Assembly: GCF_014639535.1 (NCBI RefSeq)
Contig: NZ_BMGA01000002.1
Location: forward strand, 1-64,000
Reading direction: 5' to 3'
Source of the DNA: Flavobacterium palustre
GTDB lineage: Bacteria > Bacteroidota > Bacteroidia > Flavobacteriales > Flavobacteriaceae
DNA length: 64,000 bases
The translations under genes and the position numbers were made by a program. The notes under the pieces were generated by a model, which did not search any database, was not told where the DNA came from, and saw nothing but the letters and a program-made list of their open reading frames with translations. Below, piece by piece: positions 1 to 64,000 of this stretch; within the stretch, counting starts at the first letter, position 1; each line of letters opens with the position of its first letter.

Positions 1-324
1 AATGAAGTGACTCGTGCTACAGCTGCCGAAGCTGCCATTGCTGATGATTTGGCAACAGAAACTTCTGCAAGAACTACAGCAGACGCTACTTTGACTACTA
101 ATTTATCAAATGAAGTTACCCGTGCTACAGCTGCTGAAGCTGCCATTGCTGCAGACTTAGCTATAGAAACTTCAGCAAGAACTACAGCTGATGGAACTCT
201 GACTACTAATTTATCAAATGAAGTGACTCGTGCTACAGCTGCTGAAGCTGCCATTGCTGCGGACTTAGCTACAGAAACTTCTGCAAGAACTACTACTGAT
301 GTTACTTTACAAACAAATATTGAT
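1..324 (+). repeat. Three tandem 108-bp coding repeats
   Basis: Copies begin at 1, 109 and 217, each starting AATGAAGT and encoding 36 residues (NEVTRATAAEAAIA...LTTNLS). The third copy diverges after about 90 bases. More copies probably lie upstream of the window. The unit is a multiple of three, so copy-number change would keep the frame. Confidence 0.85.
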
Positions 325-2562
325 GCTGTTCAGGCTGATGTAGATGCGAATGAAACTGCTGTTACTACTGCTTTGAATTTAAAAGCACCATTGATATCAC
401 CAGCTTTAACAGGAACACCAACAGCGCCAACTGCAACTGCAGGTACTAATTCGACTCAAATTGCTACTACAGCATTTGTTACAACTGCAATTACTAATGC
501 TAGTACACCAGATGCTACTACAACAGAAAAAGGAAAAATCCAATTGAGTGGTGATTTAACAGGAACAGCTGCTTCACCTGTAGTTGCAAATGATGCAATC
601 ACATCTGCTAAAATAGTAGATGGTACAATTTCAAACACAGATATTAGTTCAACGGCAGCAATCACTTATAGTAAATTAAGTTTGGCAAGTTCGATAGTAA
701 ATTCAGATCTTTCAGCGAATAGTATAACCACTTCAAAAGTTGCTGATGGAACGGTAACCACATCAAAAATAGCTGATGGTGTAATTACAACCGTTAAAAT
801 TTTTGATGCTGCTGTTACTACAGCAAAAATAGCTGATGGTACAATTTCCAATGCCGATATTAGTTCAACAGCAGCAATTGCTTATAGTAAATTGAGTTTG
901 GAAAATTCTATTACAGCTTCTGATTTGGCAGATAATAGTGTTGTTACATCAAAAGTTGCTGACGGAACGGTAACCACATCAAAAATAGCTGATGGTGCAA
1001 TTACAACCGTTAAAATTTTTGATGATGCTGTTACTACAGCCAAAATAGCTGATGGTACAATTTCCAATGCCGATATTAGTTCAATAGCAGCAATTGCTTA
1101 TAGTAAATTGAGTTTAGAAAATTCTATTACAGCTTCTGATTTGGCAGATAATAGTGTTGTTACATCAAAAGTTGCTGACGGAACGGTAACCACATCAAAA
1201 ATAGCTGATGGTGCAATTACAACCGTTAAAATTTTTGATGACGCTGTTACTACAGCCAAAATAGCAGATGGTACAATTTCCAACACAGATATTAGTTCAG
1301 TTGCTGCAATAGATTTTTCTAAATTAAATGTTTCAAAATCGGATATCGTAAGTTTAGGTATTCCAAGTGAAGATACTGATACCACTTACAGCGCAGGTTC
1401 AGGACTTCAATTGAGTGGGACAACTTTTTCTATTGGATCAAATGTTGTAACAGCTAACTATTCCGGAGTTATAACTACTACTGGATTTGTGAAATCAGGT
1501 GGTACATCTTCACAATTTTTGAAAGCAGATGGGTCTGTTGATTCAGCTTCTTATGCAACTTTAGCTTCTCCGGCTTTAACTGGAACACCAACTGCACCAA
1601 CTGCACCAGCAGGGACAAATACGACTCAAGTTGCTACTACATCATTTGTAACTAATGCTGTAGTTGATGCAACAACAGGTAGTTTTGTTGATTTAACTAC
1701 TTCACAAACTATTGCAGGGACAAAAACATTTAGTTCTGATTTAACTATTAATGCTACAAAATTTGGTAGAGGAGCTGGTAGTGATTCAAGTAGCAGGAAT
1801 ATTGCAATAGGGAATTTTTCTTTATCTTCAAATTCTACAGGATCATGGAATACAGCAATTGGGACTTATGCTTTGCAAAAAAATACAGGAGCTTCAGCAA
1901 ATACTGCTATTGGAAATGAAGCAATAAGTGAATCTGCTCCTGGCTCAAATAATACAGGTGTTGGAAGTCGTGCTTTGATGTATACCTCTGGTGCGGGTAA
2001 TACCTCTGTAGGTACAAATGCCTTAATTAATAGTGCTGCGGGAAATAATAATACGGCGATTGGATTAAATGCATTCTCAACAAATACAACAGGATCAAAT
2101 AATACAGCCATAGGGGCATCTACAGTTGTTTCATCAACTGGACTAACTAATGCGACTGCAATTGGATATGGGGCTACGGTAGCGAATGATAATACTATTC
2201 AATTGGGAAATGTATCAATAACTGATGTCAAAACTAGCGGTGCTATAACTGCTTCTGGTTACAAAATTCCGAGCGGAACTGCATCTCAATTTTTAATGGC
2301 AGATGGAAGTGTTTCAACAGGAGGTTCGGGTACTACTGTTACTGAAGAGGCAGATGAATTTACTGCAACAGCTGCTCAAACCAGTTTTACATTAACACAA
2401 ATACCATCTGAAAACAGTAAAGTGAAAATGTATATCAATGGTATAAGAATTAGTAATAATGCTTATAGTTGGACAGGTACAACATTAAATTATGTTCCCG
2501 CTAATAATGGGACATATTCATTAACAGCCGGAGATAGAATCCAATTCGATTATTTTCATTAA
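1..2562 (+). CDS. Repetitive fibre-like surface protein, 5' end outside window
   Basis: The reading frame is already open at base 1: the codons before the first possible GTG (position 7) continue the same repeat, so the gene starts upstream. In order, the visible 853 residues hold three 36-residue repeats (NEVTRATAAEAAIA type), a KAP-L-SPALTGTPTAP segment as seen in phage tail-fibre and collar proteins (again near bases 1565-1660), three 72-residue repeats made of 10-residue units such as SKIADGAITT, a YadA-head/Hep_Hag-like stretch (about bases 1770-2200, many N-TAIG units), and a C-terminal beta-rich module ending GDRIQFDYFH. There is no S74 autoprocessing peptidase and no obvious type IX sorting domain. 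This composition is typical of trimeric beta-helical fibres. I infer an extracellular adhesin or fibre; substrate and export route are unknown. Composition (A/T/S/I rich) differs from its neighbours. Confidence 0.7.
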   Translation, partial: NEVTRATAAEAAIADDLATETSARTTADATLTTNLSNEVTRATAAEAAIAADLAIETSARTTADGTLTTNLSNEVTRATAAEAAIAADLATETSARTTTDVTLQTNIDAVQADVDANETAVTTALNLKAPLISPALTGTPTAPTATAGTNSTQIATTAFVTTAITNASTPDATTTEKGKIQLSGDLTGTAASPVVANDAITSAKIVDGTISNTDISSTAAITYSKLSLASSIVNSDLSANSITTSKVADGTVTTSKIADGVITTVKIFDAAVTTAKIADGTISNADISSTAAIAYSKLSLENSITASDLADNSVVTSKVADGTVTTSKIADGAITTVKIFDDAVTTAKIADGTISNADISSIAAIAYSKLSLENSITASDLADNSVVTSKVADGTVTTSKIADGAITTVKIFDDAVTTAKIADGTISNTDISSVAAIDFSKLNVSKSDIVSLGIPSEDTDTTYSAGSGLQLSGTTFSIGSNVVTANYSGVITTTGFVKSGGTSSQFLKADGSVDSASYATLASPALTGTPTAPTAPAGTNTTQVATTSFVTNAVVDATTGSFVDLTTSQTIAGTKTFSSDLTINATKFGRGAGSDSSSRNIAIGNFSLSSNSTGSWNTAIGTYALQKNTGASANTAIGNEAISESAPGSNNTGVGSRALMYTSGAGNTSVGTNALINSAAGNNNTAIGLNAFSTNTTGSNNTAIGASTVVSSTGLTNATAIGYGATVANDNTIQLGNVSITDVKTSGAITASGYKIPSGTASQFLMADGSVSTGGSGTTVTEEADEFTATAAQTSFTLTQIPSENSKVKMYINGIRISNNAYSWTGTTLNYVPANNGTYSLTAGDRIQFDYFH
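715..1362 (+). repeat. Three tandem 216-bp coding repeats
   Basis: Units of 72 codons start near 715, 931 and 1147; the marker GATAATAGTGTTGTTACATC occurs at 931 and again 216 bases later. The first unit is more diverged than the other two. Inside each unit are four or five degenerate 10-residue steps (KIADGxITT), which fits a coiled or beta-solenoid fibre shaft. Confidence 0.85.
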
Positions 2563-2588
2563 AAATCGTTTTAGTAATAAAAAAAAGT

Positions 2589-4175
2589 ATGAATGAATCA
2601 TTATTAAAAGATAGTTTTAGGATGAGTAATTTTTTTAAAATTATAATTAAAATCTTTGTTTTTTATGTTTTAATTATTTTTAAATGTAATGCTCAATCTA
2701 TACCGCCTGGCTTTGAACTTATAGCTTATGAAGGATTCGACTATCCAAACAATACAGATATAGCTAATCAAAGTGGAGGATCAGGTTGGTTTGGGAATTG
2801 GGAGGCGGGTTTTTATGGAAATAGTACAATGATTGTCAATTCTTCGGGACTTTCCTATACGGGCTTAAATATTAAAGGAAATAAACTTCAATGGGGAGGA
2901 TATGGGCAATATCAACCACATTCAGTTAGAAGAGCTATTAAAAACCCCAATAGTGGTATAGTATACTTGCAATTTATTTCTGATTTTAATTCTTCGGGCG
3001 GAGGAACAGATAGATTAGACCTTAATTCAGGAGGAACTACCATAGCTTCTTTTGGTGGGAATAATGCACAACAAAAAATGAGTATTTTGGCAGGAGGACA
3101 AATAATTAATTCTAGTTATTCTGTTTTTGATCTTAGTTTAGTAATTATTCAAATTGATTATAATAACAACACGACTAAAATGTGGGTTAATCCCGTTTTA
3201 TCAACTTTTGATTATTCGAATCCTGGGAATCCTGCTGCTATTTATAATAGTTCAATTCCTTTTGATACTATTGCTTTGACATTTAGATCAGGTGGTCAAA
3301 TTGATGAAATTTCAGTTTTTAAGAAAAAAACTTTTATTACGGGTAATGGAAATATTACAGATATGGCTACCGCTCATTTAACTAAATATGGAGCTCTTTC
3401 AACAAGTGAAAGAAATGGAAGTATTAATTCCAATGGAAAGATTTCTACAACTATTCCAGACGCTCCAATTATAGGAACAGCTATAGCAACCAGCTCTCAA
3501 ACTTCAGTTTCTTTTACCGCCCCCATTTCAGATGGAGACTCTCCGATTACTTTATATACAGCAGTAGCGTCTCCCGGAGGGAATACAGGAACTTTAGCAC
3601 AGGCTGGAAGTGGTACTATCATTGTACCAAATTTGATTAATGGAAAAGCTTATACTTTTACTATTTCTGCAACTAATGCTGTTGGAACAAGTGTATCAAG
3701 TGGAGTGTCTAATTCAGTAATAAATATTACTCCTCCTGTTTCGAGAACACTATCCTTTGAATTTGGTGGGAGTAATTTTCCACAGACTGTAAACAGTTCA
3801 ACTTGGAGTACTTCTGGTTCAGCATACAGTTATAATACTAGTTGGCCAGTAAATTCGGGCAATAATGCCTGGGCAGTTGATTTAAGTGATTATAGTAATA
3901 CTATAGAATTAATAAACACTGACAACTTTAACGCTAAAAGTATTTGGATTGCAACTACAGATATGACTTCAATTAGTCAAATTACTTTTAAAGGATATGA
4001 TGCAAATGATATGCTTATAGGTACTGTCATAGCAAACATTTCTCCTAATAATTACTATAATTATGAGCAAGTGATAATTAATATTGAAGGGATTCGTAAG
4101 TTAGAAATATCTTCAAATGCAAGCAATTCTATGGATGATACTGTGTATTTTGATGATTTAATTTTTGAGCAATAA
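2589..4175 (+). CDS. Secreted protein with lectin-like and fibronectin III domains
   Basis: A 528-residue exported protein. A hydrophobic signal (FFKIIIKIFVFYVLIIF, ending KCNAQS) follows either Met1 or Met14. Residues about 35-250 look like a concanavalin/LamG-type beta-sandwich (GFDYPN, SGWFGNWEAG, QIDEISVF). Residues about 288-380 form a fibronectin type III domain (APIIGTAIATSSQTSVSFTA to SATNAVGTSVSSGVSN). The final ~145 residues form another beta-rich module ending VYFDDLIFEQ, which resembles carbohydrate-binding folds. It starts 26 bases after the fibre gene on the same strand, so the two are probably co-expressed and may be displayed together. I do not recognise a named family for the whole protein, and no catalytic domain is visible. 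Confidence 0.6.
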   Translation: MNESLLKDSFRMSNFFKIIIKIFVFYVLIIFKCNAQSIPPGFELIAYEGFDYPNNTDIANQSGGSGWFGNWEAGFYGNSTMIVNSSGLSYTGLNIKGNKLQWGGYGQYQPHSVRRAIKNPNSGIVYLQFISDFNSSGGGTDRLDLNSGGTTIASFGGNNAQQKMSILAGGQIINSSYSVFDLSLVIIQIDYNNNTTKMWVNPVLSTFDYSNPGNPAAIYNSSIPFDTIALTFRSGGQIDEISVFKKKTFITGNGNITDMATAHLTKYGALSTSERNGSINSNGKISTTIPDAPIIGTAIATSSQTSVSFTAPISDGDSPITLYTAVASPGGNTGTLAQAGSGTIIVPNLINGKAYTFTISATNAVGTSVSSGVSNSVINITPPVSRTLSFEFGGSNFPQTVNSSTWSTSGSAYSYNTSWPVNSGNNAWAVDLSDYSNTIELINTDNFNAKSIWIATTDMTSISQITFKGYDANDMLIGTVIANISPNNYYNYEQVIINIEGIRKLEISSNASNSMDDTVYFDDLIFEQ

Positions 4176-4200
4176 TAAAGATAATCTTATCATCTTTATT
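4174..4200 (+). terminator. Hairpin overlapping the stop codon of the upstream gene
   Basis: Arms AATAAAGAT (4174-4182) and ATCTTTATT (4192-4200) are perfect 9-bp inverted repeats with a 9-base loop. The left arm includes the last bases of the TAA stop. The stem is A/T rich and the T-run is short, so the terminator call is moderate. Confidence 0.5.
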
Positions 4201-4290
4201 ATAAGTTTTGACACTATTATCCTGTTGAAGTTAATGAAATTGAATTGATAGACAGTGGATAAAAGTTTAAAGGAAAATCTCTTTAAAAGA

Positions 4291-4336
4291 TTGACTAGTC
4301 CTAAATAGTCGATACAGATTATTTAGGACTAGTCAA
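4291..4336. repeat. Perfect 17-bp inverted repeat between convergent genes
   Basis: TTGACTAGTCCTAAATA (4291-4307) and its exact reverse complement (4320-4336) flank a 12-base loop. It lies between the surface-protein gene and the convergent dus gene, so a bidirectional terminator is the simplest reading, but there is no T-run on the plus-strand side. A protein-binding palindrome or the footprint of a mobile element would look similar. Confidence 0.6.
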
Positions 4337-4349
4337 TATAATTTACAAA

Positions 4350-5294
4350 TCACCCCTCCTTAACAATCTCCCTAACCGCCTGCTCATAATTTCGGATACT
4401 TTTCGCTTTTTTTATCTTTTTATGCACTTTATGTGGATTAGAAAAAATCACCGAAAAATACTCCCATAGATGGTGCATTTTCAACAAAATATGGGTAGCT
4501 CCCGATAAGGATTCGCTATAACCGTCGTACAAAGTATCATGAAAATCGCTGAATAATTCCATTTTATTGGATGGATATTCGGCGTTATTGTTTTTAATCA
4601 TAGTGGGTAAGAATGGATCGGCAATTAAACCACGGCCTATCATCCAATGGTCTATGGTTGGGAATCGTTCCTGCATTTTGTGGAATTGGGTTACCGAAGT
4701 AATATCGCCATTGTAATACAATTTCAATTTAGTGTTATCCACACATTGTTGGAAACCGTCTAAGTTCACGCCGCCATTGTACAATTGTTTTCCAATGCGG
4801 GCATGAATCGCCACATTTTTGATAGGATATTTTTCCAAAAGTGGCAATACATCCAGAATTTCGTTGGCATTATCATAACCCAAACGCATTTTCATAGAAA
4901 CTATAATGTCTGATTCAGTATGAACTCTTTCCAGAATATGATCAATTTTTTGAGTTTGGCAAATCAGTCCCGAACCCATTCCAGACTTCGTTACCATCGG
5001 ATAAGGACAACCTAGATTCCAATTCAGTTCTTTATAACCTAATTCCTGAACATATTTAGATACAAATAAAAATTCGTCGGCATCATTAGTAATTACCTGT
5101 GGGATAACTTCTAATCCTTCGTTATTTTCAGGAAGTAAATCACGTTGATAAGAAGATTTGATAACCAGTTTTCCATTCAAACGAATGTAAGGCGAATAAA
5201 AAGTGTCAATTCCACCAAAGTATTTATTCTGGGCATTTCTAAAACGAAAATCAGTAAATCCTTGTAGTGGGGACGAAAGTAGGGTGTAGCTCAT
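4350..5294 (-). CDS. dus: tRNA-dihydrouridine synthase (Dus family)
   Basis: FMN-dependent reductase that converts uridine to dihydrouridine in tRNA D-loops, cytoplasmic. The 314 residues show the TIM-barrel opening (SSPLQGFTDFRFR), the family signature LNWNLGCPYPMVTKSGMGSG with the presumed catalytic Cys96, the phosphate-binding MKMRLGYD and HARIGKQLYNGGVN segments, YNGDITS, and WMIGRGLIADPF near the FMN phosphate site. Length is normal for Dus. It is closest in style to DusC-like bacterial forms; which uridine it modifies cannot be read from the sequence. It is monocistronic, with its own predicted promoter at 5311-5343. Confidence 0.93.
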   Translation of the reverse strand: MSYTLLSSPLQGFTDFRFRNAQNKYFGGIDTFYSPYIRLNGKLVIKSSYQRDLLPENNEGLEVIPQVITNDADEFLFVSKYVQELGYKELNWNLGCPYPMVTKSGMGSGLICQTQKIDHILERVHTESDIIVSMKMRLGYDNANEILDVLPLLEKYPIKNVAIHARIGKQLYNGGVNLDGFQQCVDNTKLKLYYNGDITSVTQFHKMQERFPTIDHWMIGRGLIADPFLPTMIKNNNAEYPSNKMELFSDFHDTLYDGYSESLSGATHILLKMHHLWEYFSVIFSNPHKVHKKIKKAKSIRNYEQAVREIVKEG

Positions 5295-5310
5295 GAAAAT
5301 TATAATTGTG

Positions 5311-5343
5311 CAAATATACTCAATGTAGAACTAAACTGCACAA
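5311..5343 (-). promoter_or_regulatory. Predicted promoter of the dus gene
   Basis: On the minus strand, TTG (5341-5343) and TAtaTTTG (5311-5318) are separated by 22 bases, matching the Bacteroidota -33/-7 pattern. The -7 box ends 16 bases before the ATG, giving a very short leader. Confidence 0.5.
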
Positions 5344-5346
5344 AAC

Positions 5347-5377
5347 CAAAAAAGACTTTCGAATGAAAGCCTTTTTG
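5347..5377 (-). terminator. Terminator of the sigma/anti-sigma operon
   Basis: AAAAAAGACTTTC and GAAAGCCTTTTTG form a 12-13 bp stem with one mismatch and a 4-base loop, followed on the minus strand by a T-rich run. It lies downstream of the anti-sigma gene and upstream of dus. Confidence 0.6.
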
Positions 5378-5403
5378 ATTTAAAGTTGAGTTTTCTTTTT
5401 TTG

Positions 5404-5458
5404 AACCATTAAGAAAATTAAGCTCAACTCTTAATGAAACTTAATTTTCTTAATGGTT
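5404..5458. repeat. Palindromic intergenic repeat, CCATTAAG family, copy 1
   Basis: AACCATTAAGAAAATTAAG (5404-5422) is repeated as its exact reverse complement at 5440-5458, around a 17-base loop. Nearly the same arm sequence bounds a longer element at 7606-7754, so this is a dispersed family and not just a terminator. Confidence 0.75.
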
Positions 5459-5476
5459 TTAAAAAAGGTTAAAAGT

Positions 5477-6262
5477 TTACACTTTACCCAAAGTATATAA
5501 TTGTTCCATTGTAGGTGTTAAACTTCCTCCGGCTGGTTCCAATGTAATTCCAAATGCCTGAGCGTCTCCGGTATTGCTAACTGCAAAGAAACGTTGGTCA
5601 TTTGTATCAAAGTTATCCAATAACCCAATACTTGTTGGCGTAAGCGGATTGAGTTTCAATGCCCAAACCTGGTACACCATGCCTTTAGGAGGTTCTGGTA
5701 AACCGGAAGCATCTACATATACTTTTTGGGTTTCTTTGTTCCAATATATTTTTGCTGAAGATTCCGGAGCTACGGTTTGACCTCCAAGAGCTACTACGGT
5801 ATTTTTGTCGTCTTTTATTACGGCTAAAGTGGTTTCAACAGCTACTTTTTTGATAGCTAATTCTTTTAATTCTTTTTCAATTTTAGCTTTTTCATTTGTT
5901 GTATTTACGACTTGAGTATTACTTTGTTCTAATTGGGTATATTGAAAACCAATTCCAACTAACAACAGTATTGCTGCAGCCCAACCTATAAATGCAGCCC
6001 AATTTTTCTTTGGAGTCATTGGGATTACCTCTGTTTCGTTTAAGCCTAGCTTTTCCTTAATTTTAGTGTAGTTTTCTACAGATTGAAATGGCGAAAAACT
6101 GGAAGATAATGATATAATAGATTTTTCAATTGCTATAATTTCAGCATTAATTTCGGGGTGTTTTTTAGCCATTGCTGCTACTTCTGCGCTTTCAGCTTCG
6201 GTTAATGAGCCGTAAACGTAAAGTTCTAATATGCCTGATTCTATATATTCTTTCGTGTCCAT
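5477..6262 (-). CDS. Anti-sigma factor, RskA family
   Basis: Predicted membrane-anchored regulator that holds the neighbouring ECF sigma factor inactive. The 261 residues comprise a cytoplasmic N-terminal domain (about 1-70, with ILELYVYGSLTEAE as in RskA-type anti-sigma domains), one membrane helix (about 88-106, WAAFIGWAAAILLLVGIGF), a coiled-coil-like linker (about 110-150) and an extracytoplasmic RskA domain (KIYWNKETQKVYVDASGLP, YQVWALK, FAVSNTGDAQAFGITLEPAGG). It starts 4 bases after the sigma gene stop on the same strand, the usual sigma/anti-sigma arrangement. The inducing signal is unknown. RskA proteins are often released by regulated proteolysis; nothing here tests that. Confidence 0.88.
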   Translation of the reverse strand: MDTKEYIESGILELYVYGSLTEAESAEVAAMAKKHPEINAEIIAIEKSIISLSSSFSPFQSVENYTKIKEKLGLNETEVIPMTPKKNWAAFIGWAAAILLLVGIGFQYTQLEQSNTQVVNTTNEKAKIEKELKELAIKKVAVETTLAVIKDDKNTVVALGGQTVAPESSAKIYWNKETQKVYVDASGLPEPPKGMVYQVWALKLNPLTPTSIGLLDNFDTNDQRFFAVSNTGDAQAFGITLEPAGGSLTPTMEQLYTLGKV

Positions 6263-6266
6263 TGTA

Positions 6267-6797
6267 CTATACTTTCAAATAGTTTCTTAAATCATTAATA
6301 CAGTTTCGGTTGTGCGTTTTGACAGTTCCCAGAGGAATTTCCAGTTCTTCCGCAGCTTCTTGTTGTGTATAGCCTTTAAAAAACAATAAATCTATTATTT
6401 GAATACATTTAGGCTTTAATCTTTTTATGAATTCCTGTATTCCAATTCCATCAACTTTATTAACCAGTTTATTGCTGTCTTCTAATAGATTTACGAAATT
6501 ATCGGCAGCTAAGTTTTTTTGACTGTTGTTAAAGTTTTTAGAACGTAATTTATCAATAGCGGTATTACGTGCAATATTGAGTATCCAGGTGTAAAAACGA
6601 CCTTTACTTTCGTTATAACTTTCGATGTTTTTCCATATTTTGATAAAAACTTCCTGTAATACATCTTCGGCTTCTTCGGTGTTTTTAACTAGAACACTAA
6701 TTACCGAAAAGAGACTTTTAGCATACATATCATAAAGATAAGTAAAGGCTTTTTCGTCCTTTTTATAGATTAAAACTAATAATTCGTCCTGGCTCAT
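6267..6797 (-). CDS. ECF RNA polymerase sigma factor
   Basis: Extracytoplasmic-function sigma-70 factor of 176 residues. Region 2 (about 8-75) includes AFTYLYDMYAKSLFSVI and the core-binding DVLQEVFIKIWKNI; region 4 (about 125-176) includes QEFIKRLKPKCIQIIDLLFF and the helix-turn-helix GYTQQEAAEELEIPLGTVKT. Length and pairing with an RskA-type anti-sigma put it near the SigK-like ECF groups. It should recruit RNA polymerase to a small regulon once released. The divergent exported glutathione peroxidase at 7023 is a plausible target, but that is inference from position only. Confidence 0.93.
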   Translation of the reverse strand: MSQDELLVLIYKKDEKAFTYLYDMYAKSLFSVISVLVKNTEEAEDVLQEVFIKIWKNIESYNESKGRFYTWILNIARNTAIDKLRSKNFNNSQKNLAADNFVNLLEDSNKLVNKVDGIGIQEFIKRLKPKCIQIIDLLFFKGYTQQEAAEELEIPLGTVKTHNRNCINDLRNYLKV

Positions 6798-7022
6798 AGT
6801 TTTTTATTTTTCAATACAAACATAATACAAACTTATTTAGTAATGAATAGCTTTTAGTAGATTAAAGAAATAAAAACCTTATTTTTTCTTTTCTTTCAGC
6901 CCAAATGAGTTTCCCTGAAGTAAATTATTAGGGTTTATTTAACCTTTGTTTATCTAAAATTAGCGGTTGAAAATAATTTCGATGAACTGAATTTGATTAA
7001 TTTTAGCAAAAAAAAAAAGCAC

Positions 7023-7592
7023 ATGAAAAAAATAGTATTGATGGTTTGTAGTGCCATGCTTCTTTTTAGCGGATTGGTTCAGGCGCAAAACAAAAAGGTA
7101 AAAAAAGTCGATTCCCAAAGTATTTATCAATTTAAAGTTGAGAAATTAGATGGAGATACCTTTGATTTTTCGACTTTAAAAGGCAAAAAAGTATTGATTG
7201 TCAACACAGCTTCTAAATGTGGTTATACGTCACAATACGAACAACTAGAAGCAATTTATAAAGAATACAAAGCCAAAGGTTTTACAATTATTGGTTTTCC
7301 AGCGAATAATTTTAACGGACAAGAACCGGGAACTAACAAGGAGATTGAAACTTTCTGTAAATTAAATTACGGAGTAACTTTTCCTATGATGGCTAAAATC
7401 TCAGTAAAAGGATCTGATATGAGTCCGATTTATCAATTTTTAACTCAAAAAGAGAAAAACGGAGTGAAAGATTCAGAGGTAAAATGGAATTTCCAAAAGT
7501 ATTTAATTGACGAAAAAGGACATTTGGTAGAAGTGTATTATTCTAAAACCAAACCGGACGCTCCGGAAATTGTAAACTGGATCAAACAATAA
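7023..7592 (+). CDS. Exported glutathione peroxidase family protein
   Basis: Thiol peroxidase that reduces hydrogen or lipid hydroperoxides, probably in the periplasm and probably with thioredoxin-like partners. The ATG at 7023 gives a clean signal peptide (MKKIVLMVCSAMLLFSGLVQAQ); the longer frame begins at a TTG in the promoter region and would add ten residues before it. The catalytic triad is visible: Cys66 (NTASKCGYT), Gln100 (NNFNGQEPG) and Trp145 (VKWNFQKYLI). Cys102-type residues of thioredoxin-dependent forms may be represented by FCKLNYGV. Length (189) is normal plus the signal. It is divergent from the sigma factor gene. Confidence 0.92.
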   Translation: MKKIVLMVCSAMLLFSGLVQAQNKKVKKVDSQSIYQFKVEKLDGDTFDFSTLKGKKVLIVNTASKCGYTSQYEQLEAIYKEYKAKGFTIIGFPANNFNGQEPGTNKEIETFCKLNYGVTFPMMAKISVKGSDMSPIYQFLTQKEKNGVKDSEVKWNFQKYLIDEKGHLVEVYYSKTKPDAPEIVNWIKQ

Positions 7593-7605
7593 TTTTTTTC
7601 AATTT

Positions 7606-7754
7606 ACCATTAAGAAATTAAGAAGAGTTAATTTGTAAATATTTTTTAATGTTCTTTTAAAATTAAAACTTTGAAAGAGTAAAAAACTTCAATGACTTAT
7701 ATGTTAAAAAATATCATTTTCACGAAGTCTAAATTTTCTTAATTTCTTAATGGT
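7606..7754. repeat. CCATTAAG-family element with 19-bp terminal inverted repeats, copy 2
   Basis: ACCATTAAGAAATTAAGAA (7606-7624) and its exact reverse complement (7736-7754) bound 111 bases of A/T-rich non-coding DNA. The arm resembles the arm of the hairpin at 5404-5458. At 149 bp with no reading frame, it has the form of a small non-autonomous repeat (MITE- or REP-like); no target-site duplication is evident. It sits between the peroxidase gene and menD. Confidence 0.65.
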
Positions 7755-7846
7755 TTTTAAAAAGGTTTTAACAGAATAAAATTCAGTTTTAAAAACCTTA
7801 AAAGTAATGCAACTTTGTATCTTTGTTTCTTTTTGAAATAAAAACA

Positions 7847-9508
7847 ATGATTTACCCCAAAATACCTTTAGCACAAAGCATCATCCAAATTTGTCAAGCC
7901 AAAGGAATCCTCGATATCGTCATTTCTCCCGGTTCAAGAAATGCACCTTTAACTATTGGTTTTGCCAATAATCCTGATTTTAATTGTTATAGTATTGCCG
8001 ATGAGCGTTGTGCGGCATTTTTTGCCTTGGGAATGGCACAGCAAATCAAGCGTCCGGTGGCTGTTGTGTGTACTTCCGGTTCGGCATTGTTGAATTATTA
8101 TCCCGCTGTTGCCGAAGCTTTTTACAGTCAGATTCCTTTGATTGTTATTTCGGCAGACAGACCGCAAAGTAAGATTGATATTGGCGACGGGCAAACCATT
8201 CGTCAGGAAAATGTTTTTGCTAATCATTCTTTGTATAATGCTAATTTGACTGAAGAAGTTTCAAAAGAAAACGATTATAAAATCAACGAAGCCATAGATG
8301 TAGCCTTTTATAAAAAAGGACCGGTACATATCAATGCGCCTTTTGAAGAACCTTTGTATGAAACAGTTTCAGGACTTTCTATTGATGTGATGGTACATCA
8401 TTTTGCGAGTTTGAATCCAATAACTCCTTTGGAAGATTTGAGTTCTTTTGTTGAAATTTGGAATAAATCCACTAAGAAATTAGTATTAGTAGGAGTTAAC
8501 GATCCTAATGCTATTTCGGATGCAGCTATTGAGGCTTTAGCCCAAGATGAATCGGTGGTGGTGATGACCGAAACAACTTCTAATTTACATCATCCTGATT
8601 TTATTTCGAATATTGATACTATCATTACACCGTTTGATAATGGTGATTTTGAAGATTTCTGTCCGGAAATCTTAATTACTTTTGGCGGAATGATTGTGTC
8701 TAAGCGTATCAAAGCTTTTTTACGCAAGTATAAACCAAAACAGCATTGGCATATTGATTCTTTACGTGCTTATGATACTTTTGGAGTCTTGACTAAACAT
8801 TTCGAAGTCAATCCCAATACTTTTTTTGAAGCTTTTTTACCATTAACTATTGCTGTAGAAAGTGATTATTTTGAAAAAAATAAGCAAGTTCAATTGCTTC
8901 GAAAGGAGAAACAGGAAATTTATTTAGCCAAAACACCTTTTTCTGATTTCACGGTTTTTGATACCGTAATTAAAAGTTTGCCTAAAAACAGCCAATTGCA
9001 AATTAGCAACAGCGCAGCTATTCGTTATGCGCAATTAATAGCTATCGATTCTTCAATCGAGGTTTATTGTAATCGCGGAACCAGCGGTATTGACGGCAGT
9101 ACTTCAACAGCTATTGGAGCGGCATTGGCGAGTAAAAAGCAAACGGTTTTTATTAGCGGAGATGTGAGTTTCTTGTATGATAGTAATGCACTTTGGAATA
9201 ATTATATTCCGAAAGATTTCAAAATTATTTTGATTAATAATGGAGGTGGAGGTATTTTCAGAATTTTACCGGGGCATGAAGAAAATGCTGTTTTTAATAC
9301 TTTTTTCGAAACTTCACATGGTTTAACAGCCGAACATTTGGCTAAGATGTATGGTTTGGAATACATAACAGCCACAGATGAAAACAGTTTAGAAAGTGGT
9401 TTGAAGCAATTATATGCGCAAAACACTAAGGCAGCTATTTTAGAAGTATTCACGCCTACAACGGAAAACGATGTTATTTTGAAGCAGTTTTTTAAAGAGC
9501 TGGTATAG
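7847..9508 (+). CDS. menD: Menaquinone biosynthesis SEPHCHC synthase MenD
   Basis: Thiamine-diphosphate enzyme that joins 2-oxoglutarate to isochorismate to make 2-succinyl-5-enolpyruvyl-6-hydroxy-3-cyclohexene-1-carboxylate, the first committed step of menaquinone synthesis. Visible hallmarks are VISPGSRNAPLTIGFA (N-terminal TPP domain), VCTSGSALLNYYPAVAEAFY, ISADRPQ, the C-terminal TPP domain RGTSGIDGSTSTAIGAALAS, and the metal-binding ISGDVSFLYDSNAL...INNGGGGIF. The 553-residue length is usual. The ATG at 7847 is chosen because the longer TTG start lies in a -7-like element (TAtcTTTG, about 7818-7826). Other men genes are not in the window. Confidence 0.96.
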   Translation: MIYPKIPLAQSIIQICQAKGILDIVISPGSRNAPLTIGFANNPDFNCYSIADERCAAFFALGMAQQIKRPVAVVCTSGSALLNYYPAVAEAFYSQIPLIVISADRPQSKIDIGDGQTIRQENVFANHSLYNANLTEEVSKENDYKINEAIDVAFYKKGPVHINAPFEEPLYETVSGLSIDVMVHHFASLNPITPLEDLSSFVEIWNKSTKKLVLVGVNDPNAISDAAIEALAQDESVVVMTETTSNLHHPDFISNIDTIITPFDNGDFEDFCPEILITFGGMIVSKRIKAFLRKYKPKQHWHIDSLRAYDTFGVLTKHFEVNPNTFFEAFLPLTIAVESDYFEKNKQVQLLRKEKQEIYLAKTPFSDFTVFDTVIKSLPKNSQLQISNSAAIRYAQLIAIDSSIEVYCNRGTSGIDGSTSTAIGAALASKKQTVFISGDVSFLYDSNALWNNYIPKDFKIILINNGGGGIFRILPGHEENAVFNTFFETSHGLTAEHLAKMYGLEYITATDENSLESGLKQLYAQNTKAAILEVFTPTTENDVILKQFFKELV

Positions 9509-9644
9509 TTTTTCAATCCAATTGATTTTTAGAATTTTAATCTGATAATTCTTTTGAATAAGATTTTTTCATTTTGTTAATTAATAAGATTTTTACATAT
9601 CTTTAAGCGCTTTAGATATTGTTTAATTTTAATTTACATTTTAA

Positions 9645-12083
9645 ATGTTGACATCTTTTCGAGGAATGAAAAAATACTCAGTTCTTTCTTTTTTATGGCT
9701 TGTTTTCGCTGTTAGTTTTATACAGGCGCAGAATAAAAAAACGATTGCTGATGTTGAAAAAGTTTATCTTCATACTGATAGAACTACTTATTTTATTGGT
9801 GAAGATTTATGGTATAAGGCGTATAATGTACGTGCTTACAATAATATTCTTTTTGATAACAGCAACATTTTATATGTCGAATTAATTTCTCCGGATTCTA
9901 AAATAATTGCCCGAAATAAGACCAATCTGGAAATGGGACTGGGGCATGGAGATTTTCAATTGCAGGATTCTTTGGGGGTAAAACCGGGAAAATATCAATT
10001 AAGAGCTTATACAAATTGGAATCGAAATTTTGGAGAAGATTTTGTGTTTAAAAAAAATATCGAAATAATTGATGTTTTCGAAAGTCACTCTAAAGCAAAA
10101 AAAACGCAAAATTTAGCAATTGAAAATAAAGTTTCAGTAAAGGGTAAAGAAACTAATTTTAAGCTTGAATTTTTCCCAGAAGGTGGTTCGCTTATAGAAA
10201 ATGTAGCCAGTGTTGTAGGTTTTAAAGCCGTTGATAGTAGTGGAAATCCAATAGATGTTAAGGGAGAAATTGTTGATTCTAATGACGAGTTAGTTACCAT
10301 GTTTTTGAGTCCTCATGATGGTATGGGAAAATTTCAAATACTGCCAATGGAGGGGAAAAAATATTTTGCAAAGGTTCAAACATCATCCGGAGAAGAAATA
10401 AAATTAGAACTTCCTAATGTCCTCAAACAAGGTTATGTAATAGGTTTCAGAGCTTTGAAAGGGAGAAATATTCTGAGCATTACTACCAACGAAGCTACTT
10501 TGGCACAAAATCCGAATCCGGTACTTACAGTGATTTGCAAATCCAAAGGGATTTCTTATTTAGAAACTGAATTTACAATAAAACAAACTGTATTGTCTTT
10601 TGAACTGCCAAAAGAGAAAACACCAGATGGTATCAGCCAAATCACAGTTTATGACAGTAACGCTAAACCGCAAAGTGAACGTTTGATTTATATTGAAAAA
10701 GAGTCGGACTTAGATGTGCAATTAGTTGCTGACAAAACGATTTATAAACCAAGTGAAAAAACAACAATTGCTGTTTCGTCAAAAACGAAGGCTGGTGTGG
10801 CTAAATCAGCAAGTTTTTCGTTGAGTGTTACGGATATGAATGGGGAAACAGAAGATAAAGATAGCGGGACTAATATAAGTTCGTATTTCCTGATGGAGTC
10901 AGATATTAGAGGAAAATTACATCATCCGGCTTATTATTTTGATACCAATAATCCAAAGAGACTGGAGCATTTAGACAATTTATTGTTAACCCAGGGTTGG
11001 CGTGATTTTGTATGGAAAACGACACCTCAATCTAAGGATACTATTAGTTATAAAGCAGAAAAAGGAATTACTATTTCAGGTAGGGTTAAACAGCTTCTAG
11101 GCGAAAAACCATTGGTAAATATAAATTTGACACTGGCTTTAATCAATAAAAAACACATGAATATCTTTAATGCAATAACAGATGCCAATGGAGGATTCAA
11201 ATTTGAAAATATGATGTTTTCTGAGAAAACCAATATGTTTTTAAATTCCAGAAATGATAAAGGTAAGTTCAGAGGGGAAATAATAGTGAATCCTATTGAG
11301 CAGACTCCGGTTGCGGTTTCATTCCAAAAAGAAGCAATAAATTGGACCAATCCTTTACAAAAAGTAGTTGACCATGTGTTTAAGAAAAATGTAGCTTTTG
11401 GGATACAACCCGAAAATATTTTGGATGAAGTTAAAATTACCGGAAAAAAGAAAAACACCACATTCAGTCTTCATGGTATTCCTGATTTTTCATACGTTGT
11501 TGATGAAAAATCGCCTGTAACGAGTGATATCTATAATTTTATTCAGTTTGTAATTCCCGGAGTCATCACAACGGGTAATTCGGTTCGATTCATGCGTTTT
11601 GACGGACCGGCACTTTTTATATTAGATGGTTTTCCTGTGATGAATCAATCCGATATTGATATTATCCAGCCCAGCGATATTGAAAAAATCGAAGCATTAA
11701 AAGGACCGGGAACTGTGGTCTATGGTTCAGAAGGAGCTAATGGAGTTATTGCTATTTATCTTAAAAAAGGAGTAAAACCTGTTGAAAAAGGAGGTTTTAA
11801 TAATATTAAAAAAGAAATAGACGGCTTTTATTCTGCTCGGTTTTTTTATATGCCCAATCCGGAAAAACCTAATTTAGAGTTGGATGATAAAGCAGCCGTA
11901 AGAAACACTATTTATTGGAATCCGTATGTACATCCTAACGAAACAGGAACCGCAACGGTAAGTTTTGAGAATACTAAAGTAGAAACCAAAGTTAAAGTAG
12001 TTTTAGAAGGAATTACAGCCTCGGGAATCCCGGTAGTTAAGAAAACTTATTATAACATTAAAAAGCAAGAGAATTTAAAGTAG
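9645..12083 (+). CDS. Plug-domain surface protein, tandem paralog 1
   Basis: Exported protein of 812 residues. After the signal peptide (FLWLVFAVSFIQAQ) comes a macroglobulin-like domain opening EKVYLHTDRTTYFIGEDLWY, further beta-rich domains, the motif DNLLLTQGWRDFVWK, a carboxypeptidase-regulatory-like segment (ITISGRVKQLLGEKPLVN), and a TonB-plug-like domain (LFILDGFPVMNQSDIDIIQP, IEALKGPGTVVYGSEGANGV). It then ends with a module containing NTIYWNPYVHP and EGITASGIPVV. No beta-barrel follows the plug, so it is not a receptor channel. This copy has the most canonical plug. The start at 9645 matches the eight residues before the KK motif in the other two copies. Bacteroidota carry many such proteins; the function is not established. 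Confidence 0.72.
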   Translation: MLTSFRGMKKYSVLSFLWLVFAVSFIQAQNKKTIADVEKVYLHTDRTTYFIGEDLWYKAYNVRAYNNILFDNSNILYVELISPDSKIIARNKTNLEMGLGHGDFQLQDSLGVKPGKYQLRAYTNWNRNFGEDFVFKKNIEIIDVFESHSKAKKTQNLAIENKVSVKGKETNFKLEFFPEGGSLIENVASVVGFKAVDSSGNPIDVKGEIVDSNDELVTMFLSPHDGMGKFQILPMEGKKYFAKVQTSSGEEIKLELPNVLKQGYVIGFRALKGRNILSITTNEATLAQNPNPVLTVICKSKGISYLETEFTIKQTVLSFELPKEKTPDGISQITVYDSNAKPQSERLIYIEKESDLDVQLVADKTIYKPSEKTTIAVSSKTKAGVAKSASFSLSVTDMNGETEDKDSGTNISSYFLMESDIRGKLHHPAYYFDTNNPKRLEHLDNLLLTQGWRDFVWKTTPQSKDTISYKAEKGITISGRVKQLLGEKPLVNINLTLALINKKHMNIFNAITDANGGFKFENMMFSEKTNMFLNSRNDKGKFRGEIIVNPIEQTPVAVSFQKEAINWTNPLQKVVDHVFKKNVAFGIQPENILDEVKITGKKKNTTFSLHGIPDFSYVVDEKSPVTSDIYNFIQFVIPGVITTGNSVRFMRFDGPALFILDGFPVMNQSDIDIIQPSDIEKIEALKGPGTVVYGSEGANGVIAIYLKKGVKPVEKGGFNNIKKEIDGFYSARFFYMPNPEKPNLELDDKAAVRNTIYWNPYVHPNETGTATVSFENTKVETKVKVVLEGITASGIPVVKKTYYNIKKQENLK

Positions 12084-12131
12084 TTTTTTCTATTTTTTTT
12101 TAGTTGTTGTAATTAATTTGATACAAGCAGT

Positions 12132-12188
12132 AAACCGTTGAAAAGAGCAAAGATTTAATTTTTTTGTTTTTTTACAACGGTTTTTTTG
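12132..12188 (+). terminator. Terminator after plug-domain paralog 1
   Basis: AAACCGTTG (12132-12140) pairs with CAACGGTTT (12175-12183), which is followed by a T-run. The loop is long (34 bases) but A/T-rich sequence next to the arms extends the pairing. Confidence 0.5.
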
Positions 12189-12319
12189 TAAATGAAATCA
12201 TCATTTTATTTGGAATTAATATTTTTTTTGTAATTAATGGCTTAATAATTGTGAGATGATTTATTAAGAATTTTAGGCGTTTTTAGTTGTTGTATTGTAT
12301 AACGTAAACTTTAATTTAT

Positions 12320-14806
12320 ATGGTTTCGATTTTTTTAAGAAGTAAAAAACACAGTTTAGTCGCTGTTTTTTGGTTATTGGTATCATTTGGTTTTTTACAG
12401 GCTCAACAACAAAAATCCATTCCTGACATTGAAAAAATATATCTTCATACTGATCGATCCACTTATTTTGTTGGCGAAGATTTATGGTACAAAGCTTATA
12501 ATGTAAGAGCTTCTAATAACTTGCTTTTTGATAACAGTAATATTTTATATGTCGAATTAATTTCCTTTGATTCAAAAATGATTGCCCGCAATAAAACTAA
12601 TTTAAAAATGGGATTGGGTCACGGCGATTTTCAATTAGTAGATTCTATTAAAGTAAAACCCGGAAAATACCAATTAAGGGCTTATACCAATTGGAATCGA
12701 AATTTTGGAGATGATTTTATCTTTAAAAAAGATATAGAAATTATTGATGTTTTTGAAGCGCAAGACAAAACGAAAAGATCCAAAAGTATTTCTTCAGAAT
12801 CGAAACCGGCTAAAAAAGAAGTCGCCAAACAAAATTTTTATAAAGTTGAATTTTTCCCCGAAGGTGGTTCACTTTTAGAAAATGTAGCCTGTGTCGTTGG
12901 TTTTAAAGCCGTTGATAGCAACGGAAAACCTATTGAAATTAATGGAGAATTATTGGATTCTAATAACGAATTGGTTACCACTTTTGAGAGCGTTCATGAT
13001 GGTATGGGAAAATTACAAATGTTACCCATGGAAGGAAAAAGCTATTATGCTAAAATTAAAACTTCAACAGGAACAGAAATTCGTCAAGAACTTCCTAATG
13101 TTCTTCAACAAGGTTATTTGCTCAATTTCAGGACAATAAAAGGTCGAAATATTATCAGTATTAGTACCAATGAAGCCACTTTATCACAAAATCCTAATAC
13201 AAAGCTTACAGTGATTTGCAAAGCCAAAGGAATTCCCTATTTAGAAACTTCTCAAATACTAAACGAAACTTCTTTATCATTTGAATTGCCAAAAGACAAA
13301 ACCCCAGAGGGAATAAGCCAAATCACTTTATTCGACAATAACAAACCCCAAAGCGAACGATTAATTTATGTCGAAAAAGAAAAGAATTTTGAGGTCGAAC
13401 TCGAAACTGATAAAGAAATATATGAACTCAATGAAAAAGCCGTGATAACGGTTTCTTCAAAATCAAAATCAGGTGAAGGCAAATCAGCCAGTTTTTCATT
13501 GAGTGTAACCGATATGAATGGAGTTGAAAACGACAATTTCGAATCAAATATAAGTTCTTATTTCCTGATGGAATCTGATATTAGAGGTAAAGTGTATCAT
13601 CCTGCTTATTATTTTGATACGAATAACCCAAAACGTTTGGAACATTTAGATAATTTATTGTTGACCCAAGGTTGGCGTGATTTCGTTTGGAAAAACGTGC
13701 ATCAGATTGACCAAAAAAAATTATTTAAAGCAGAAAAAGGAATCACCATTTCAGGCAGAGTCAAACAACTTTTTAGTGAGAAACCATTAATAAATAATAA
13801 TTTGACATTAGCTTTAATGAGTAAAAAGAATCGGAATATTTTTAGTACTGTTACTGATTCTATTGGACGTTTTCAATTTGAAAATTTGATGTTTTCAGGA
13901 AAAACAAATATGTATCTCAATACTAGAGATGAAAAAGGGAAATTTAGAGGCGAAATTGTTTTGGATTCTATTGAACTAGCTCCAATTCCAATTTTATTAA
14001 AAAAGGAAGTAATGAGTTTACCTGATACAATAAGCTCATTTGCTGAAAATGTATTGAAAAAATTTATTGCTAATGGAGTAAAACCAGAAAACATTTTGAA
14101 AGAAGTTGTAATTAAATCCAAAAATAAATTTGTCCGACCAGTTTTTTATGGAGTTGCTGATTACAGCTATACAGCCGATGAAAGCACTAAAAAATTAACA
14201 ACTATTTACGATGTTTTAGATAAAGTTCCGGGTGTTGTAGTTGTTGATAGAAGTGTTTATGTTATAGGGGCTAGTGTTATTGGTGTAGGAGCACGTGACG
14301 AAACACCTGAAGGGGAACTTATACCAGATAAAACACCGCTAATTTTAATAGACGGTAGTCCAATGATAGATGCTAGGGAATTAGATTGGATTTTGCCTAA
14401 TGATGTAGAAAAAATAGATGTAATACAAAGTTCAATTGTTAAAGATTTATTCATATTGGAAAAGGAAACTGATGGTAGCGTTATTTCTATTTTTACAAAT
14501 GGAAATAGAGGGAATAAATCTAAAAAAGATCCTTTTCATTCCATTAAAAAAGAAATAGAAGGTTTTTACACCGCAAGAATATTCTATTCACCAGATCCGG
14601 AAAAACCCAATCCAGAATTAGATAAAAACGCAGCAGTTAGAAATACCATTTATTGGAATCCTTATGTACATCCCGATGAAACGGGTAATGCCAGTGTGAA
14701 TTATTACAATACTAAGGTTGAAACAAAAGTAAAAGTAGCTCTGGAAGGGATTACCGCTAATGGAATTCCTGTGGTTAAGAATACTTATTACACTATTAAA
14801 AAATAA
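12320..14806 (+). CDS. Plug-domain surface protein, tandem paralog 2
   Basis: Same architecture as the protein at 9645 (828 residues): signal peptide ending FGFLQAQ, IEKIYLHTDRSTYFVGEDLW, DNLLLTQGWRDFVWK, ITISGRVKQLFSEKPLIN, and the conserved C-terminal NTIYWNPYVHP and EGITANGIPVVK. The plug-like region has decayed: LILIDGSPMIDARELDWILP is recognisable, but the canonical KGPG...YGSEGANGVI stretch is replaced by an unrelated run (VIQSSIVKDLFILEKETDGS). DNA tracts at 12452-12505 and 13043-13150 are base-for-base identical to copy 3. It follows copy 1 after 236 bases containing a terminator and is probably co-transcribed with the next two genes (37- and 23-base gaps). Role unknown; surface or periplasmic location inferred. 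Confidence 0.7.
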   Translation: MVSIFLRSKKHSLVAVFWLLVSFGFLQAQQQKSIPDIEKIYLHTDRSTYFVGEDLWYKAYNVRASNNLLFDNSNILYVELISFDSKMIARNKTNLKMGLGHGDFQLVDSIKVKPGKYQLRAYTNWNRNFGDDFIFKKDIEIIDVFEAQDKTKRSKSISSESKPAKKEVAKQNFYKVEFFPEGGSLLENVACVVGFKAVDSNGKPIEINGELLDSNNELVTTFESVHDGMGKLQMLPMEGKSYYAKIKTSTGTEIRQELPNVLQQGYLLNFRTIKGRNIISISTNEATLSQNPNTKLTVICKAKGIPYLETSQILNETSLSFELPKDKTPEGISQITLFDNNKPQSERLIYVEKEKNFEVELETDKEIYELNEKAVITVSSKSKSGEGKSASFSLSVTDMNGVENDNFESNISSYFLMESDIRGKVYHPAYYFDTNNPKRLEHLDNLLLTQGWRDFVWKNVHQIDQKKLFKAEKGITISGRVKQLFSEKPLINNNLTLALMSKKNRNIFSTVTDSIGRFQFENLMFSGKTNMYLNTRDEKGKFRGEIVLDSIELAPIPILLKKEVMSLPDTISSFAENVLKKFIANGVKPENILKEVVIKSKNKFVRPVFYGVADYSYTADESTKKLTTIYDVLDKVPGVVVVDRSVYVIGASVIGVGARDETPEGELIPDKTPLILIDGSPMIDARELDWILPNDVEKIDVIQSSIVKDLFILEKETDGSVISIFTNGNRGNKSKKDPFHSIKKEIEGFYTARIFYSPDPEKPNPELDKNAAVRNTIYWNPYVHPDETGNASVNYYNTKVETKVKVALEGITANGIPVVKNTYYTIKK

Positions 14807-14843
14807 ACAATAATCTTAATTCACATTTAAAAGAATAAAAAGA

Positions 14844-16049
14844 ATGAAAAAAATAAAAAATTGCTTTAGGATTATTATACTATTGAATAGTATTATTTCC
14901 TATTCTCAAAATAGAGCAATTTTGATATTAGACAGCGTAACTAAATTACCCATTGAAACAGTAAATATTTATTATCCTGAAATTCAGGAAGGTACTTTTA
15001 CAAATTCAGATGGAGAAGCCTCCATAAATATTAGGGATTATGATTTAAAAATTTCACACATTGCTTATCAGGAAAAAAACATTAATTCTAAAGAGTTACA
15101 AAATTCGAATACTTTTTATCTAACTCCAAAATCAATCGATCTCGATGAAGTTGTTGTCAGTTCTTTTAACTTAAATAAAGCATTACTTTATGTTCTTAAG
15201 AATTATGAAAAATTATATGAGAATCAGGCTTTTGAAAAAGAATGTAATTTTAAAGAAACACTTTCAATAGATAATAAATTAAAACGATTAATATTGACTA
15301 AGGTCAATTGGTGGAGTAAAAGTTATCAAATCAAGCATTTAAGTGATTTAAAAATGCGTTTAGGTGCCATCGATTATAATATTAATAATCCGATGGATGT
15401 TTTTATGGATATTCCTAAAGATAATATTCCTTCGAATAGCGGATTTATAAATACAACAAACCTTATTAGTTCTATTTATCTAAATAGCTTTCTGGTTAAT
15501 TTTATAAAATATAATCCAGATTTGGAGGCTGTTATAGAAAAATCTTCTGATAATGAATTGATTGTTTCTTTTACGTCTGATTGGAAAAGTACTTCTAATT
15601 ATTTATACAGAAGTAAGGGAAAAATTATTTTTGATAAAAAAACTAAAGCAATCATTTCAATTACTAATGAAGTTGAAAATCAAAACAGAATTACTAAAAG
15701 TTTTACTGTCAGAGGAAACAAAAGGTTTTCATATGAAAATATTAATTCTGTTTCAATATTAAATTTTATAAAAAATAAGAGTAATCATTGGTCCCTAAAT
15801 TCCTTTGAGGTTAGCGCCGATTTTAATATTACATACAATGATGTAAAGCATAATGGAAATATAAAAAACAATTTATTTGTTTTAAAAGATACTCCTATGG
15901 AAAAAGTTAAGAATTTGGGGCTGATTAATTTATCAAAACCAATTTATCAAAATTTGCCCAAAGATAATATTACAACCGCAAGCTCAATATTATTATCAAA
16001 TGAGGAAAGAAGTTTTATTGATGTAAATAGTGGTATTAAAAATAGATGA
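14844..16049 (+). CDS. Exported carboxypeptidase-regulatory-like domain protein
   Basis: A 401-residue protein with a signal peptide (FRIIILLNSIISYSQ). The first ~100 mature residues form a carboxypeptidase-D regulatory-like beta-sandwich (AILILDSVTKLPIETVNIYY, GTFTNSDGEASI, DLKISHIAYQEK, and LDEVVV as the typical exit). The remaining ~290 residues (KALLYVLKNYEKLYENQAFE onward) resemble the uncharacterised region that follows this domain in many Bacteroidota surface proteins. No catalytic motif is visible. It lies between plug-domain paralogs 2 and 3 with short gaps, suggesting joint expression. It is much more A/T rich than the flanking paralogs. Function not recognised. Confidence 0.6.
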   Translation: MKKIKNCFRIIILLNSIISYSQNRAILILDSVTKLPIETVNIYYPEIQEGTFTNSDGEASINIRDYDLKISHIAYQEKNINSKELQNSNTFYLTPKSIDLDEVVVSSFNLNKALLYVLKNYEKLYENQAFEKECNFKETLSIDNKLKRLILTKVNWWSKSYQIKHLSDLKMRLGAIDYNINNPMDVFMDIPKDNIPSNSGFINTTNLISSIYLNSFLVNFIKYNPDLEAVIEKSSDNELIVSFTSDWKSTSNYLYRSKGKIIFDKKTKAIISITNEVENQNRITKSFTVRGNKRFSYENINSVSILNFIKNKSNHWSLNSFEVSADFNITYNDVKHNGNIKNNLFVLKDTPMEKVKNLGLINLSKPIYQNLPKDNITTASSILLSNEERSFIDVNSGIKNR

Positions 16050-16072
16050 ATGTAACTTTTAAAGTATAGTTT

Positions 16073-18502
16073 ATGCAAAAAGATTTTATCTGTAATAAAA
16101 AGTATGTTTTAGGACTTTTATGGGTTGTTTTTTTTCTTCCTTTTTGGATTAAAGCCCAGGACAAAAAATCCATTCTTGACATAGAGAAAATCTATCTTCA
16201 CACCGATCGATCCACTTATTTTGTTGGCGAAGATTTATGGTACAAAGCTTATAATGTACGTGCCTCAAACAACCTGCTTTTTGATAATAGTAACATTTTG
16301 TATGTCGAATTAATTTCCTCAGATGCTAAAATAATTGCCCGAAACAAAACCAATTTAGAAATGGGTTTAGGTCATGGCGATTTTGCATTACAGGATTCTC
16401 TGGGTGTAAAACCCGGAAAATACCAATTAAGGGCTTATACGAATTGGAATCGGAATTTTGGAGAAGACTTTGTATTTAAAAAAGACATTGAAATCATTGA
16501 TGTTTTTGATTCGAAAGAGAACACAAAAGTTACTCAAAAACCGGTTTTGGAATCTCAAAAATCGAATAGAGAAGTCGCCAAACAAAATGCTTTTAAAGTT
16601 GAATTCTTCCCCGAAGGTGGTTCACTTATAGAAAATGTATCCAGCGTTGTTGGTTTTAAAGCCGTTGATAGGAACGGAAAACCTATTGAAATTATAGGGG
16701 AATTATTGGACTCCAATAATGAATTGGTTACCACTTTTGAAAGTGTTCACGATGGCATGGGGAAATTTCAGTTTGTACCGATGGAAAGTAAAAAGTATTA
16801 TGCTAAAATTAAAACTTCAACAGGAACAGAAATTCGTCAAGAACTTCCTAATGTTCTTCAACAAGGTTATTTGCTCAATTTCAGGACAATAAAAGGTCGA
16901 AATGTTATCAGTATTAACACTAATCAAGCCACTTTATTGCAAAATCCTAATACTCAACTTACGGTGGTTTGCAAAGCCAAAGGAAATTCGTATTTGGAAA
17001 CCGCACAAACTTTAACCGAAACAAGTTTATCTTTTGAATTGCCAAAAGACAAAACTCCCGAAGGAATTAGTCAAATTACATTATTTGACAAAACCAATAG
17101 ACCACATAGCGAGCGATTGATTTACATTGAAAAAGAACATGATTTGGAAGTTGAACTCTCAACTGATAATGATACTTACGAACCTAATGAAAAAGCTATA
17201 GTTTATGTCTCATCTAAGTCAAAAGAAGGATTGCTAAAATCAGCCAGTTTTTCTTTGAGTGTTACCGATATGAATGGAGTTGAAGATGCCAATTTTGATT
17301 CAAATATAAGTTCGTATTTCCTGATGGAATCTGACATTAAAGGAAAAGTAAATCATCCGGGCTATTATTTTGACACCAATAATCCCAAACGATTAGAACA
17401 TTTAGATAATTTATTGTTGACCCAGGGTTGGCGTGATTTTGTATGGAAATCAATGCCAAAACTGGATGAAAAAAACTGTTTTAAAGTAGAAAAAGGGATT
17501 ACTATTTCAGGAAGAGTGAAGCAAGTTTTTGCAGATACTCCATTGGTAAATAATAATTTAACATTGGCTTTGATGAGTAAAAAAAATCATGGAATTTTTA
17601 ATGCAACCACCGATGCTACAGGCAGATTCCAATTTGAAAACTTGCTGTTTTCTGATAAAGCGAATATGTACTTAAACAATGTTAATGAAAAAGGAAAATT
17701 CAGAGGGGAAATTGTTTTGGATTCGATTGAACGGACTCCAATGTTTGTTAGATTAAAAAAGGAAATCATTCTTTTGCCTGAAACAACTCATTCGGTTGTT
17801 AAAAATGTTTCTAAAAAATATATTGCTTTTGGAATAAAACCGGAGAATATGTTGAAAGAAGTTGAAGTGAAGGCTAAGAAAAACAAAATTAATCCATTTT
17901 ACGGAGTTCCTGATTATAGTTATAAGGTAAATAAAATAGAAGCCAATAAATTTTACAATTTTGTTGATTATTTGGAACAAGAGTTGAGAGGTGTTGTTTC
18001 TGTTAATTATGACAGTATAGTAGCAAAAGATGCTTCCAAAATGCCTTTTGCAGTATTAATAGATGGTTTTCAGGCGGTGAGTGGAGATCAATTACTTTCA
18101 GTATCTCCTGATGAAGCACTTAGAATAGAAGTTGTAAGTGGAATACACATACGGGAGCTATATGGCAAACTAACTCTAGTTTCCATTTTTACAAGTGCAA
18201 AAGATGGGCAACGTAAAAAAATAGTTCCTGTCTATGCCGTTAATAAAGAACTAGAAGGCTTTTACACCGCACGCACTTTTTATTCGCCAGATCCTGAAAA
18301 ACCAAATCCTGAGTTGGATAAAAATGTAGGAGTTAGAAATACTATTTATTGGAATCCTTATGTGCATCCTGATAAATCTGGAAATACCAATGTGAATTTT
18401 TATAATACCAAGGTAGAAACTAAAGTAAAAGTAGCTTTAGAAGGAATTACTGGTAGCGGAATTCCTGTGGTTAAGAATATTTATTATAACATTAAAAAAT
18501 AA
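16073..18502 (+). CDS. Plug-domain surface protein, tandem paralog 3
   Basis: Third member of the family (809 residues): signal peptide ending FLPFWIKAQ, then IEKIYLHTDRSTYFVGEDLW, DNLLLTQGWRDFVWK, ITISGRVKQVFADTPLVN and the conserved C-terminal NTIYWNPYVHP and EGITGSGIPVVK. The plug-like part keeps FAVLIDGFQAVSGDQLLSV but has lost the glycine-rich KGPG/YGSEGANG element (now SGIHIRELYGKLTLVSIF). Two stretches (16205-16258, 16796-16903) are identical in DNA to copy 2, including synonymous positions. It starts 23 bases after the preceding gene. As for its paralogs, no barrel is present, so transport through the outer membrane is unlikely. Role unknown. Confidence 0.7.
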   Translation: MQKDFICNKKYVLGLLWVVFFLPFWIKAQDKKSILDIEKIYLHTDRSTYFVGEDLWYKAYNVRASNNLLFDNSNILYVELISSDAKIIARNKTNLEMGLGHGDFALQDSLGVKPGKYQLRAYTNWNRNFGEDFVFKKDIEIIDVFDSKENTKVTQKPVLESQKSNREVAKQNAFKVEFFPEGGSLIENVSSVVGFKAVDRNGKPIEIIGELLDSNNELVTTFESVHDGMGKFQFVPMESKKYYAKIKTSTGTEIRQELPNVLQQGYLLNFRTIKGRNVISINTNQATLLQNPNTQLTVVCKAKGNSYLETAQTLTETSLSFELPKDKTPEGISQITLFDKTNRPHSERLIYIEKEHDLEVELSTDNDTYEPNEKAIVYVSSKSKEGLLKSASFSLSVTDMNGVEDANFDSNISSYFLMESDIKGKVNHPGYYFDTNNPKRLEHLDNLLLTQGWRDFVWKSMPKLDEKNCFKVEKGITISGRVKQVFADTPLVNNNLTLALMSKKNHGIFNATTDATGRFQFENLLFSDKANMYLNNVNEKGKFRGEIVLDSIERTPMFVRLKKEIILLPETTHSVVKNVSKKYIAFGIKPENMLKEVEVKAKKNKINPFYGVPDYSYKVNKIEANKFYNFVDYLEQELRGVVSVNYDSIVAKDASKMPFAVLIDGFQAVSGDQLLSVSPDEALRIEVVSGIHIRELYGKLTLVSIFTSAKDGQRKKIVPVYAVNKELEGFYTARTFYSPDPEKPNPELDKNVGVRNTIYWNPYVHPDKSGNTNVNFYNTKVETKVKVALEGITGSGIPVVKNIYYNIKK

Positions 18503-18591
18503 ATGAAGTCCTGCTGTAATATTTTATTCGGGACAGTACAGGACAATTGTATGATTGAACTCTTATATCTTAGCTTTTTAATTTTTCAATT

Positions 18592-20175
18592 ATGTTAAAA
18601 AAACAATTATTAGGGATTACTTTGGTGCTATTGTGTTTCTCAATTGAAACAAAAGCACAAAATCAAAACATTAAAAATGATGTTTTTTGGGATACCAAAG
18701 ACGGATTGCCTATTTACAGTCAGGGAGGTGGGGTTTTTAAGTTTAAAGATCCCAAAGATGGGATTGAAAAATATTTTTGGTACGGTGTACATTATGAAGA
18801 GGCTGAGAAATACAGAAAAGAGCCTGTGAAAAAATACGATCATTGCACCTTTAAATCAGTAAGCTGTTACAGTTCAACCGACTTGGTCAACTGGACTTTT
18901 GAAGGGGATGTTTTAATGGAAGCTACCGCTAATCCTGACGGCAGGAGAACTTGGGTAGGACGTTTAGGAGTCGCTTTTGTGAAGGAAATCAATAAGTATG
19001 CTTTGTTTGTGCAACACGGAAATCAGGTTTTGGTAGCATTAGCCGATTCTCCTGTGGGGAATTTTATTTGGCATCAAAAAATAAATATGCAGCCTTGGAT
19101 TGGAACTACCAATACCGGCGATCAAACCGTTTTTACGGATGAGGATGGAAAATCTTATCTGATTTATTCTTACGGGCAGGGACGCAATAAAATTTATGTT
19201 TCCGAAATAGGAGTAAAAGACGGCAAAGTGACTATTTTAGACTGTACTAAAATTTTTCAGGGAGCAAGTCGCGAAGGAAATTGCATGTTTAAATACAAAA
19301 ACAAGTACTACATGGCAGCTTCCAATATTTATGGTTGGGATGCCTCTTTTGCTTATTATTTGGTTTCCGATAACATCAGAGGACCTTATTTGCCAACGAA
19401 TGATATGCAAATCATGCCTGGCTCTGAAGAAGATTATGCACATGTAACACAAACCGGATTTTTTTATACCATAAAACAAAAAGACAAAGAAACGGTTTTG
19501 TATTGTGGTGACCGTTGGGCCGATTTTGCGGGGAATGGTTTGGGTTATAATCAGTGGTTTCCACTTTCTTTTAATGGAAGTGAGCCCTATTTTAATTCAT
19601 TAAGTTCGTGGAATCTGGACGAAAAAACCGGAAATTGGAATGTAGCAGCAGATAATAATTATGTGAAAAACGGCAGTTTTGAAGCCGACAGAAATAAAAT
19701 CCCGAGTAGTTTTAAACCCGTTCAGGAACAACTTTTGGGTTGGAAAACAGAAATTATAAAAGGAAATAAAATAAGTATTACAGATAAAAATTCGCCACAA
19801 TTGAATTATTTTAATACCGAGGAGGATAGAAAAGAAGTAATTGGCGAAAAAAGTCTGAATATTACCGACACAATTGATTTTACAAGAGAAATCAGCCAGG
19901 AAATCAGTTCGACACCTTATGTTATTTTAGAAGATGGCGTATATGTTTTTACAGCAAAAGTTAAAAATAGTCCAGGTTTTAGCGAATTGAAAATTTATGC
20001 CAATAGTGGCGGTGTTGAATATAAAGTTGACATGAAAGACGAAAATGTTTCTTGGAAAACCATTCGTATTGATGATGTTTTGGTTAAAAATGGTAAAATC
20101 ACTATCGGATTTTTTGCCAATGGAACAGCAAATGCTTTTTGTTTAATTGACGATGTGACTTTAGTTAAGAAATAA
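18592..20175 (+). CDS. Exported GH43-like glycoside hydrolase with C-terminal binding module
   Basis: A 527-residue protein with a signal peptide (LLGITLVLLCFSIETKAQ). Residues about 30-345 read as a five-bladed beta-propeller of GH43 type: YSQGGGVFKFKDP...YFWYGVHY, CYSSTDLVNWTFEG, RLGVAFVKEINKYALFVQ, TVFTDEDGKSYLIYSYGQG, REGNCMFKYKNKYYMAAS. The GGGVFK/YWYG opening resembles the subfamily that includes exo-beta-1,3-galactanases, where the usual Asp base is missing. Residues about 355-527 (YVKNGSFEADRNKIPSSFKP to AFCLIDDVTLVKK) look like a carbohydrate-binding module. Probably acts on galactan- or arabinan-like side chains outside the cell; the exact substrate is uncertain. It lies 89 bases after plug-domain paralog 3. 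Confidence 0.75.
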   Translation: MLKKQLLGITLVLLCFSIETKAQNQNIKNDVFWDTKDGLPIYSQGGGVFKFKDPKDGIEKYFWYGVHYEEAEKYRKEPVKKYDHCTFKSVSCYSSTDLVNWTFEGDVLMEATANPDGRRTWVGRLGVAFVKEINKYALFVQHGNQVLVALADSPVGNFIWHQKINMQPWIGTTNTGDQTVFTDEDGKSYLIYSYGQGRNKIYVSEIGVKDGKVTILDCTKIFQGASREGNCMFKYKNKYYMAASNIYGWDASFAYYLVSDNIRGPYLPTNDMQIMPGSEEDYAHVTQTGFFYTIKQKDKETVLYCGDRWADFAGNGLGYNQWFPLSFNGSEPYFNSLSSWNLDEKTGNWNVAADNNYVKNGSFEADRNKIPSSFKPVQEQLLGWKTEIIKGNKISITDKNSPQLNYFNTEEDRKEVIGEKSLNITDTIDFTREISQEISSTPYVILEDGVYVFTAKVKNSPGFSELKIYANSGGVEYKVDMKDENVSWKTIRIDDVLVKNGKITIGFFANGTANAFCLIDDVTLVKK

Positions 20176-20200
20176 AAAAAGTTTTCTTGGTTTAAAAATA

Positions 20201-20350
20201 AACCGCAAAGTTCACAAAGACTTGCGCAAAGTAAACGCAAAGCTCTTTAAAGTTTTATTTTAAATCTGCTGAATCTGAGTGCTGAAATTTTTTTTAGCAT
20301 ATTTTTTAAACTTTGTAACCTTTGCGAAAAACTTTTGCGCACTTTGCGGT
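20201..20350. repeat. CGCAAAG-type imperfect palindromic repeat
   Basis: About 45 bases at 20201-20246 contain CAAAG units roughly every 11 bases (ACCGCAAAG, CACAAAG, GCGCAAAG, CGCAAAG). About 40 bases at 20311-20350 are an imperfect inverted copy ending CTTTGCGGT, the exact complement of the outermost left unit at 20202-20210. The pair brackets the intergenic space before the CvfB gene, and the longer TTG reading frame of that gene starts inside it. Confidence 0.7.
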
Positions 20351-20400
20351 CAAAATCATCCCGCAACGTTGTACCTTTGCGACTTAGAAAAAAGAAGAAA

Positions 20401-21255
20401 ATGCTTAAAATAGGAAAATACAATAACTTAAAGATATTACGTGATACCAAAGTAGGTTTGTTTTTAGGGGATCCTGAAAAAGATCCTGAAGGAATTCACG
20501 ATGTCCTTTTGCCTAATAAATATGTCCCTAACGAATTTGAAATAGGAGAGGAACTGATTGTTTTTGTTTATTTAGATCACGAACAACGTCCTGTGGCTAC
20601 CACTTTAGAGCCTTATATTTTGTTGAATGAATTTGCGCTTTTGCGGGTAAATTACATCAATCAGGTAGGTGCTTTTATGGATTGGGGAATGGAAAAAGAT
20701 ATTCTGGTACCGTTTAAGGAACAAGCCCGACCAATGGAAAAAGGGAAACGCTATTTGGTTTACCTTTATATGGACGAAAAAACCAATCGATTAGTTGCTT
20801 CAAGTAAAACGAATCAATTTCTTAATAACGAAACGCTTACGGTTGAAAAAGGCGAAGAAGTGGAGTTGATTGTTTCTCACATTACCGAAATCGGAATTAA
20901 TGTGATTATCAACGAAAAACACAAAGGACTTTTGTATAAAGATGAGGTGTATGACGACAGTATTCGTACCGGTGACAGAATGCGTGGTTATATTAAAAAC
21001 ATTCGACCTGATAACAAAATAGATGTTTCGTTACAAAAACAGGGTTATGAAAGTATTGAGCCTAATGCCGAGAAAATTTTGGACGAACTAAGAGCCAGCC
21101 GTGGTTTTTTAAGACTAAACGATAATTCACATCCCGAAGATATTAAAACGGTTTTGAAGATGAGCAAAAAGACTTTTAAGAAAGCCATAGGTGCTTTGTA
21201 CAAAGAAAAGCTGATCGAAATTAAAGAAGACGGAATTTATCTCGTAAAAGAATAA
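20401..21255 (+). CDS. S1-domain RNA-binding protein, CvfB/YitL family
   Basis: A 284-residue protein with consecutive OB/S1-like domains and a C-terminal winged helix, as in CvfB. Visible parts are MLKIGKYNNLKILRDTKVG, the S1 strands RVNYINQVGAFMDWGMEKDI and SHITEIGINVIINEKHKGLL, and the C-terminal helix-turn-helix-like MSKKTFKKAIGALYKEKLI. The family affects RNA metabolism and virulence-gene expression in Staphylococcus; the role here is only inferred. The ATG at 20401 is used because the longer TTG frame would begin within the intergenic repeat. A -7-like TAccTTTG lies at 20372-20379. Confidence 0.88.
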   Translation: MLKIGKYNNLKILRDTKVGLFLGDPEKDPEGIHDVLLPNKYVPNEFEIGEELIVFVYLDHEQRPVATTLEPYILLNEFALLRVNYINQVGAFMDWGMEKDILVPFKEQARPMEKGKRYLVYLYMDEKTNRLVASSKTNQFLNNETLTVEKGEEVELIVSHITEIGINVIINEKHKGLLYKDEVYDDSIRTGDRMRGYIKNIRPDNKIDVSLQKQGYESIEPNAEKILDELRASRGFLRLNDNSHPEDIKTVLKMSKKTFKKAIGALYKEKLIEIKEDGIYLVKE

Positions 21256-21293
21256 AAGAATTATTGAAAAGGTTTTCGATGTTTCGAAAAAAG

Positions 21294-21328
21294 CAAAAGC
21301 CATCTTTGTAAACAGGAGATGGCTTTTG
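21294..21328. terminator. Bidirectional terminator between convergent genes
   Basis: CAAAAGCCATCT (21294-21305) and AGATGGCTTTTG (21317-21328) are perfect 12-bp arms around an 11-base loop, between the CvfB gene and the convergent NlpC/P60 gene. A/T tails on both sides suit termination in both directions. Confidence 0.8.
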
Positions 21329-21332
21329 TTGT

Positions 21333-22094
21333 TTAGATTATCTTTTTGATTACCCTGAGTTTGTGGGTGTGTTTGTTAGTTTCGGCATTAAAAATCCCCA
21401 GGTGATCGATGCGGTCAATTCTGACCTTTCCGCTGGCATGGATAATGTAATTGTTTTCCATAATAATCCCAACGTGGATGATGTTGCCTTCTTCGTTGTC
21501 AAAGAAAGCCAAATCTCCGGGCTCACTTTCCTCAATAAAACTTAAGGCTTCTCCCTGAGTAGCCTGTTGTGAAGCATCTCTTAATAGTTTATAGCCATTT
21601 AATTTATAAACCATTTGGGTAAAACCGGAACAGTCAATTCCAAAAGGTGTTTTTCCTCCCCATAAGTAGGGAGCATTTAAGTATAAATAAGAAGTGTTGA
21701 TAATGTTCTTCTTGTCCTTGATTCCGTTGACTTTAGTGCCTTCAAACTCGTAATTTTGAGTATTAATTTCGCTGTTATTCAAAAAAGATAATGAAGCTCC
21801 CAGCGGAATAGGAATTAAAGTGTTAGAAGGTCCTGTAATGTATTCGATTAAATCCGAATTTAAAATCAGCGTTTCTTTGGATAATTGTTCGTAATTGGAT
21901 TCTGAAATTTCCTGATACTGTTTTGAATCTACCCAACCTTCGTAGTCATCGTATTGTAATTTAATACGAGACCATTGTTTGTGTTTTTCCAATATTTTAA
22001 AATGTTCGCCAAACAATACCTGAGAAACAATTTCGCTTTTGTCACTAGGTTCAAATCGAAGTGGGATAATGGCTAAATTACAGATTCCAAACAT
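21333..22094 (-). CDS. NlpC/P60 family cell-wall peptidase
   Basis: Predicted gamma-D-glutamyl-diamino-acid endopeptidase acting on peptidoglycan peptides. The 253 residues hold SH3-like domains (PLRFEPSDKSEIVSQVLFGE, WSRIKLQYDDYEGWVDS) followed by the NlpC/P60 domain with catalytic Cys in FGIDCSGFTQMVYKLNG, His in NIIHVGIIMENNYIIHASG, and the GDLAFF segment. The ATG at 22094 (MFGICNLAII) is chosen because the longer frame would start inside the upstream thiolase gene; the gap to that gene is then 13 bases and the two are likely co-transcribed. No clear signal peptide is seen, so how it reaches the wall is open. Confidence 0.87.
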   Translation of the reverse strand: MFGICNLAIIPLRFEPSDKSEIVSQVLFGEHFKILEKHKQWSRIKLQYDDYEGWVDSKQYQEISESNYEQLSKETLILNSDLIEYITGPSNTLIPIPLGASLSFLNNSEINTQNYEFEGTKVNGIKDKKNIINTSYLYLNAPYLWGGKTPFGIDCSGFTQMVYKLNGYKLLRDASQQATQGEALSFIEESEPGDLAFFDNEEGNIIHVGIIMENNYIIHASGKVRIDRIDHLGIFNAETNKHTHKLRVIKKII

Positions 22095-22107
22095 TAATTC
22101 TACTTTT

Positions 22108-23286
22108 TTAGATTCTTTCAATAACAATTGCTGAAGCTCCGCCACCACCGTTGCAAATTGCGGCAGCTCCTATTTTTGCATTATGCTGTTCTAAGATATT
22201 GAGTAAACTTACAATGATTCGGGCACCAGAACATCCCAGAGGATGACCTAAGGCAACTGCTCCTCCGTTGACATTTACTTTTTTACTATCTAAACCAAGG
22301 ATTTTCATATTAGCCAGACCTACAACGGAAAAAGCTTCGTTGAATTCGAAAAAATCCACATCGTTAATTGAAATGCCTGCTTTGTCTAAAGCTTTAGGTA
22401 ATGCTTTGGCAGGACTTGTGGTAAAACATTTAGGTTCTTGTGCAGCATCGGCATAACTTTTTATATAAGCTAAAGGTTTTAGATTTAATTCGGCTGCTTT
22501 TTCCTCGCTCATAATTACTAAGGCAGCAGCACCATCATTTATAGTAGAAGCATTGGCGGCTGTTACGGTTCCGTCTTTGGAGAACACAGGGTTCAGAGAA
22601 GGAATTTTATCTAATTTCACATTAGTGAATTCTTCGTCTTTATTGATGATAATTGGTTCGTCACGTCTTTGCGGAACAGCAACAGGGACTACTTCGTTAT
22701 CGAATTTTCCCGATTCCCAGGCTTCGGCAGCACGTTTATAGGATTCAATGGCAAAATTATCCTGCTCTTCTCTGCTAATATTGTATTCCGAAGCGCAAAG
22801 GTCGGCATAAACGCCCATAGCCTGATTGTCGTAAGCGTCCATAAGACCGTCTTTTTGCATACCGTCAACAAGAGTGGTTGGTCCAAATTTAGTTCCGTTT
22901 CTTAAATGCGTATAGTGAGGAATCAGACTCATGCTTTCCATACCACCAGCTACAACAATTTCGGCATCGCCAGCCTGAATGGCCTGAGCAGCCATCATAA
23001 CCGATTTCATTCCTGAAGCACAAACTTTGTTAATAGTAGTACAAGGAACAGTATTGTTTAGTCCGGCATAAATAGCGGCCTGACGGGCGGGTGCCTGTCC
23101 GGTGCCGGCCTGGATGACATTTCCCATGAGTACTTCGTCAACCAGAGTTGGGTTAAGTTTTATTTTATCTAAAGCTCCTTGTATCGCAATAGCACCAAGT
23201 TTTGGGGCTGAAATATTGGATAATGCTCCCATAAAACTTCCGATTGGTGTTCTAACAGCTGAAACGATAACAATTCTTTTACTCAT
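22108..23286 (-). CDS. Acetyl-CoA acetyltransferase (thiolase)
   Basis: Cytoplasmic thiolase that condenses two acetyl-CoA to acetoacetyl-CoA or cleaves 3-ketoacyl-CoA. The 392-residue length is standard. Catalytic residues fall at the classical positions: Cys89 (TINKVCASGMKSVM), His348 (GGAVALGHPLGCSG) and Cys378 (CNGGGGAS), plus NEAFSVV. The close fit to biosynthetic-thiolase numbering favours a degradative/biosynthetic acetoacetyl-CoA thiolase (AtoB/PhaA type), but chain-length preference cannot be read here. It is the first gene of a two-gene minus-strand unit with the NlpC/P60 gene. A -7-like TAaaTTTG lies at 23319-23326. Confidence 0.94.
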   Translation of the reverse strand: MSKRIVIVSAVRTPIGSFMGALSNISAPKLGAIAIQGALDKIKLNPTLVDEVLMGNVIQAGTGQAPARQAAIYAGLNNTVPCTTINKVCASGMKSVMMAAQAIQAGDAEIVVAGGMESMSLIPHYTHLRNGTKFGPTTLVDGMQKDGLMDAYDNQAMGVYADLCASEYNISREEQDNFAIESYKRAAEAWESGKFDNEVVPVAVPQRRDEPIIINKDEEFTNVKLDKIPSLNPVFSKDGTVTAANASTINDGAAALVIMSEEKAAELNLKPLAYIKSYADAAQEPKCFTTSPAKALPKALDKAGISINDVDFFEFNEAFSVVGLANMKILGLDSKKVNVNGGAVALGHPLGCSGARIIVSLLNILEQHNAKIGAAAICNGGGGASAIVIERI

Positions 23287-23469
23287 GACTGAATGATTAT
23301 TTAATAGTATAGTAGAAGCAAATTTAGTCTTTTTTGTATAAAATTTAGATTTTCAAGAGTTGATTCTATTTTTATAAAAATAGTTTTGTTGATATCCGAA
23401 TCTATATATTTGATTGTGAGAGTATTTAAAATAAAGTAAAAAAAATAATAAAAATAATCGCCAAAATAG

Positions 23470-23500
23470 TTGTGAGAAATGGGATGATGTGTTACATTTG
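23470..23500 (+). promoter_or_regulatory. Predicted promoter of the tRNA cluster
   Basis: TTG (23470-23472) and TAcaTTTG (23493-23500) are 20 bases apart, a close match to the Bacteroidota sigma factor consensus. A start near 23507 would leave a short leader before tRNA-Ser. The next ~240 bases carry three tRNAs with no other promoter in between. Confidence 0.7.
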
Positions 23501-23533
23501 CAACCGCAAAACGAGATACATTCTTTGAGCTTA

Positions 23534-23617
23534 GGAGAGGTGCCAGAGCGGTAATGGAGCAGATTGCTAATCTGTCGACGGGTAACCGTCGCCAGGGTTC
23601 GAGTCCCTGTCTCTCCG
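23534..23617 (+). tRNA. tRNA-Ser (anticodon GCU)
   Basis: Acceptor GGAGAGG pairs with TCTCTCC (one G-U), discriminator G73. The anticodon stem GCAGA/TCTGT has loop TTGCTAA with anticodon GCT, which reads AGC/AGU. A long variable arm (class II) and the T-loop GTTCGAGTCCC are present. No CCA is encoded. Confidence 0.95.
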
Positions 23618-23631
23618 CTTAATTTTTGCCT

Positions 23632-23709
23632 CGGGGTGTAGCGTAGCCCGGTTATCGCGCCTGCTTTGGGAGCAGGAGGCCGCAGGTTCGAATCCTGCCA
23701 CCCCGACCA
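23632..23709 (+). tRNA. tRNA-Pro (anticodon UGG)
   Basis: Acceptor CGGGGTG pairs with CACCCCG, discriminator A at 23706. The anticodon stem CCTGC/GCAGG has loop TTTGGGA, anticodon TGG. T-arm GCAGGTTCGAATCCTGC. The bases after the discriminator read CCA (23707-23709), unlike the two neighbouring tRNA genes, so a genomically encoded CCA or chance are both possible. Confidence 0.95.
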
Positions 23710-23738
23710 AAACTTTACCATAAAGTTTTAAAACAAAT

Positions 23739-23812
23739 GGTTCCATAGCTCAGCTGGATAGAGCAACGCACTTCTAATGCGTAGGTCGAAGGTTCGAATC
23801 CTTCTGGAATCA
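23739..23812 (+). tRNA. tRNA-Arg (anticodon UCU)
   Basis: Acceptor GGTTCCA pairs with TGGAATC (one G-U), discriminator A. The anticodon stem ACGCA/TGCGT has loop CTTCTAA, anticodon TCT reading AGA. T-arm GAAGGTTCGAATCCTTC. No CCA encoded. Confidence 0.95.
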
Positions 23813-23816
23813 CATT

Positions 23817-23850
23817 AAAACCCCTTGATTTCAAGGGGTTTTTTGTTTTT
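23817..23850 (+). terminator. Terminator of the tRNA cluster
   Basis: AAAACCCCTTGA (23817-23828) and TCAAGGGGTTTT (23831-23842) form a perfect 12-bp stem followed by TTGTTTTT. A textbook intrinsic terminator five bases after tRNA-Arg. Confidence 0.9.
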
Positions 23851-23946
23851 GTGACTTTTTTGTTTTTATATTTACAGCTGCAAGAACCTGCTTTTTACAA
23901 CAAAATCAAGAAATTACCGCGGATGAAAATCGAAATAAAACTACTT

Positions 23947-26034
23947 ATGGTCAAAAAACAAATTCTTAAGGATTTTCTGTTTGTAGTATTGGTTTTGTTA
24001 GTTGGTGTTTCCGTTTTTGGTCAGGTTAAAAAAGACACCGTTTCTTTATCCGAATTAGTTTTAACTGCTTCACCTATACGGAATACAATTCAAAATTCTG
24101 CTGTTGCGGTTTCAGTTATAAGTGAAAAAGAGATCAATCAGGCTGACGGCGTAATCCTGACTCCTGTTTTAAACAAAATCCCGGGTGTATACATGCAGCA
24201 GGGCGCTTTGAATACTAATCGGATTACGATTCGCGGTATCGGGGCGAGGACGCAATATGGAACCAGCAGAATTAAGGCTTATTTTGAGAGAATTCCGCTT
24301 TCGGATGCCGAAGGAGAAACGGTTTTAGAGGATATTGATTTAGAAGCCTTGGGCGGAATCGAAATTATAAAAGGACCTAATTCGACCAGTTTTGGTGCCG
24401 GTTTGGGAGGTGTCATCAGTTTGAAGGCAAAGCAATTAAATCAGGAAACTACTTTTGCAAAATCAGGAAGTACATTTGGGAGTTTTGGGTTGCTAAAACA
24501 AATTTTATCGGTGGGTTCTGCTGATTCAAATTCTTCTGTTTTTGCTAATTATAGTAATTTGCAACAAGATGGTTATCGAGCTAATAGTGATTATAACCGA
24601 CAATCATTAAATTTATTTGCTAAGCAACAGCTTTCTAAGAAATCGATACTTTCGTTTTTTAGCATCGCTACAAGATTGAAAGCTTTTATTCCGAGTTCGA
24701 TAAGTGAAAATGCTTTTAATAACAATCCGAAGTCGGCGGCGGCTACCTGGCTCGCTGCAAAAGGCTATGAATCCTATGATAAATTGTTAGCCGGTTTGGG
24801 GTTTGAACATCAGTTTTCTGAAAGTTGGTCGGCTGATATTAGTCTTTTTTCTAATTTGAAAAATGCTTATGAAGCACGCCCTTTTGATATATTGGAAGAT
24901 AAAACCAAGTCGGCAGGTTTTCGTTCCAAAGTAAATTATTTGGATTATTTATTCACTTTGCCTAATATTATTAGCGTTGGTACTGAATTTATAACGGAAA
25001 ATTATAATTTTTCACTATTTAGAAATTTGTACCAATCCAATTCCGGACAAGGAAGTTTACAAGGTGAACGATTTGCTCAAATGGAACAAAACAGACGTTA
25101 TTGGAATGCTTTTTTTCAAATGGAAACCAAACTCTCAACAAAGCTCAATTTGGAATCCGGAATTGCATTCAATACAACTCATTACAATCAGGCGGATATT
25201 TTTTCACAGCTTGGAACAAAACAAAATTACAGCTTTGAGAGTATTTGGTCGCCTCGATTGGGTTTGTCTTATAAAATAGCCGATGGCAAAAATATTTATG
25301 CTTCGTTGAGCAAAGGGTTTTCTATTCCGGTAGTTGCCGAAACCTTAACAGCCGAAGGACAAATTAATACCGATTTAAAACCTGAAATTGGGGTGAACTA
25401 TGAAGCAGGTTTTAAAGGGAACTTTTTAGGAAGGAAACTTTATACAGAACTGATTTTTTATTCCACTCAAATCGGCAATTTATTAGTGGCGCGCAGGGTT
25501 GCCGAAGATCAATATGTGGGAATTAATGCAGGAGAAAGTTCGCATCAGGGAATAGAATTTTTAGTGAATTATAAATTTGATGCTAATGCAAATATTCAGT
25601 TGAATCCTTATTTTTCGGGAACAATCACTCATTTTAAATTTAAAGATTTTGTAGACAGAGATACTGATTTTTCAGGAAAATTGTTGCCGGCTGTACCTAA
25701 TGTGCAATTGAATGCCGGATTGGATTTGGTAACGGCAATGGGGTTGAATTTTAATGCTTCTTATCGATATACAGGTAAAAGATATCTTGATGATGCCAAT
25801 TTAAAGGAAACAAAAGGATACCAACTTCTTGATGTAAAAGCCAGTTATGTTTTTTATATCCTTAAAAAGTTAAAAATGGAAATCAATACAGGAGTTCTAA
25901 ATGTATTGAATGAGAAATATGCTGCGAGTATATTGCCTAATGCTGTTGGTTTTGGAACTGCTCCGGCCCGTTATTATTACTCGGGAAATCCGGTGAATTA
26001 TTATGGTGGCTTCAATGCCGTCTATACTTTTTAA
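23947..26034 (+). CDS. TonB-dependent outer-membrane receptor
   Basis: Outer-membrane active transporter of about 695 residues. The ATG at 23947 gives a signal peptide (LFVVLVLLVGVSVFGQ); 23923 is a possible alternative. The longer GTG frame would start inside the tRNA terminator. The plug domain is clear (SELVLTASPIRNTIQNSAVA, LNKIPGVYMQQG, RITIRGIGARTQYG, IEIIKGPNSTSFGAGLGGVI), followed by the 22-strand barrel with RLGLSYKIADGKNIYASLSKGF and the C-terminal NYYGGFNAVYTF ending in Phe. The plug and barrel style resembles siderophore or ferric-dicitrate receptors, but no SusD partner or substrate enzyme is adjacent, so the ligand is undetermined. It converges with an AraC gene with no bases between the two stop codons. 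Confidence 0.92.
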   Translation: MVKKQILKDFLFVVLVLLVGVSVFGQVKKDTVSLSELVLTASPIRNTIQNSAVAVSVISEKEINQADGVILTPVLNKIPGVYMQQGALNTNRITIRGIGARTQYGTSRIKAYFERIPLSDAEGETVLEDIDLEALGGIEIIKGPNSTSFGAGLGGVISLKAKQLNQETTFAKSGSTFGSFGLLKQILSVGSADSNSSVFANYSNLQQDGYRANSDYNRQSLNLFAKQQLSKKSILSFFSIATRLKAFIPSSISENAFNNNPKSAAATWLAAKGYESYDKLLAGLGFEHQFSESWSADISLFSNLKNAYEARPFDILEDKTKSAGFRSKVNYLDYLFTLPNIISVGTEFITENYNFSLFRNLYQSNSGQGSLQGERFAQMEQNRRYWNAFFQMETKLSTKLNLESGIAFNTTHYNQADIFSQLGTKQNYSFESIWSPRLGLSYKIADGKNIYASLSKGFSIPVVAETLTAEGQINTDLKPEIGVNYEAGFKGNFLGRKLYTELIFYSTQIGNLLVARRVAEDQYVGINAGESSHQGIEFLVNYKFDANANIQLNPYFSGTITHFKFKDFVDRDTDFSGKLLPAVPNVQLNAGLDLVTAMGLNFNASYRYTGKRYLDDANLKETKGYQLLDVKASYVFYILKKLKMEINTGVLNVLNEKYAASILPNAVGFGTAPARYYYSGNPVNYYGGFNAVYTF

Positions 26035-26904
26035 TTAACGGGCTATTTTGTTTTTGTATTCTTTAGGCGTGTTTCCGGTGTTCTTTTTGAATAGCTTATT
26101 GAAATTAGAAACGGTTTTGTATCCGCATTCATAAGCTATTTCCGAAACGCTCATGTCGGTTTCTATAAGGTGTTTGCAGGCATTTGAAATGCGTATTTCG
26201 TTCAGGTATTCAATGAAATTCTTTTTGGTTCTTGATTTGAACATTCTGCAAAAAGAAGTCGGTGTCAGATTGGCAATTTGAGCTACTTCATCCAGTGAAA
26301 TCTCTTTTTTGTAATTGTCTTTTATGTATTGGTAAACGTCCGAAAGACGGTCTTTTTTAATAGAATCATTAGTAGGTGAATAGGTTTCGCTGTTTATGAA
26401 ATCTAAATCAGTAGTGGTAGCTGATAAAACAGATAAAATTTCAAAAAGCCCAATAATAACTTCAAAATCCTGTTTGATAACGAGTTGTTCTAATTTTTCA
26501 GCGATAAGTTTGTTGGTTTTTCCTTTAATGGAAAGTCCTTTTTTTGCTTTTTCAAAAAGGCTGTTGATTTTTTGAGCTTCTTTTAATTCGTAAAAAGCAG
26601 GACCGAAAATATCTTTGTTAAAATAAACTACAATAGCTTTGGCTTTAAGTTTATTGATGTTGTGATAATAGATTTCATCGTTTAACCAAACATGGGGAAT
26701 ATCGGACCCCAGAAAAACCATGTCGCCTGATTCAAAATTATCCACCGAATTACCTATAATTCGTTTGCCAAAACTTTCTTTTACATAAACCAGTTCCAAT
26801 TCAGGATGGGAATGAAAGGGTGCCTGAAAGAAAGATTCCTCTCTGGCATGTACAGATATGGCGCTGTTTAAGTAAGACGATATTTTGGTTCTCTCTAGTT
26901 TCAT
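26035..26904 (-). CDS. AraC family transcriptional regulator
   Basis: A 289-residue regulator with an N-terminal cupin-like sensor domain (HSHPELELVYVKESFGKRII, SGDMVFLGSDIPHVW) and a C-terminal AraC double helix-turn-helix (ISLDEVAQIANLTPTSFCRM, VSEIAYECGYKTVSNFNKLF, TGNTPKEY). It is transcribed away from the SDR/FAH genes, whose promoter lies in the shared 281-base region, so it is the natural candidate regulator of that sugar-catabolic group; a sugar or sugar-acid ligand is inferred. Its TAA abuts the TAA of the TonB receptor gene. A -7-like TAtcTTTG on the minus strand at 26912-26919 suggests an almost leaderless mRNA. Confidence 0.92.
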   Translation of the reverse strand: MKLERTKISSYLNSAISVHAREESFFQAPFHSHPELELVYVKESFGKRIIGNSVDNFESGDMVFLGSDIPHVWLNDEIYYHNINKLKAKAIVVYFNKDIFGPAFYELKEAQKINSLFEKAKKGLSIKGKTNKLIAEKLEQLVIKQDFEVIIGLFEILSVLSATTTDLDFINSETYSPTNDSIKKDRLSDVYQYIKDNYKKEISLDEVAQIANLTPTSFCRMFKSRTKKNFIEYLNEIRISNACKHLIETDMSVSEIAYECGYKTVSNFNKLFKKNTGNTPKEYKNKIAR

Positions 26905-27107
26905 CAGGCTTCAAAGATAAATAATAATTAGATAAGGATAAAATCGAATTATTATTTAGGGTTGTGGCACAGTACCTTTATTTTTTTATATTTTGCCATA
27001 TGAAAATATCGTAATCAATTGATAGATAAGGCAGTAATGAATTAGGTGTTGTGAGGAAATTGAATCCTTGTTTAAAAAAATACAACAAATTAGTGCTATT
27101 TTATCTC

Positions 27108-27137
27108 TTGAAAACGAAGCATTTATTTATAAATTTG
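27108..27137 (+). promoter_or_regulatory. Predicted promoter of the SDR-FAH genes
   Basis: TTG (27108-27110) and TAaaTTTG (27130-27137) are 19 bases apart. The predicted start is about 45 bases upstream of the SDR ATG. The flanking A/T-rich sequence between the AraC gene and this promoter is where an operator would be expected, but I see no obvious direct repeat. Confidence 0.65.
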
Positions 27138-27185
27138 TCCTTTTTAAAATTAATATCATTTATAATAATTTAATACTACGTTAAA

Positions 27186-27950
27186 ATGTTCTCATTAAAA
27201 GATAAAAAAGCAATCATAACAGGTGGTGGAAGCGGAATTGGAAAAGCCATTTCGGTATTATTTGCTAAACAAGGAGCTGAAGTTCACATCATAGAATTAA
27301 CAGCCGAAAGTGCTCAAAATACAGTTGACGAAATCACTGCCGAAGGAGGAAAAGTTTTTGCACATGCTTGTAATGTTGCTAAACATGATGAGGTGGTAGC
27401 TACTTTTGAAAAAATTGGTAATATCCATATTTTGGTTAACAATGCCGGAATTGCTCACGTAGGTAAAGTGGATACAACTGGGGAAGCTGATTTTGACAGA
27501 ATTATGGATGTGAATGTAAAAGGAGTTTACAACTGTTTGTTTGCCTCAATTCCTCAATTCCGTAAGTCGGGTGGTGGTGCTATTGTTAATATGGCTTCGA
27601 TTGCTTCATGGGTTGGGATTTCGGATCGTTTTGCTTATTCAACGGCTAAAGGAGCGGTGATGTCTATGACATTATCAGTTGCCAGAGATTATATTAACGA
27701 AAATATCCGTTGTAATTCGATTTCTCCCGCGCGTGTACATACACCGTTTGTAGATGGATTTATTGCTAAAAATTATCCTGGAAATGAGGCTGAAATTTTT
27801 GATAAGTTATCAAAATCACAGCCTATAGGAAGAATGGGAAAACCGGAAGAAATTGCTACTTTAGCATTGTTCTTAGCAAGTGAGGAAGCTGGATTTATTA
27901 CAGGATCAGATTATCCAATTGACGGGGGATTTATAAAATTGAATAACTAA
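27186..27950 (+). CDS. SDR family oxidoreductase, likely sugar-acid or sugar dehydrogenase
   Basis: Classical short-chain dehydrogenase of 254 residues: nucleotide-binding TGGGSGIGKA, NNAG at LVNNAGIAHVG, catalytic Ser in NMASIASWVG, YxxxK in FAYSTAKGAV, and the C-terminal GSDYPIDGG. Together with the following FAH-family gene it resembles the pair that acts on 2-keto-3-deoxy-L-fuconate in the non-phosphorylating L-fucose pathway (dehydrogenase, then hydrolase). That pairing is established in other bacteria; the substrate here is inferred from context. Fuconate dehydratase and lactonase are not in the window. SDR substrates cannot be assigned from motifs alone. Confidence 0.88.
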   Translation: MFSLKDKKAIITGGGSGIGKAISVLFAKQGAEVHIIELTAESAQNTVDEITAEGGKVFAHACNVAKHDEVVATFEKIGNIHILVNNAGIAHVGKVDTTGEADFDRIMDVNVKGVYNCLFASIPQFRKSGGGAIVNMASIASWVGISDRFAYSTAKGAVMSMTLSVARDYINENIRCNSISPARVHTPFVDGFIAKNYPGNEAEIFDKLSKSQPIGRMGKPEEIATLALFLASEEAGFITGSDYPIDGGFIKLNN

Positions 27951-27955
27951 AAAAA

Positions 27956-28016
27956 GGTACTAAGGTTCTAAGCTACTAAGTCTTTAAAAAAAGTGCAGTA
28001 CCTTAACAACTTAGAA
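27956..28016. repeat. CTAAG-type palindromic repeat inside the SDR-FAH operon
   Basis: GGTACTAAGGTTCTAAGCTACTAAG (27956-27980) has CTAAG units spaced about 9-10 bases apart and is answered by AGTACCTTAACAACTTAGAA (27997-28016). The outer GGTACT/AGTACC is an exact inverted pair. It fills most of the 97 bases between the two genes. It may fold in the mRNA and change the expression ratio of the two genes. Confidence 0.6.
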
Positions 28017-28047
28017 TTAAAAAAATAATAATAAAAAATATAGAGAA

Positions 28048-28902
28048 ATGAAATTAATACGTTTTGGAGCAGAAGGCAGCGAAAAACCAGGGATTTTAAT
28101 TGGAGAAAAGAGATATGATGTTTCTTCAATTGTAACTGATTATAACGAATCTTTTTTTGAGAATAATGGCTTGGAAAAATTAAAAGCGGCTATCGATGCA
28201 GGTACTTCTTTTCCGGAAGTTGGAGCTGATGTTCGTTTAGGTTCAGCTGTTGCCAGACCTTCAAAAATCATTTGCATTGGGTTGAATTATGTGGACCACT
28301 GTCATGAAACTGGTGCTCCAATCCCAACAGAACCAATTATTTTCTTTAAATCGACTACTTCTTTATGTGGGCCAAATGATAATGTGATTATCCCAAAAGG
28401 AAGTGAAAAAACAGACTGGGAAGTAGAATTGGCTTTTGTTGTTGGTAAAAAAGCAAGTTATGTTGAAGAGTCTGAAGCTTTAGATTATGTAGCGGGTTAT
28501 TGCTTATTAAACGATTACAGCGAAAGAGCTTTCCAAATTGAAATGGGAGGTCAATGGGCAAAAGGTAAAGGATGCGATACTTTTGCACCTCTTGGACCAT
28601 ACTTAGCAACTCAGGATGAAATTGCCGATGTAAACAATCTTCCAATGTGGTTGTCTGTTAATGGTAAAAAATTCCAAAACAGTAATACTTCTAACTTAGT
28701 ATTTAAAATTCCATTTTTAGTACATTATTTAAGTCAGTTTATGACTTTGCTACCGGGTGATGTTATCAGTACAGGAACGCCTCCGGGAGTAGGTTTAGGG
28801 ATTAAACCGGATCCTATTTATGTAAAAGCAGGTGATGTTATCGAATTAGGAATCGAAGGTTTAGGTTCTAGTAAACAAGTTGCTGTGGCTTATTCTAAAT
28901 AA
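28048..28902 (+). CDS. Fumarylacetoacetate hydrolase family protein
   Basis: A 284-residue metal-dependent C-C hydrolase or lyase of the FAH superfamily: CIGLNYVDHCHETGAPIP, FFKSTTSLCGPND, the metal ligands in DWEVELAFVVGKKA and YCLLNDYSERAFQ, GPYLATQDEI, and GDVISTGTPPGVGLG. The closest matches I know in this length class are 2,4-diketo-3-deoxy-L-fuconate or rhamnonate hydrolases, often mis-annotated as ureidoglycolate lyase. Following the SDR gene, it would split a diketo acid to pyruvate plus lactate. The reaction is inferred; the family is certain. Confidence 0.88.
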   Translation: MKLIRFGAEGSEKPGILIGEKRYDVSSIVTDYNESFFENNGLEKLKAAIDAGTSFPEVGADVRLGSAVARPSKIICIGLNYVDHCHETGAPIPTEPIIFFKSTTSLCGPNDNVIIPKGSEKTDWEVELAFVVGKKASYVEESEALDYVAGYCLLNDYSERAFQIEMGGQWAKGKGCDTFAPLGPYLATQDEIADVNNLPMWLSVNGKKFQNSNTSNLVFKIPFLVHYLSQFMTLLPGDVISTGTPPGVGLGIKPDPIYVKAGDVIELGIEGLGSSKQVAVAYSK

Positions 28903-28921
28903 GTTTTAGTAAATATATTTT

Positions 28922-28964
28922 AAAAGGAGTATTGGATTTAAGATTCAATGCTCCTTTTTTTTGT
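28922..28964 (+). terminator. Terminator after the FAH gene
   Basis: AAAAGGAGTATTG (28922-28934) pairs with CAATGCTCCTTTT (28946-28958) with one U-G wobble, followed by TTTTGTT. Confidence 0.8.
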
Positions 28965-29094
28965 TCTCTTTTTAGAAAATCTTATTGCTGTAAAAGGGTG
29001 AAAACCTTTGTTTTAATCAGGAGGTAGTTTGATTAAGTTGTGTAATTTGAAGTGTTTGTGAAAACAATCCATAGATTAGCACAAATTGTCCATA

Positions 29095-29122
29095 TTGAGC
29101 TTTGGTTTAGATTCTATTTTTG
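29095..29122 (+). promoter_or_regulatory. Predicted promoter of the sodium/solute symporter
   Basis: TTG (29095-29097) and TAttTTTG (29115-29122) are 17 bases apart, giving a leader of about 40 bases to the ATG at 29170. With the terminator upstream, the transporter is probably a separate transcript from SDR-FAH. Confidence 0.6.
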
Positions 29123-29169
29123 TGTAGATAGTCTCGCTATTGACTATAATAAACCAAACCAACAAAATT

Positions 29170-30807
29170 ATGAATGCATTACAAACAGCAGATTACATTG
29201 TTTTCCTTATTTATTTTGTAATAGTCACCTCTTATGGTATGTATATTTACCGAAGTAAGAAAAATGCAGTTACAAGTTCGAACGACTATTTTTTAGCCGA
29301 GGGTTCGCTTACCTGGTGGGCTATTGGAGCTTCATTGATTGCTTCTAATATTTCGGCGGAACATTTTATTGGAATGAGTGGTTCGGGCTTTGCACTTGGG
29401 TTAGCAATTTCTTCTTATGAGTGGATGTCTGCGGCAACATTAATTATTGTAGCGGTATTTATTCTTCCGGTGTATTTGAAGAATAAGATTTTTACAATGC
29501 CACAATTCTTGGCAAAACGGTATAATGATACCGTAAGCGCCATTATGGCTGTAATTTGGCTGTTGATTTATGTTTTTGTAAATCTTACTTCGATTATTTA
29601 TTTGGGAGCTTTGGCTATTTCATCGATAGCACCTGTTAGTTTTGAATTTTGTGTTATCGGATTGAGTTTATTCTCGGTTATTGTTACCTTGGGAGGAATG
29701 AAAGTAATTGGATATACTGATATGTTTCAGGTAATTGTATTGATATTGGGAGGTTTGGTAACTACTTATTTAGCATTAACCTTACTTTCAGAACAGTTTG
29801 GATTTGGGAAAGATATTTTTAAAGGATTGTCTATTATAGCCGATAAAGCTCCGGGACATTTGCAGATGATATTTGATAAATCAAACCCACATTATTCAGA
29901 ATTGCCGGGAATGTCAGTGATTATAGGAGGGATGCTAATTAATAATCTGGCTTATTGGGGCTGTAATCAGTATATTGTTCAAAGAGCTTTGGGAGCCGAT
30001 TTAAAAACGGCCCGAAAAGGAATTTTGTTTGCTGCCTTCTTGAAATTATTAGTTCCGGTTATTGCAGTTTTGCCTGGTATTGCTATGTATGTGATGCATG
30101 AAAACGGAATGTTCCAACAGGAAATGCTGGATGCCGCAGGAGTTTTAAAACCGGATCGCGCTTACCCTACTTTGATGAATTTATTGCCGGCAGGTTTGAA
30201 AGGAATTGCTTTGGCTGCTTTGACAGCTGCAATTGTAGCTTCTTTAGCCGGAAAAGCGAATAGTATCTCGACGATTTTTTCTCTGGATATTTACAGAAAA
30301 TATTTCGATAAAACGGCATCTGAAAAAAAATTGGTGCGTGTGGGAAGAGCTGTTGTTGTAGTAGCGATGCTTATCGGAGCCATTGTGGCTCCATCGTTAA
30401 AATCTTTAGATCAGGCTTATCAGTTTATACAGGAATATGTAGGTTTCTTTTCTCCGGGAGTATTGGCAATATTTATGTTAGGAATGTTTTGGAAAAAAAC
30501 TACCGCTAATGCCGGACTTGCAGGCGCATTGTTGACTGTGCCTATTGCTACAGTTTTGAAGTTTTTGCCTGTGTGGACTAACGGAGCTTTTCCTGACTAT
30601 CCTTTTTTAGACAGAATGAGTATTACTTTTGTTATGATAGTTGCCATCATGGTAGGGGTTAGTCTTTTAAAACCGGAACCGCAGCAATTGCATGAAAAAC
30701 ACAAAATTGAAGTAGATACATCAATGTTTAAAGTATCATCAGGATTTATAATTGGTTCGTTTATTATTTGTAGTGTATTAGTGGCTTTATATACTGTTTT
30801 TTGGTAA
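29170..30807 (+). CDS. Sodium:solute symporter (SSS family)
   Basis: Inner-membrane secondary transporter of 545 residues with about 14 hydrophobic helices, beginning TADYIVFLIYFVIVTSYGMY. SSS hallmarks include FLAEGSLTWWAIGASLIASN, ISAEHFIGMSGSGFA, MPQFLAKRYNDTVSAIMAVI, WGCNQYIVQRALGA and the helix with AALTAAIVASLAGKANSIST. This style is common for sodium/sugar cotransporters of Bacteroidota. It lies downstream of the SDR and FAH genes and probably imports their sugar substrate (inference). The ATG at 29170 replaces a TTG ten codons upstream that sits too close to the predicted transcription start. Confidence 0.92.
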   Translation: MNALQTADYIVFLIYFVIVTSYGMYIYRSKKNAVTSSNDYFLAEGSLTWWAIGASLIASNISAEHFIGMSGSGFALGLAISSYEWMSAATLIIVAVFILPVYLKNKIFTMPQFLAKRYNDTVSAIMAVIWLLIYVFVNLTSIIYLGALAISSIAPVSFEFCVIGLSLFSVIVTLGGMKVIGYTDMFQVIVLILGGLVTTYLALTLLSEQFGFGKDIFKGLSIIADKAPGHLQMIFDKSNPHYSELPGMSVIIGGMLINNLAYWGCNQYIVQRALGADLKTARKGILFAAFLKLLVPVIAVLPGIAMYVMHENGMFQQEMLDAAGVLKPDRAYPTLMNLLPAGLKGIALAALTAAIVASLAGKANSISTIFSLDIYRKYFDKTASEKKLVRVGRAVVVVAMLIGAIVAPSLKSLDQAYQFIQEYVGFFSPGVLAIFMLGMFWKKTTANAGLAGALLTVPIATVLKFLPVWTNGAFPDYPFLDRMSITFVMIVAIMVGVSLLKPEPQQLHEKHKIEVDTSMFKVSSGFIIGSFIICSVLVALYTVFW

Positions 30808-30883
30808 AAGGTAAATTTATTTTATCTTTTCAAAAAGAGTATAAGTGAAAAAAAATATAGATTATAGTTTAGTTTTTAGATTG

Positions 30884-30921
30884 AAAAGGATTTTGCTTTA
30901 AATAGTGAAATCCTTTTTTTT
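30884..30921 (+). terminator. Terminator after the symporter gene
   Basis: AAAAGGATTT (30884-30893) and AAATCCTTTT (30908-30917) with a 14-base loop and a following T-run. Confidence 0.75.
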
Positions 30922-31070
30922 GTTAAGCTAATGCTGTGAAATTTTAGCTAAAAAGCTATTAGTTATTCTCAAATACGGAATAGTTTGTTCTCATGATAAC
31001 AGAAAATTGTAGTATCTTTAAGGATGATTTTAGTGATTATTTAAAGCCAAATTTTAAAATATACAGTATT

Positions 31071-31349
31071 ATGATTTCGATTACAGCCATTATAAAAAGC
31101 AAAAAAGAAAACATTGAAGAAGTAAAAAAAATGGTTCATAATCTGGTAAGCAATACAAGGAGAGAAGCAGCTTGTGTTCGTTATGATTTGCATTATACCG
31201 AAAATGTATTTATCATTTGGGAAGAATGGAAAGATCAGGCCGGACTTGATATCCATAATAATCAGTCGTATTTAATCAATTTTATTGCCGATAGTGAGAC
31301 CTTATTAGCAGCACCTATTCAGGTTTACAAGACTACTCAGGTAATGTAA
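31071..31349 (+). CDS. Antibiotic-biosynthesis-monooxygenase (ABM) domain protein
   Basis: A 92-residue single-domain ferredoxin-like fold protein. MISITAIIKSKKENIEEVKK, REAACVRYDLHYTEN and FIIWEEWKDQAGLDIHNN fit the ABM/YgiN family, whose members form dimers and act as quinol monooxygenases or have unknown roles. In sugar-acid clusters such small proteins occur beside FAH and SDR genes, so a link to the upstream genes is possible but unproven. The ATG at 31071 fits the family start; the longer frame adds 26 poorly conserved residues across a -7-like TAtcTTTA (31013-31020). Confidence 0.8.
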   Translation: MISITAIIKSKKENIEEVKKMVHNLVSNTRREAACVRYDLHYTENVFIIWEEWKDQAGLDIHNNQSYLINFIADSETLLAAPIQVYKTTQVM

Positions 31350-31374
31350 GAGATTGTTTTTGTTTAATTCAGGA

Positions 31375-31677
31375 TTAGTCTTTGAATATAAAACCCAATC
31401 CCATTTTGCGAAGCATTTTTTTTTCGAATGCCCAGAAAAATTTGAATTGGCCAAACAAAAAACCAATTAGAACTAAGAGAATTTGGTATAAAGGAAAAAT
31501 TAAAATGAGACGAATAGGAGTGTGCCAGAAACCAAAATCCTCTTTAAGGATTCCTAACCAAATACATACTGGTTTTGAAATCCATGCCGAAGCTGATCCT
31601 GTAATGGCAAAAACGATAAAAACTATTGTAAGTTGAAAATTAGAAGTAATTCCCCAACGTTTTTTTAATCCCTTCAT
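31375..31677 (-). CDS. Small membrane protein, DUF6787-like
   Basis: A 100-residue protein with two hydrophobic helices (QLTIVFIVFAITGSASAWI and IRLILIFPLYQILLVLIGFL) and a basic C-terminus (FEKKMLRKMGLGF). The opening KRWGITSNFQL is typical of a conserved Bacteroidota family that I believe is DUF6787; no function is known. It lies 33 bases downstream of the lipoprotein gene on the same strand, so the two may share a transcript. Confidence 0.6.
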   Translation of the reverse strand: MKGLKKRWGITSNFQLTIVFIVFAITGSASAWISKPVCIWLGILKEDFGFWHTPIRLILIFPLYQILLVLIGFLFGQFKFFWAFEKKMLRKMGLGFIFKD

Positions 31678-31710
31678 CTTTATTTATAATGATAACAAAT
31701 GTAGTAAAGA

Positions 31711-32148
31711 TTATCTTAAAGGAACGTGACCCCATAGTTTTTGACGGTAATTATTTTGAAAATAAATCATATAATTGTAAATCAAATAATTTACTTCATA
31801 GCCATAATCAATATTAGGGTCGTAATCAATGGTCATTTCGTATAAATTTCTGCTGTAACGTTGTGGTTGCAAAAAGCGATTATTCCATTCGTTTATGTAT
31901 AATCTGTTTTTGTTTTCTAAATAACTTTGGGTGTAAAAGCCACGAGGATAGGCCATAGAATTAAGCCACATATTAAAACCGGGATCAATAATGATTACTT
32001 CATATTCTAAGTCTTTGTTAGCAATTTTAATTGTGTCGTTACTGCCCGAAGTTAAAGCTTCTTTTTGAGGAATAGTTGTTTTTTGACTGGCACAACTTAG
32101 TAGTATGAGTCCTAAAATCAATGTTAATATGTAAAGTTTATTTTTCAT
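31711..32148 (-). CDS. Lipoprotein, DUF6146-like
   Basis: A 145-residue predicted lipoprotein: signal LTLILGLILLSCAS with lipobox Cys about residue 19. The mature part is aromatic-rich (FNMWLNSMAYPRGFYTQSYL, NKNRLYINEWNNRF, DYGYEVNYLIYNYMIYFQ) as in the conserved Bacteroidota family DUF6146. Function unknown; outer- or inner-membrane attachment is inferred. It precedes the small membrane protein gene. Confidence 0.65.
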   Translation of the reverse strand: MKNKLYILTLILGLILLSCASQKTTIPQKEALTSGSNDTIKIANKDLEYEVIIIDPGFNMWLNSMAYPRGFYTQSYLENKNRLYINEWNNRFLQPQRYSRNLYEMTIDYDPNIDYGYEVNYLIYNYMIYFQNNYRQKLWGHVPLR

Positions 32149-32214
32149 GATATTAGCCGGATTTGAGTTACTTAAATTTACGAATTAAATCGCTGATATA
32201 AGTCGGTTTTTATC

Positions 32215-32251
32215 AAAAATGCCATTTGTGAATAAGACAAATGGCATTTTT
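32215..32251 (-). terminator. Terminator of the EF-hand protein gene
   Basis: AAAAATGCCATTTGT (32215-32229) and ACAAATGGCATTTTT (32237-32251) are perfect 15-bp arms around a 7-base loop, 20 bases beyond the EF-hand gene stop on the minus strand. Confidence 0.85.
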
Positions 32252-32271
32252 AAAAGAATTTTATTTGATAT

Positions 32272-32829
32272 TTACTTCCCGAAAAGTTTTCCCAGCATTC
32301 CGCCTAAACCTCCTTTTTTAGTTAGTTCTTTGGCATCTTCTAAGTCAATTTTTCCATCGGAGTTTTGATCTAAACCAAAATGAAGTCCGTATTTACCTAT
32401 AGCGTCCATGATGCTGGCATGTTCAGGACTGTCGCCACCGGTTAAGGCATCCAGTAATCCGGAAAGGCTGATGCTCTTATCTTTAGGGTCATTAGCTTTG
32501 TTAATTAAGGAACTGAGTACTTTAGGAATCATGCTTGTAGCTGTGCTAATGGCAGTAGTAGAATTAATTCCTAATTTTTGAGTCAATGAATTGGATACTT
32601 CATCGGTGATTTTTTGTATAGTGGGATCATTTTTATTAATGTCCTTACCTTGTAATAAGCCCGCAATTTGAGATAAATCAGCTTCGGTTGCTATTTTTTG
32701 TAAACTTGAAAATATAGAATTGCTGGTTTCTTTCAAAACTGCCTCATTTTGTTCGTTTGGGATAGCCTCGTTTTTTACAACAGCATCTTGTCCAAATTCT
32801 TGTACTAGTTGATTTAATTGTTCTAACAT
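32272..32829 (-). CDS. Helical protein with an EF-hand-like motif
   Basis: A 185-residue, mostly helical protein. Residues about 30-125 resemble DUF937-type repeats (LQKIATEADLSQIAGLLQG, ITDEVSNSLTQKLGINSTTA). Near the C-terminus DQNSDGKIDLEDA gives the calcium-coordinating spacing of an EF-hand loop. A glycine-rich end (GGLGGMLGKLFGK) follows. No signal peptide. It has its own terminator on one side and the serA terminator on the other, so it is monocistronic. Function unknown; calcium binding is inferred from a single loop. Confidence 0.65.
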   Translation of the reverse strand: MLEQLNQLVQEFGQDAVVKNEAIPNEQNEAVLKETSNSIFSSLQKIATEADLSQIAGLLQGKDINKNDPTIQKITDEVSNSLTQKLGINSTTAISTATSMIPKVLSSLINKANDPKDKSISLSGLLDALTGGDSPEHASIMDAIGKYGLHFGLDQNSDGKIDLEDAKELTKKGGLGGMLGKLFGK

Positions 32830-32869
32830 GAGCTTTTTTTTTTTTTAAATGGTTTAATCAAATATAATG

Positions 32870-32907
32870 AAAAAAGGACTCATTACCAATTGATAAAGAG
32901 TCCTTTT
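32870..32907 (-). terminator. Terminator of serA
   Basis: AAAAGGACTC (32872-32881) and GAGTCCTTTT (32898-32907) are perfect arms. On the minus strand the hairpin is followed by TTTTTTCATT. Confidence 0.75.
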
Positions 32908-32929
32908 GTGTTATATAATTCTTAAACTA

Positions 32930-33880
32930 TTAGCTCAAAATGCTAATGATTTGAGATGCTAATTCAGTTCCAATTCTGTCCTGAGCTTCTCCAGTTGCAG
33001 CTCCAATGTGTGGAGTCAAAGAGATTTTTGGGTGCATTAAAAGTTGAGTAGCAGGAGTTGGTTCGTTTTCAAAAACATCTAAACCGGCAAAAGCAACTTT
33101 TCCGCTGTCTAAAGCTTTAACTAAATCAACTTCGTTGATAACTCCACCACGAGCACAGTTTACAATTCCAACTCCGTTTTTCATTGTAGCGAATTCTTTT
33201 TCGGTTACAATATAACCGTTTTGTGCAGGAACGTGTAATGTGATGAAATCTGATTCAGCGAATACAGACTCTAATGACTGAGTTTTGATGGTAGTAGTGA
33301 TAGATTGTCCGTCAAAGAATTCAACTTTTACATCTACCTGAGGAATAAAACTATCCGCAGCAATCACTTTCATACCTAAACCTAGAGCCATTTTAGCTGT
33401 AGCCTGACCAATACGACCAATACCTACAATTCCTAAAGTTTTACCTCTTAATTCAACACCGTTAGCATAGGCTTTTTTCAAATCGTTGAATTTAGTGTCT
33501 CCTTCTAAAGGCATGTTTCTGTTAGAATCGTGTAAGAAACGTACACCTGTTAATAAATGACCAAAAACCAATTCAGCTACAGATTCTGAAGATGAAGCAG
33601 GAGTATTGATTACGTGAATTCCTTTGCTTTTAGCATAATCCACATCAATGTTATCCATACCTACACCACCACGACCGATGATTTTTAGTCCTGGACAAGC
33701 ATCGATAATATCTTTACGAACTTTAGTTGCACTTCTTACTAAAACTACGCTTACGTTGTTTTCGTTTACAAAGTTAGCTACTTGTTCCTGAGCTACTTTT
33801 GTAGTGATTACTTCAAAACCACCTTTTTCTAAAGCTAAGATTCCACTTTTTGAAATCCCGTCGTTTGCTAATACTTTCAT
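32930..33880 (-). CDS. serA: D-3-phosphoglycerate dehydrogenase
   Basis: NAD-dependent first step of serine synthesis (3-phosphoglycerate to 3-phosphohydroxypyruvate). The 316 residues contain the D-2-hydroxyacid dehydrogenase core: IGRGGVGMDNIDVDYAKSKG, the Rossmann motif LGIVGIGRIGQATAKMALGL, catalytic Arg in NCARGGVINEVDLV and His in LTPHIGAATGEAQDRIG. It is the short form with no C-terminal ACT domain, so serine feedback inhibition by that route is not expected. It lies downstream of serC on the same strand, supporting the serine assignment over other 2-hydroxyacid dehydrogenases. Confidence 0.9.
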   Translation of the reverse strand: MKVLANDGISKSGILALEKGGFEVITTKVAQEQVANFVNENNVSVVLVRSATKVRKDIIDACPGLKIIGRGGVGMDNIDVDYAKSKGIHVINTPASSSESVAELVFGHLLTGVRFLHDSNRNMPLEGDTKFNDLKKAYANGVELRGKTLGIVGIGRIGQATAKMALGLGMKVIAADSFIPQVDVKVEFFDGQSITTTIKTQSLESVFAESDFITLHVPAQNGYIVTEKEFATMKNGVGIVNCARGGVINEVDLVKALDSGKVAFAGLDVFENEPTPATQLLMHPKISLTPHIGAATGEAQDRIGTELASQIISILS

Positions 33881-33928
33881 TTCTTTTTTTTATTTTTAAA
33901 GATTCGAATTCTTTTTGGTTGAAATAAA

Positions 33929-33961
33929 GAACGATTAAAAGTTTTTGACCTTTAATCGTTC
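33929..33961 (-). terminator. Hairpin between serC and serA
   Basis: GAACGATTAAA (33929-33939) and TTTAATCGTTC (33951-33961) are perfect arms, with imperfect outward extension (AAATAAAG/CTTTATTT). The T-run on the minus strand is interrupted, so it may attenuate transcription between the two genes instead of ending it fully. Confidence 0.5.
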
Positions 33962-33983
33962 TCTTTATTTGTATGTTTTGTTT

Positions 33984-35054
33984 TTAAACGTTTTTTTCTA
34001 AAGCTTGCATTACATCTACTAACACTTGTACGCTTTCAATTGGCATAGCGTTGTAGATAGAAGCTCTGTAACCACCTACTGAACGGTGTCCAGGTAATCC
34101 TGAAATTCCGGCTTCTTTCCACATTTTGTCAAATGTTTCAGTGTGCTCCGGGTTAGTTAGTAAGAAAGTAACATTCATATTAGAACGGTCTTCAACAACA
34201 GCAGCACCTTTAAATAATGGATTTCTGTCGATTTCTCCGTAAAGTAATTCCGCTTTTGCGTTGTTTAATTTTTCAACAGCTGCAACTCCGCCTTTTTCTT
34301 TAATCCATTTCATAGTCAATAAAGAAGCATAAACAGAGAAAACAGGTGGTGTATTGTACATACTGTCTGCTTTGATATGTTTAGCGTAGTCTAACATACT
34401 TGGGATAACACGACCGTTTTTACCAAGGATTTCTTCTTTAACAACTACTAAGGTAGTTCCTGCAGGTCCCATGTTTTTTTGAGCTCCGGCATAGATAATG
34501 TCAAATTGAGAAAAATCAATTACTCTTGAAAAGATATCTGAACTCATATCGCAAACCATTGGAATATTAGTTTTTGGGAATGATTTCATTTGTGTACCAA
34601 AAATGGTATTGTTAGAAGTACAGTGGAAATAATCTGCATCAGCAGGAATTTCATAATCTTTAGGTACATAAGTGTAGTTGTCTTCTTTTGAAGAAGCAAC
34701 AATTACAGTTTCTCCAAAGAATTTAGCTTCTTTAATAGCTGCAGTAGCCCAAGTTCCTGAATCTAAATAAGCGGCTTTCCCGTTTTCTTTCATCAAGTTG
34801 TAAGGAACCATTAAAAATTCAAGGCTTGCTCCACCTCCAAGAAAAAGAGCTTTGTATCCTTTTCCTTCTAATCCTAGTAATTCAAGAGCCAAAGCTCTTG
34901 CTTCGTCCATAACAGCAACAAAGTCTTTGCTGCGGTGCGAAATTTCTAAGATAGATAATCCTGAATTATTGAAGTTTAAAACAGCTTGTGCTGATTTTTC
35001 AAAAACTTCTTGTGGTAAGATAGATGGTCCTGCGCTGTAGTTGTGTTTTTTCAT
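33984..35054 (-). CDS. serC: Phosphoserine aminotransferase
   Basis: PLP enzyme of serine (and pyridoxine) synthesis, transferring an amino group from glutamate to 3-phosphohydroxypyruvate. The 356 residues show the typical start KHNYSAGPSILPQEV, LEISHRSKDFVAVMDEA, LFLGGGASLEFLMVPYNL, HCTSNNTIFGTQM, the PLP-lysine in IIYAGAQKNMGPAG, and the end GLPGHRSVGGYRASIYNAMP. Length is standard. It lies directly upstream of serA on the same strand. Confidence 0.97.
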   Translation of the reverse strand: MKKHNYSAGPSILPQEVFEKSAQAVLNFNNSGLSILEISHRSKDFVAVMDEARALALELLGLEGKGYKALFLGGGASLEFLMVPYNLMKENGKAAYLDSGTWATAAIKEAKFFGETVIVASSKEDNYTYVPKDYEIPADADYFHCTSNNTIFGTQMKSFPKTNIPMVCDMSSDIFSRVIDFSQFDIIYAGAQKNMGPAGTTLVVVKEEILGKNGRVIPSMLDYAKHIKADSMYNTPPVFSVYASLLTMKWIKEKGGVAAVEKLNNAKAELLYGEIDRNPLFKGAAVVEDRSNMNVTFLLTNPEHTETFDKMWKEAGISGLPGHRSVGGYRASIYNAMPIESVQVLVDVMQALEKNV

Positions 35055-35146
35055 GGTGTATTTAAGTCCAAAAAATTAAAATGCAAATTTCGGTAATAGG
35101 AGTTGAATAAGCATTAAATTATTCATAATAATTATTAAAAAAAAAT

Positions 35147-36205
35147 CTATGTTATTAACAAAAACGATATAGTATCGGTATTATCGGCATAATCCCATAA
35201 TTTAGGCTGTTGTGTCTGTCCAAATGCGACACTGTTTTTTACTAAATTATTACTCACAATACATTGAATATTGTCGGCTTCTGAATTCAGTCTTTTTTCT
35301 AAATCAGCAAGGTTTTCGTAATATTCATAAAAAATACTCGAAATAGGAGAGGCGTGGCTATTATCTTCTTTGATAGTTAAAAAACCATTGTCTAATAATT
35401 TGAAATTACTCATTAGGAAAACAGCTTTGTTGTAATCATAATTATTAGCATATTTTTCATATTTGATAATATCCTGATATTCAAACATGGCTTCGAAAAA
35501 AGCGTCAAAATTATATCCTTTTGGAACAAAAAGTTTAGAAACATTGCGGCATCCTAGTCCAAAATACCTAAAAATGTCCTCGCCTAAAGCTACTAATTGC
35601 TCTTTGGTTTCTTCTCCGTTTAAAATAGCAACAGAATTTCGGCTTTTGCGAATAATAGACGGTTTGTCTTTAAAATAATATTCAAAATAACGGGCGGTAT
35701 TGTTGCTTCCGGTGGCAATTACAGCGTCGAAATTTTCTAATTTTCCTTCGCTAAAAGTGATTTTATTAGCTAATTCCGGTTTGATATGGATAAGATATTT
35801 GACTAAAAAAGGCAATAAATGTTGGTCATTTGATGATGTTTTTACCAAAACATCATGTCCGGTGATTAATACCGACAGAAAATCGTGAAAACCAACCAGC
35901 GGAATGTTTCCGGCTAATATCAGTGCAATTTTCTTTGGTTTTACATTCGTAAAATCATAAGCGTTTAACCAGGTGTTCAGATTTTCTTCAGTCAGGGCAT
36001 TTGCCCAGGATTGAATTGCATAATACACTTGTTCAGGTGTGTACCAGCCATTATGAGATTGAGATAAGTGAATTAAATCAACAAAGGAATCAAAAAAAAC
36101 AGCATTGCCTAAAACGTCTTTTTTGGGACTATTTTCGGCTTCGGAAAATTGACTTAAAAATTTTCCCAATTCGATAAACGCATTTTTTTTATTTTCTAAT
36201 GTCAT
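35147..36205 (-). CDS. Acyl-CoA reductase (LuxC-like)
   Basis: A 352-residue protein of the LuxC/aldehyde-dehydrogenase superfamily, predicted to reduce acyl-CoA to aldehyde with NAD(P)H. Visible are KKIALILAGNIPLVGFHDFL, VLVKTSSNDQHLLPFLVKYL, VIATGSNNTARYFEYYFKDK, and the Cys of YFGLGCRNVSKLFVP as probable nucleophile. Such genes are conserved next to a ferredoxin in Flavobacteriaceae; the physiological acyl substrate is not known. It is transcribed divergently from the ferredoxin gene out of overlapping promoters. Confidence 0.8.
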   Translation of the reverse strand: MTLENKKNAFIELGKFLSQFSEAENSPKKDVLGNAVFFDSFVDLIHLSQSHNGWYTPEQVYYAIQSWANALTEENLNTWLNAYDFTNVKPKKIALILAGNIPLVGFHDFLSVLITGHDVLVKTSSNDQHLLPFLVKYLIHIKPELANKITFSEGKLENFDAVIATGSNNTARYFEYYFKDKPSIIRKSRNSVAILNGEETKEQLVALGEDIFRYFGLGCRNVSKLFVPKGYNFDAFFEAMFEYQDIIKYEKYANNYDYNKAVFLMSNFKLLDNGFLTIKEDNSHASPISSIFYEYYENLADLEKRLNSEADNIQCIVSNNLVKNSVAFGQTQQPKLWDYADNTDTISFLLIT

Positions 36206-36210
36206 AATGT

Positions 36211-36274
36211 TTGTTTATGAAATGTTTTGATTGTAATTTTGCACAAAAGTAAGATTTAATAAGTCGAAAGTCAA
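36211..36274. promoter_or_regulatory. Overlapping divergent promoters, acyl-CoA reductase and ferredoxin
   Basis: Plus strand: TTG (36211-36213), 20 bases, TAatTTTG (36234-36241). Minus strand: TTG (36272-36274), 20 bases, TActTTTG (36244-36251). The two -7 boxes are two bases apart, so the polymerases would exclude each other at this site. Leaders are about 95 bases for the ferredoxin and about 30 for the reductase. Confidence 0.65.
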
Positions 36275-36340
36275 AAGTCTTCTATCAAATGTTTTTTTGG
36301 TTGTGTGATTTTAACTTTTAAAAAATAAATACAGAATAAA

Positions 36341-36691
36341 ATGGCAATTATCATAACAGACGAATGTATCAATTGTGGTGCATGTGAACCGGAATGTCCA
36401 AATACAGCAATCTATGAAGGAGCTGACGATTGGAGATATAAAGATGGTACAACATTAAAAGGAAAAGTAGTGCTTCCAGACGGAACTGAAGTAGATGCTG
36501 ATGAGGCTCAAACTCCAATTTCTGATGAAGTTTATTATATTGTTCCGGGTAAATGTACAGAGTGTAAAGGGTTTCATGACGAGCCACAATGTGCTGCTGT
36601 ATGTCCTGTGGATTGTTGTGTTCCTGATGATAATCATGTAGAGGATGAAGAAACCTTGTTAAACAGACAGGCTTTCTTGCATAATGAATAG
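36341..36691 (+). CDS. 4Fe-4S dicluster ferredoxin
   Basis: A 116-residue electron carrier with two 4Fe-4S sites: [15 protein letters not shown] (first cluster, with CP) and [18 protein letters not shown] (second, with the longer insertion between Cys residues seen in YfhL/Alvin-type ferredoxins). The insert [18 protein letters not shown] between the halves is typical of the Bacteroidota version. Its redox partner is not identified here. It ends in a strong terminator shared with the convergent methyltransferase gene. Confidence 0.94.
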
Positions 36692-36714
36692 TTGATTATA
36701 TATAATTTCAATTT

Positions 36715-36748
36715 AAAAATCCTGAGTGAACCACTCAGGATTTTTTTT
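36715..36748. terminator. Terminator after ferredoxin, overlapping the methyltransferase 3' end
   Basis: AAAAATCCTGAGTG (36715-36728) and CACTCAGGATTTTT (36732-36745) are perfect 14-bp arms with a 3-base loop and a T-run on the plus strand. The right arm contains the last codons of the convergent methyltransferase gene (stop at 36735). Confidence 0.85.
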
Positions 36749-37478
36749 GCGCTACAATTACAAAAGTATCGTAAGCATAAGTTTTTCTGTCAATAATTTC
36801 AATGATTTCAAAGTGATTGAGATAGAGGAATAGCTGTATTTCGTTTAGTGTAAAGACTCTTACGGTGGCGTAGTCATTTGCAATTATTTTAGTGTCGTCT
36901 ATTGTGTCACTATAATATTTAGCGGTCCATTCGAGTAGAAAATTGTCGTGCAGGCTTACTTCCCAACTGCTTTTTCGACTATAATTAACATCTTTGTGTT
37001 GGGCTGAGTGAATAATAGGGCTGTTTTCTTTGATATATGGAATGAACCTGTTGGCGTCTATGAAATCAAAAATTATCACACCATCTGTATTAAGATTGTT
37101 ATGCAGACAGTTAAAAGTATCATTGATGTCGTTGTTTGAAATTAAGTAACTCGTAGAACGACTGGTGATAATTATAGCATCAACTTTCTTTTCGAGATTA
37201 AAATCGCGCATATCGGCGTGAATAAAGTGACATCCGGGATTCCTTTTTTGTGCAATGCTAATCATGCTTTTGCTGTAATCAAGACCGATGTAGTTTTGTT
37301 TGTTTTCGATAAAGCGTTGAGCCAGATTCCCGGTTCCGCTGCCTATTTCTAAGATGTTTTTAGGTTTGTTTTTTTGCAGTAAGTTGTTGTAAAAAGTATA
37401 TTCCCTGTCGTAGTCTATGAAACTTTGGTACATAGCATCATATATTTCGGCCATTTTATCAGGATAAATACTGGTCAT
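36735..37478 (-). CDS. Class I SAM-dependent methyltransferase
   Basis: A 247-residue protein with the class I fold: motif I ILEIGSGTGNLAQRF, LDYSKSMISIAQKR, HADMRDFNLEKKVDAIII, and DGVIIFDFIDANRF. The C-terminal half (SSWEVSLHDNFLLEWTAKYY) is the substrate lobe. The start is the ATG at 37478; the longer frame uses a TTG four codons upstream. Substrate unknown; similar proteins act on small molecules or are of unknown function. No neighbour suggests a pathway. Confidence 0.82.
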   Translation of the reverse strand: MTSIYPDKMAEIYDAMYQSFIDYDREYTFYNNLLQKNKPKNILEIGSGTGNLAQRFIENKQNYIGLDYSKSMISIAQKRNPGCHFIHADMRDFNLEKKVDAIIITSRSTSYLISNNDINDTFNCLHNNLNTDGVIIFDFIDANRFIPYIKENSPIIHSAQHKDVNYSRKSSWEVSLHDNFLLEWTAKYYSDTIDDTKIIANDYATVRVFTLNEIQLFLYLNHFEIIEIIDRKTYAYDTFVIVAQKKS

Positions 37479-37800
37479 AATAATATACAATTAGTTATTG
37501 ATAGCTTTGCTATAAAATCTTTAAATAAATCGAAGTTAATTCGGTTGAAAAGGGCAATTGCAAGATAAGATTTTTTGCTGAAAACATTGGTTTTGTAATT
37601 TTAAAATTACCGGCTTAGAATTAGAAAAAAGATAAGAAAAAAGTATTTTGGGGGCTTGTTTTGCGGTCTTGAAAGTAGTGTTGGATTAATTTTGCAAATA
37701 TGCTATCTATAGATTTTTATATCTTATATTTGCAACCGTTTAAATTAAAAAACTAAAAAAAAGTCTGGTGATAAAAGCGCCGGCTGTAAACAATACGATC
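37479..37800. other. Intergenic region between divergent methyltransferase and ychF genes
   Basis: About 320 bases with no convincing reading frame. It holds a TAtaTTTG box (37725-37732) followed by CAACCG, a likely -7 element for ychF, but I find no TTG at the right distance upstream. A second TAatTTTG occurs near 37687-37694. Otherwise I see nothing. Confidence 0.4.
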
Positions 37801-38895
37801 ATGAAAGCAGGAATTGTAGGATTACCAAATGTAGGGAAATCAACTTTATTTAATTGTTTGTCAAATGCTAAGGCGCAAAGTGCCAATTTTCCATTTTGTA
37901 CTATCGAGCCTAATATTGGTGTGGTAAATGTACCGGATCCAAGAATTGCCCGATTGGAAGAATTAGTAAAACCGGAACGAGTACAAATGGCAACTGTTGA
38001 TATTGTGGATATTGCAGGATTAGTGAAAGGAGCCAGTAAAGGTGAAGGTTTGGGGAATCAATTTCTTGGAAATATCCGGGAGTGTAATGCGATTATTCAT
38101 GTTTTGCGTTGTTTTGATAATGATAATATTGTACACGTTGATGGAAATGTGAATCCTATTCGTGATAAAGAAACAATAGATATCGAATTGCAGTTGAAAG
38201 ACTTAGAAACGGTTGAAAAACGTTTGGAAAAAGTAAATCGTGCGGCTAAAACCGGAAATAAGGAAGCTCAGGCTGAAAAAGCGCTTTTGGACCGAATTAA
38301 AGACGCTTTATTACAGGCAAAATCTGCTAGAACAGTTGTTCCGCAATCGAATGAAGAAGAGGTTTTGATGGAAGAATTCCAATTGATTACTACCAAACCG
38401 GTTTTATATGTTTGTAATGTAGATGAAGCTTCGGCGGTAAACGGAAATAAATATGTAGATCAGGTACGTGAATTAGTAAAAGATGAAAATGCAGAGGTAA
38501 TTGTGCTTTCTGTTGGTGCTGAGGCTGATATTACCGAATTAGAAAGTTACGAAGAGCGTCAGGTTTTCCTGGAAGATTTAGGATTAACTGAGCCGGGTTC
38601 GGCAGTATTGATTCGTGCGGCTTATAAATTATTGAATTTACAGACTTATTTTACGGCAGGTGTAAAAGAAGTTCGTGCCTGGACCATTAACATTGGAGAT
38701 ACTGCTCCCAAAGCGGCTGGAGTTATCCACACCGATTTTGAAAAAGGTTTTATTCGTGCGGAGGTAATTGCTTATGAAGATTTTTCGAACTATGGTTCGG
38801 AATCTAAAGTGAAGGAAGCTGGAAAATTGCGTGTGGAAGGAAAAGAATACATTGTAAAGGATGGTGACGTAATGCACTTTAGGTTTAATGTGTAG
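37801..38895 (+). CDS. ychF: Ribosome-binding ATPase YchF
   Basis: OBG-family P-loop protein that hydrolyses ATP rather than GTP and binds ribosomes. The 364 residues show G1 [12 protein letters not shown], the switch segment [16 protein letters not shown]3 [17 protein letters not shown], and the non-canonical G4 NVDE in [11 protein letters not shown], the family hallmark explaining ATP preference. A helical domain is followed by the C-terminal TGS domain ([20 protein letters not shown]). The ATG at 37801 gives the usual family start ([10 protein letters not shown]); the longer frame adds eleven unrelated residues. Confidence 0.96.
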
Positions 38896-38934
38896 TGTTT
38901 TTTAAAATAACACATGATTAAATAGATGAAAAAG

Positions 38935-38966
38935 AACCTGCAATTAATCTTGTAGGTTTTTTTTGT
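38935..38966 (+). terminator. Terminator after ychF
   Basis: AACCTGCAA (38935-38943) pairs with TTGTAGGTT (38950-38958) with one wobble and is followed by eight T residues. Confidence 0.8.
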
Positions 38967-39021
38967 TTTTGTTAAGTTTTTTTTGTTATTTTATACAACC
39001 CAAATCAATACTTTTTAGCTT

Positions 39022-40167
39022 ATGAGACTTCAGCAAATCATTTTAAATGATAAGAAAGAAGAAAGAATTTTATTTACTTCAAAAGATTTTAATGCAAATA
39101 AGGCTGATTTGGTATTAGCTTTTGGGGAAAGGATTTTTCTAGATGAAATAAAACCCTATACAACACTAAATAATATATATCCTAACGCTAATATTGTTAT
39201 CTGTTCAACTTCAGGACAAATTTCTAATACATCTTTGATTGAAAGAAATCTTGTAGCAACTTCAATAAATTTTGAAAAGACAACGATTAAAGCTATTGAA
39301 ATTGATATTACAGCGAACCATAATATTCAGCAAATAGGAAATATTATACATAAAGATTTTTTTACTGAAGATCTTAAATCGTTATTGATACTTTCAGAAG
39401 GTAGTTTTGTTAATGGAACGGAACTTATTAACGAACTGGTTAAAGAAACCGAAGGTAATATTCCTATTTTTGGAGGTTTAGCAGGTGATGAATATCATTT
39501 TGAAAAAACAATTGTGGGTTTAAATAAAGATGCTTCTCCTGAAAAAATTGTAGCAGTTGGTTTTTATGGTGATGCCATTCATTTTGGTTTTGGTTCAGAA
39601 GGAGGCTGGAGTGATTTTGGTCCGGAAAGAGAAGTGACACTCTCAGAAAAAAATGTTTTATACAAAATTGGTGATAGGTATGCACTGGATTTGTATAAGG
39701 AATATCTGGGTAAATATGCAGATGAATTACCGGGTTCATCATTGTATTTCCCACTTTCAATGAAAGAAAATGAAAATTCAGAACCAATAGTACGAACTAT
39801 TTTGTCTATTGATGAAGAAAAAAAATCGATGACTTTTGCAGGTAATATTCCTGAAGGTTCTTTTGTCAGACTGATGAAGGGAAACTTAGATAAATTGATT
39901 GATGCTTCTTATAGTGCGGCTTCTCAAACTTTTTCAAAACAATCTGTAAAACCGGAATTAGCATTATTAGTGAGTTGTGTGGGGCGAAAAATTGTTCTTG
40001 GAAATAGAATTGAAGAAGAGTTAGAGGTTGTACAAGAAGTATTTGGCGAAAATACATTGCTTTGTGGTTTTTATTCCTATGGTGAAATTTCTCCAAAACT
40101 AAAAAAAGTAGCTTGCGAATTGCATAATCAAACAATGACTATTGCAACGATTTATGAGGAGTTATAA
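39022..40167 (+). CDS. FIST-domain sensory protein
   Basis: A 381-residue soluble protein with FIST N and FIST C domains, a predicted small-ligand (possibly amino acid) sensor module usually found with signalling proteins. Visible features are ADLVLAFGERIFLDEI, NANIVICSTSGQISNTSL, NIPIFGGLAGDEYHF, VGFYGDAIHFGFGSEGGWSD, ALLVSCVGRKIVLGNRIEEE and the C-terminal TLLCGFYSYGEISP. Its stop overlaps the start of the hybrid kinase by one base (TAATG), indicating translational coupling. I infer that it senses a ligand and controls the kinase in trans. The ligand is unknown. Confidence 0.88.
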   Translation: MRLQQIILNDKKEERILFTSKDFNANKADLVLAFGERIFLDEIKPYTTLNNIYPNANIVICSTSGQISNTSLIERNLVATSINFEKTTIKAIEIDITANHNIQQIGNIIHKDFFTEDLKSLLILSEGSFVNGTELINELVKETEGNIPIFGGLAGDEYHFEKTIVGLNKDASPEKIVAVGFYGDAIHFGFGSEGGWSDFGPEREVTLSEKNVLYKIGDRYALDLYKEYLGKYADELPGSSLYFPLSMKENENSEPIVRTILSIDEEKKSMTFAGNIPEGSFVRLMKGNLDKLIDASYSAASQTFSKQSVKPELALLVSCVGRKIVLGNRIEEELEVVQEVFGENTLLCGFYSYGEISPKLKKVACELHNQTMTIATIYEEL

Positions 40168-41684
40168 TGGAAAGAGAAAATTTACATAGACTTTTGAACA
40201 GACAAATCAAAAAGCATTTTTCGGATGATTTCATTGCGAACAATGAATCTGTTCAAAAGTTTATAGAAGTAGTTAATCTTTCGTATTTAAATTTCGAAAA
40301 AGATGCCGAATTGTTTGAACAATCTTCGCGGTTGAATGATTTAGAATACAATAAAATAACTGAAAAACTAAAACTTGAATTACAGAAAAAAGAACATATT
40401 GAGAGTAAATTAATTGAAGCAATAAAGCAATTAAATGAAAATGAAGTAAAGTTTAGTAATGGAGATGATTCTGAAAGTTTATTAAAAGTTTTGCAAAATG
40501 AAATAGATTATAAAAGGGAATTTCAGGATGAGTTGTATCAGGCTAAAATGAATGCTGAAAAAGCAAATGAAGCCAAATCTGATTTTCTTTCCATTATGAG
40601 TCACGAAATTAGAACTCCGCTCAACGCTATCATTGGTTTGATTTACATAATGGAAAAAGAAAATACTTTGAATAGTTTTCAGGAAAATCTGGAGGTTTTA
40701 AAGTATTCGGCTCAAAATTTATACATGCTTATCAATGATATTTTGGATTTTAACCGCATTGAAGCCGGTAAGGTGGAGCTTGAAAAAATACCGTTTGATT
40801 TCAAAGAATTAGTTGTACATATCGCGCAATCGTTAAAAATTAAAGCCTCAGAGAATTTAAATACAATTGAGGTGCTAATTGATGATGATTTCACTCCTTT
40901 TTTAATTAGTGATCCTTTAAGGATAGGTCAGATTATAACTAATTTAGTTTCAAATGCCATCAAGTTTACTAAAAACGGAAGCATTAAAATTAAGGTTGAT
41001 CAGATTGAAAAAAAAGAAAATATTTCAGTCTTTAAAGTTCAGGTTATCGATAGCGGAATTGGGATTGATGTAGTTAAGTTTAAATCTATTTTTCAAAAAT
41101 TTGAGCAGGCCGAAGTAAAAACTACACGTCAATTTGGAGGAACAGGTTTGGGCTTAGCGATTACTAAAAAATTACTTCGTTTATTAAATTCAGATATAGA
41201 ATTGGAAAGTGAAATTGGAGTTGGATCTAATTTTAGTTTTATTTTGGAATTGCCATATTTTTTGACCGATTTAGAAATAAAAAATAATATTGTACATCAC
41301 GATTATAAAGAGGAAAGTTTAGACGGTTTAAAAGTTCTTTTAGTAGAAGATAATTTGATAAACATTAAAATAGCGGAAAAAATATTGAAACAGTGGAATG
41401 TACAAGTAGATAAGGCTGAAAATGGACTTATTGCTGTTGAAAAGTTTAAAACAAATACCGATTATGGAATTATTTTAATGGATTTATCCATGCCGGTTAT
41501 GGATGGTTACGAAGCTACTGCAATAATAAGAAAATCGAATGCACAGATACCTATCATAGCTCTGACCGCCTCATCATCTTATAGTTATCTTGAGAAAGCT
41601 TTACAGATTGGTGTTAATGATTATGTTATCAAGCCATTCAATCCCAAAGAGTTGAACATGAAATTAAAGAAATATTATAAATAA
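40167..41684 (+). CDS. Hybrid sensor histidine kinase/response regulator
   Basis: A 505-residue cytoplasmic kinase with no membrane helix and no PAS domain: an N-terminal helical/coiled-coil region (1-135), HisKA with His146 (FLSIMSHEIRTPLNAIIG), HATPase_c (IITNLVSNAIKFTKNG, DSGIGID, FGGTGLGLAI) and a C-terminal receiver with Asp439 (IILMDLSMPVMDG) and the conserved Lys in DYVIKPFNP. Lack of a sensor domain fits input from the coupled FIST protein. No output regulator is adjacent, so signal probably passes through an Hpt protein or a partner elsewhere (inference). Confidence 0.94.
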   Translation: MERENLHRLLNRQIKKHFSDDFIANNESVQKFIEVVNLSYLNFEKDAELFEQSSRLNDLEYNKITEKLKLELQKKEHIESKLIEAIKQLNENEVKFSNGDDSESLLKVLQNEIDYKREFQDELYQAKMNAEKANEAKSDFLSIMSHEIRTPLNAIIGLIYIMEKENTLNSFQENLEVLKYSAQNLYMLINDILDFNRIEAGKVELEKIPFDFKELVVHIAQSLKIKASENLNTIEVLIDDDFTPFLISDPLRIGQIITNLVSNAIKFTKNGSIKIKVDQIEKKENISVFKVQVIDSGIGIDVVKFKSIFQKFEQAEVKTTRQFGGTGLGLAITKKLLRLLNSDIELESEIGVGSNFSFILELPYFLTDLEIKNNIVHHDYKEESLDGLKVLLVEDNLINIKIAEKILKQWNVQVDKAENGLIAVEKFKTNTDYGIILMDLSMPVMDGYEATAIIRKSNAQIPIIALTASSSYSYLEKALQIGVNDYVIKPFNPKELNMKLKKYYK

Positions 41685-41830
41685 TGTTTTTTATAGTTAG
41701 CAATAGTATTAATTTCAAGTTCAAATAATTCAGCGGAAATCATAGCGTTTTTTCTTGTTGTTATAATCATAATTCCTTAGATAATAATTTTCATTATGTT
41801 TAAATTGCATACGAAAGCAGTGTTATTATT

Positions 41831-42871
41831 ATGAGAAAACAATTTGGTGCAAAAGTAACGAAGAAAGAAATAGAAAAATATTCTAAATCTGTTCATTGGA
41901 AGGGTAGTATTTTTGAAAATTTAGAAGAAACGAAGATGAGTTTTTCATTATCTAGTATGCCGGCATTTCTTCGTAAACAGTTTTGTGAAAAAGAAAGAAG
42001 AGAAGCGAAAAATCTCCCGATTGTTTCTTTTGGAAAATCATTGATTGATGAGGCCTATACCAAAATGCAAAGTATTTGGTATGGACATTCGGCTATTTTT
42101 ATGAGATTGAATCATAAAAATATATTAATTGATCCTATGTTTGGTAATGACGCTGCCCCGATAGCTCCTTTTAAGATTAAAAGGTTTAGCCAGAACACAT
42201 TAAATATCTTGAATGAATTGCCGGAAATAGATTTGGTTCTGATTTCTCATGATCATTATGATCATTTGGACTATGAAAGTATTTTGATGCTTAAAAGTAA
42301 GGCTAAATTATTTTTTGTCGCTTTAGGAGTCAAAAGACATTTGGTTTCCTGGGGAATCCCTAGGCATATTATTACTGAATTTGATTGGTGGGAAACTCAT
42401 GATTTTGAAGATATTAAAATTACATTTACACCTACAAGGCATTTTTCAGGAAGAGGTTTAACCGATAGAGCTAAATCATTGTGGGGAGGATGGGTTTTAA
42501 AAGCTGCTTCCGAGAATATCTGGTTTAGTGGAGATAGCGGTTATGGTGAGCATTTTAAAGAGATTGGCAAACGTTTAGGTCCATTTGATTTTGCATTTAT
42601 GGAATGTGGTCAGTATAATGAAAATTGGCATCAGATTCACATGTTTCCGGAAGAAAGTGTTCAGGCGGCTATAGATGCAGGTGTTCAAAAATGTATTCCG
42701 GTGCATTGGGGAGCGTTTGCTTTAGCGCAACATCCCTGGAAAGAACCTGTTGAGCGATTTTTAAATAAAGCAATGCAGGAAAAACTAAGTTTTTTAACGC
42801 CTAAAATAGGAGAACTATTCAGATGTAATTCAGATAGTCGCTCTCAAAAGTGGTGGGAAGATATAAATTAA
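41831..42871 (+). CDS. MBL-fold metallo-hydrolase, NAPE-PLD/UlaG-like
   Basis: A 346-residue metallo-beta-lactamase-fold hydrolase. The dinuclear metal site is visible: SHDHYDHLD, TPTRHFSGRG (His), WFSGDSGYGEHF (Asp) and PVHWGAFAL (His). The segment SIWYGHSAIFMRLNHKNILI and the N-terminal ~60-residue extension (WKGSIFENLEETKMSF) match the branch that includes N-acyl-phosphatidylethanolamine phospholipase D and bacterial homologues. The true substrate is unknown; a phosphodiester is likely. The next gene starts 12 bases later. Confidence 0.86.
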   Translation: MRKQFGAKVTKKEIEKYSKSVHWKGSIFENLEETKMSFSLSSMPAFLRKQFCEKERREAKNLPIVSFGKSLIDEAYTKMQSIWYGHSAIFMRLNHKNILIDPMFGNDAAPIAPFKIKRFSQNTLNILNELPEIDLVLISHDHYDHLDYESILMLKSKAKLFFVALGVKRHLVSWGIPRHIITEFDWWETHDFEDIKITFTPTRHFSGRGLTDRAKSLWGGWVLKAASENIWFSGDSGYGEHFKEIGKRLGPFDFAFMECGQYNENWHQIHMFPEESVQAAIDAGVQKCIPVHWGAFALAQHPWKEPVERFLNKAMQEKLSFLTPKIGELFRCNSDSRSQKWWEDIN

Positions 42872-42883
42872 AAATACCAAATC

Positions 42884-43411
42884 ATGAAAATAATCGCATT
42901 TGGCGGAAGCCCTAGTAAAAACTCCATCAATAAAAAATTAGCCATTTACGCCAGTAGTTTATTCGAAAATGCCGAAGTGGAAATTTTGGATTTAAATGAT
43001 TACCAAATGCCACTTTTTAGTGTAGATATTGAAGCAGAAGTTGGTCAGCATGAGTTAGCAAAAGCCTTTTTGGCTAAAATTGAATCAGCTGATTTTTTAG
43101 TGGTTTCTTTAGCTGAAAATAACGGAAATTACTCTGCTGCTTTTAAAAATTTGTACGATTGGTGTTCCCGAATTAATGGAAAAGTGTTTCAGGGAAAACC
43201 AATGTTATTAATGGCAACTTCGCCAGGAGGTCGAGGAGGAGCATCGGTTTTGGAAATAGCCAAAAATGCTTTTCCCCGTTATGGAGCGGATATTAAAGCC
43301 ACTTTTTCGTTACCGAGTTTTAATGAGAATTTTGATGCTGAAAATAACAGAATATCCAATTCGGAATTTGATAATCAGTTGAAAGAGATTGTTATGAGTT
43401 TAGAAAAATAG
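42884..43411 (+). CDS. NADPH-dependent FMN reductase family protein
   Basis: A 175-residue flavodoxin-like reductase: IAFGGSPSKNSINKKLA (flavin phosphate loop), LDLNDYQMPLFSVD, and VVSLAENNGNYSAAFKNLYD plus ATSPGGRGGAS near the isoalloxazine. The family transfers electrons from NAD(P)H to FMN or quinones; the physiological acceptor is not known. It is probably co-transcribed with the MBL hydrolase gene (12-base gap) and ends in a long hairpin. Confidence 0.88.
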   Translation: MKIIAFGGSPSKNSINKKLAIYASSLFENAEVEILDLNDYQMPLFSVDIEAEVGQHELAKAFLAKIESADFLVVSLAENNGNYSAAFKNLYDWCSRINGKVFQGKPMLLMATSPGGRGGASVLEIAKNAFPRYGADIKATFSLPSFNENFDAENNRISNSEFDNQLKEIVMSLEK

Positions 43412-43440
43412 ACTATAGATTTTAAAATTTTTAGAGGTAG

Positions 43441-43497
43441 AATCATCAAACAAGAATCTTTGGGTTTATTTAAAGAATCTTGATTGATGATTTTTTA
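43441..43497 (+). terminator. Long hairpin terminator after the FMN reductase gene
   Basis: Positions 43441-43461 and 43472-43492 form a 21-bp stem with two mismatches (starts AATCATCAA, ends TTGATGATT) and a 10-base loop, followed by TTTTATTTTTT. Confidence 0.8.
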
Positions 43498-43718
43498 TTT
43501 TTTATATTGAATTCTTTTGATAATTTTTGTTTTTGTGTAATATTTCGCTCTTTTTGATGTTTTTATGTTAATTAAGTGTGGAATTAATTTTGTGTTTCTT
43601 TTCGATAATTTTAGGTTTAGAGTGGATATTTTTTATATTTGCTTTAGTATCTTTTTTGTAGTTTTTTTAATTTAAAGCATAGAAAAGATTGAATATTTGA
43701 TTTAGTTAACGCAAAAAT
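43498..43718 (+). other. A/T-rich region upstream of the PAS kinase gene
   Basis: Roughly 220 bases of very A/T-rich DNA between the hairpin and the kinase ATG. It contains a TAtaTTTG box (43634-43641) as a possible -7 element, but no TTG at the expected distance. No reading frame or repeat is convincing. Confidence 0.35.
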
Positions 43719-46700
43719 ATGATAAATAGAAAGCAAGCATCTTTAGAACTGACTTTGTTGGTGTTTATCATGTCTTTATTTATCATTGGTGTTGGAATTT
43801 ACGGTGTTTTAAAAATTCGAGAATCAAATAACAATTCAAAAGAATTATATACTGATAGAATAGTACCAATGGATCAATTGGCGGATATTCGTTTTTATAC
43901 TTCCAATATCATTGCAACTGCTCACCAAATTGATGGAAAACAAATTGGATATAAAGAAGCACTTCAAAAGATTACTCAATCACAAGACAGTATCAAAGTA
44001 AACTGGGAAAATTATCAGCAAAGTTATCTTACGAATAAAGAAAAGCAATTGGTTTTAAACGCCAAAATACAGATTGATAAATCCGATAATACTATTGAAA
44101 AATTGAAATTGGCGTTGAAAGAAGAAGATGCTAATTTACTGGATTCCATTCTTAAGAATGAGTTGTATCCTAATTTGAATTCGGTTATTATTGAAGCGAG
44201 TAATTTGCTTCGTTTGCAAGTTAAAATTGGTAAAGCAATTAATCAAAATAATGATAGTATCTATAAAGCCTACACATCTGAAATTATTTGGATTATACTC
44301 ATTGCTTTTGGATTTGCAGTTCCGTTTTTATATTATCTTATAAGAAAAAATAGTGCTATTGTCAGTGATTTAAAATTAAACGATGCTAAATTGTTTCTTA
44401 CTGAGAAGAATTATCGCAACTTGATTGAATATGCGGGGGAAGCTATTTTGATTCTTAATGAAGAGACGGAAATTATTGATTTGAATGAAGCAGCTTGTAC
44501 TTTGTTTGGTTACACACGGGAAGAATTACTTCGTATTAATATTTCTGAATTAGTGCCTTCCGATGAAATTGAAAAACAAGTAGAAGATGTTGCTTTAATA
44601 AGGAAAAACAAATTTGCACAAATAAGCAGAAAAATAAGAAGAAAAGACGGTTCTTTTATTCAAACAGAAATTAGTAACAGATTAATGGATGGAAAAGGTT
44701 TTTTTGCTATTATACGCGATGTTACTGCTCGAAAAAATGCTGAAGAAGTAATAAAAAAATCAGAAGAAAAGTATCGTTATTTGTTTGATAATAGTCCTGC
44801 TTATATTATAATTTGGGATTTAGAAACGTTGGAAATTTTAGAAATAAATAATGCTGTATTGTGTAAGTATGGCTATAGTAAAGAAGAATGGTCAAAAATG
44901 TCAGTTTTGGATTATCGTCCCAAAGAGGATTATTCTAAAATAGAAGAATTTGCGAAGTATATGTTGGTAAATGAGGAGCCAATTGTAACAAGAAATTGGA
45001 GGCATCATAAGAAGAATGGAGATGAAATGATTATGGAAATTGCTTCTCATAAAATTGAATATAATAATCGAAAAGCTATATTGTCTCTTGCTAATGATGT
45101 TACAAATCAAATAAAAGCAGAAGAGAAATTGAAGGAACGAGAAGCACAATTGGATTTATTTATTGGACACAGTCCGGCATCTTTGGCTATGTTTGATACA
45201 AAAATGCACTATATTAAAACCAGTAATCGCTGGATTGAAGATTATAATCTTTCAGGACAGAATATAATTGGAAAAAGCCATTACGAAGTTTTTCCTGAAA
45301 TTGGTCAGGAATGGAAAGATATTCATCAACGTTGTTTGCAAGGAGTTATAGAAAAAAGAGAGGAAGATTCGTTCTTGAGAGCAAATGGAAATGTAGATTG
45401 GGTAAAATGGGAGATACGTCCTTGGCATAAATCTACTGGAGAAATCGGAGGTGTAATTATGTTTACTGAAGTGATTACCGAGCGTAAAAAAGCTACAGAA
45501 ATGTTTAAAAATCAGTTTGATAATGCTCCGGATATTATTCTTTATGTAAATAAATTGTATAAAATAGAGGCGATAAATAAAGATTCGCCAATAGGGAAGA
45601 CAGTTGATGAGTTGATAGGTGCCGATTGTATTGAAGTTTTGCCTGAAGAAAGTCGAAAAGATGCAAAGGAAAGATTGGACAGGTGTTTTGCTACAGGGGA
45701 GAATCAGGAATTTGAAAATCAGCTGAATTTTGGACGTTGGGTTCGTTCCCGATTAGTTCCCATTGAAGTTAATGGTGAAGTGCAGCATGTTATGATTTTT
45801 GCCACGGATATAACCGAGAGAAAACAAGCCGAAATTCAACTGCTACAAGGTGAAGAAAAGTACCGTGTTCTAACCGAAAATATAAGTGATGCTATTTTAC
45901 TTTTAGATAAAGAGGGTGGGATTTTGTATCAAAGTCCTTCAGCTGAGCGAATATCTGGGCGTAGTTTTGAAGATGTCAAAGAAAAAAGTTTTACCGAGTT
46001 TTTAGTTTCAGATGAATTATTCCGTGGACAGCTTTTTTTGAAAGAAATTTTAGAAAACCCTAATGTGCCTAAGCAAAATCAATTTAGAATTAATCATAAA
46101 AAAGGACATGAAATTTGGATTGAAGGAACAGCCATCAATCTATTAGAAAATGAAAGTGTTAAAGCAATCATTCTGAATTATAGAGATGTTACTGATAAAA
46201 AAATATTTGAAAATGAATTAATTCGCTATAATTCAGAATTAAAAAAAACCAATGCCGAATTAGATCGTTTTGTTTACAGTGCTTCCCATGATTTGCGTGC
46301 ACCACTAAAATCGATGTTGGGACTTATTTATGTGACTAAAGAATGTGCTGATCCGGAAGATAGTGAGTTACATGAAAGGTTGGCAATGCTTAATAATAGT
46401 GTGGGGAAATTGGATGATTTTATTGAAGACATATTGCATTATTCCAGAAATGCCCGTCTGGTTTTAGATAAAGATGAAATTAATTTTAGAAAAATAATCG
46501 AAGAGATTAAAGGAAGTCATAAGTTTATAGAAGGAATCAAAGGAGTGCAATTGCATGTAGAGATCAGTTCGAGTGGTTTATTTGTTTCCGATTATCGAAG
46601 GCTAGGTGTGGTTTTGAATAATCTTCTTTCTAATGCTCTTAAATATAGAGATCTTTCTAAAGAAAAGTCTTTTGTGAATATTATAATTCGTAGTGATAGA

Positions 46701-46937
46701 ACCAATGCAATTATTGTTATTGAAGATAACGGAGTAGGTATTGCCAGTGATGACAAAGAGAAAATATTTGAAATGTTTTATAGAGGAACCACACTTTCTT
46801 CGGGTTCAGGTCTTGGTTTGTATATTGTAAAAGAAGCTCTGGAAAAACTGGGAGGGACAATTAATGTAGAATCAGAGCAGGATAAAGGAACTAAGTTTAT
46901 TGTTGAAATTCCTAATCAAATTAGTAATTTAAATTAA
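43719..46937 (+). CDS. Membrane sensor histidine kinase with five PAS domains
   Basis: A 1072-residue sensor kinase. Two membrane helices (about 10-30 and 188-208) bracket a periplasmic four-helix-bundle (4HB_MCP-like) sensor domain. Then come five PAS domains starting near residues 228, 347, 473, 592 and 711 (for example NYRNLIEYAGEAIL, KYRYLFDNSPAYII, KYRVLTENISDAIL), HisKA with His857 (VYSASHDLRAPLKSM) and HATPase_c (LNNLLSNALKYRD, DNGVGIASDD, SGSGLGLYIV). The stop is 4 bases before a receiver-only regulator, its likely partner. The ligand is unknown; such stacks integrate redox, light or small-molecule inputs in other systems. Confidence 0.94.
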   Translation: MINRKQASLELTLLVFIMSLFIIGVGIYGVLKIRESNNNSKELYTDRIVPMDQLADIRFYTSNIIATAHQIDGKQIGYKEALQKITQSQDSIKVNWENYQQSYLTNKEKQLVLNAKIQIDKSDNTIEKLKLALKEEDANLLDSILKNELYPNLNSVIIEASNLLRLQVKIGKAINQNNDSIYKAYTSEIIWIILIAFGFAVPFLYYLIRKNSAIVSDLKLNDAKLFLTEKNYRNLIEYAGEAILILNEETEIIDLNEAACTLFGYTREELLRINISELVPSDEIEKQVEDVALIRKNKFAQISRKIRRKDGSFIQTEISNRLMDGKGFFAIIRDVTARKNAEEVIKKSEEKYRYLFDNSPAYIIIWDLETLEILEINNAVLCKYGYSKEEWSKMSVLDYRPKEDYSKIEEFAKYMLVNEEPIVTRNWRHHKKNGDEMIMEIASHKIEYNNRKAILSLANDVTNQIKAEEKLKEREAQLDLFIGHSPASLAMFDTKMHYIKTSNRWIEDYNLSGQNIIGKSHYEVFPEIGQEWKDIHQRCLQGVIEKREEDSFLRANGNVDWVKWEIRPWHKSTGEIGGVIMFTEVITERKKATEMFKNQFDNAPDIILYVNKLYKIEAINKDSPIGKTVDELIGADCIEVLPEESRKDAKERLDRCFATGENQEFENQLNFGRWVRSRLVPIEVNGEVQHVMIFATDITERKQAEIQLLQGEEKYRVLTENISDAILLLDKEGGILYQSPSAERISGRSFEDVKEKSFTEFLVSDELFRGQLFLKEILENPNVPKQNQFRINHKKGHEIWIEGTAINLLENESVKAIILNYRDVTDKKIFENELIRYNSELKKTNAELDRFVYSASHDLRAPLKSMLGLIYVTKECADPEDSELHERLAMLNNSVGKLDDFIEDILHYSRNARLVLDKDEINFRKIIEEIKGSHKFIEGIKGVQLHVEISSSGLFVSDYRRLGVVLNNLLSNALKYRDLSKEKSFVNIIIRSDRTNAIIVIEDNGVGIASDDKEKIFEMFYRGTTLSSGSGLGLYIVKEALEKLGGTINVESEQDKGTKFIVEIPNQISNLN

Positions 46938-46941
46938 TTTT

Positions 46942-47343
46942 ATGAAAGTCAAACATGTTCTCCTGATAGATGACAACGATATAGATAATTATGTAAATAA
47001 TCATATTATCACTAAAAGTAAAATTGCAGAAAAGATTACGGTTAAAAAATCTGCAATAGCGGCGTTGGAATATTTAAAAAGTATAGAAGAAAATACGATA
47101 GAATTTCCGGGTTTAATTTTTTTAGATATTTCGATGCCTATCATGGATGGATTCGGATTTCTGGAAGAAATAATCAAGTTTCCTCAAACAATTGAAAAAC
47201 AATGCGCTGTGGTTATGCTTAGTTCGTCAGATAACCCTAACGATATTAAAAGAGCAATGAATTTTGAAGTAGTTATGGATTTTTTTACCAAACCATTGCG
47301 AATTGAAATGATTGAAAAATTAATTGAGAAAGGAAATTTATAA
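46942..47343 (+). CDS. Single-domain response regulator
   Basis: A 133-residue receiver with no output domain. The acidic pair is in VLLIDDNDIDNYVN, the phospho-acceptor is Asp62 (LIFLDISMPIMDG), the conserved Ser/Thr is in VVMLSSSDNP and the Lys is in FFTKPLRIEM. The DDNDIDNYVN opening is the form common in Bacteroidota receivers paired with PAS kinases. It starts 4 bases after the kinase gene, so phosphotransfer between them is expected. Without DNA-binding output it must act by protein contact. Confidence 0.93.
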   Translation: MKVKHVLLIDDNDIDNYVNNHIITKSKIAEKITVKKSAIAALEYLKSIEENTIEFPGLIFLDISMPIMDGFGFLEEIIKFPQTIEKQCAVVMLSSSDNPNDIKRAMNFEVVMDFFTKPLRIEMIEKLIEKGNL

Positions 47344-47373
47344 AACACAGTATTCTAAATTCTAAGTTTTCTT

Positions 47374-47400
47374 TTGTCAATATCATTTTTGATAACTTTG
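47374..47400 (+). promoter_or_regulatory. Predicted promoter of the topoisomerase IV operon
   Basis: TTG (47374-47376) and TAacTTTG (47393-47400) with a 16-base spacer, slightly short. The predicted start is about 55 bases before the parE ATG at 47463. Confidence 0.45.
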
Positions 47401-47462
47401 GCTGTTAGCCCTTTTAAAATAGGGTGATATATGCTATATTAGCAAAAAATCCACAAAATTTA

Positions 47463-49325
47463 ATGTCAGATCAAAGTAAATACACCGAAGATAATATTCG
47501 GTCGCTGGACTGGAAAGAGCATATTCGTATGCGTCCCGGTATGTACATCGGGAAATTAGGTGATGGTTCTTCACCTGATGACGGTATCTATATTTTATTA
47601 AAAGAAGTACTCGATAACTGTATCGATGAGTTTGTAATGGGCTCAGGGAAAACTATTGAAGTGACTATCAAAGATAAAACCGTAGCAGTACGTGATTACG
47701 GTCGTGGAATTCCTTTAGGGAAAGTGGTTGATGTGGTTTCTAAAATGAATACCGGAGGTAAATACGACTCGCTGGCATTTAAGAAATCAGTTGGTTTGAA
47801 TGGGGTTGGTACCAAGGCAGTGAATGCTTTGTCTAATTATTTCCGTGTAGAATCGGTGAGAGAAGACAAACAAAAAGCAGCTGAATTTTCAGCCGGAAAT
47901 TTGGTTTTGGAAGAAGATATTATTGAAACTACCAAACGTAAAGGAACCAAAGTAACCTTCACTCCTGACGAAGCTATTTTTAAAAACTACAAATTCCGTA
48001 ACGAATATGTAGTGAAAATGCTTAAAAATTATTGTTACTTAAATACAGGTTTGACAATAATTTATAATGGAGAAAAATTCTTTTCAGATTACGGATTAAA
48101 AGATTTATTAAACGAAAATATTGCCGAAGAAGATAAGGTTTACGATATCATTCACTTAAAAGGAGATGATATCGAAATTGCAATGACGCATAGTAAATCC
48201 CAATACAGTGAGGAATACCATTCATTTGTAAACGGACAAAATACGACTCAGGGGGGAACACACTTGGTTGCTTTTCGTGAGGCAATTGTAAAAACGGTCA
48301 GAGAGTTTTACAATAAAGGTTTTGAACCTTCTGATATTCGTAAATCGATTGTTGGAGCGGTGAGTATTAAGGTGATGGAACCTGTTTTTGAATCGCAAAC
48401 CAAAACTAAATTAGGTTCTACCGAAGTAGGTTCTGAACCGGGGATGCCGTCAGTGCGAACTTTTGTCAATGATTTTGTCAAAAATAATTTAGACAATTAT
48501 TTGCATAAAAATCCGGAAACTGCCGATTTATTATTGCGCAAAATTTTACAGGCTGAAAGAGAACGTAAAGAACTTTCAGGTATTCGAAAATTAGCCAAAG
48601 ACAGAGCGAAGAAAGCGAGTTTGCACAATAAAAAGCTGCGTGATTGCCGCGTGCATTTACCCGATATTAAAAATCCACGATATTTAGAAAGTACACTGTT
48701 TATTACCGAGGGAGATTCGGCTTCGGGTTCGATTACTAAGTCGCGCGATGTGAATACACAGGCGGTATTTAGTTTGCGTGGTAAACCGTTGAATTCGTAT
48801 GGTATGAGCAAGAAAATTGTTTATGAAAATGAGGAATTCAACTTGTTGCAGGCAGCTTTGGATATCGAAGACGATATGGAAAACCTGCGTTACAATAACA
48901 TTGTTATCGCTACCGATGCCGATGTCGATGGAATGCACATTCGATTATTGCTGATTACCTTTTTCCTGCAATTTTTTCCGGAATTAATCAAAGAAGGGCA
49001 TTTGTATATTTTGCAAACACCTTTGTTTAGGGTTCGAAATAAAAAAGAAACGATTTATTGCTATTCGGAAGAAGAACGAAAAGCAGCTATCGAGAAATTA
49101 AAACCTAAACCTGAAATCACCCGATTCAAGGGATTGGGAGAGATTTCGCCAAATGAATTTCAGTTTTTTATTGGTGAAGATATTCGATTGGATCCTGTTA
49201 TGATGGACAAACATACTTCGGTAGAGCAATTATTATCTTTTTATATGGGTAAAAATACGCCGGACCGACAAGAGTTTATCATCAAGAACCTGAAGGTGGA
49301 GTTGGATACCATTGAAGAAGCTTAA
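47463..49325 (+). CDS. parE: DNA topoisomerase IV subunit B
   Basis: ATPase subunit of a type IIA topoisomerase that decatenates daughter chromosomes. The 620 residues have the GHKL ATPase ([56 protein letters not shown]), the transducer segment and the TOPRIM metal site ([27 protein letters not shown]). The ATG at 47463 ([10 protein letters not shown]) is chosen over a TTG 13 codons upstream. Pairing with the parC-like gene in the same operon supports topoisomerase IV over gyrase. It is followed after 18 bases by the HEPN gene. Confidence 0.93.
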
Positions 49326-49343
49326 TTTTAAAAATAATTAAGT

Positions 49344-49754
49344 ATGGAGAATCAGGATATTCGTTGGAAACAGAGGTTTGAACATTTTGTAAATGCGTTT
49401 AAGCAATTAAAAAATGCTAAGCAGCTTAAAGAAGAAAGGGATTTTACCGAATTAGAACTTCAAGGAGTAATTCAGGCATTTGAGGTTTCTCAGGAATTGT
49501 CTTGGAAAGTAATGAAAGATTTTCTGGAAGAGCAAGGAAAAACAGACTTGTTTGGTAGTAAAAATGCAGTGAAAGAAGCTTTTAATGTAGGACTTATTTC
49601 TAAAGGAGATATTTGGTTAGACATGATTAAAAGTAGAAATCTAACTTCTTATATTTATGATGAAAAAGAGGTTTTGGCCATTTTAGAAATTATTTTGAAT
49701 GATTATTTTCCTGTTTTCATCGATTTTGAAAATAAAATGAAAAGCCTTTTATAA
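49344..49754 (+). CDS. HEPN-domain protein, HepT/HI0074-like, with altered active-site motif
   Basis: A 136-residue all-helical protein of the nucleotidyltransferase-substrate-binding (HI0074) group of HEPN proteins: TELELQGVIQAFEVSQELSW, EEQGKTDLFGSKNAVKEAFN, DMIKSRNL. In toxin members the RNase motif is R-x4-H-x-Y. Here it reads R98-NLTS-Y103-I-Y105, so the His is replaced by Tyr (codon TAT, one base from CAT), while the Tyr two positions on, which corresponds to the residue AMPylated in HepT, is kept. Its gene overlaps the next one by one base (TAATG). I infer a possibly inactive or altered HEPN partner. It lies inside the parE-parC operon. Confidence 0.85.
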   Translation: MENQDIRWKQRFEHFVNAFKQLKNAKQLKEERDFTELELQGVIQAFEVSQELSWKVMKDFLEEQGKTDLFGSKNAVKEAFNVGLISKGDIWLDMIKSRNLTSYIYDEKEVLAILEIILNDYFPVFIDFENKMKSLL

Positions 49755-50056
49755 TGTTTGGAATTTATCCTAAAAGCTATCAGGAAATTTTGGTAATTTT
49801 TGAAGATTGCCTTTCGATTGATGAGGTAGTAATTTATGGTTCCAGAGCTAAGGGGAATTATAGAGAAGGTTCAGATATTGATATTACTTTAAAAGGAGAT
49901 GTGACAAAAGAAGATTTAAACAAATTATGGCACAAATTAGATGATAGTTTTATCCCTTATAAATTTGACATATCCATTTATAAGGATTTAAAATCTCAAA
50001 GTTTAATAGAGCATATTGAAAGAGTTGGTAAAACTTTTTATAAAAGAAAAAACTGA
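49754..50056 (+). CDS. MNT-type nucleotidyltransferase, MntA/HI0073-like
   Basis: A 100-residue minimal nucleotidyltransferase. The signature GS-x10-D-x-D is intact (GSRAKGNYREGSDID, residues about 29-43), with the third carboxylate in YKFDISIYKDL. In HepT/MntA systems (type VII toxin-antitoxin) this enzyme adds AMP units to a Tyr of HepT and so neutralises it. All catalytic residues look functional here, unlike the partner's RNase motif. It is translationally coupled to the HEPN gene and ends 16 bases before parC. Confidence 0.88.
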   Translation: MFGIYPKSYQEILVIFEDCLSIDEVVIYGSRAKGNYREGSDIDITLKGDVTKEDLNKLWHKLDDSFIPYKFDISIYKDLKSQSLIEHIERVGKTFYKRKN

Positions 50057-50072
50057 AATAAATTCAGCATAA

Positions 50073-52805
50073 ATGAAAGACGAAGAAGACGATAACATCA
50101 TTCCAAACAACGAAGAAAATAATTCAGAAGAGAATCCTATTGATGAAAATCAGGATGGGGAAGAGGCTGATGAAATTATTGACGCAGATGCCAAGCAGTT
50201 TGAAGGTGAGCATTTTTATGATCATAACGAAGAAGATGCCAATGATACCATTACCAAAGTTACCGGTATGTACAAAGACTGGTTTTTGGATTATGCTTCT
50301 TATGTAATTTTAGAGCGTGCCGTTCCTGCCATTGAGGACGGATTTAAGCCCGTTCAACGCCGTATTATGCACTCTTTGAAAGAGTTGGATGATGGTCGTT
50401 ATAATAAAGTCGCCAATGTTGTAGGTCACACTATGCAGTATCACCCGCACGGAGATGCCAGTATTGCTGATGCGATGGTGCAGATAGGTCAAAAAGATTT
50501 ATTGATTGATTGTCAGGGAAACTGGGGGAATATTTTAACCGGAGACGGAGCTGCGGCTTCCCGTTATATTGAAGCACGTTTGTCAAAATTTGCTTTAGAG
50601 GTTTTGTATTCTCCAAAAATCACCGATTGGGGTGTTTCTTATGATGGACGTCGTGCTGAACCCAATAATCTTCCGGTAAAGTTTCCATTGCTTTTAGCAC
50701 AGGGAGCAGAGGGGATTGCGGTAGGTTTATCAACAAAAGTTTTACCGCATAATTTTAATGAATTAATCGATGCTTCTATTAAAATATTAAAAGGAAAGCC
50801 GTTTACGCTGTATCCGGATTTTATGACGGCAGGTATTGCCGATGTGTCTAATTATAATGACGGAATGCGTGGCGGGCGTGTGCGTGTGCGTGCTAAAATT
50901 GCCCAGATTGACAAAAATACTCTGGCAATTACTCAAATTCCGTTTTCGACCAATACTTCGACTTTGATTGACAGTATTTTGAAAGCCAATGATAAAGGCA
51001 AAATCAAAATCAAAAAAATTGAAGACAATACCGCCGCCGATGTTGAAATTTTAATTCATCTTTATCCGGGAGTTTCTCCTGATAAAACGATTGATGCACT
51101 GTTTGCTTTTACAGCTTGTGAAACTTCTGTAGCGCCTTTAGGCTGTGTGATTGAAGACAATAAACCTTTGTTTATTGGGGTTTCGGCAATGTTGAAAATT
51201 TCGACCAACAGAACAGTCGATTTACTTCGTCAGGAATTAGAGATTCATTTAGAGGAATTAAAAAACAAATGGCATTTTTCGACCTTAGAAAAAATCTTCA
51301 TTCGTGAAGAAATGTACATTGATTTCAAATTGTATCATGACAAAGAATCTTTGTTCCAATACATGTACGATCGATTTGAGCCTTTCAAAAAATCCTTTGT
51401 CAGAGAAATCAATGACGATGATTTACAGCGATTGACTCAAATTCCAATGATTCGTATTACCCGTTTTGATTCGGATAAGGCCGATGAATTTATCGCTAAG
51501 TTAGAAGCCGAAATGAAAGAGGTAGAATATAATTTAGAGCATATTGTTGATTTTGCCATTACTTATTTTACCAAGCTAAAAGAGAAATATGGTAAAGGAC
51601 GCGAGCGTCAAACTGAGTTGCGTATTTTTGATGATATTGAAGCAACAAAAGTTGTGTTACGCAATACGAAATTATATGTTGACAGAGCAGAAGGTTTTGT
51701 GGGAACCAGTTTGAAAAAAGACGAATATGTAACGGATTGCTCTGATATTGATGATGTAATTGTTTTTCTTCGTGACGGAAGTATGATGGTGACCAAAGTG
51801 GATGCTAAAACTTTTGTGGGGAAAGACATTATTCATGTAACTGTTTTTGACAAAAGTGATAAACGCACCATTTATAACATGGTATATCGCGACGGAAAAT
51901 CTGGGCCGTCTTATATTAAACGATTTAATGTTTCCGGGGTTACCAGAGATAAATTGTACGATTTGACTAATGGAACTAAAGGCTCGCAAGTCTTGTATTT
52001 TACTTGTAATCCAAATGGAGAAGCTGAGGTAATTACAATTCTTTTGCGTCAAATAAGCAGTATTAAGAAATTAAAATTCGATTTGGATTTTGCTAAATTG
52101 GCGATTAAAGGTCGTGCTTCTAAAGGTAATTTAGTAACTAAATACCCAATTAAGAAAATCGAAATTAAAGAAAAAGGAATTTCTACTTTATTGCCAAGAA
52201 AAATTTGGTACGATGATACTGTACAACGCTTGAATGTTGATGCCAGAGGAGAATTGTTAGGCGAATTCAGACCGAGTGATAAAATTTTGATTATTCAGCA
52301 ATCCGGAAAACTAAAAGTAATCATTCCTGAGTTATCTACTCACTTTGACGAAGATATGATTGTTTTGGAAAAATGGATTCCTAAAAAACCTATTTCGGCC
52401 ATTTATTACGATGGGGAAAAAGAGCGTTACTATCTGAAACGATTTTTAGTAGAGAATGAAGGTAAAGAAGAAAGTTTTATTACGGAACATCCTAATTCGC
52501 AACTGGAATTGGTTTCTACCGATTATCGTCCTGTGGTGGAATTGGTTTTTCCTAAAATTAAAGGAGTTCAAAAAGAATCAATAACCGTTGATGTGGAGAG
52601 TTTTATTGCCGTAAAAGGATTTAAAGCACTAGGAAATCAATTGACTACTGATAAATTAAAACAGGTGAATGCTTTAGAATCGCTCCCTTATGAAGAGCCT
52701 GAAGAAATTATAGCACAATCACTGGAAGTAAGAGGAGAACTGAATGCCGATGACAGTGAAATTCAACTGGAAGACGACGGACAAATAACCTTATCTTTAG
52801 ATTAG
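50073..52805 (+). CDS. parC: DNA topoisomerase IV subunit A
   Basis: DNA-cleaving subunit of the type IIA topoisomerase (910 residues). The winged-helix region includes GFKPVQRRIMHSLKEL, the catalytic Tyr165 sits in AAASRYIEARLSKFA, and QYHPHGDASIADAMVQ is the quinolone-contact region. The C-terminal half (residues ~520-840) is a beta-pinwheel (VIVFLRDGSMMVTKVDAKTF) of the shorter ParC kind. It has an unusual acidic N-terminal extension of about 60 residues (EEDDNIIPNNEENNSEEN) and an acidic tail. It ends in a strong terminator shared with tpiA. Confidence 0.93.
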   Translation: MKDEEDDNIIPNNEENNSEENPIDENQDGEEADEIIDADAKQFEGEHFYDHNEEDANDTITKVTGMYKDWFLDYASYVILERAVPAIEDGFKPVQRRIMHSLKELDDGRYNKVANVVGHTMQYHPHGDASIADAMVQIGQKDLLIDCQGNWGNILTGDGAAASRYIEARLSKFALEVLYSPKITDWGVSYDGRRAEPNNLPVKFPLLLAQGAEGIAVGLSTKVLPHNFNELIDASIKILKGKPFTLYPDFMTAGIADVSNYNDGMRGGRVRVRAKIAQIDKNTLAITQIPFSTNTSTLIDSILKANDKGKIKIKKIEDNTAADVEILIHLYPGVSPDKTIDALFAFTACETSVAPLGCVIEDNKPLFIGVSAMLKISTNRTVDLLRQELEIHLEELKNKWHFSTLEKIFIREEMYIDFKLYHDKESLFQYMYDRFEPFKKSFVREINDDDLQRLTQIPMIRITRFDSDKADEFIAKLEAEMKEVEYNLEHIVDFAITYFTKLKEKYGKGRERQTELRIFDDIEATKVVLRNTKLYVDRAEGFVGTSLKKDEYVTDCSDIDDVIVFLRDGSMMVTKVDAKTFVGKDIIHVTVFDKSDKRTIYNMVYRDGKSGPSYIKRFNVSGVTRDKLYDLTNGTKGSQVLYFTCNPNGEAEVITILLRQISSIKKLKFDLDFAKLAIKGRASKGNLVTKYPIKKIEIKEKGISTLLPRKIWYDDTVQRLNVDARGELLGEFRPSDKILIIQQSGKLKVIIPELSTHFDEDMIVLEKWIPKKPISAIYYDGEKERYYLKRFLVENEGKEESFITEHPNSQLELVSTDYRPVVELVFPKIKGVQKESITVDVESFIAVKGFKALGNQLTTDKLKQVNALESLPYEEPEEIIAQSLEVRGELNADDSEIQLEDDGQITLSLD

Positions 52806-52807
52806 AA

Positions 52808-52846
52808 AAAAAAAGCGAATCAGAAAAATTGATTCGCTTTTTTTGT
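52808..52846. terminator. Terminator between parC and convergent tpiA
   Basis: AAAAAAAGCGAATCA (52808-52822) and TGATTCGCTTTTTTT (52830-52844) are perfect 15-bp arms with a 7-base loop and A/T runs on both sides, suited to both directions. Confidence 0.9.
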
Positions 52847-52851
52847 GTTTT

Positions 52852-53604
52852 TTAGATAGCTGTTACAATCGCAACAAAATCATCTGCTTTTAAAGCAGCT
52901 CCACCAATAAGACCTCCGTCAACGTCTGGTTTTCCAAAAATTTCTTTAGCATTATCCGGTTTTACTGAACCTCCGTAAAGAATAGTTACATTTTCAGCAA
53001 TTTCTTTTCCGTAAGCTTTAAGAACTGTTTCTCTGATGAATTCGTGCATTTCCTGTGCTTGCTCAGGAGAAGCAGTTTCACCGGTTCCAATAGCCCAAAC
53101 TGGTTCGTAAGCTAAAACAACTTTATCCCATGATTTAGCATCAATTTGGAATAATCCGTCTCTTAATTGGTTTTCTACAATGTTGAAATGTTGGTTTGAC
53201 TGACGGTCTTTTAATTCTTCACCAAAGCAAAAAATAACAGTCATATCATGTTTTAAAGCCGTATTTACTTTATCAGCGATTAGAGCATCAGTTTCATGAA
53301 AGATAGCTCTACGCTCAGAGTGTCCAAGGATTACAGTGTTTACACCAACTCCTGTCAACATATCAGCAGAGATTTCTCCTGTAAATGCACCACTTTCGGT
53401 TTGGTGTACGTTTTGTGCAGCAACACTAATGTTAGTTCCTTTTAGTTGGTTTACTGCTGCAGCTAAGTTTACAAATGTAGGTGCAACAATTACTTGTGCT
53501 GTAGTATTTGCAGGTACTTTTGCAATTAATTCACTTAATAATTCGCTGGTTTGTGCTGCGTTTTTGTGCATTTTCCAGTTTCCTGCTACAATCTTTTTTC
53601 TCAT
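52852..53604 (-). CDS. tpiA: Triose-phosphate isomerase
   Basis: Glycolytic isomerase interconverting dihydroxyacetone phosphate and glyceraldehyde 3-phosphate. The 250 residues include the catalytic Lys11 (AGNWKMHKN), His95 (VILGHSERRAIF) and Glu167 (VLAYEPVWAIGTGETA), with phosphate-binding GGSVKPDNAKEI and GGLIGGAAL. Standard length. It lies downstream of the TlpA-like gene on the same strand (about 33 bases from its stop), so read-through is possible. Confidence 0.98.
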   Translation of the reverse strand: MRKKIVAGNWKMHKNAAQTSELLSELIAKVPANTTAQVIVAPTFVNLAAAVNQLKGTNISVAAQNVHQTESGAFTGEISADMLTGVGVNTVILGHSERRAIFHETDALIADKVNTALKHDMTVIFCFGEELKDRQSNQHFNIVENQLRDGLFQIDAKSWDKVVLAYEPVWAIGTGETASPEQAQEMHEFIRETVLKAYGKEIAENVTILYGGSVKPDNAKEIFGKPDVDGGLIGGAALKADDFVAIVTAI

Positions 53605-53637
53605 TTTAGTAGTGTTATATTTGAATTTTATTTTTTG

Positions 53638-54153
53638 TTATTGTTTTTCTAATTGATTTAAAACAGTATTGATTTGTCCAAAATCAGTTTCTACAGCCCG
53701 GTATAAAGCAATTTTTCCTGTTTTGTCGATAATGATATATCTTGGAATCCAGTTTACATCAATCGCTTTAGCAAAAACACCTCCCATTTGGTCATTAGCC
53801 ATATAATGTGATCCTTTTAATTGGTGTTTTTCAATTCCCGCTTTCCATTTATCTGTGGTTTTATCCATCGAGATAAATACATAAGCTGTTTCGGGATGTG
53901 CAGCTTGTAATTCTTTTATTTTAGGCATTGCTTTCACACAATCGCCACACCAGGAAGCCCAGATTTCGATTACTATGTTCTTTCCTTTATTTTTAGATAA
54001 AATAGTTTCAAAAGCCACCTGATTATTACTGATATCTAACAAAGTTTCAGATAAAGCTTCTTTAGAAAATGCCGTTTTTTGAGCATTGGATTTAGTACAG
54101 GAAATAGTAACTAAAAGAAGTAAAAAAGCGATAAATTTTTCTGTTTTTTTCAT
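53638..54153 (-). CDS. TlpA-like thioredoxin-fold lipoprotein
   Basis: A 171-residue exported thiol-disulfide protein. The ATG at 54153 gives a lipoprotein signal (FIAFLLLLVTISCTKS, lipobox Cys about residue 19); the longer frame adds 29 residues ahead of it and lacks a signal. The thioredoxin-like domain has VIEIWASWCGDCVKAMPKIK with the CxxC motif, YVFISMDKTTDKWKAGIEKH and the cis-Pro region NWIPRYIIIDKTG. It probably reduces or isomerises disulfides or supplies cytochrome/oxidative-stress systems at the membrane; the partner is unknown. Its -7-like element TAacTTTG (minus strand, 54159-54166) lies just before the ATG. Confidence 0.85.
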   Translation of the reverse strand: MKKTEKFIAFLLLLVTISCTKSNAQKTAFSKEALSETLLDISNNQVAFETILSKNKGKNIVIEIWASWCGDCVKAMPKIKELQAAHPETAYVFISMDKTTDKWKAGIEKHQLKGSHYMANDQMGGVFAKAIDVNWIPRYIIIDKTGKIALYRAVETDFGQINTVLNQLEKQ

Positions 54154-54369
54154 TGTAACAAAGTTAAAATAAACAATTTGATTGCTGTTTACAGTTGATG
54201 TTTTTTTGGATAAACTGATTAAAATTAACAAATACAGCATTGAGAGTTATAAAAATACAAATGAAAACGTAATAGTAAACCCGATTTGTTTTTGATGTCC
54301 AAAAATAATTTGAAGAAAATCTTTAAATAAGCCTGTTTTAGCTGCTTTTTTAGCCTTTTTTAAACATAA

Positions 54370-54410
54370 AAAAAGCTCATAAATACAATTTTTAGTCTTT
54401 ATGAGCTCTT
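54370..54410 (-). terminator. Terminator of the DoxX-family gene
   Basis: AGCTCATAAA (54374-54383) and TTTATGAGCT (54398-54407) with flanking A and T runs, just beyond the stop of the DoxX-family gene on the minus strand. Confidence 0.7.
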
Positions 54411-54413
54411 TTT

Positions 54414-55517
54414 TTAGAATTTTAAGTCTTGTATATCGTTATAATGAACTTTTTGTTTTACTGTTCCTTTTTCTAAAATTACAATACTTGGATTAGCTCT
54501 TTCTATTGTTTTTAAAGTAGTGGCATCGCAGCTGTAAAAGTCAAAATTCAAATGGTATTTTTTCTGTGCTTTTTCGATTTCTTCAACAGATGAATTGGTC
54601 ATCCCGATTACTTTGTATCCTTTTGAAACAGCGTCTTGATTTAATTTTTGCAATTTTAGCATTCCCTTTTCTTCGGATAAAGCAAGATCATAAGTTACAA
54701 TCATTAGTAATTTAGGTTCTAATAATAATTCGTCTTTATAGTCAGACCCGTCTTTTGTCATCGTAAAATCATGAATAGGAGGAACAAAACCTTCGCTGAT
54801 TACTTTGTCTTTTCGATCAACAAATTCAGCTCCTTCGGGGATATTTGCTAAATCTTTTTCTGAAAATTCTTTTTCTACACCTTTTACTTTGTATATGAAC
54901 TTCATTTCTACAACAGGCATCTGGGCTCCTTCGGGAATTTCCATTCCTTTCTGAATATTGATTCCTACTTTATAAGGACGAAAATCAATTATTGGTAAAT
55001 GATTTAAAACGGTGTATGCCATAATGATACAGCCTGCTAAACCAAGAAAAACAAGGGCATTTTGAAAACTGTTATTGAAAAATAAAGGTTTTACAAGTTT
55101 GCTGTTTGCAAATAAAATAAGGATAAAAAACAATAAAACCACATCTTTCGTAAACGATTCCCAAGGGGTAAGATGCAGGGCATCTCCAAAACAACCACAG
55201 TCTTTTACCACATTATAATAAGCTGAATAAAAAGTTAGGAAAGTAAAAAATACAATCATTAATAATAGGCTCCAAATAGTAAACTTGGTTTTGTAACCAA
55301 TAAGAAGCATAATTCCTAAAAGGACTTCTACAATTACTAAGAATAAAGCCAGATACAAACTAAAAGGAGCTAAAAAAGGCAGGTTGAAAACAGGCTCGCT
55401 AAAATATTCTGCCAGTTTGTATGAAAAGCCTACAGGGTCATTTAGCTTGATTAGACCGGAAATGATAAATAAAATTCCAACAAAAACTCTTGAAAACTGA
55501 GTAATAAAATTTTTCAT
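54414..55517 (-). CDS. DoxX-like membrane protein with C-terminal thioredoxin-like domain, BT_3928 family
   Basis: A 367-residue protein. The N-terminal half has four or five membrane helices of DoxX type (FSRVFVGILFIISGLIKLND, LFLVIVEVLLGIMLLIGY) with a CGCF motif (DCGCFGDALHLTPWE) in a loop. The C-terminal part (LMIVTYDLALSEEKGMLKLQ, YKVIGMTNSSVEEIEKAQ, FDFYSCDATTLKTIERANPS) resembles a thioredoxin-like fold without a CxxC. This is the Bacteroidota BT_3928-type arrangement, often near DUF1599 and folP genes as here. It may link a membrane quinone/thiol reaction to protein oxidation; function is not established. Confidence 0.78.
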   Translation of the reverse strand: MKNFITQFSRVFVGILFIISGLIKLNDPVGFSYKLAEYFSEPVFNLPFLAPFSLYLALFLVIVEVLLGIMLLIGYKTKFTIWSLLLMIVFFTFLTFYSAYYNVVKDCGCFGDALHLTPWESFTKDVVLLFFILILFANSKLVKPLFFNNSFQNALVFLGLAGCIIMAYTVLNHLPIIDFRPYKVGINIQKGMEIPEGAQMPVVEMKFIYKVKGVEKEFSEKDLANIPEGAEFVDRKDKVISEGFVPPIHDFTMTKDGSDYKDELLLEPKLLMIVTYDLALSEEKGMLKLQKLNQDAVSKGYKVIGMTNSSVEEIEKAQKKYHLNFDFYSCDATTLKTIERANPSIVILEKGTVKQKVHYNDIQDLKF

Positions 55518-55525
55518 AATGCTAT

Positions 55526-56074
55526 TTATTTCTTATCGGCAAATCCCATTAAAATTAAGGCAAAAACAGAGTAATTAATCATGTCCTGATAATTGGCATC
55601 AATTCCTTCCGAAACAATGGTTTTACCTTTGTTGTCTTCAATTTGTTTTACGCGAAGTAGTTTTTGCAAAATCAAATCTGTCAAAGAACTCACCCGCATA
55701 TCACGCCAGGCTTCTCCATAATCATGGTTTTTGGCTTCCATTAAGTCTTTAGTCAACTGCACTTTGGCATCATATAATTTGGTTGCTTTTTCCACATTCA
55801 AATCAGGTTGATCGACAACGCCTAATTCCAGCTGAATTAAAGCCATTATTGAATAATTAATGATTCCGATGAACTCTCCTGATTCGTCTTCATCTATTTT
55901 TCGAACTTCGTTTTCCTGTAAACTGCGAATTCTTTGTGCTTTAATGAAAATTTGATCGGTTAAAGAGGGTAATCGTAAAATGCGCCAGGCACTACCGTAA
56001 TCCTGCATTTTATTTGTGAATAAAGAACGGCAAATTGCAATTACCTTATCGTATTCCTGAGAAGTATTCTTCAT
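55526..56074 (-). CDS. DUF1599 domain protein
   Basis: A 182-residue helical protein built from two similar halves: KMQDYGSAWRILRLPSLTDQ with RIRSLQ, and NHDYGEAWRDMRVSSLTDL with RVKQIED. This duplicated DYGxAWR...SLTD pattern is DUF1599, related to the all-alpha NTP-pyrophosphatase style. The ATG at 56074 replaces a TTG eleven codons upstream. It is 8 bases upstream of the DoxX-family gene and divergent from folP; this neighbourhood is conserved in the phylum. Catalysis is not shown. Confidence 0.82.
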   Translation of the reverse strand: MKNTSQEYDKVIAICRSLFTNKMQDYGSAWRILRLPSLTDQIFIKAQRIRSLQENEVRKIDEDESGEFIGIINYSIMALIQLELGVVDQPDLNVEKATKLYDAKVQLTKDLMEAKNHDYGEAWRDMRVSSLTDLILQKLLRVKQIEDNKGKTIVSEGIDANYQDMINYSVFALILMGFADKK

Positions 56075-56148
56075 TATTGATGTATATTTGTCTAAAAATT
56101 TTCTCAAAAATAGGGAAAAGGTTTCAACTTTAAAACAAAGATTAAAAA

Positions 56149-56973
56149 ATGACTATTAACTGTAAAGGACAGCTGATTGATTTGTCACAACCCAAAGTAA
56201 TGGGGATTTTAAATATAACACCTAATTCCTTTTTTGATGGCGGAAGGTATTCGGGTGATGCAGCAATTTTAACTAAAGTCGGAAAAATGCTGGATGAAGG
56301 AGCTACTTTTATAGATGTTGGCGCTTATTCGAGTAAACCCGGTGCCGAATTTGTATCAGCAGAAGAAGAACTCAATCGTATTGTTCCTGTTATACAATTA
56401 TTAGTGAAACATTTTCCCGGAATTATAATTTCAATTGATACTTTCAGGAGTGAAGTTGCAAGGGCCTGTATCGAAAACGGAGCGGCTATTATCAATGATA
56501 TTTCGGCAGGAAATCTCGATGTTAAAATGCTGGATGTTATAGCTAAATATAATGTTCCTTACATTATGATGCACATGAAAGGTACGCCGGAAACCATGCA
56601 ATCGATGACAGAATATGAAGATATTGTGAAAGAAGTTTTGTTGTTTTTTTCAGAAAAAGTAAGCCAGGCCAGAAGTTTAGGAATTAATGATTTGATAATT
56701 GATCCGGGTTTTGGATTTGCTAAAACTATTGAGCAAAATTTTGAGGTAATGCAAAAACTGGAATTGTTTCATAATTTAGAATTGCCACTTTTAGTTGGGA
56801 TTTCCAGAAAATCGATGATTCATAAATCGCTTGCTATTAGCGCTGATGACGCATTAAACGGAACTACTTTTTTAAATACAATTGCTTTGACAAAAGAGGC
56901 TCATATTTTGAGAGTACATGATGTTAAAGAAGCTGTAGAATGTGTAAAATTATACGAGAAATTGAATTCTTAA
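56149..56973 (+). CDS. folP: Dihydropteroate synthase
   Basis: Folate-synthesis enzyme condensing p-aminobenzoate with hydroxymethyl-dihydropterin pyrophosphate, the sulfonamide target. The 274 residues show MGILNITPNSFFDGGRYSGD, VGAYSSKPGAEFVSAEEEL, ISIDTFRSEVARACIENGAA, INDISAGN, MMHMKGTPETMQ, DPGFGFAKTIEQNF and GISRKSMIHKSL. All usual catalytic loops are present, so the enzyme should be active. It is 4 bases upstream of a small lipoprotein gene. Confidence 0.97.
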   Translation: MTINCKGQLIDLSQPKVMGILNITPNSFFDGGRYSGDAAILTKVGKMLDEGATFIDVGAYSSKPGAEFVSAEEELNRIVPVIQLLVKHFPGIIISIDTFRSEVARACIENGAAIINDISAGNLDVKMLDVIAKYNVPYIMMHMKGTPETMQSMTEYEDIVKEVLLFFSEKVSQARSLGINDLIIDPGFGFAKTIEQNFEVMQKLELFHNLELPLLVGISRKSMIHKSLAISADDALNGTTFLNTIALTKEAHILRVHDVKEAVECVKLYEKLNS

Positions 56974-56977
56974 AAAG

Positions 56978-57613
56978 ATGAAATACATTAGTCTGATACT
57001 AGTTTTATTATTAATTTCCTGTGGAAATAAAGAAGATATTTTACTACCTAAAGCAAATACAACGATAATTAATAATGTTGCGGATCATTCGCCAATTTAT
57101 ATTTTTTTCAGAATAAAAGACAAAGATACTTTGGCAGAAGTGAATAGAAAAAACAGCATTATTACAACCAATTGGATTTTTAATATCGATAAGCGTTTGC
57201 CGTTGAAATTAGTGATTCCCGAAGTAATGAAGTTGCAGGATAAAAAACGCAAAGAAAAAGCACATAAAAACGAGAAAGCAGAGAATTATTATTCCTATGC
57301 GGATTCCATAGGGAAAAATATGGCTTTTATTCCTTTTACAAAAGTGTATTATATTGTAGGAAAACCCAAAAAAGATGACTTTGTTATTTATTTTAAAAAA
57401 AATACCGACTTGGTTTCGTTAAACGGTAAATATGTCAAAAAATCAGATTTGTTACAGGAATTTTTCAGTATTCAGTTTATACTAAAACCACGTATTGTAA
57501 TCCAATTTGACAAAAACATGTCTTATGAAGAATATATTCAAAACAAGATTTTAGTTCGAAAATTTGATTTATACAAAACCAATCCAATTTCGCCAAAAGA
57601 ATTCATTTTCTAA
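56978..57613 (+). CDS. Predicted lipoprotein of unknown function
   Basis: A 211-residue protein with a lipoprotein signal (YISLILVLLLISCGNK, lipobox Cys about residue 15). The mature part has charged and aromatic stretches (HSPIYIFFRIKDKDTLAEVN, LPLKLVIPEVMKLQDKKRKE, DDFVIYFKKNTDLVSLNGKY) with a C-terminal KTNPISPKEFIF. It resembles the C-terminal half of biopolymer-transport-like or Tol-associated proteins only weakly; I do not recognise the family. Co-transcription with folP is likely from the 4-base gap. Confidence 0.6.
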   Translation: MKYISLILVLLLISCGNKEDILLPKANTTIINNVADHSPIYIFFRIKDKDTLAEVNRKNSIITTNWIFNIDKRLPLKLVIPEVMKLQDKKRKEKAHKNEKAENYYSYADSIGKNMAFIPFTKVYYIVGKPKKDDFVIYFKKNTDLVSLNGKYVKKSDLLQEFFSIQFILKPRIVIQFDKNMSYEEYIQNKILVRKFDLYKTNPISPKEFIF

Positions 57614-57649
57614 AAATCTAATGATTTAGGAAACAATTAATTTATTAAA

Positions 57650-57685
57650 AAAAAAGACTTTCTTCTAATAGGGAAAGTCTTTTTC
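57650..57685. terminator. Terminator between the lipoprotein and CHRD genes
   Basis: AAAAAGACTTTC (57651-57662) and GAAAGTCTTTTT (57673-57684) are perfect arms with a 10-base loop, flanked by A and T runs, between convergent genes. Confidence 0.85.
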
Positions 57686-57710
57686 TGTTTTTTAGATTCA
57701 ACGAGGAGAA

Positions 57711-58202
57711 TTAATATCCACCACCGCTTCCTCCTCCGCCGCTTCCTCCACCTGGATTTGTGGTTATAAGTTGTCCTCTAATTTCTCCTCCCGGGAATGC
57801 TGCGGTGTGTAAATTTACGTAATAGAGATTAGCCATTAAATCAGCTTCCTGTTCAGCGCTTAAAGTCATACTTGTATAATTCATAGGTGAAGTTAAATCG
57901 CTAATAGGAAATATTACGCCACCATCAACACCTATAGCTCCTTTATGAATATGAGCATCTGTAAGTGTTATACCTGAAAAATTGACTGTTAATGTGAAAA
58001 TTTTGCTTGTTTTGTTATAAAGAAGTACTGCTGTTCCGGTTGCAGTGGATGTATTGCCGGGTACTTCACTTGAACCGTTTAAAGTAGCATTAAATGTTAC
58101 AATAACCGGGGTTGGATCAGAATCATTACCATTATCGCTATCACATGAAATTAATCCTGATAGAATGATAAAAATAGCTAAAAATAAAATTGAACGTTTC
58201 AT
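57711..58202 (-). CDS. CHRD-domain lipoprotein
   Basis: A 163-residue exported protein. The lipoprotein signal (SILFLAIFIILSGLISCDSD) ends in a lipobox Cys. The single CHRD domain covers about residues 35-140 (TFNATLNGSSEVPGNTSTAT, VNFSGITLTDAHIHKGAIG, LYYVNLHTAAFPGGEIRGQL). A glycine-rich tail (GGGSGGGGSGGGY) follows. CHRD domains occur in chordin and many bacterial surface proteins with unknown roles. The ATG at 58202 is used; the longer frame begins at a TTG two codons upstream. Confidence 0.85.
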   Translation of the reverse strand: MKRSILFLAIFIILSGLISCDSDNGNDSDPTPVIVTFNATLNGSSEVPGNTSTATGTAVLLYNKTSKIFTLTVNFSGITLTDAHIHKGAIGVDGGVIFPISDLTSPMNYTSMTLSAEQEADLMANLYYVNLHTAAFPGGEIRGQLITTNPGGGSGGGGSGGGY

Positions 58203-58384
58203 GATCAAATGTTTAAAGTTCGAAAAGGAACATCTTCTTGAAAAGGGAGGTGATTTTATAATGATTGATAATTATAAATTAAACCTTGAAATCGATCCTT
58301 ATAAAGTTAAGCATTTTATCTAAAAAAGACTGCTAAAGAAAGTTTAAAACAACAGTAAGTTGTTGGTTGTTAGTTGTTTTTAGA

Positions 58385-58858
58385 CTATTGATGGTGGTAG
58401 GGTTCATTTCTTAAAATTGTAAAACCACGATACAATTGTTCGATAAAAAATAAACGAACCATTTGGTGTGAAAAAGTCATTAGCGAAAGCGAAATTTTTC
58501 CTTGTGCTTTGGCATAAACCGTATCCGAAAAACCATAAGGCCCACCAATTACAAAAACCAAAGTTTTAATTCCTGAGTTCATTTTCTTTTGTAATTCTTC
58601 CGAAAATGCTACACTGGAAAAGTTTTTTCCGTTTTCATCTAATAAAATAAGCTGATCTGTGGAACTGATTTTCGATAAAATCAATTCACCTTCTTTTTCT
58701 TTTTGCTGACTTTCGGATAAGTTTTTTACATTCTTAATATCCGGAATAATTTCCAAATCAAATTTGATGTAAAAAGACAAACGTTTGGTATAATCGTCAA
58801 TTAAAGTTTGAAGCGATTTATTATCGGTTTTGCCTATGGCGATGAGTTTGATGTTCAT
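58385..58858 (-). CDS. rlmH: 23S rRNA pseudouridine-1915 N3-methyltransferase
   Basis: SPOUT-class methyltransferase modifying helix 69 of 23S rRNA, acting on assembled ribosomes. The 157 residues show the trefoil-knot SAM site: LILLDENGKNFSS, VFVIGGPYGFSDTV, ISLSLMTFSHQMVRLFFIEQ and the end YRGFTILRNEPYHHQ, all hallmarks of RlmH. Standard length. Its minus-strand -7-like TAtcTTTG lies at 58884-58891. Confidence 0.97.
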   Translation of the reverse strand: MNIKLIAIGKTDNKSLQTLIDDYTKRLSFYIKFDLEIIPDIKNVKNLSESQQKEKEGELILSKISSTDQLILLDENGKNFSSVAFSEELQKKMNSGIKTLVFVIGGPYGFSDTVYAKAQGKISLSLMTFSHQMVRLFFIEQLYRGFTILRNEPYHHQ

Positions 58859-58974
58859 TTAAAAGGATGATTTTTCGAAGTGACAAAGATATTAAACTAG
58901 CTTTAGATTATTAGATAGTTTAAAAAATGAAAAGCTAATGCTTAAAGAATAGTATTTTTGTAAAAACATTTTTC

Positions 58975-59973
58975 ATGGATTCATTTACCCAAATTCTTTT
59001 AGGAATCGCTACAGCCGAATTATGTGCAGGCAAAAAACTGCAACGTAAAACCTTTGTGTACGGAGCAATTTTGGGAACATTACCCGATTTGGATGTTGTA
59101 GTAGCTCAGTTCATGAATCCTGTTGATGGAGTAGCGATTCATCGGGGAATAAGTCATTCGGTATTATTGTTTTTATTGCTCTCGCCATTTTTAGGCTGGA
59201 TAATTACTAAAATTGAGCGGGGAAAAATTAATTTTTATTTGGCTACTAAGATGGTATTTTGGTGTTTACTCACACATGTATTTTTGGATATTTTTACATC
59301 CTGGGGAACACAAATTTTCTGGCCGCTACCGGATAGAGTTGCCTTGAAAACTATTTTTGTAATTGATCCTTTATATACCATTCCGTTACTAATTTCTTTG
59401 ATTTTTGCCTGGAGAAAAAAAGATGATTTCCATTCGAGAAGAAAATCTGTTCTTATTGGTATTTATCTGAGTTCGTTTTATCTTTTAATAACTTGTAGTT
59501 TAAAATTGTACGCCCTAAAGCAATTTGATGAAGCACTTAAAACACAAAATATTACTTATGATGATTTAATTGTAAAACCAACAGCTTTCAATTGTATTTT
59601 GTGGAATGCGAATGTTGCTACTAAAGAGGCCTATTTTTTAGCTGATTATTCTTTGTTTGACACACAATCGATCACTTTTAAGAAGTATCCAAAAAATAAT
59701 GAATTGGAATACCAACTTCAGGGAAATGCTGATTTTGAAAAATTAAAAGAAATAAGCGAAGGCTGGTTTATTGTTACCAAAAACGAAGATCAGTTTTATT
59801 TTAATGATTTACGATTTGGTTTATTAACGTCCGATTCGAAAAAAACACAATTTGCTTTTAGTTATGTTTTTAAGGAAGAAAACGGAATTTTAAAAGCACA
59901 TGAAGTTCCTAAAGAAAAAAGAGATGGAATGGCGTTAATGAAAAATATTTTTAATCGTATAAAAGGAAATTAA
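58975..59973 (+). CDS. Membrane-bound metal-dependent hydrolase, YdjM/DUF457 family
   Basis: A 332-residue membrane protein. The N-terminal half carries the family motifs and about five helices: MDSFTQILLGIATAELCAGK, AILGTLPDLDVVVAQF, AIHRGISHSVLLFLLLSPFL, LTHVFLDIFTSWGTQIFWPL; these His and Asp residues are the presumed metal ligands. Residues about 190-332 form a soluble domain (FDEALKTQNITYDDLIVKPT onward). Related E. coli YdjM is LexA-regulated; the biochemical role of the family is uncertain, possibly lipid-linked hydrolysis. It ends in a strong hairpin. Confidence 0.88.
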   Translation: MDSFTQILLGIATAELCAGKKLQRKTFVYGAILGTLPDLDVVVAQFMNPVDGVAIHRGISHSVLLFLLLSPFLGWIITKIERGKINFYLATKMVFWCLLTHVFLDIFTSWGTQIFWPLPDRVALKTIFVIDPLYTIPLLISLIFAWRKKDDFHSRRKSVLIGIYLSSFYLLITCSLKLYALKQFDEALKTQNITYDDLIVKPTAFNCILWNANVATKEAYFLADYSLFDTQSITFKKYPKNNELEYQLQGNADFEKLKEISEGWFIVTKNEDQFYFNDLRFGLLTSDSKKTQFAFSYVFKEENGILKAHEVPKEKRDGMALMKNIFNRIKGN

Positions 59974-59975
59974 AT

Positions 59976-60010
59976 CATAAAAAACTCAGATTTTATCTGA
60001 GTTTTTTATG
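59976..60010 (+). terminator. Terminator after the membrane hydrolase gene
   Basis: CATAAAAAACTCAGA (59976-59990) and TCTGAGTTTTTTATG (59996-60010) are perfect 15-bp arms with a 5-base loop. Confidence 0.9.
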
Positions 60011-60017
60011 ATTATAA

Positions 60018-60122
60018 ATTGTTTTCGATTTAGGTTCTGAAACCACAAGTGCATTTATATTTATGTTTAAAAAACATTTAGGAAAAACACCTTCAAACTA
60101 TATTTTAGAGAATAATAATTAA
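60018..60122 (+). pseudogene. 3' remnant of an AraC-family regulator gene
   Basis: A frame of 34 codons plus TAA, closed by a TAA just upstream (60015-60017), encodes DLGSETTSAFIFMFKKHLGK followed by TPSNYILENNN. This is the second helix-turn-helix and tail of an AraC/GlxA-type regulator (consensus DLGYESPSAFI-MFKKxxGKTPSxY). The rest of the gene is missing; the terminator of the preceding gene begins where it should continue, so a deletion or insertion removed the 5' part. The stop abuts, with no gap, the stop of the convergent cupin gene. No start signals are present and I expect no product. Confidence 0.75.
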
Positions 60123-60584
60123 TTATTTCGGGTTATTGGTGGTAATAACAAAAACGATCAAAACTTCGTCAGTAGTATTAATCAGCGAATGAAAACCTTC
60201 GCGACTCATAGCGGTAATGCTTCCTTTTTTGAGTGTTTTTTTTCTGATGATGCCGTCTTTTTTTGTCATTTCGGTATATTCGCCTTCGCCGTGCATCACG
60301 ATATAAAGTTCTTCTTCATGGCGGGTACCGTGGGTGTGAAATCCGGCTTCGTCACCTTTATTGAAGAAAACCATATAAGCGCCAATGCGGTTATTGGTCA
60401 ATTCGCCTTCGTCAAACATTTGTAGCAAATAAACAATTCCGTTTCCGCCATACATAGGGTCGCGTTTATCGACTTTTACAACAGTTCTTTCGGGTTTGTT
60501 GAAAGGTGTAACGCTAAGATCAATGTATTGGGATACTAGTTCGATTATTTTATCGTTTTCATTTTCGGGAGTTATGGAAGGCAT
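60123..60584 (-). CDS. Cupin-domain protein
   Basis: A 153-residue single-cupin protein. The metal-binding motif is visible as FHTHGTRHEEELYIVMHGEG (two His, a Glu and a later His in GFHSLINT). The N-terminal part (VTPFNKPERTVVKVDKRDPM) is a short lead. The activity could be a dioxygenase, isomerase or sensor; nothing in the sequence decides. Its -7-like TAtaTTTG on the minus strand is at 60613-60620. It converges with the AraC remnant, which may once have regulated it (inference). Confidence 0.82.
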   Translation of the reverse strand: MPSITPENENDKIIELVSQYIDLSVTPFNKPERTVVKVDKRDPMYGGNGIVYLLQMFDEGELTNNRIGAYMVFFNKGDEAGFHTHGTRHEEELYIVMHGEGEYTEMTKKDGIIRKKTLKKGSITAMSREGFHSLINTTDEVLIVFVITTNNPK

Positions 60585-60733
60585 TTGGATTGAATTAGAT
60601 ATTGATTTTGTTCAAATATAGTATTTAAATCTTTGACAGAATTAGCTTCAGAATAAATTTGAGGGAAACAGAAACAAATTTTAGAATCCACAAAATATGT
60701 CCTACTTTAGCAGGATAAAAATTTCGAGTAAAA

Positions 60734-61594
60734 ATGATTAGCGAAGCACAATTTCAAAACGAATTAGAATTATTAATTGCCAATGCCATCAGAGAAGATG
60801 TAGGTGATGGAGATCACAGTTCGCTGGCTTGTATTCCGGCGTCTGCACAAGGTAAAGCGAAGCTTTTGGTGAAAGACGAAGGTATTATTGCAGGTGTTGC
60901 ATTTGCGAAAATGATTTTCAATTATGTGGATGCTGATTTAGAAATTGAAACGTTTATAGAAGACGGAAGTCCGGTAAAATTTGGCGATGTTGTGTTTCAT
61001 GTTTCGGGAAGTTCTCAGTCGATTTTAAAAGCGGAGCGTATGGTCTTGAATTCGATGCAACGTATGTCAGCCATTGCGACCAAAACCAATTCTTATGTGC
61101 AATTGCTTGAAGGTACAAATACTAAAATTTTAGATACCCGTAAAACGACTCCTGGTTTTCGTGTTGCTGAAAAATGGGCAGTAAAATTAGGAGGAGGAGA
61201 GAATCATCGTTTTGCGTTGTATGATATGGTAATGCTCAAAGACAATCACATCGATTTTGCCGGCGGAATAACATTGGCTATAGCCAAAACCAAAGCTTAT
61301 TTAAAAGAAACCAATCGGGATTTGAAAATTATTGTAGAAGCCAGAGATTTGAATGAAGTAAAAGAAATTGTGGCTGCAGGCGGTGTTTTTAGAATTTTAC
61401 TGGATAATTTTGATTACGAAATGACTAAAGAAGCAGTTGCTTTTATTGGAGATAAATGTCAAACGGAATCGTCGGGAAATATTAATGAAGACACCATTCG
61501 TCATTATGCTGAATGTGGGGTTGATTATATTTCTTCGGGTGCTTTGACGCATTCTATTTACAATATGGATTTGAGTTTAAAGGCAATTGAATAA
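60734..61594 (+). CDS. nadC: Nicotinate-nucleotide pyrophosphorylase, carboxylating
   Basis: Quinolinate phosphoribosyltransferase of de novo NAD synthesis. The 286 residues show IREDVGDGDHSSLACIP, RMVLNSMQRMSAIATKTN, ILDTRKTTPGFRVAEKWAVK, GGGENHRFALYDMVMLKDNH, IVEARDLNEVKEIVAAGG and the phosphate-binding SSGNINEDTIRHYAECGVDY, ending YISSGALTHS. Standard length and complete motifs. It is 27 bases upstream of the YihY-family gene, probably one transcript. Confidence 0.97.
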   Translation: MISEAQFQNELELLIANAIREDVGDGDHSSLACIPASAQGKAKLLVKDEGIIAGVAFAKMIFNYVDADLEIETFIEDGSPVKFGDVVFHVSGSSQSILKAERMVLNSMQRMSAIATKTNSYVQLLEGTNTKILDTRKTTPGFRVAEKWAVKLGGGENHRFALYDMVMLKDNHIDFAGGITLAIAKTKAYLKETNRDLKIIVEARDLNEVKEIVAAGGVFRILLDNFDYEMTKEAVAFIGDKCQTESSGNINEDTIRHYAECGVDYISSGALTHSIYNMDLSLKAIE

Positions 61595-61621
61595 TTTTTC
61601 TTCGGTAAAAAGATACTATTA

Positions 61622-62554
61622 ATGTCAGTAGAAATAGAAATAAAACTTCAGAAAATCCCTCTATTACGCAATTTTGTTCGTTGGGCAAAAACGGTAAAAC
61701 TCAATTGGCTCAGCGGATTGTCCTTGTATGATTTGTTAGAATTGTACATTATAGGGATAACTGAAGCGGCACTCTCAAACCGTGCAGGATCTATTGCGTT
61801 TAGTTTTTTTATGGCTTTATTTCCGTTCGCTCTTTTTATTCTGAATTTGATTCCTTTTATTCCTATTGAAGGGTTTCAGGATGATTTTTTAGAATTTGTT
61901 GCCGATGGTGTTCCGCCCAATACTTTTTATGCTATTAAAAATATTATTAATGATATTCTTCATAATAGTCATTCGGGATTAGTTTCTTCGGGATTTTTAT
62001 TGTCTGTTTTTTTGATGGCCAATGGTTTGAATGCTATTTTGGGAGGTTTTGAAAACTCGAAACACGTTTTAGTGAAAAGAGGTTTTTTTCATCAATATTT
62101 TGTCTCTATTGGTTTGTCGTTGTTTTTAGCTCTGTTGTTGATCGTTACTGTAGCAACTATCGTTGTTTTTGAGGTTTTTATCCAAAAACTAAATGCAACT
62201 GATTTTTTAAGTGATAAAATTCCGTTGATGGTCATGGGGCGTTATGCTTTTTTGATTTTAATGATTTTGATAACAACATCTGTTCTTTTTAAATTTGGAA
62301 CTAAAAATCAGGAAACCCGCTCTTTTATATCGATAGGTTCTGTGTTTACTACTGTTTTAACTATTATAAGTTCCTATTTTTTTGGAGTATGGGTTATCCG
62401 TTTTTCAAAATACAACGAATTGTATGGTTCTATTGGAACTTTGTTGATTGTGATGTTTTATATTTGGATTAACTGCATGATTTTATTACTTGGATTTGAA
62501 TTGAATGAGGTAATTAATAAGCTGAAGAAACGAAAAGGAGGGCATTTAGAGTAA
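61622..62554 (+). CDS. YihY/BrkB family inner-membrane protein
   Basis: A 310-residue integral membrane protein of about six helices, with the family start GLSLYDLLELYIIGITEAAL, RAGSIAFSFFMALFPFALFI, FLMANGLNAILGGFEN and the C-terminal YGSIGTLLIVMFYIWINCMI. Members were once called tRNA-processing RNase BN in error and are now considered transport-like or serum-resistance (BrkB) proteins of uncertain role. It lies between nadC and priA, with 52 bases to priA. Confidence 0.9.
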   Translation: MSVEIEIKLQKIPLLRNFVRWAKTVKLNWLSGLSLYDLLELYIIGITEAALSNRAGSIAFSFFMALFPFALFILNLIPFIPIEGFQDDFLEFVADGVPPNTFYAIKNIINDILHNSHSGLVSSGFLLSVFLMANGLNAILGGFENSKHVLVKRGFFHQYFVSIGLSLFLALLLIVTVATIVVFEVFIQKLNATDFLSDKIPLMVMGRYAFLILMILITTSVLFKFGTKNQETRSFISIGSVFTTVLTIISSYFFGVWVIRFSKYNELYGSIGTLLIVMFYIWINCMILLLGFELNEVINKLKKRKGGHLE

Positions 62555-62606
62555 AATCAAAAAAAAAATATCAGGATTTAGTAGTCACAAGAATAAGTTG
62601 TAATAA

Positions 62607-64000
62607 ATGTATTTTGTTGAAGTAATTTTACCGTTGGCGCTTGCCAAAACCTTTACTTATAGTATTTCTGAAGCAGAATACCATTATATTCAAAAAGGGA
62701 TGCGGCTGGCTGTTCCTTTTGGGAAAAGCAAAATTTATACAGCTTTGGCAATTGATTTGCATCAAAATCAACCTACTTTATACGAAGCGAAAGAAATTCA
62801 TCAAATTCTGGATGAAAAACCAATAGTTACCGAAAATCAAATTAAACATTGGCAATGGATAGCATCTTATTATATGTGTGCTATTGGCGATGTTTATCGG
62901 GGAGCTTTACCGAGTGCTTTGTTGCTGGAAAGTGAAACTTTAATTTCGCAAAAAACAGATGTTTTTGTGGATGAAAGTCAGCTTTCGGATGATGAATTTT
63001 TGGTTTATCAGGCTTTGCAACAGCAATCTTCTTTGAAAGTACAGGATATTATTGGGATTTTGAATAAAAAGAATATTTTTCCTGTAATTCAAAAACTGAT
63101 TGATAAAAATATCCTGGTTTTACAGGAAGAAATCCAGGAAATTTATAAGCCTAAATTGGTGCGATACATTCGCCTGCATTCTAAATATGAATCGAGTGAA
63201 GGCTTGAATGATTTGTTGGAAGTTTTAAAAAATGCCAACAAACAAAAAGAAATTGTCCTGACTTATTTTCAATTAAGTGCTGCTGAGAAGAAAAAACCAA
63301 TTTCGGTTAAGAAATTAGTCGAAACTTCCAATGTTACTTCTGCGGTTGTAAAAGCTTTAATTGACAAAGAAATTTTTGAAGAATATTATATTCAGGAAGA
63401 TCGCGTGAATTTTACAGGAGTATCCAATGATAGTCAGTTACAATTAAGCCAAGCACAGCAAAAAGCTTTTGAAGAAATTAAAATAAGTCTTCTGGAAAAA
63501 GAGGTTTGTCTTTTGCATGGCGTGACTTCGAGCGGAAAAACGGAGATTTACATTAAGCTTATTGAGGATTATTTGGCAACCGAAAAACAAATTTTGTATT
63601 TGTTGCCCGAAATTGCTCTGACCACTCAATTGGTAACAAGGTTACAGGCGCATTTTGGAAATAAAGTGGCTGTTTTTCATTCGAAATATAATAATAATGA
63701 ACGGGTTGAAGTATGGAATCAGGTGTTGCAAAATTCGGAGAAAGCACAAATTGTAATAGGAGCGAGGTCGGCTTTGTTTTTACCGTTTTCAAATTTGGGT
63801 TTTATTATTGTTGATGAAGAACATGAGCAGACTTTTAAGCAAACAGATCCTGCGCCAAGGTATCACGCCCGTGATGCTGCGATAGTGTTGGCTAATTTTT
63901 TCAAAGCTAAAGTTTTGTTGGGTTCGGCTACGCCAAGTATTGAATCCTATTATAATGCAACTATTGCCAAGTATGGTTTGGTTGAAATTAAGGCACGTTA
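62607..64000 (+). CDS. priA: Primosomal protein N' (replication restart helicase PriA), 3' end outside window
   Basis: The 5' part (464 complete codons) of the DNA helicase that reloads the replisome at stalled forks. It starts YFVEVILPLALAKTFTYSIS (3'-DNA-binding domain), followed by YYMCAIGDVYRGALPSALLL, the Walker A LLHGVTSSGKTEIYIKL, YLLPEIALTTQL, the DEEH Walker B in FIIVDEEHEQTFKQ, DPAPRYHARDAAI and motif III LLGSATPSIES. The zinc-binding Cys cluster and helicase lobe 2 lie beyond 64000. No frame break is seen in the visible part. Confidence 0.96.
   Translation, partial: MYFVEVILPLALAKTFTYSISEAEYHYIQKGMRLAVPFGKSKIYTALAIDLHQNQPTLYEAKEIHQILDEKPIVTENQIKHWQWIASYYMCAIGDVYRGALPSALLLESETLISQKTDVFVDESQLSDDEFLVYQALQQQSSLKVQDIIGILNKKNIFPVIQKLIDKNILVLQEEIQEIYKPKLVRYIRLHSKYESSEGLNDLLEVLKNANKQKEIVLTYFQLSAAEKKKPISVKKLVETSNVTSAVVKALIDKEIFEEYYIQEDRVNFTGVSNDSQLQLSQAQQKAFEEIKISLLEKEVCLLHGVTSSGKTEIYIKLIEDYLATEKQILYLLPEIALTTQLVTRLQAHFGNKVAVFHSKYNNNERVEVWNQVLQNSEKAQIVIGARSALFLPFSNLGFIIVDEEHEQTFKQTDPAPRYHARDAAIVLANFFKAKVLLGSATPSIESYYNATIAKYGLVEIKAR

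Follow-up and report, generated by a model that had tools for sequence, protein, structure and literature searches.

The window, a 64,000-nucleotide stretch of Flavobacterium palustre DNA, carries a toxin-antitoxin-like HEPN-MNT gene pair between parE and parC, which form the essential topoisomerase IV operon. We asked why such a pair should lie there. Coordinates and profile searches reproduced exactly the arrangement of the original prediction, with all four genes on a single strand, 18 bases between parE and the HEPN gene, a 1-base overlap of the HEPN and MNT genes, and 16 bases between the MNT gene and parC (Table 1). Taken as a whole, the comparison with related genomes makes it fairly probable that the parE-parC junction is a cargo slot within an essential operon, in which modules are exchanged and which in the window holds an HI0074/HI0073-type HEPN-MNT pair.

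Table 1. Features of the topoisomerase IV locus, in positions of the window
Feature	Position	Strand	Basis or remark
Putative promoter of the parE-led transcription unit, TTG-N16-TAACTTTG	47374..47400	+	Pattern scan; consensus from general knowledge
parE, topoisomerase IV subunit B; left slot border	47463..49325	+	Pfam DNA_gyraseB, Toprim, HATPase_c
parE-parC cargo slot, 750 bases here, beginning past the last sense codon of parE	49323..50072	+	Interval comparison, 140 genus genomes; cargo clusters
HEPN, HI0074 family, PF08780, predicted RNase toxin	49344..49754	+	
MNT nucleotidyltransferase, predicted AMPylating antitoxin	49754..50056	+	GSX10DXD intact
Palindromic parC leader CTGAAATAAATTCAGCAT, common to genomes with unlike cargo	50053..50070	+	
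parC, topoisomerase IV subunit A; right slot border	50073..52805	+	NCBIfam PRK12758, 1463.8 bits
Terminator-like hairpin 3' of parC	52808..52844	+	

The genus sample comprised 150 Flavobacterium genomes, with parE matched in 149 and parC in all 150. Intervals were obtained from the 140 genomes in which a single contig carries both genes; the ten without a tabulated interval include G131, for which only the parE side gave a view of the slot (L247), and G031, with parE close to the end of a contig (L249). Sixty of the 140 intervals were at least 300 bp long, with 20 cargo clusters, which amounts to many contents between two core genes, as in the core-gene-flanked hotspots of Oliveira 2017 (PMC5635113). 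Elsewhere in the family, long parE-parC intervals are less common than in Flavobacterium (at least 700 bp in 6 of the 136 genomes of other Flavobacteriaceae genera that gave intervals vs 44/140; Fisher p 1.7e-9). The cargo measured 0.3-4.3 kb and lay nearly all in the operon direction: open reading frames of at least 100 amino acids in 61 intervals numbered 80 on the operon strand (+) and 1 on the other. These 61 intervals, also used for the promoter-pattern counts, include G122, which counts as unloaded, its parC start lying directly behind parE. Some of the control junctions, taken from gene pairs common to 80 genomes and picked as usually tight, vary too (12 of 165 gaps were at least 300 bp). 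The neighbours downstream of the window parC (tpiA etc.) were dropped as controls, since tpiA follows parC solely in the window genome among 80 genomes, mostly about 7 kb downstream being examined.

Nuclease-, defence- or toxin-like genes, whole or as fragments, are part of the cargo in 44 of the 60 loaded intervals; the other 16 have none. Cargo representatives matched YhcG, PDDEXK_3, GmrSD_N with AAA_15, DUF4435, Fic and RhuM in Pfam, and PDC-S02, PDC-M55A/B/C, AriA/AriB, PDC-S04 and PDC-S23 in PADLOC; the PDDEXK_3 cargo (6 genomes) had no PADLOC match. The PDC families are candidate, not proven, defence systems. PARIS-like neighbours occur only in the cargo of G066, where both members of the pair are present, an AriA-like AAA_15 ATPase (8.4e-28; best stretch residues 279-424 of 443) and an AriB-like DUF4435 protein (2e-42 in PADLOC), with predicted activity. 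Pfam scans of 20 cargo representatives detected no integrase or transposase family, as in the subset of hotspots without mobile elements (Oliveira 2017). Six of these 20 had no Pfam match, and the slot offers a short, PCR-sized place for seeking new anti-phage genes.

Expression signals were examined by pattern scans. Flavobacterial-type promoters follow the consensus TTG-N16-23-TAnnTTTG. The same pattern as in the window was found upstream of parE in six of nine scanned related loci (L253, L256, L257, L258, L259 and L261) and was absent in L255, L260 and L262. Within the window's parE-parC interval there was no match to it, and no terminator-like site on the + strand, so the earlier statement that internal promoters and terminators are missing held for these two signals. 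Sigma70-like sites are present on the + strand between parE and parC, two of them with 11/12 matches (49726-49755 and 49965-49994), their number in the whole scanned region (25) being about equal to that in shuffled sequence (mean 19.8, sd 4.0). Because of the arrangement and the missing internal flavobacterial-type pattern, expression of the pair would follow the parE-parC transcript, and the layout suggests co-transcription, in support of the original idea that expression is tied to the topoisomerase operon. The HEPN and MNT relatives are likewise adjacent to each other elsewhere, so that the pairing is beyond chance. In the cargo as a whole, the flavobacterial pattern gave 30 matches on the + strand, in 19 of the 61 intervals, more than the 8.1 matches that shuffled sequence averaged and the 9 of the - strand; other cargo may therefore carry its own promoters, and many of these matches lie at like positions inside YhcG genes. 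The palindrome of the parC leader was considered as a dispersed mobile signal and rejected, with just two exact 15-mers in its own genome.

The window HEPN belongs to PF08780 (NTase_sub_bind; E 2.7e-37, 128 bits, cut-off 31.8) and TIGR01987 (HI0074; 94.1 bits, cut-off 55.8), and the proteins of the pair matched the Legionella chains 8xdj (5.2e-34) and 8xeh (1.8e-19) over near full length. The Legionella pneumophila HEPN-MNT pair is a type VII toxin-antitoxin whose toxin is a Mg-dependent RNase, AMPylated at Y105 (PMC11586414; PDB 8xdj, 8xeh, 8xem, 8xeo). The corresponding residues, Mg-site Q44 and E47 and the AMPylated Y105, are present in the window HEPN, as is R98. Q44, E47 and Y105 were invariant in 13/13 aligned HEPN rows, and in the related loci they were found in 76/80, 79/80 and 80/80, respectively. 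By analogy the window HEPN would be an RNase. Its motif stretch reads R98-N-L-T-S-Y103-I-Y105 and departs from the RX4HXY motif of class I HEPN/MNT pairs (PMC7641770) by a tyrosine at the histidine place. Position 103 was histidine in 80/80 related loci, whereas the window shares a tyrosine there with G028. The F. glycines HEPN, with histidine 103, is 1 amino acid apart from that of the window. The change to tyrosine in the window genome is recent, and it may have weakened or retuned the toxin.

The window MNT matched PF18765 and PF01909 and carries GSX10DXD, with G29, S30, D41 and D43 invariant in 13/13 aligned rows; AMPylation by this protein is predicted by analogy. It scored under the cut-off of the MntA antitoxin equivalog NF047752 (28.3 vs 60 bits). 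The two neighbours show the domain combination of class I HEPN/MNT, type VII pairs, namely PF08780 (or PF01934) beside PF01909 (PMC7641770). The label 'HepT/MntA-type' needs qualifying as to the branch, which is that of PF08780, nearest to the Legionella pair and, in the window, without the RX4HXY histidine. PADLOC gave weak matches only (MNT to PDC-S09 at 7.4e-7; HEPN to an unrelated model at 0.019), so that a defence role of the pair would be argued from its company in the slot and not from a family match.

The phylogeny of the pair conflicts with that of its flanks. Mapped onto a parE-parC phylogeny that covers 80 of the 140 genomes (58 with cargo and 22 with short intervals), the cargo label changed at least 44 times and HEPN-MNT alone 6 times, counts that may be overestimates because 22 of 77 inner forks were weak. 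The parC of G072 is incomplete in this tree (41% of columns filled), and this genome was excluded from the identity test. The pair data rejected a clade of the window genome (G000), F. glycines and F. pokkalii (p-AU 0.0005). Conversely, the pair's grouping of G000, F. glycines and G051 was rejected by parE 1-1300 (p-AU 0.003), was borderline with the whole flanks (p-AU 0.051) and was not rejected by parC 790-2733 (p-AU 0.275). Identity between G000 and G051 went from 84.2% in the 5' part of parE to 92-93% at the slot and 86.8% in the 3' part of parC, and the rise in parE was the largest among 863 pairs. Core genes that flank hotspots recombine more (Oliveira 2017), and local signs of flank recombination were found here among G000, G051, F. 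glycines and F. pokkalii. Genus-wide, the slot-side rise in identity between genomes with like cargo was not significant (108 vs 713 pairs; parE p 0.06, parC p 0.79), and the recombination route is therefore drawn from a few close pairs and the tree conflict. The conflict and the identity peak at the slot fit swapping through homologous recombination, in which donor DNA would pair with the recipient's at the conserved parE and parC flanks and which is probably how cargo is gained, lost and replaced.

The window HEPN falls in a clade in which 15 of 15 rows lie in the slot (SH-aLRT 97); 75 of the remaining 77 HEPN rows lie outside it, as far as the DNA examined shows. The slot HEPN genes of G132 and G089 grouped with copies elsewhere in the genus (support 97), which speaks against one shared origin for every slot HEPN gene, though one clade of them was not rejected (p-AU 0.39; 136 columns); a second arrival at the slot is likely from this placement. 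The window HEPN is under purifying selection (dN/dS vs G051, 0.009/0.476), and in most of the clade members compared, divergence from it was high at synonymous and low at non-synonymous sites. The slot-bound clade lends itself to studying how a toxin-antitoxin pair can last while staying in one location.

These results bear on the alternatives. The original prediction allowed for a recent neutral insertion, in which a HEPN-MNT pair of the usual mobile sort would have landed by chance between parE and parC. There is precedent in Thermus thermophilus, where HB8 has such a pair in its lysine operon and HB27 lacks it (2009 survey, PMC2701414), and the interval comparison that the prediction proposed did reveal close relatives without the pair (G005 and G025). 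The same comparison, however, showed other cargo at this junction in many genomes and the pair recurring at this spot; together with the slot-only clade and a dN/dS far below 1, this largely refutes a neutral insertion, which we consider highly improbable. The slot-only clade, the strong purifying selection and the window interval free of the flavobacterial-type promoter pattern would suit a partner of topoisomerase IV, with HEPN-MNT sensing or modifying ParE or ParC, or answering topoisomerase supply or DNA damage, and its location selected. But the pair occupies the spot in just 8 of the 150 sampled genus genomes, which leaves the suggested housekeeping modification system unsupported, and Pfam found no domain common to the pair and ParE or ParC. 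Because most other loaded genomes hold unrelated cargo there, the position seems to say more about the slot than about the pair, and a topoisomerase partner is unlikely.

The substitution at position 103 raises the question of a decaying relic, with the toxin inactivated by H103Y and the pair in the course of being lost; an MNT remnant adjoining parC suggests such a loss in another genome, G110. Histidine is otherwise kept throughout the related loci, and according to the available text of the Shewanella study the corresponding H102 is essential for toxicity, which H102A abolished (PMC4621449), so that the window pair is perhaps no working toxin system. The available text of the Legionella study differs as to this residue: H103A had a negligible effect, and Q44 and E47, both kept here, were catalytic (PMC11586414). 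Given the single-residue difference from F. glycines and the intact MNT, any decay would be very young, and we regard the relic as doubtful. As the window and F. glycines HEPN differ solely at H103, these natural alleles can test the role of the histidine directly.

We therefore return to the junction as a cargo slot. The modules that would enter it are small, for the most part nuclease-, defence- or toxin-antitoxin-like, and point in the operon direction, so that the parE promoter could read them. In the window, HEPN would act as a Mg-dependent RNase through Q44/E47, by homology to the Legionella pair, MNT would poly-AMPylate Y105 and hold the RNase off, and stress or an infecting phage that unbalanced HEPN vs MNT would free the toxin. 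More tentatively, Flavobacterium may possess an immune slot in its topoisomerase IV operon, where defence and toxin-antitoxin modules are swapped as alleles via parE/parC recombination and expressed with the operon. If so, phage takeover or a topoisomerase poison that altered topoisomerase IV expression or supercoiling would also alter the antitoxin supply, and loss of cargo would be buffered because parE-parC DNA of any relative can refill the slot.

The nearest solved relative of the window pair is the Legionella HEPN-MNT pair. As there, a PF08780-type HEPN, whose residues 1-135 align without a shift in numbering and include the conserved Q44, E47, R98 and Y105, accompanies a short MNT, which aligned over almost its entire length; unlike there, the HEPN has Y103 instead of H, the pair lies inside parE-parC and its activity is a prediction. 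With HepT-MntA of Shewanella oneidensis (SO_3166/SO_3165), as described in the available text (PMC4621449, PMC7641770), the pair shares a HEPN RNase beside an MNT with GSX10DXD and a tyrosine two past the motif-histidine position. The Shewanella pair is served by a promoter of its own and starts with the antitoxin gene, whereas in the window the HEPN gene comes first and the interval gave no match to the flavobacterial-type promoter pattern, and the essential H102 of Shewanella has a replaced counterpart.

Defence hotspots between core genes are already known; we found no description, in the literature searched, of an essential two-gene operon split by small, colinear, mostly defence-like cargo, as it is in 60 of the 140 genus genomes. 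The defence islands of Pseudomonas aeruginosa and E. coli are larger and lie between core genes, and are not known as one-to-three-gene slots inside an essential operon. Like the P. aeruginosa core defence hotspots and E. coli defence islands, as far as the available text describes them (PMC10250203, PMC10121019), the parE-parC slot keeps its site in the chromosome while the defence systems in it change. It also resembles the core-gene hotspots without mobile elements that are fed by homologous recombination (Oliveira 2017, PMC5635113, available text) in its variable cargo, conserved flanks, lack of a recombinase family among the 20 representatives and, in a few close pairs, local signs of flank recombination, and differs from them in splitting a two-gene essential operon, in its small size (0.3-4.3 kb) and in cargo that is nearly all operon-directed.

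Among 150 Flavobacterium genomes drawn from a larger group, parC was matched in 150/150 and parE in 149/150, and both genes lay on one contig and strand in 140. After correction for the start of the parC match, the interval between them was at least 300 bp (loaded) in 60/140 genomes, with a maximum of 4.3 kb; 79 raw intervals were shorter than 300 bp, 55 of them below 100 bp. We fetched 80 intervals and read them together with that of the window. One of the supposedly loaded slots, L103 of draft genome G122, was rejected; its parC match is split into two pieces (residues 19–186 and from 255 on), indicating that this parC is altered or misassembled internally. ORF strands and promoter patterns were counted in the 61 intervals initially scored as loaded (corrected count, 60), and cargo ORFs of at least 100 aa numbered 80 on the + strand and 1 on the − strand. 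The + strand ORFs of at least 55 aa formed 20 BLAST clusters, from which genome counts were derived; family names came from the 20 representatives (Pfam), 10 of which were additionally scanned with PADLOC.

Main cargo families of the parE-parC slot
Cargo	Genomes	PADLOC
YhcG/DUF1016 nuclease	24 (20 full length, rest split or fragments)	PDC-S02
HEPN-MNT	7 (by cargo clusters)	
PDDEXK_3	6	no match
AAA_15 + unknown + GmrSD_N triplet	3	PDC-M55A/B/C
Fic	3 (one with RhuM-Fic)	PDC-S04 (Fic), PDC-S23 (RhuM-Fic)
SNF2 helicase + MNT remnant	1	general helicase matches only
AAA_15 + DUF4435	1 (also among YhcG-fragment genomes)	AriA/AriB

In 44/60 loaded intervals, the cargo included at least part of a nuclease-, defence- or toxin-like gene; the remaining 16 held lipoprotein-like (8, by eye), DUF3298-type (3) or mixed (5) cargo. 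To our knowledge, AriAB (PARIS) is the only established system among the PADLOC families matched. In genome G131, parE was followed by HEPN-MNT, YhcG and the contig end, and the slot of G110 (L049) carried a 1167-aa SNF2 helicase with a SWIM zinc finger and, directly 5' of parC, a 62-aa MNT remnant. A membrane-like protein family of 59–72 aa (by eye; e.g. L108:396-611) occurred in the slots of 13 genomes, directly after parE in 11, and its representative had no Pfam match. The window genome also has two YhcG nuclease domains outside the slot, on C1 and C8.

As controls, eleven co-directional junctions lying 3' of parC were compared across the 80 genomes fetched; 12/165 of their gaps reached 300 bp, although these junctions were chosen as usually tight, which favours the contrast with the slot. 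Corrected intervals of at least 700 bp occurred in 6/136 genomes from the family's other genera versus 44/140 in the genus (Fisher p 1.7e-9). In these other genera, 30/136 raw intervals measured 487–555 bp, and in 9/28 loci, all interval sizes included, a conserved gene encoding about 160 aa lay between parE and parC. Its product, beginning MRTNN in most (e.g. L212, L214, L219 and L225), appears to be a membrane protein passed on with the operon and had no BLAST homologue in the cargo of the genus. A YhcG gene was present in 1/12 longer family intervals read. Because the same interval held a YhcG-like gene in one other genus (L237, G225) and in another a gene likened by eye to phage ORF6N regulators (L242, G279), the slot may occasionally be used outside Flavobacterium.

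Features of the window and its genome
Feature	Coordinates	Position or strand	Basis
Promoter-like TTG-N16-TAACTTTG	47374	upstream of parE	pattern scan
parE	47463-49325	same strand as HEPN, MNT, parC	
HEPN gene	49344-49754	same strand	PF08780/HI0074
MNT gene	49754-50056	same strand	PF18765/PF01909
CTGAAATAAATTCAGCAT	50053-50070	directly 5' of parC	
parC	50073-52805	same strand as parE	
tpiA, tlpA, doxX, DUF1599, folP	52852-56973	3' of parC	
YhcG nuclease domain	C1:651590-652042	outside slot	
YhcG nuclease domain	C8:166579-167028	outside slot	

The coordinates bore out the originally reported spacings and common strand of the four genes. The original prediction had also seen neither promoter nor terminator inside the operon. 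The + strand between parE and parC indeed had no terminator-like site, and a long hairpin lies 3' of parC. The promoter claim stood for the flavobacterial pattern, which a pattern scan did not find in the window interval, but sigma70-like sites are present there, the scanned region being similar to shuffled sequence in their number. The site upstream of parE matches the flavobacterial promoter consensus, and similar sites preceded parE in 6/9 related loci (pattern scan). With no terminator between the genes, a flavobacterial-type promoter site before parE and none of this type in the interval, parE to parC likely form a single, putative transcript in the window. The case is weaker for cargo in general, since the flavobacterial pattern occurred 30 times on the + strand, in 19/61 intervals (shuffled mean, 8.1; 9 on the − strand). 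Many matches lay at like positions inside YhcG genes; among HEPN-MNT intervals, only that of G132 had the pattern. Within the fetched stretches, tpiA to folP came after parC only in the window genome among 80 compared; in G051 other genes occupy this place.

Among the loci searched, CTGAAATAAATTCAGCAT was identical in nine genomes that differ in cargo (HEPN-MNT, lipoprotein-like, YhcG, GmrSD triplet or nearly empty). A parE-parC tree was built from 80 genomes, 58 of them carrying cargo and 22 having short intervals. On it, the minimum number of changes was 44 for the cargo label, 6 for HEPN-MNT and 17 for YhcG; 22/77 inner forks were weak, so the numbers may be overestimates. In the flanks, F. 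pokkalii joined F. glycines and the window to the exclusion of G051, whereas the pair placed it away from all three. The pair data rejected the flank grouping (p-AU 0.0005); the pair grouping was rejected by parE 1-1300 (p-AU 0.003), borderline for whole flanks (p-AU 0.051) and not rejected by parC 790-2733 (p-AU 0.275). Identity between the window genome (G000) and G051 was 84.2% in 5' and 92.4% in 3' parE, 92.9% and 92.7% across the pair, and 91.2% in 5' and 86.8% in 3' parC, the parE rise being the largest among 863 pairs. Genus-wide, the identity rise beside the slot in like-cargo pairs was not significant. Swapping via homologous recombination is thus supported for the group to which the window belongs; for the rest of the genus it is no more than plausible. 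The close relative G005 lacks the pair and carries a lipoprotein-like gene in the slot; by eye, the stretch preceding this gene resembles a YhcG remnant.

HEPN was matched in 14/150 genus genomes and lay beside parE and parC in 8 (G000, G051, G028, G131, G092, G055, G132 and G089), counting G131, where it adjoins parE only, at the contig end. In the comparison of this interval across genomes, proposed originally, the pair recurs at the spot with low dN/dS (window versus G051: HEPN 0.009/0.476, MNT 0.019/0.412), but in only 8/150 genus genomes. In a scan of one genome per species (84,980 species), parE and/or parC adjoined the pair in the top 10 of the best 80 loci (7 Flavobacterium, including F. 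glycines, F. pokkalii and F. kayseriense; 1 Flavobacteriaceae; 2 uncultured Bacteroidetes; one, L256, is the G131 contig); neither gene was near the pair in the retrieved DNA of the other 70. Of the 92 rows in the HEPN tree, 15 formed a single clade of slot copies to which the window's belongs (SH-aLRT 97), and the slot copies of G132 and G089 grouped with genus copies found elsewhere (97); one common clade for all slot HEPN was not rejected (p-AU 0.39).

The nearest solved proteins are the Legionella HEPN and MNT. The Legionella study (PMC11586414) describes a Mg-dependent RNase site at Q44/E47, AMP on Y105 and negligible effects of R98A and H103A. Q44, E47, R98 and Y105 were kept in 13/13 aligned genus HEPN rows and GSX10DXD in the MNT alignment; the window pair would probably work in the same way, with HEPN as a candidate RNase toxin acting at Q44/E47 and receiving AMP on Y105. 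Two of the 13 rows, those of the window and G028, have Y at position 103; the other 11 have H, as do 80/80 of the best 80 scan loci. This position is the sole amino-acid difference between the window and F. glycines HEPN (CAT to TAT). In Shewanella, H102A, at the counterpart position, abolished toxicity (PMC4621449). H103Y occurred in 2/15 slot-clade copies versus 0/77 others (92-row set; Fisher p 0.025, a small-sample, post hoc comparison).

On sequence grounds, the pair belongs to the HEPN-MNT family of HI0074/HI0073 type, and the original label 'HepT/MntA-type' calls for qualification. Its HEPN lacks the RX4HXY motif required by the class I definition (PMC7641770), and its MNT falls below the MntA equivalog cut-off; for these two reasons the pair is filed as derived from the HEPN-MNT kind. 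Literature searches of an open-access library, which lacks most subscription papers, turned up no prior description of the parE-parC slot. The slot probably works like the recombination-fed hotspots of Oliveira 2017 (PMC5635113) but, unlike them, splits an essential operon and carries cargo colinear with it.
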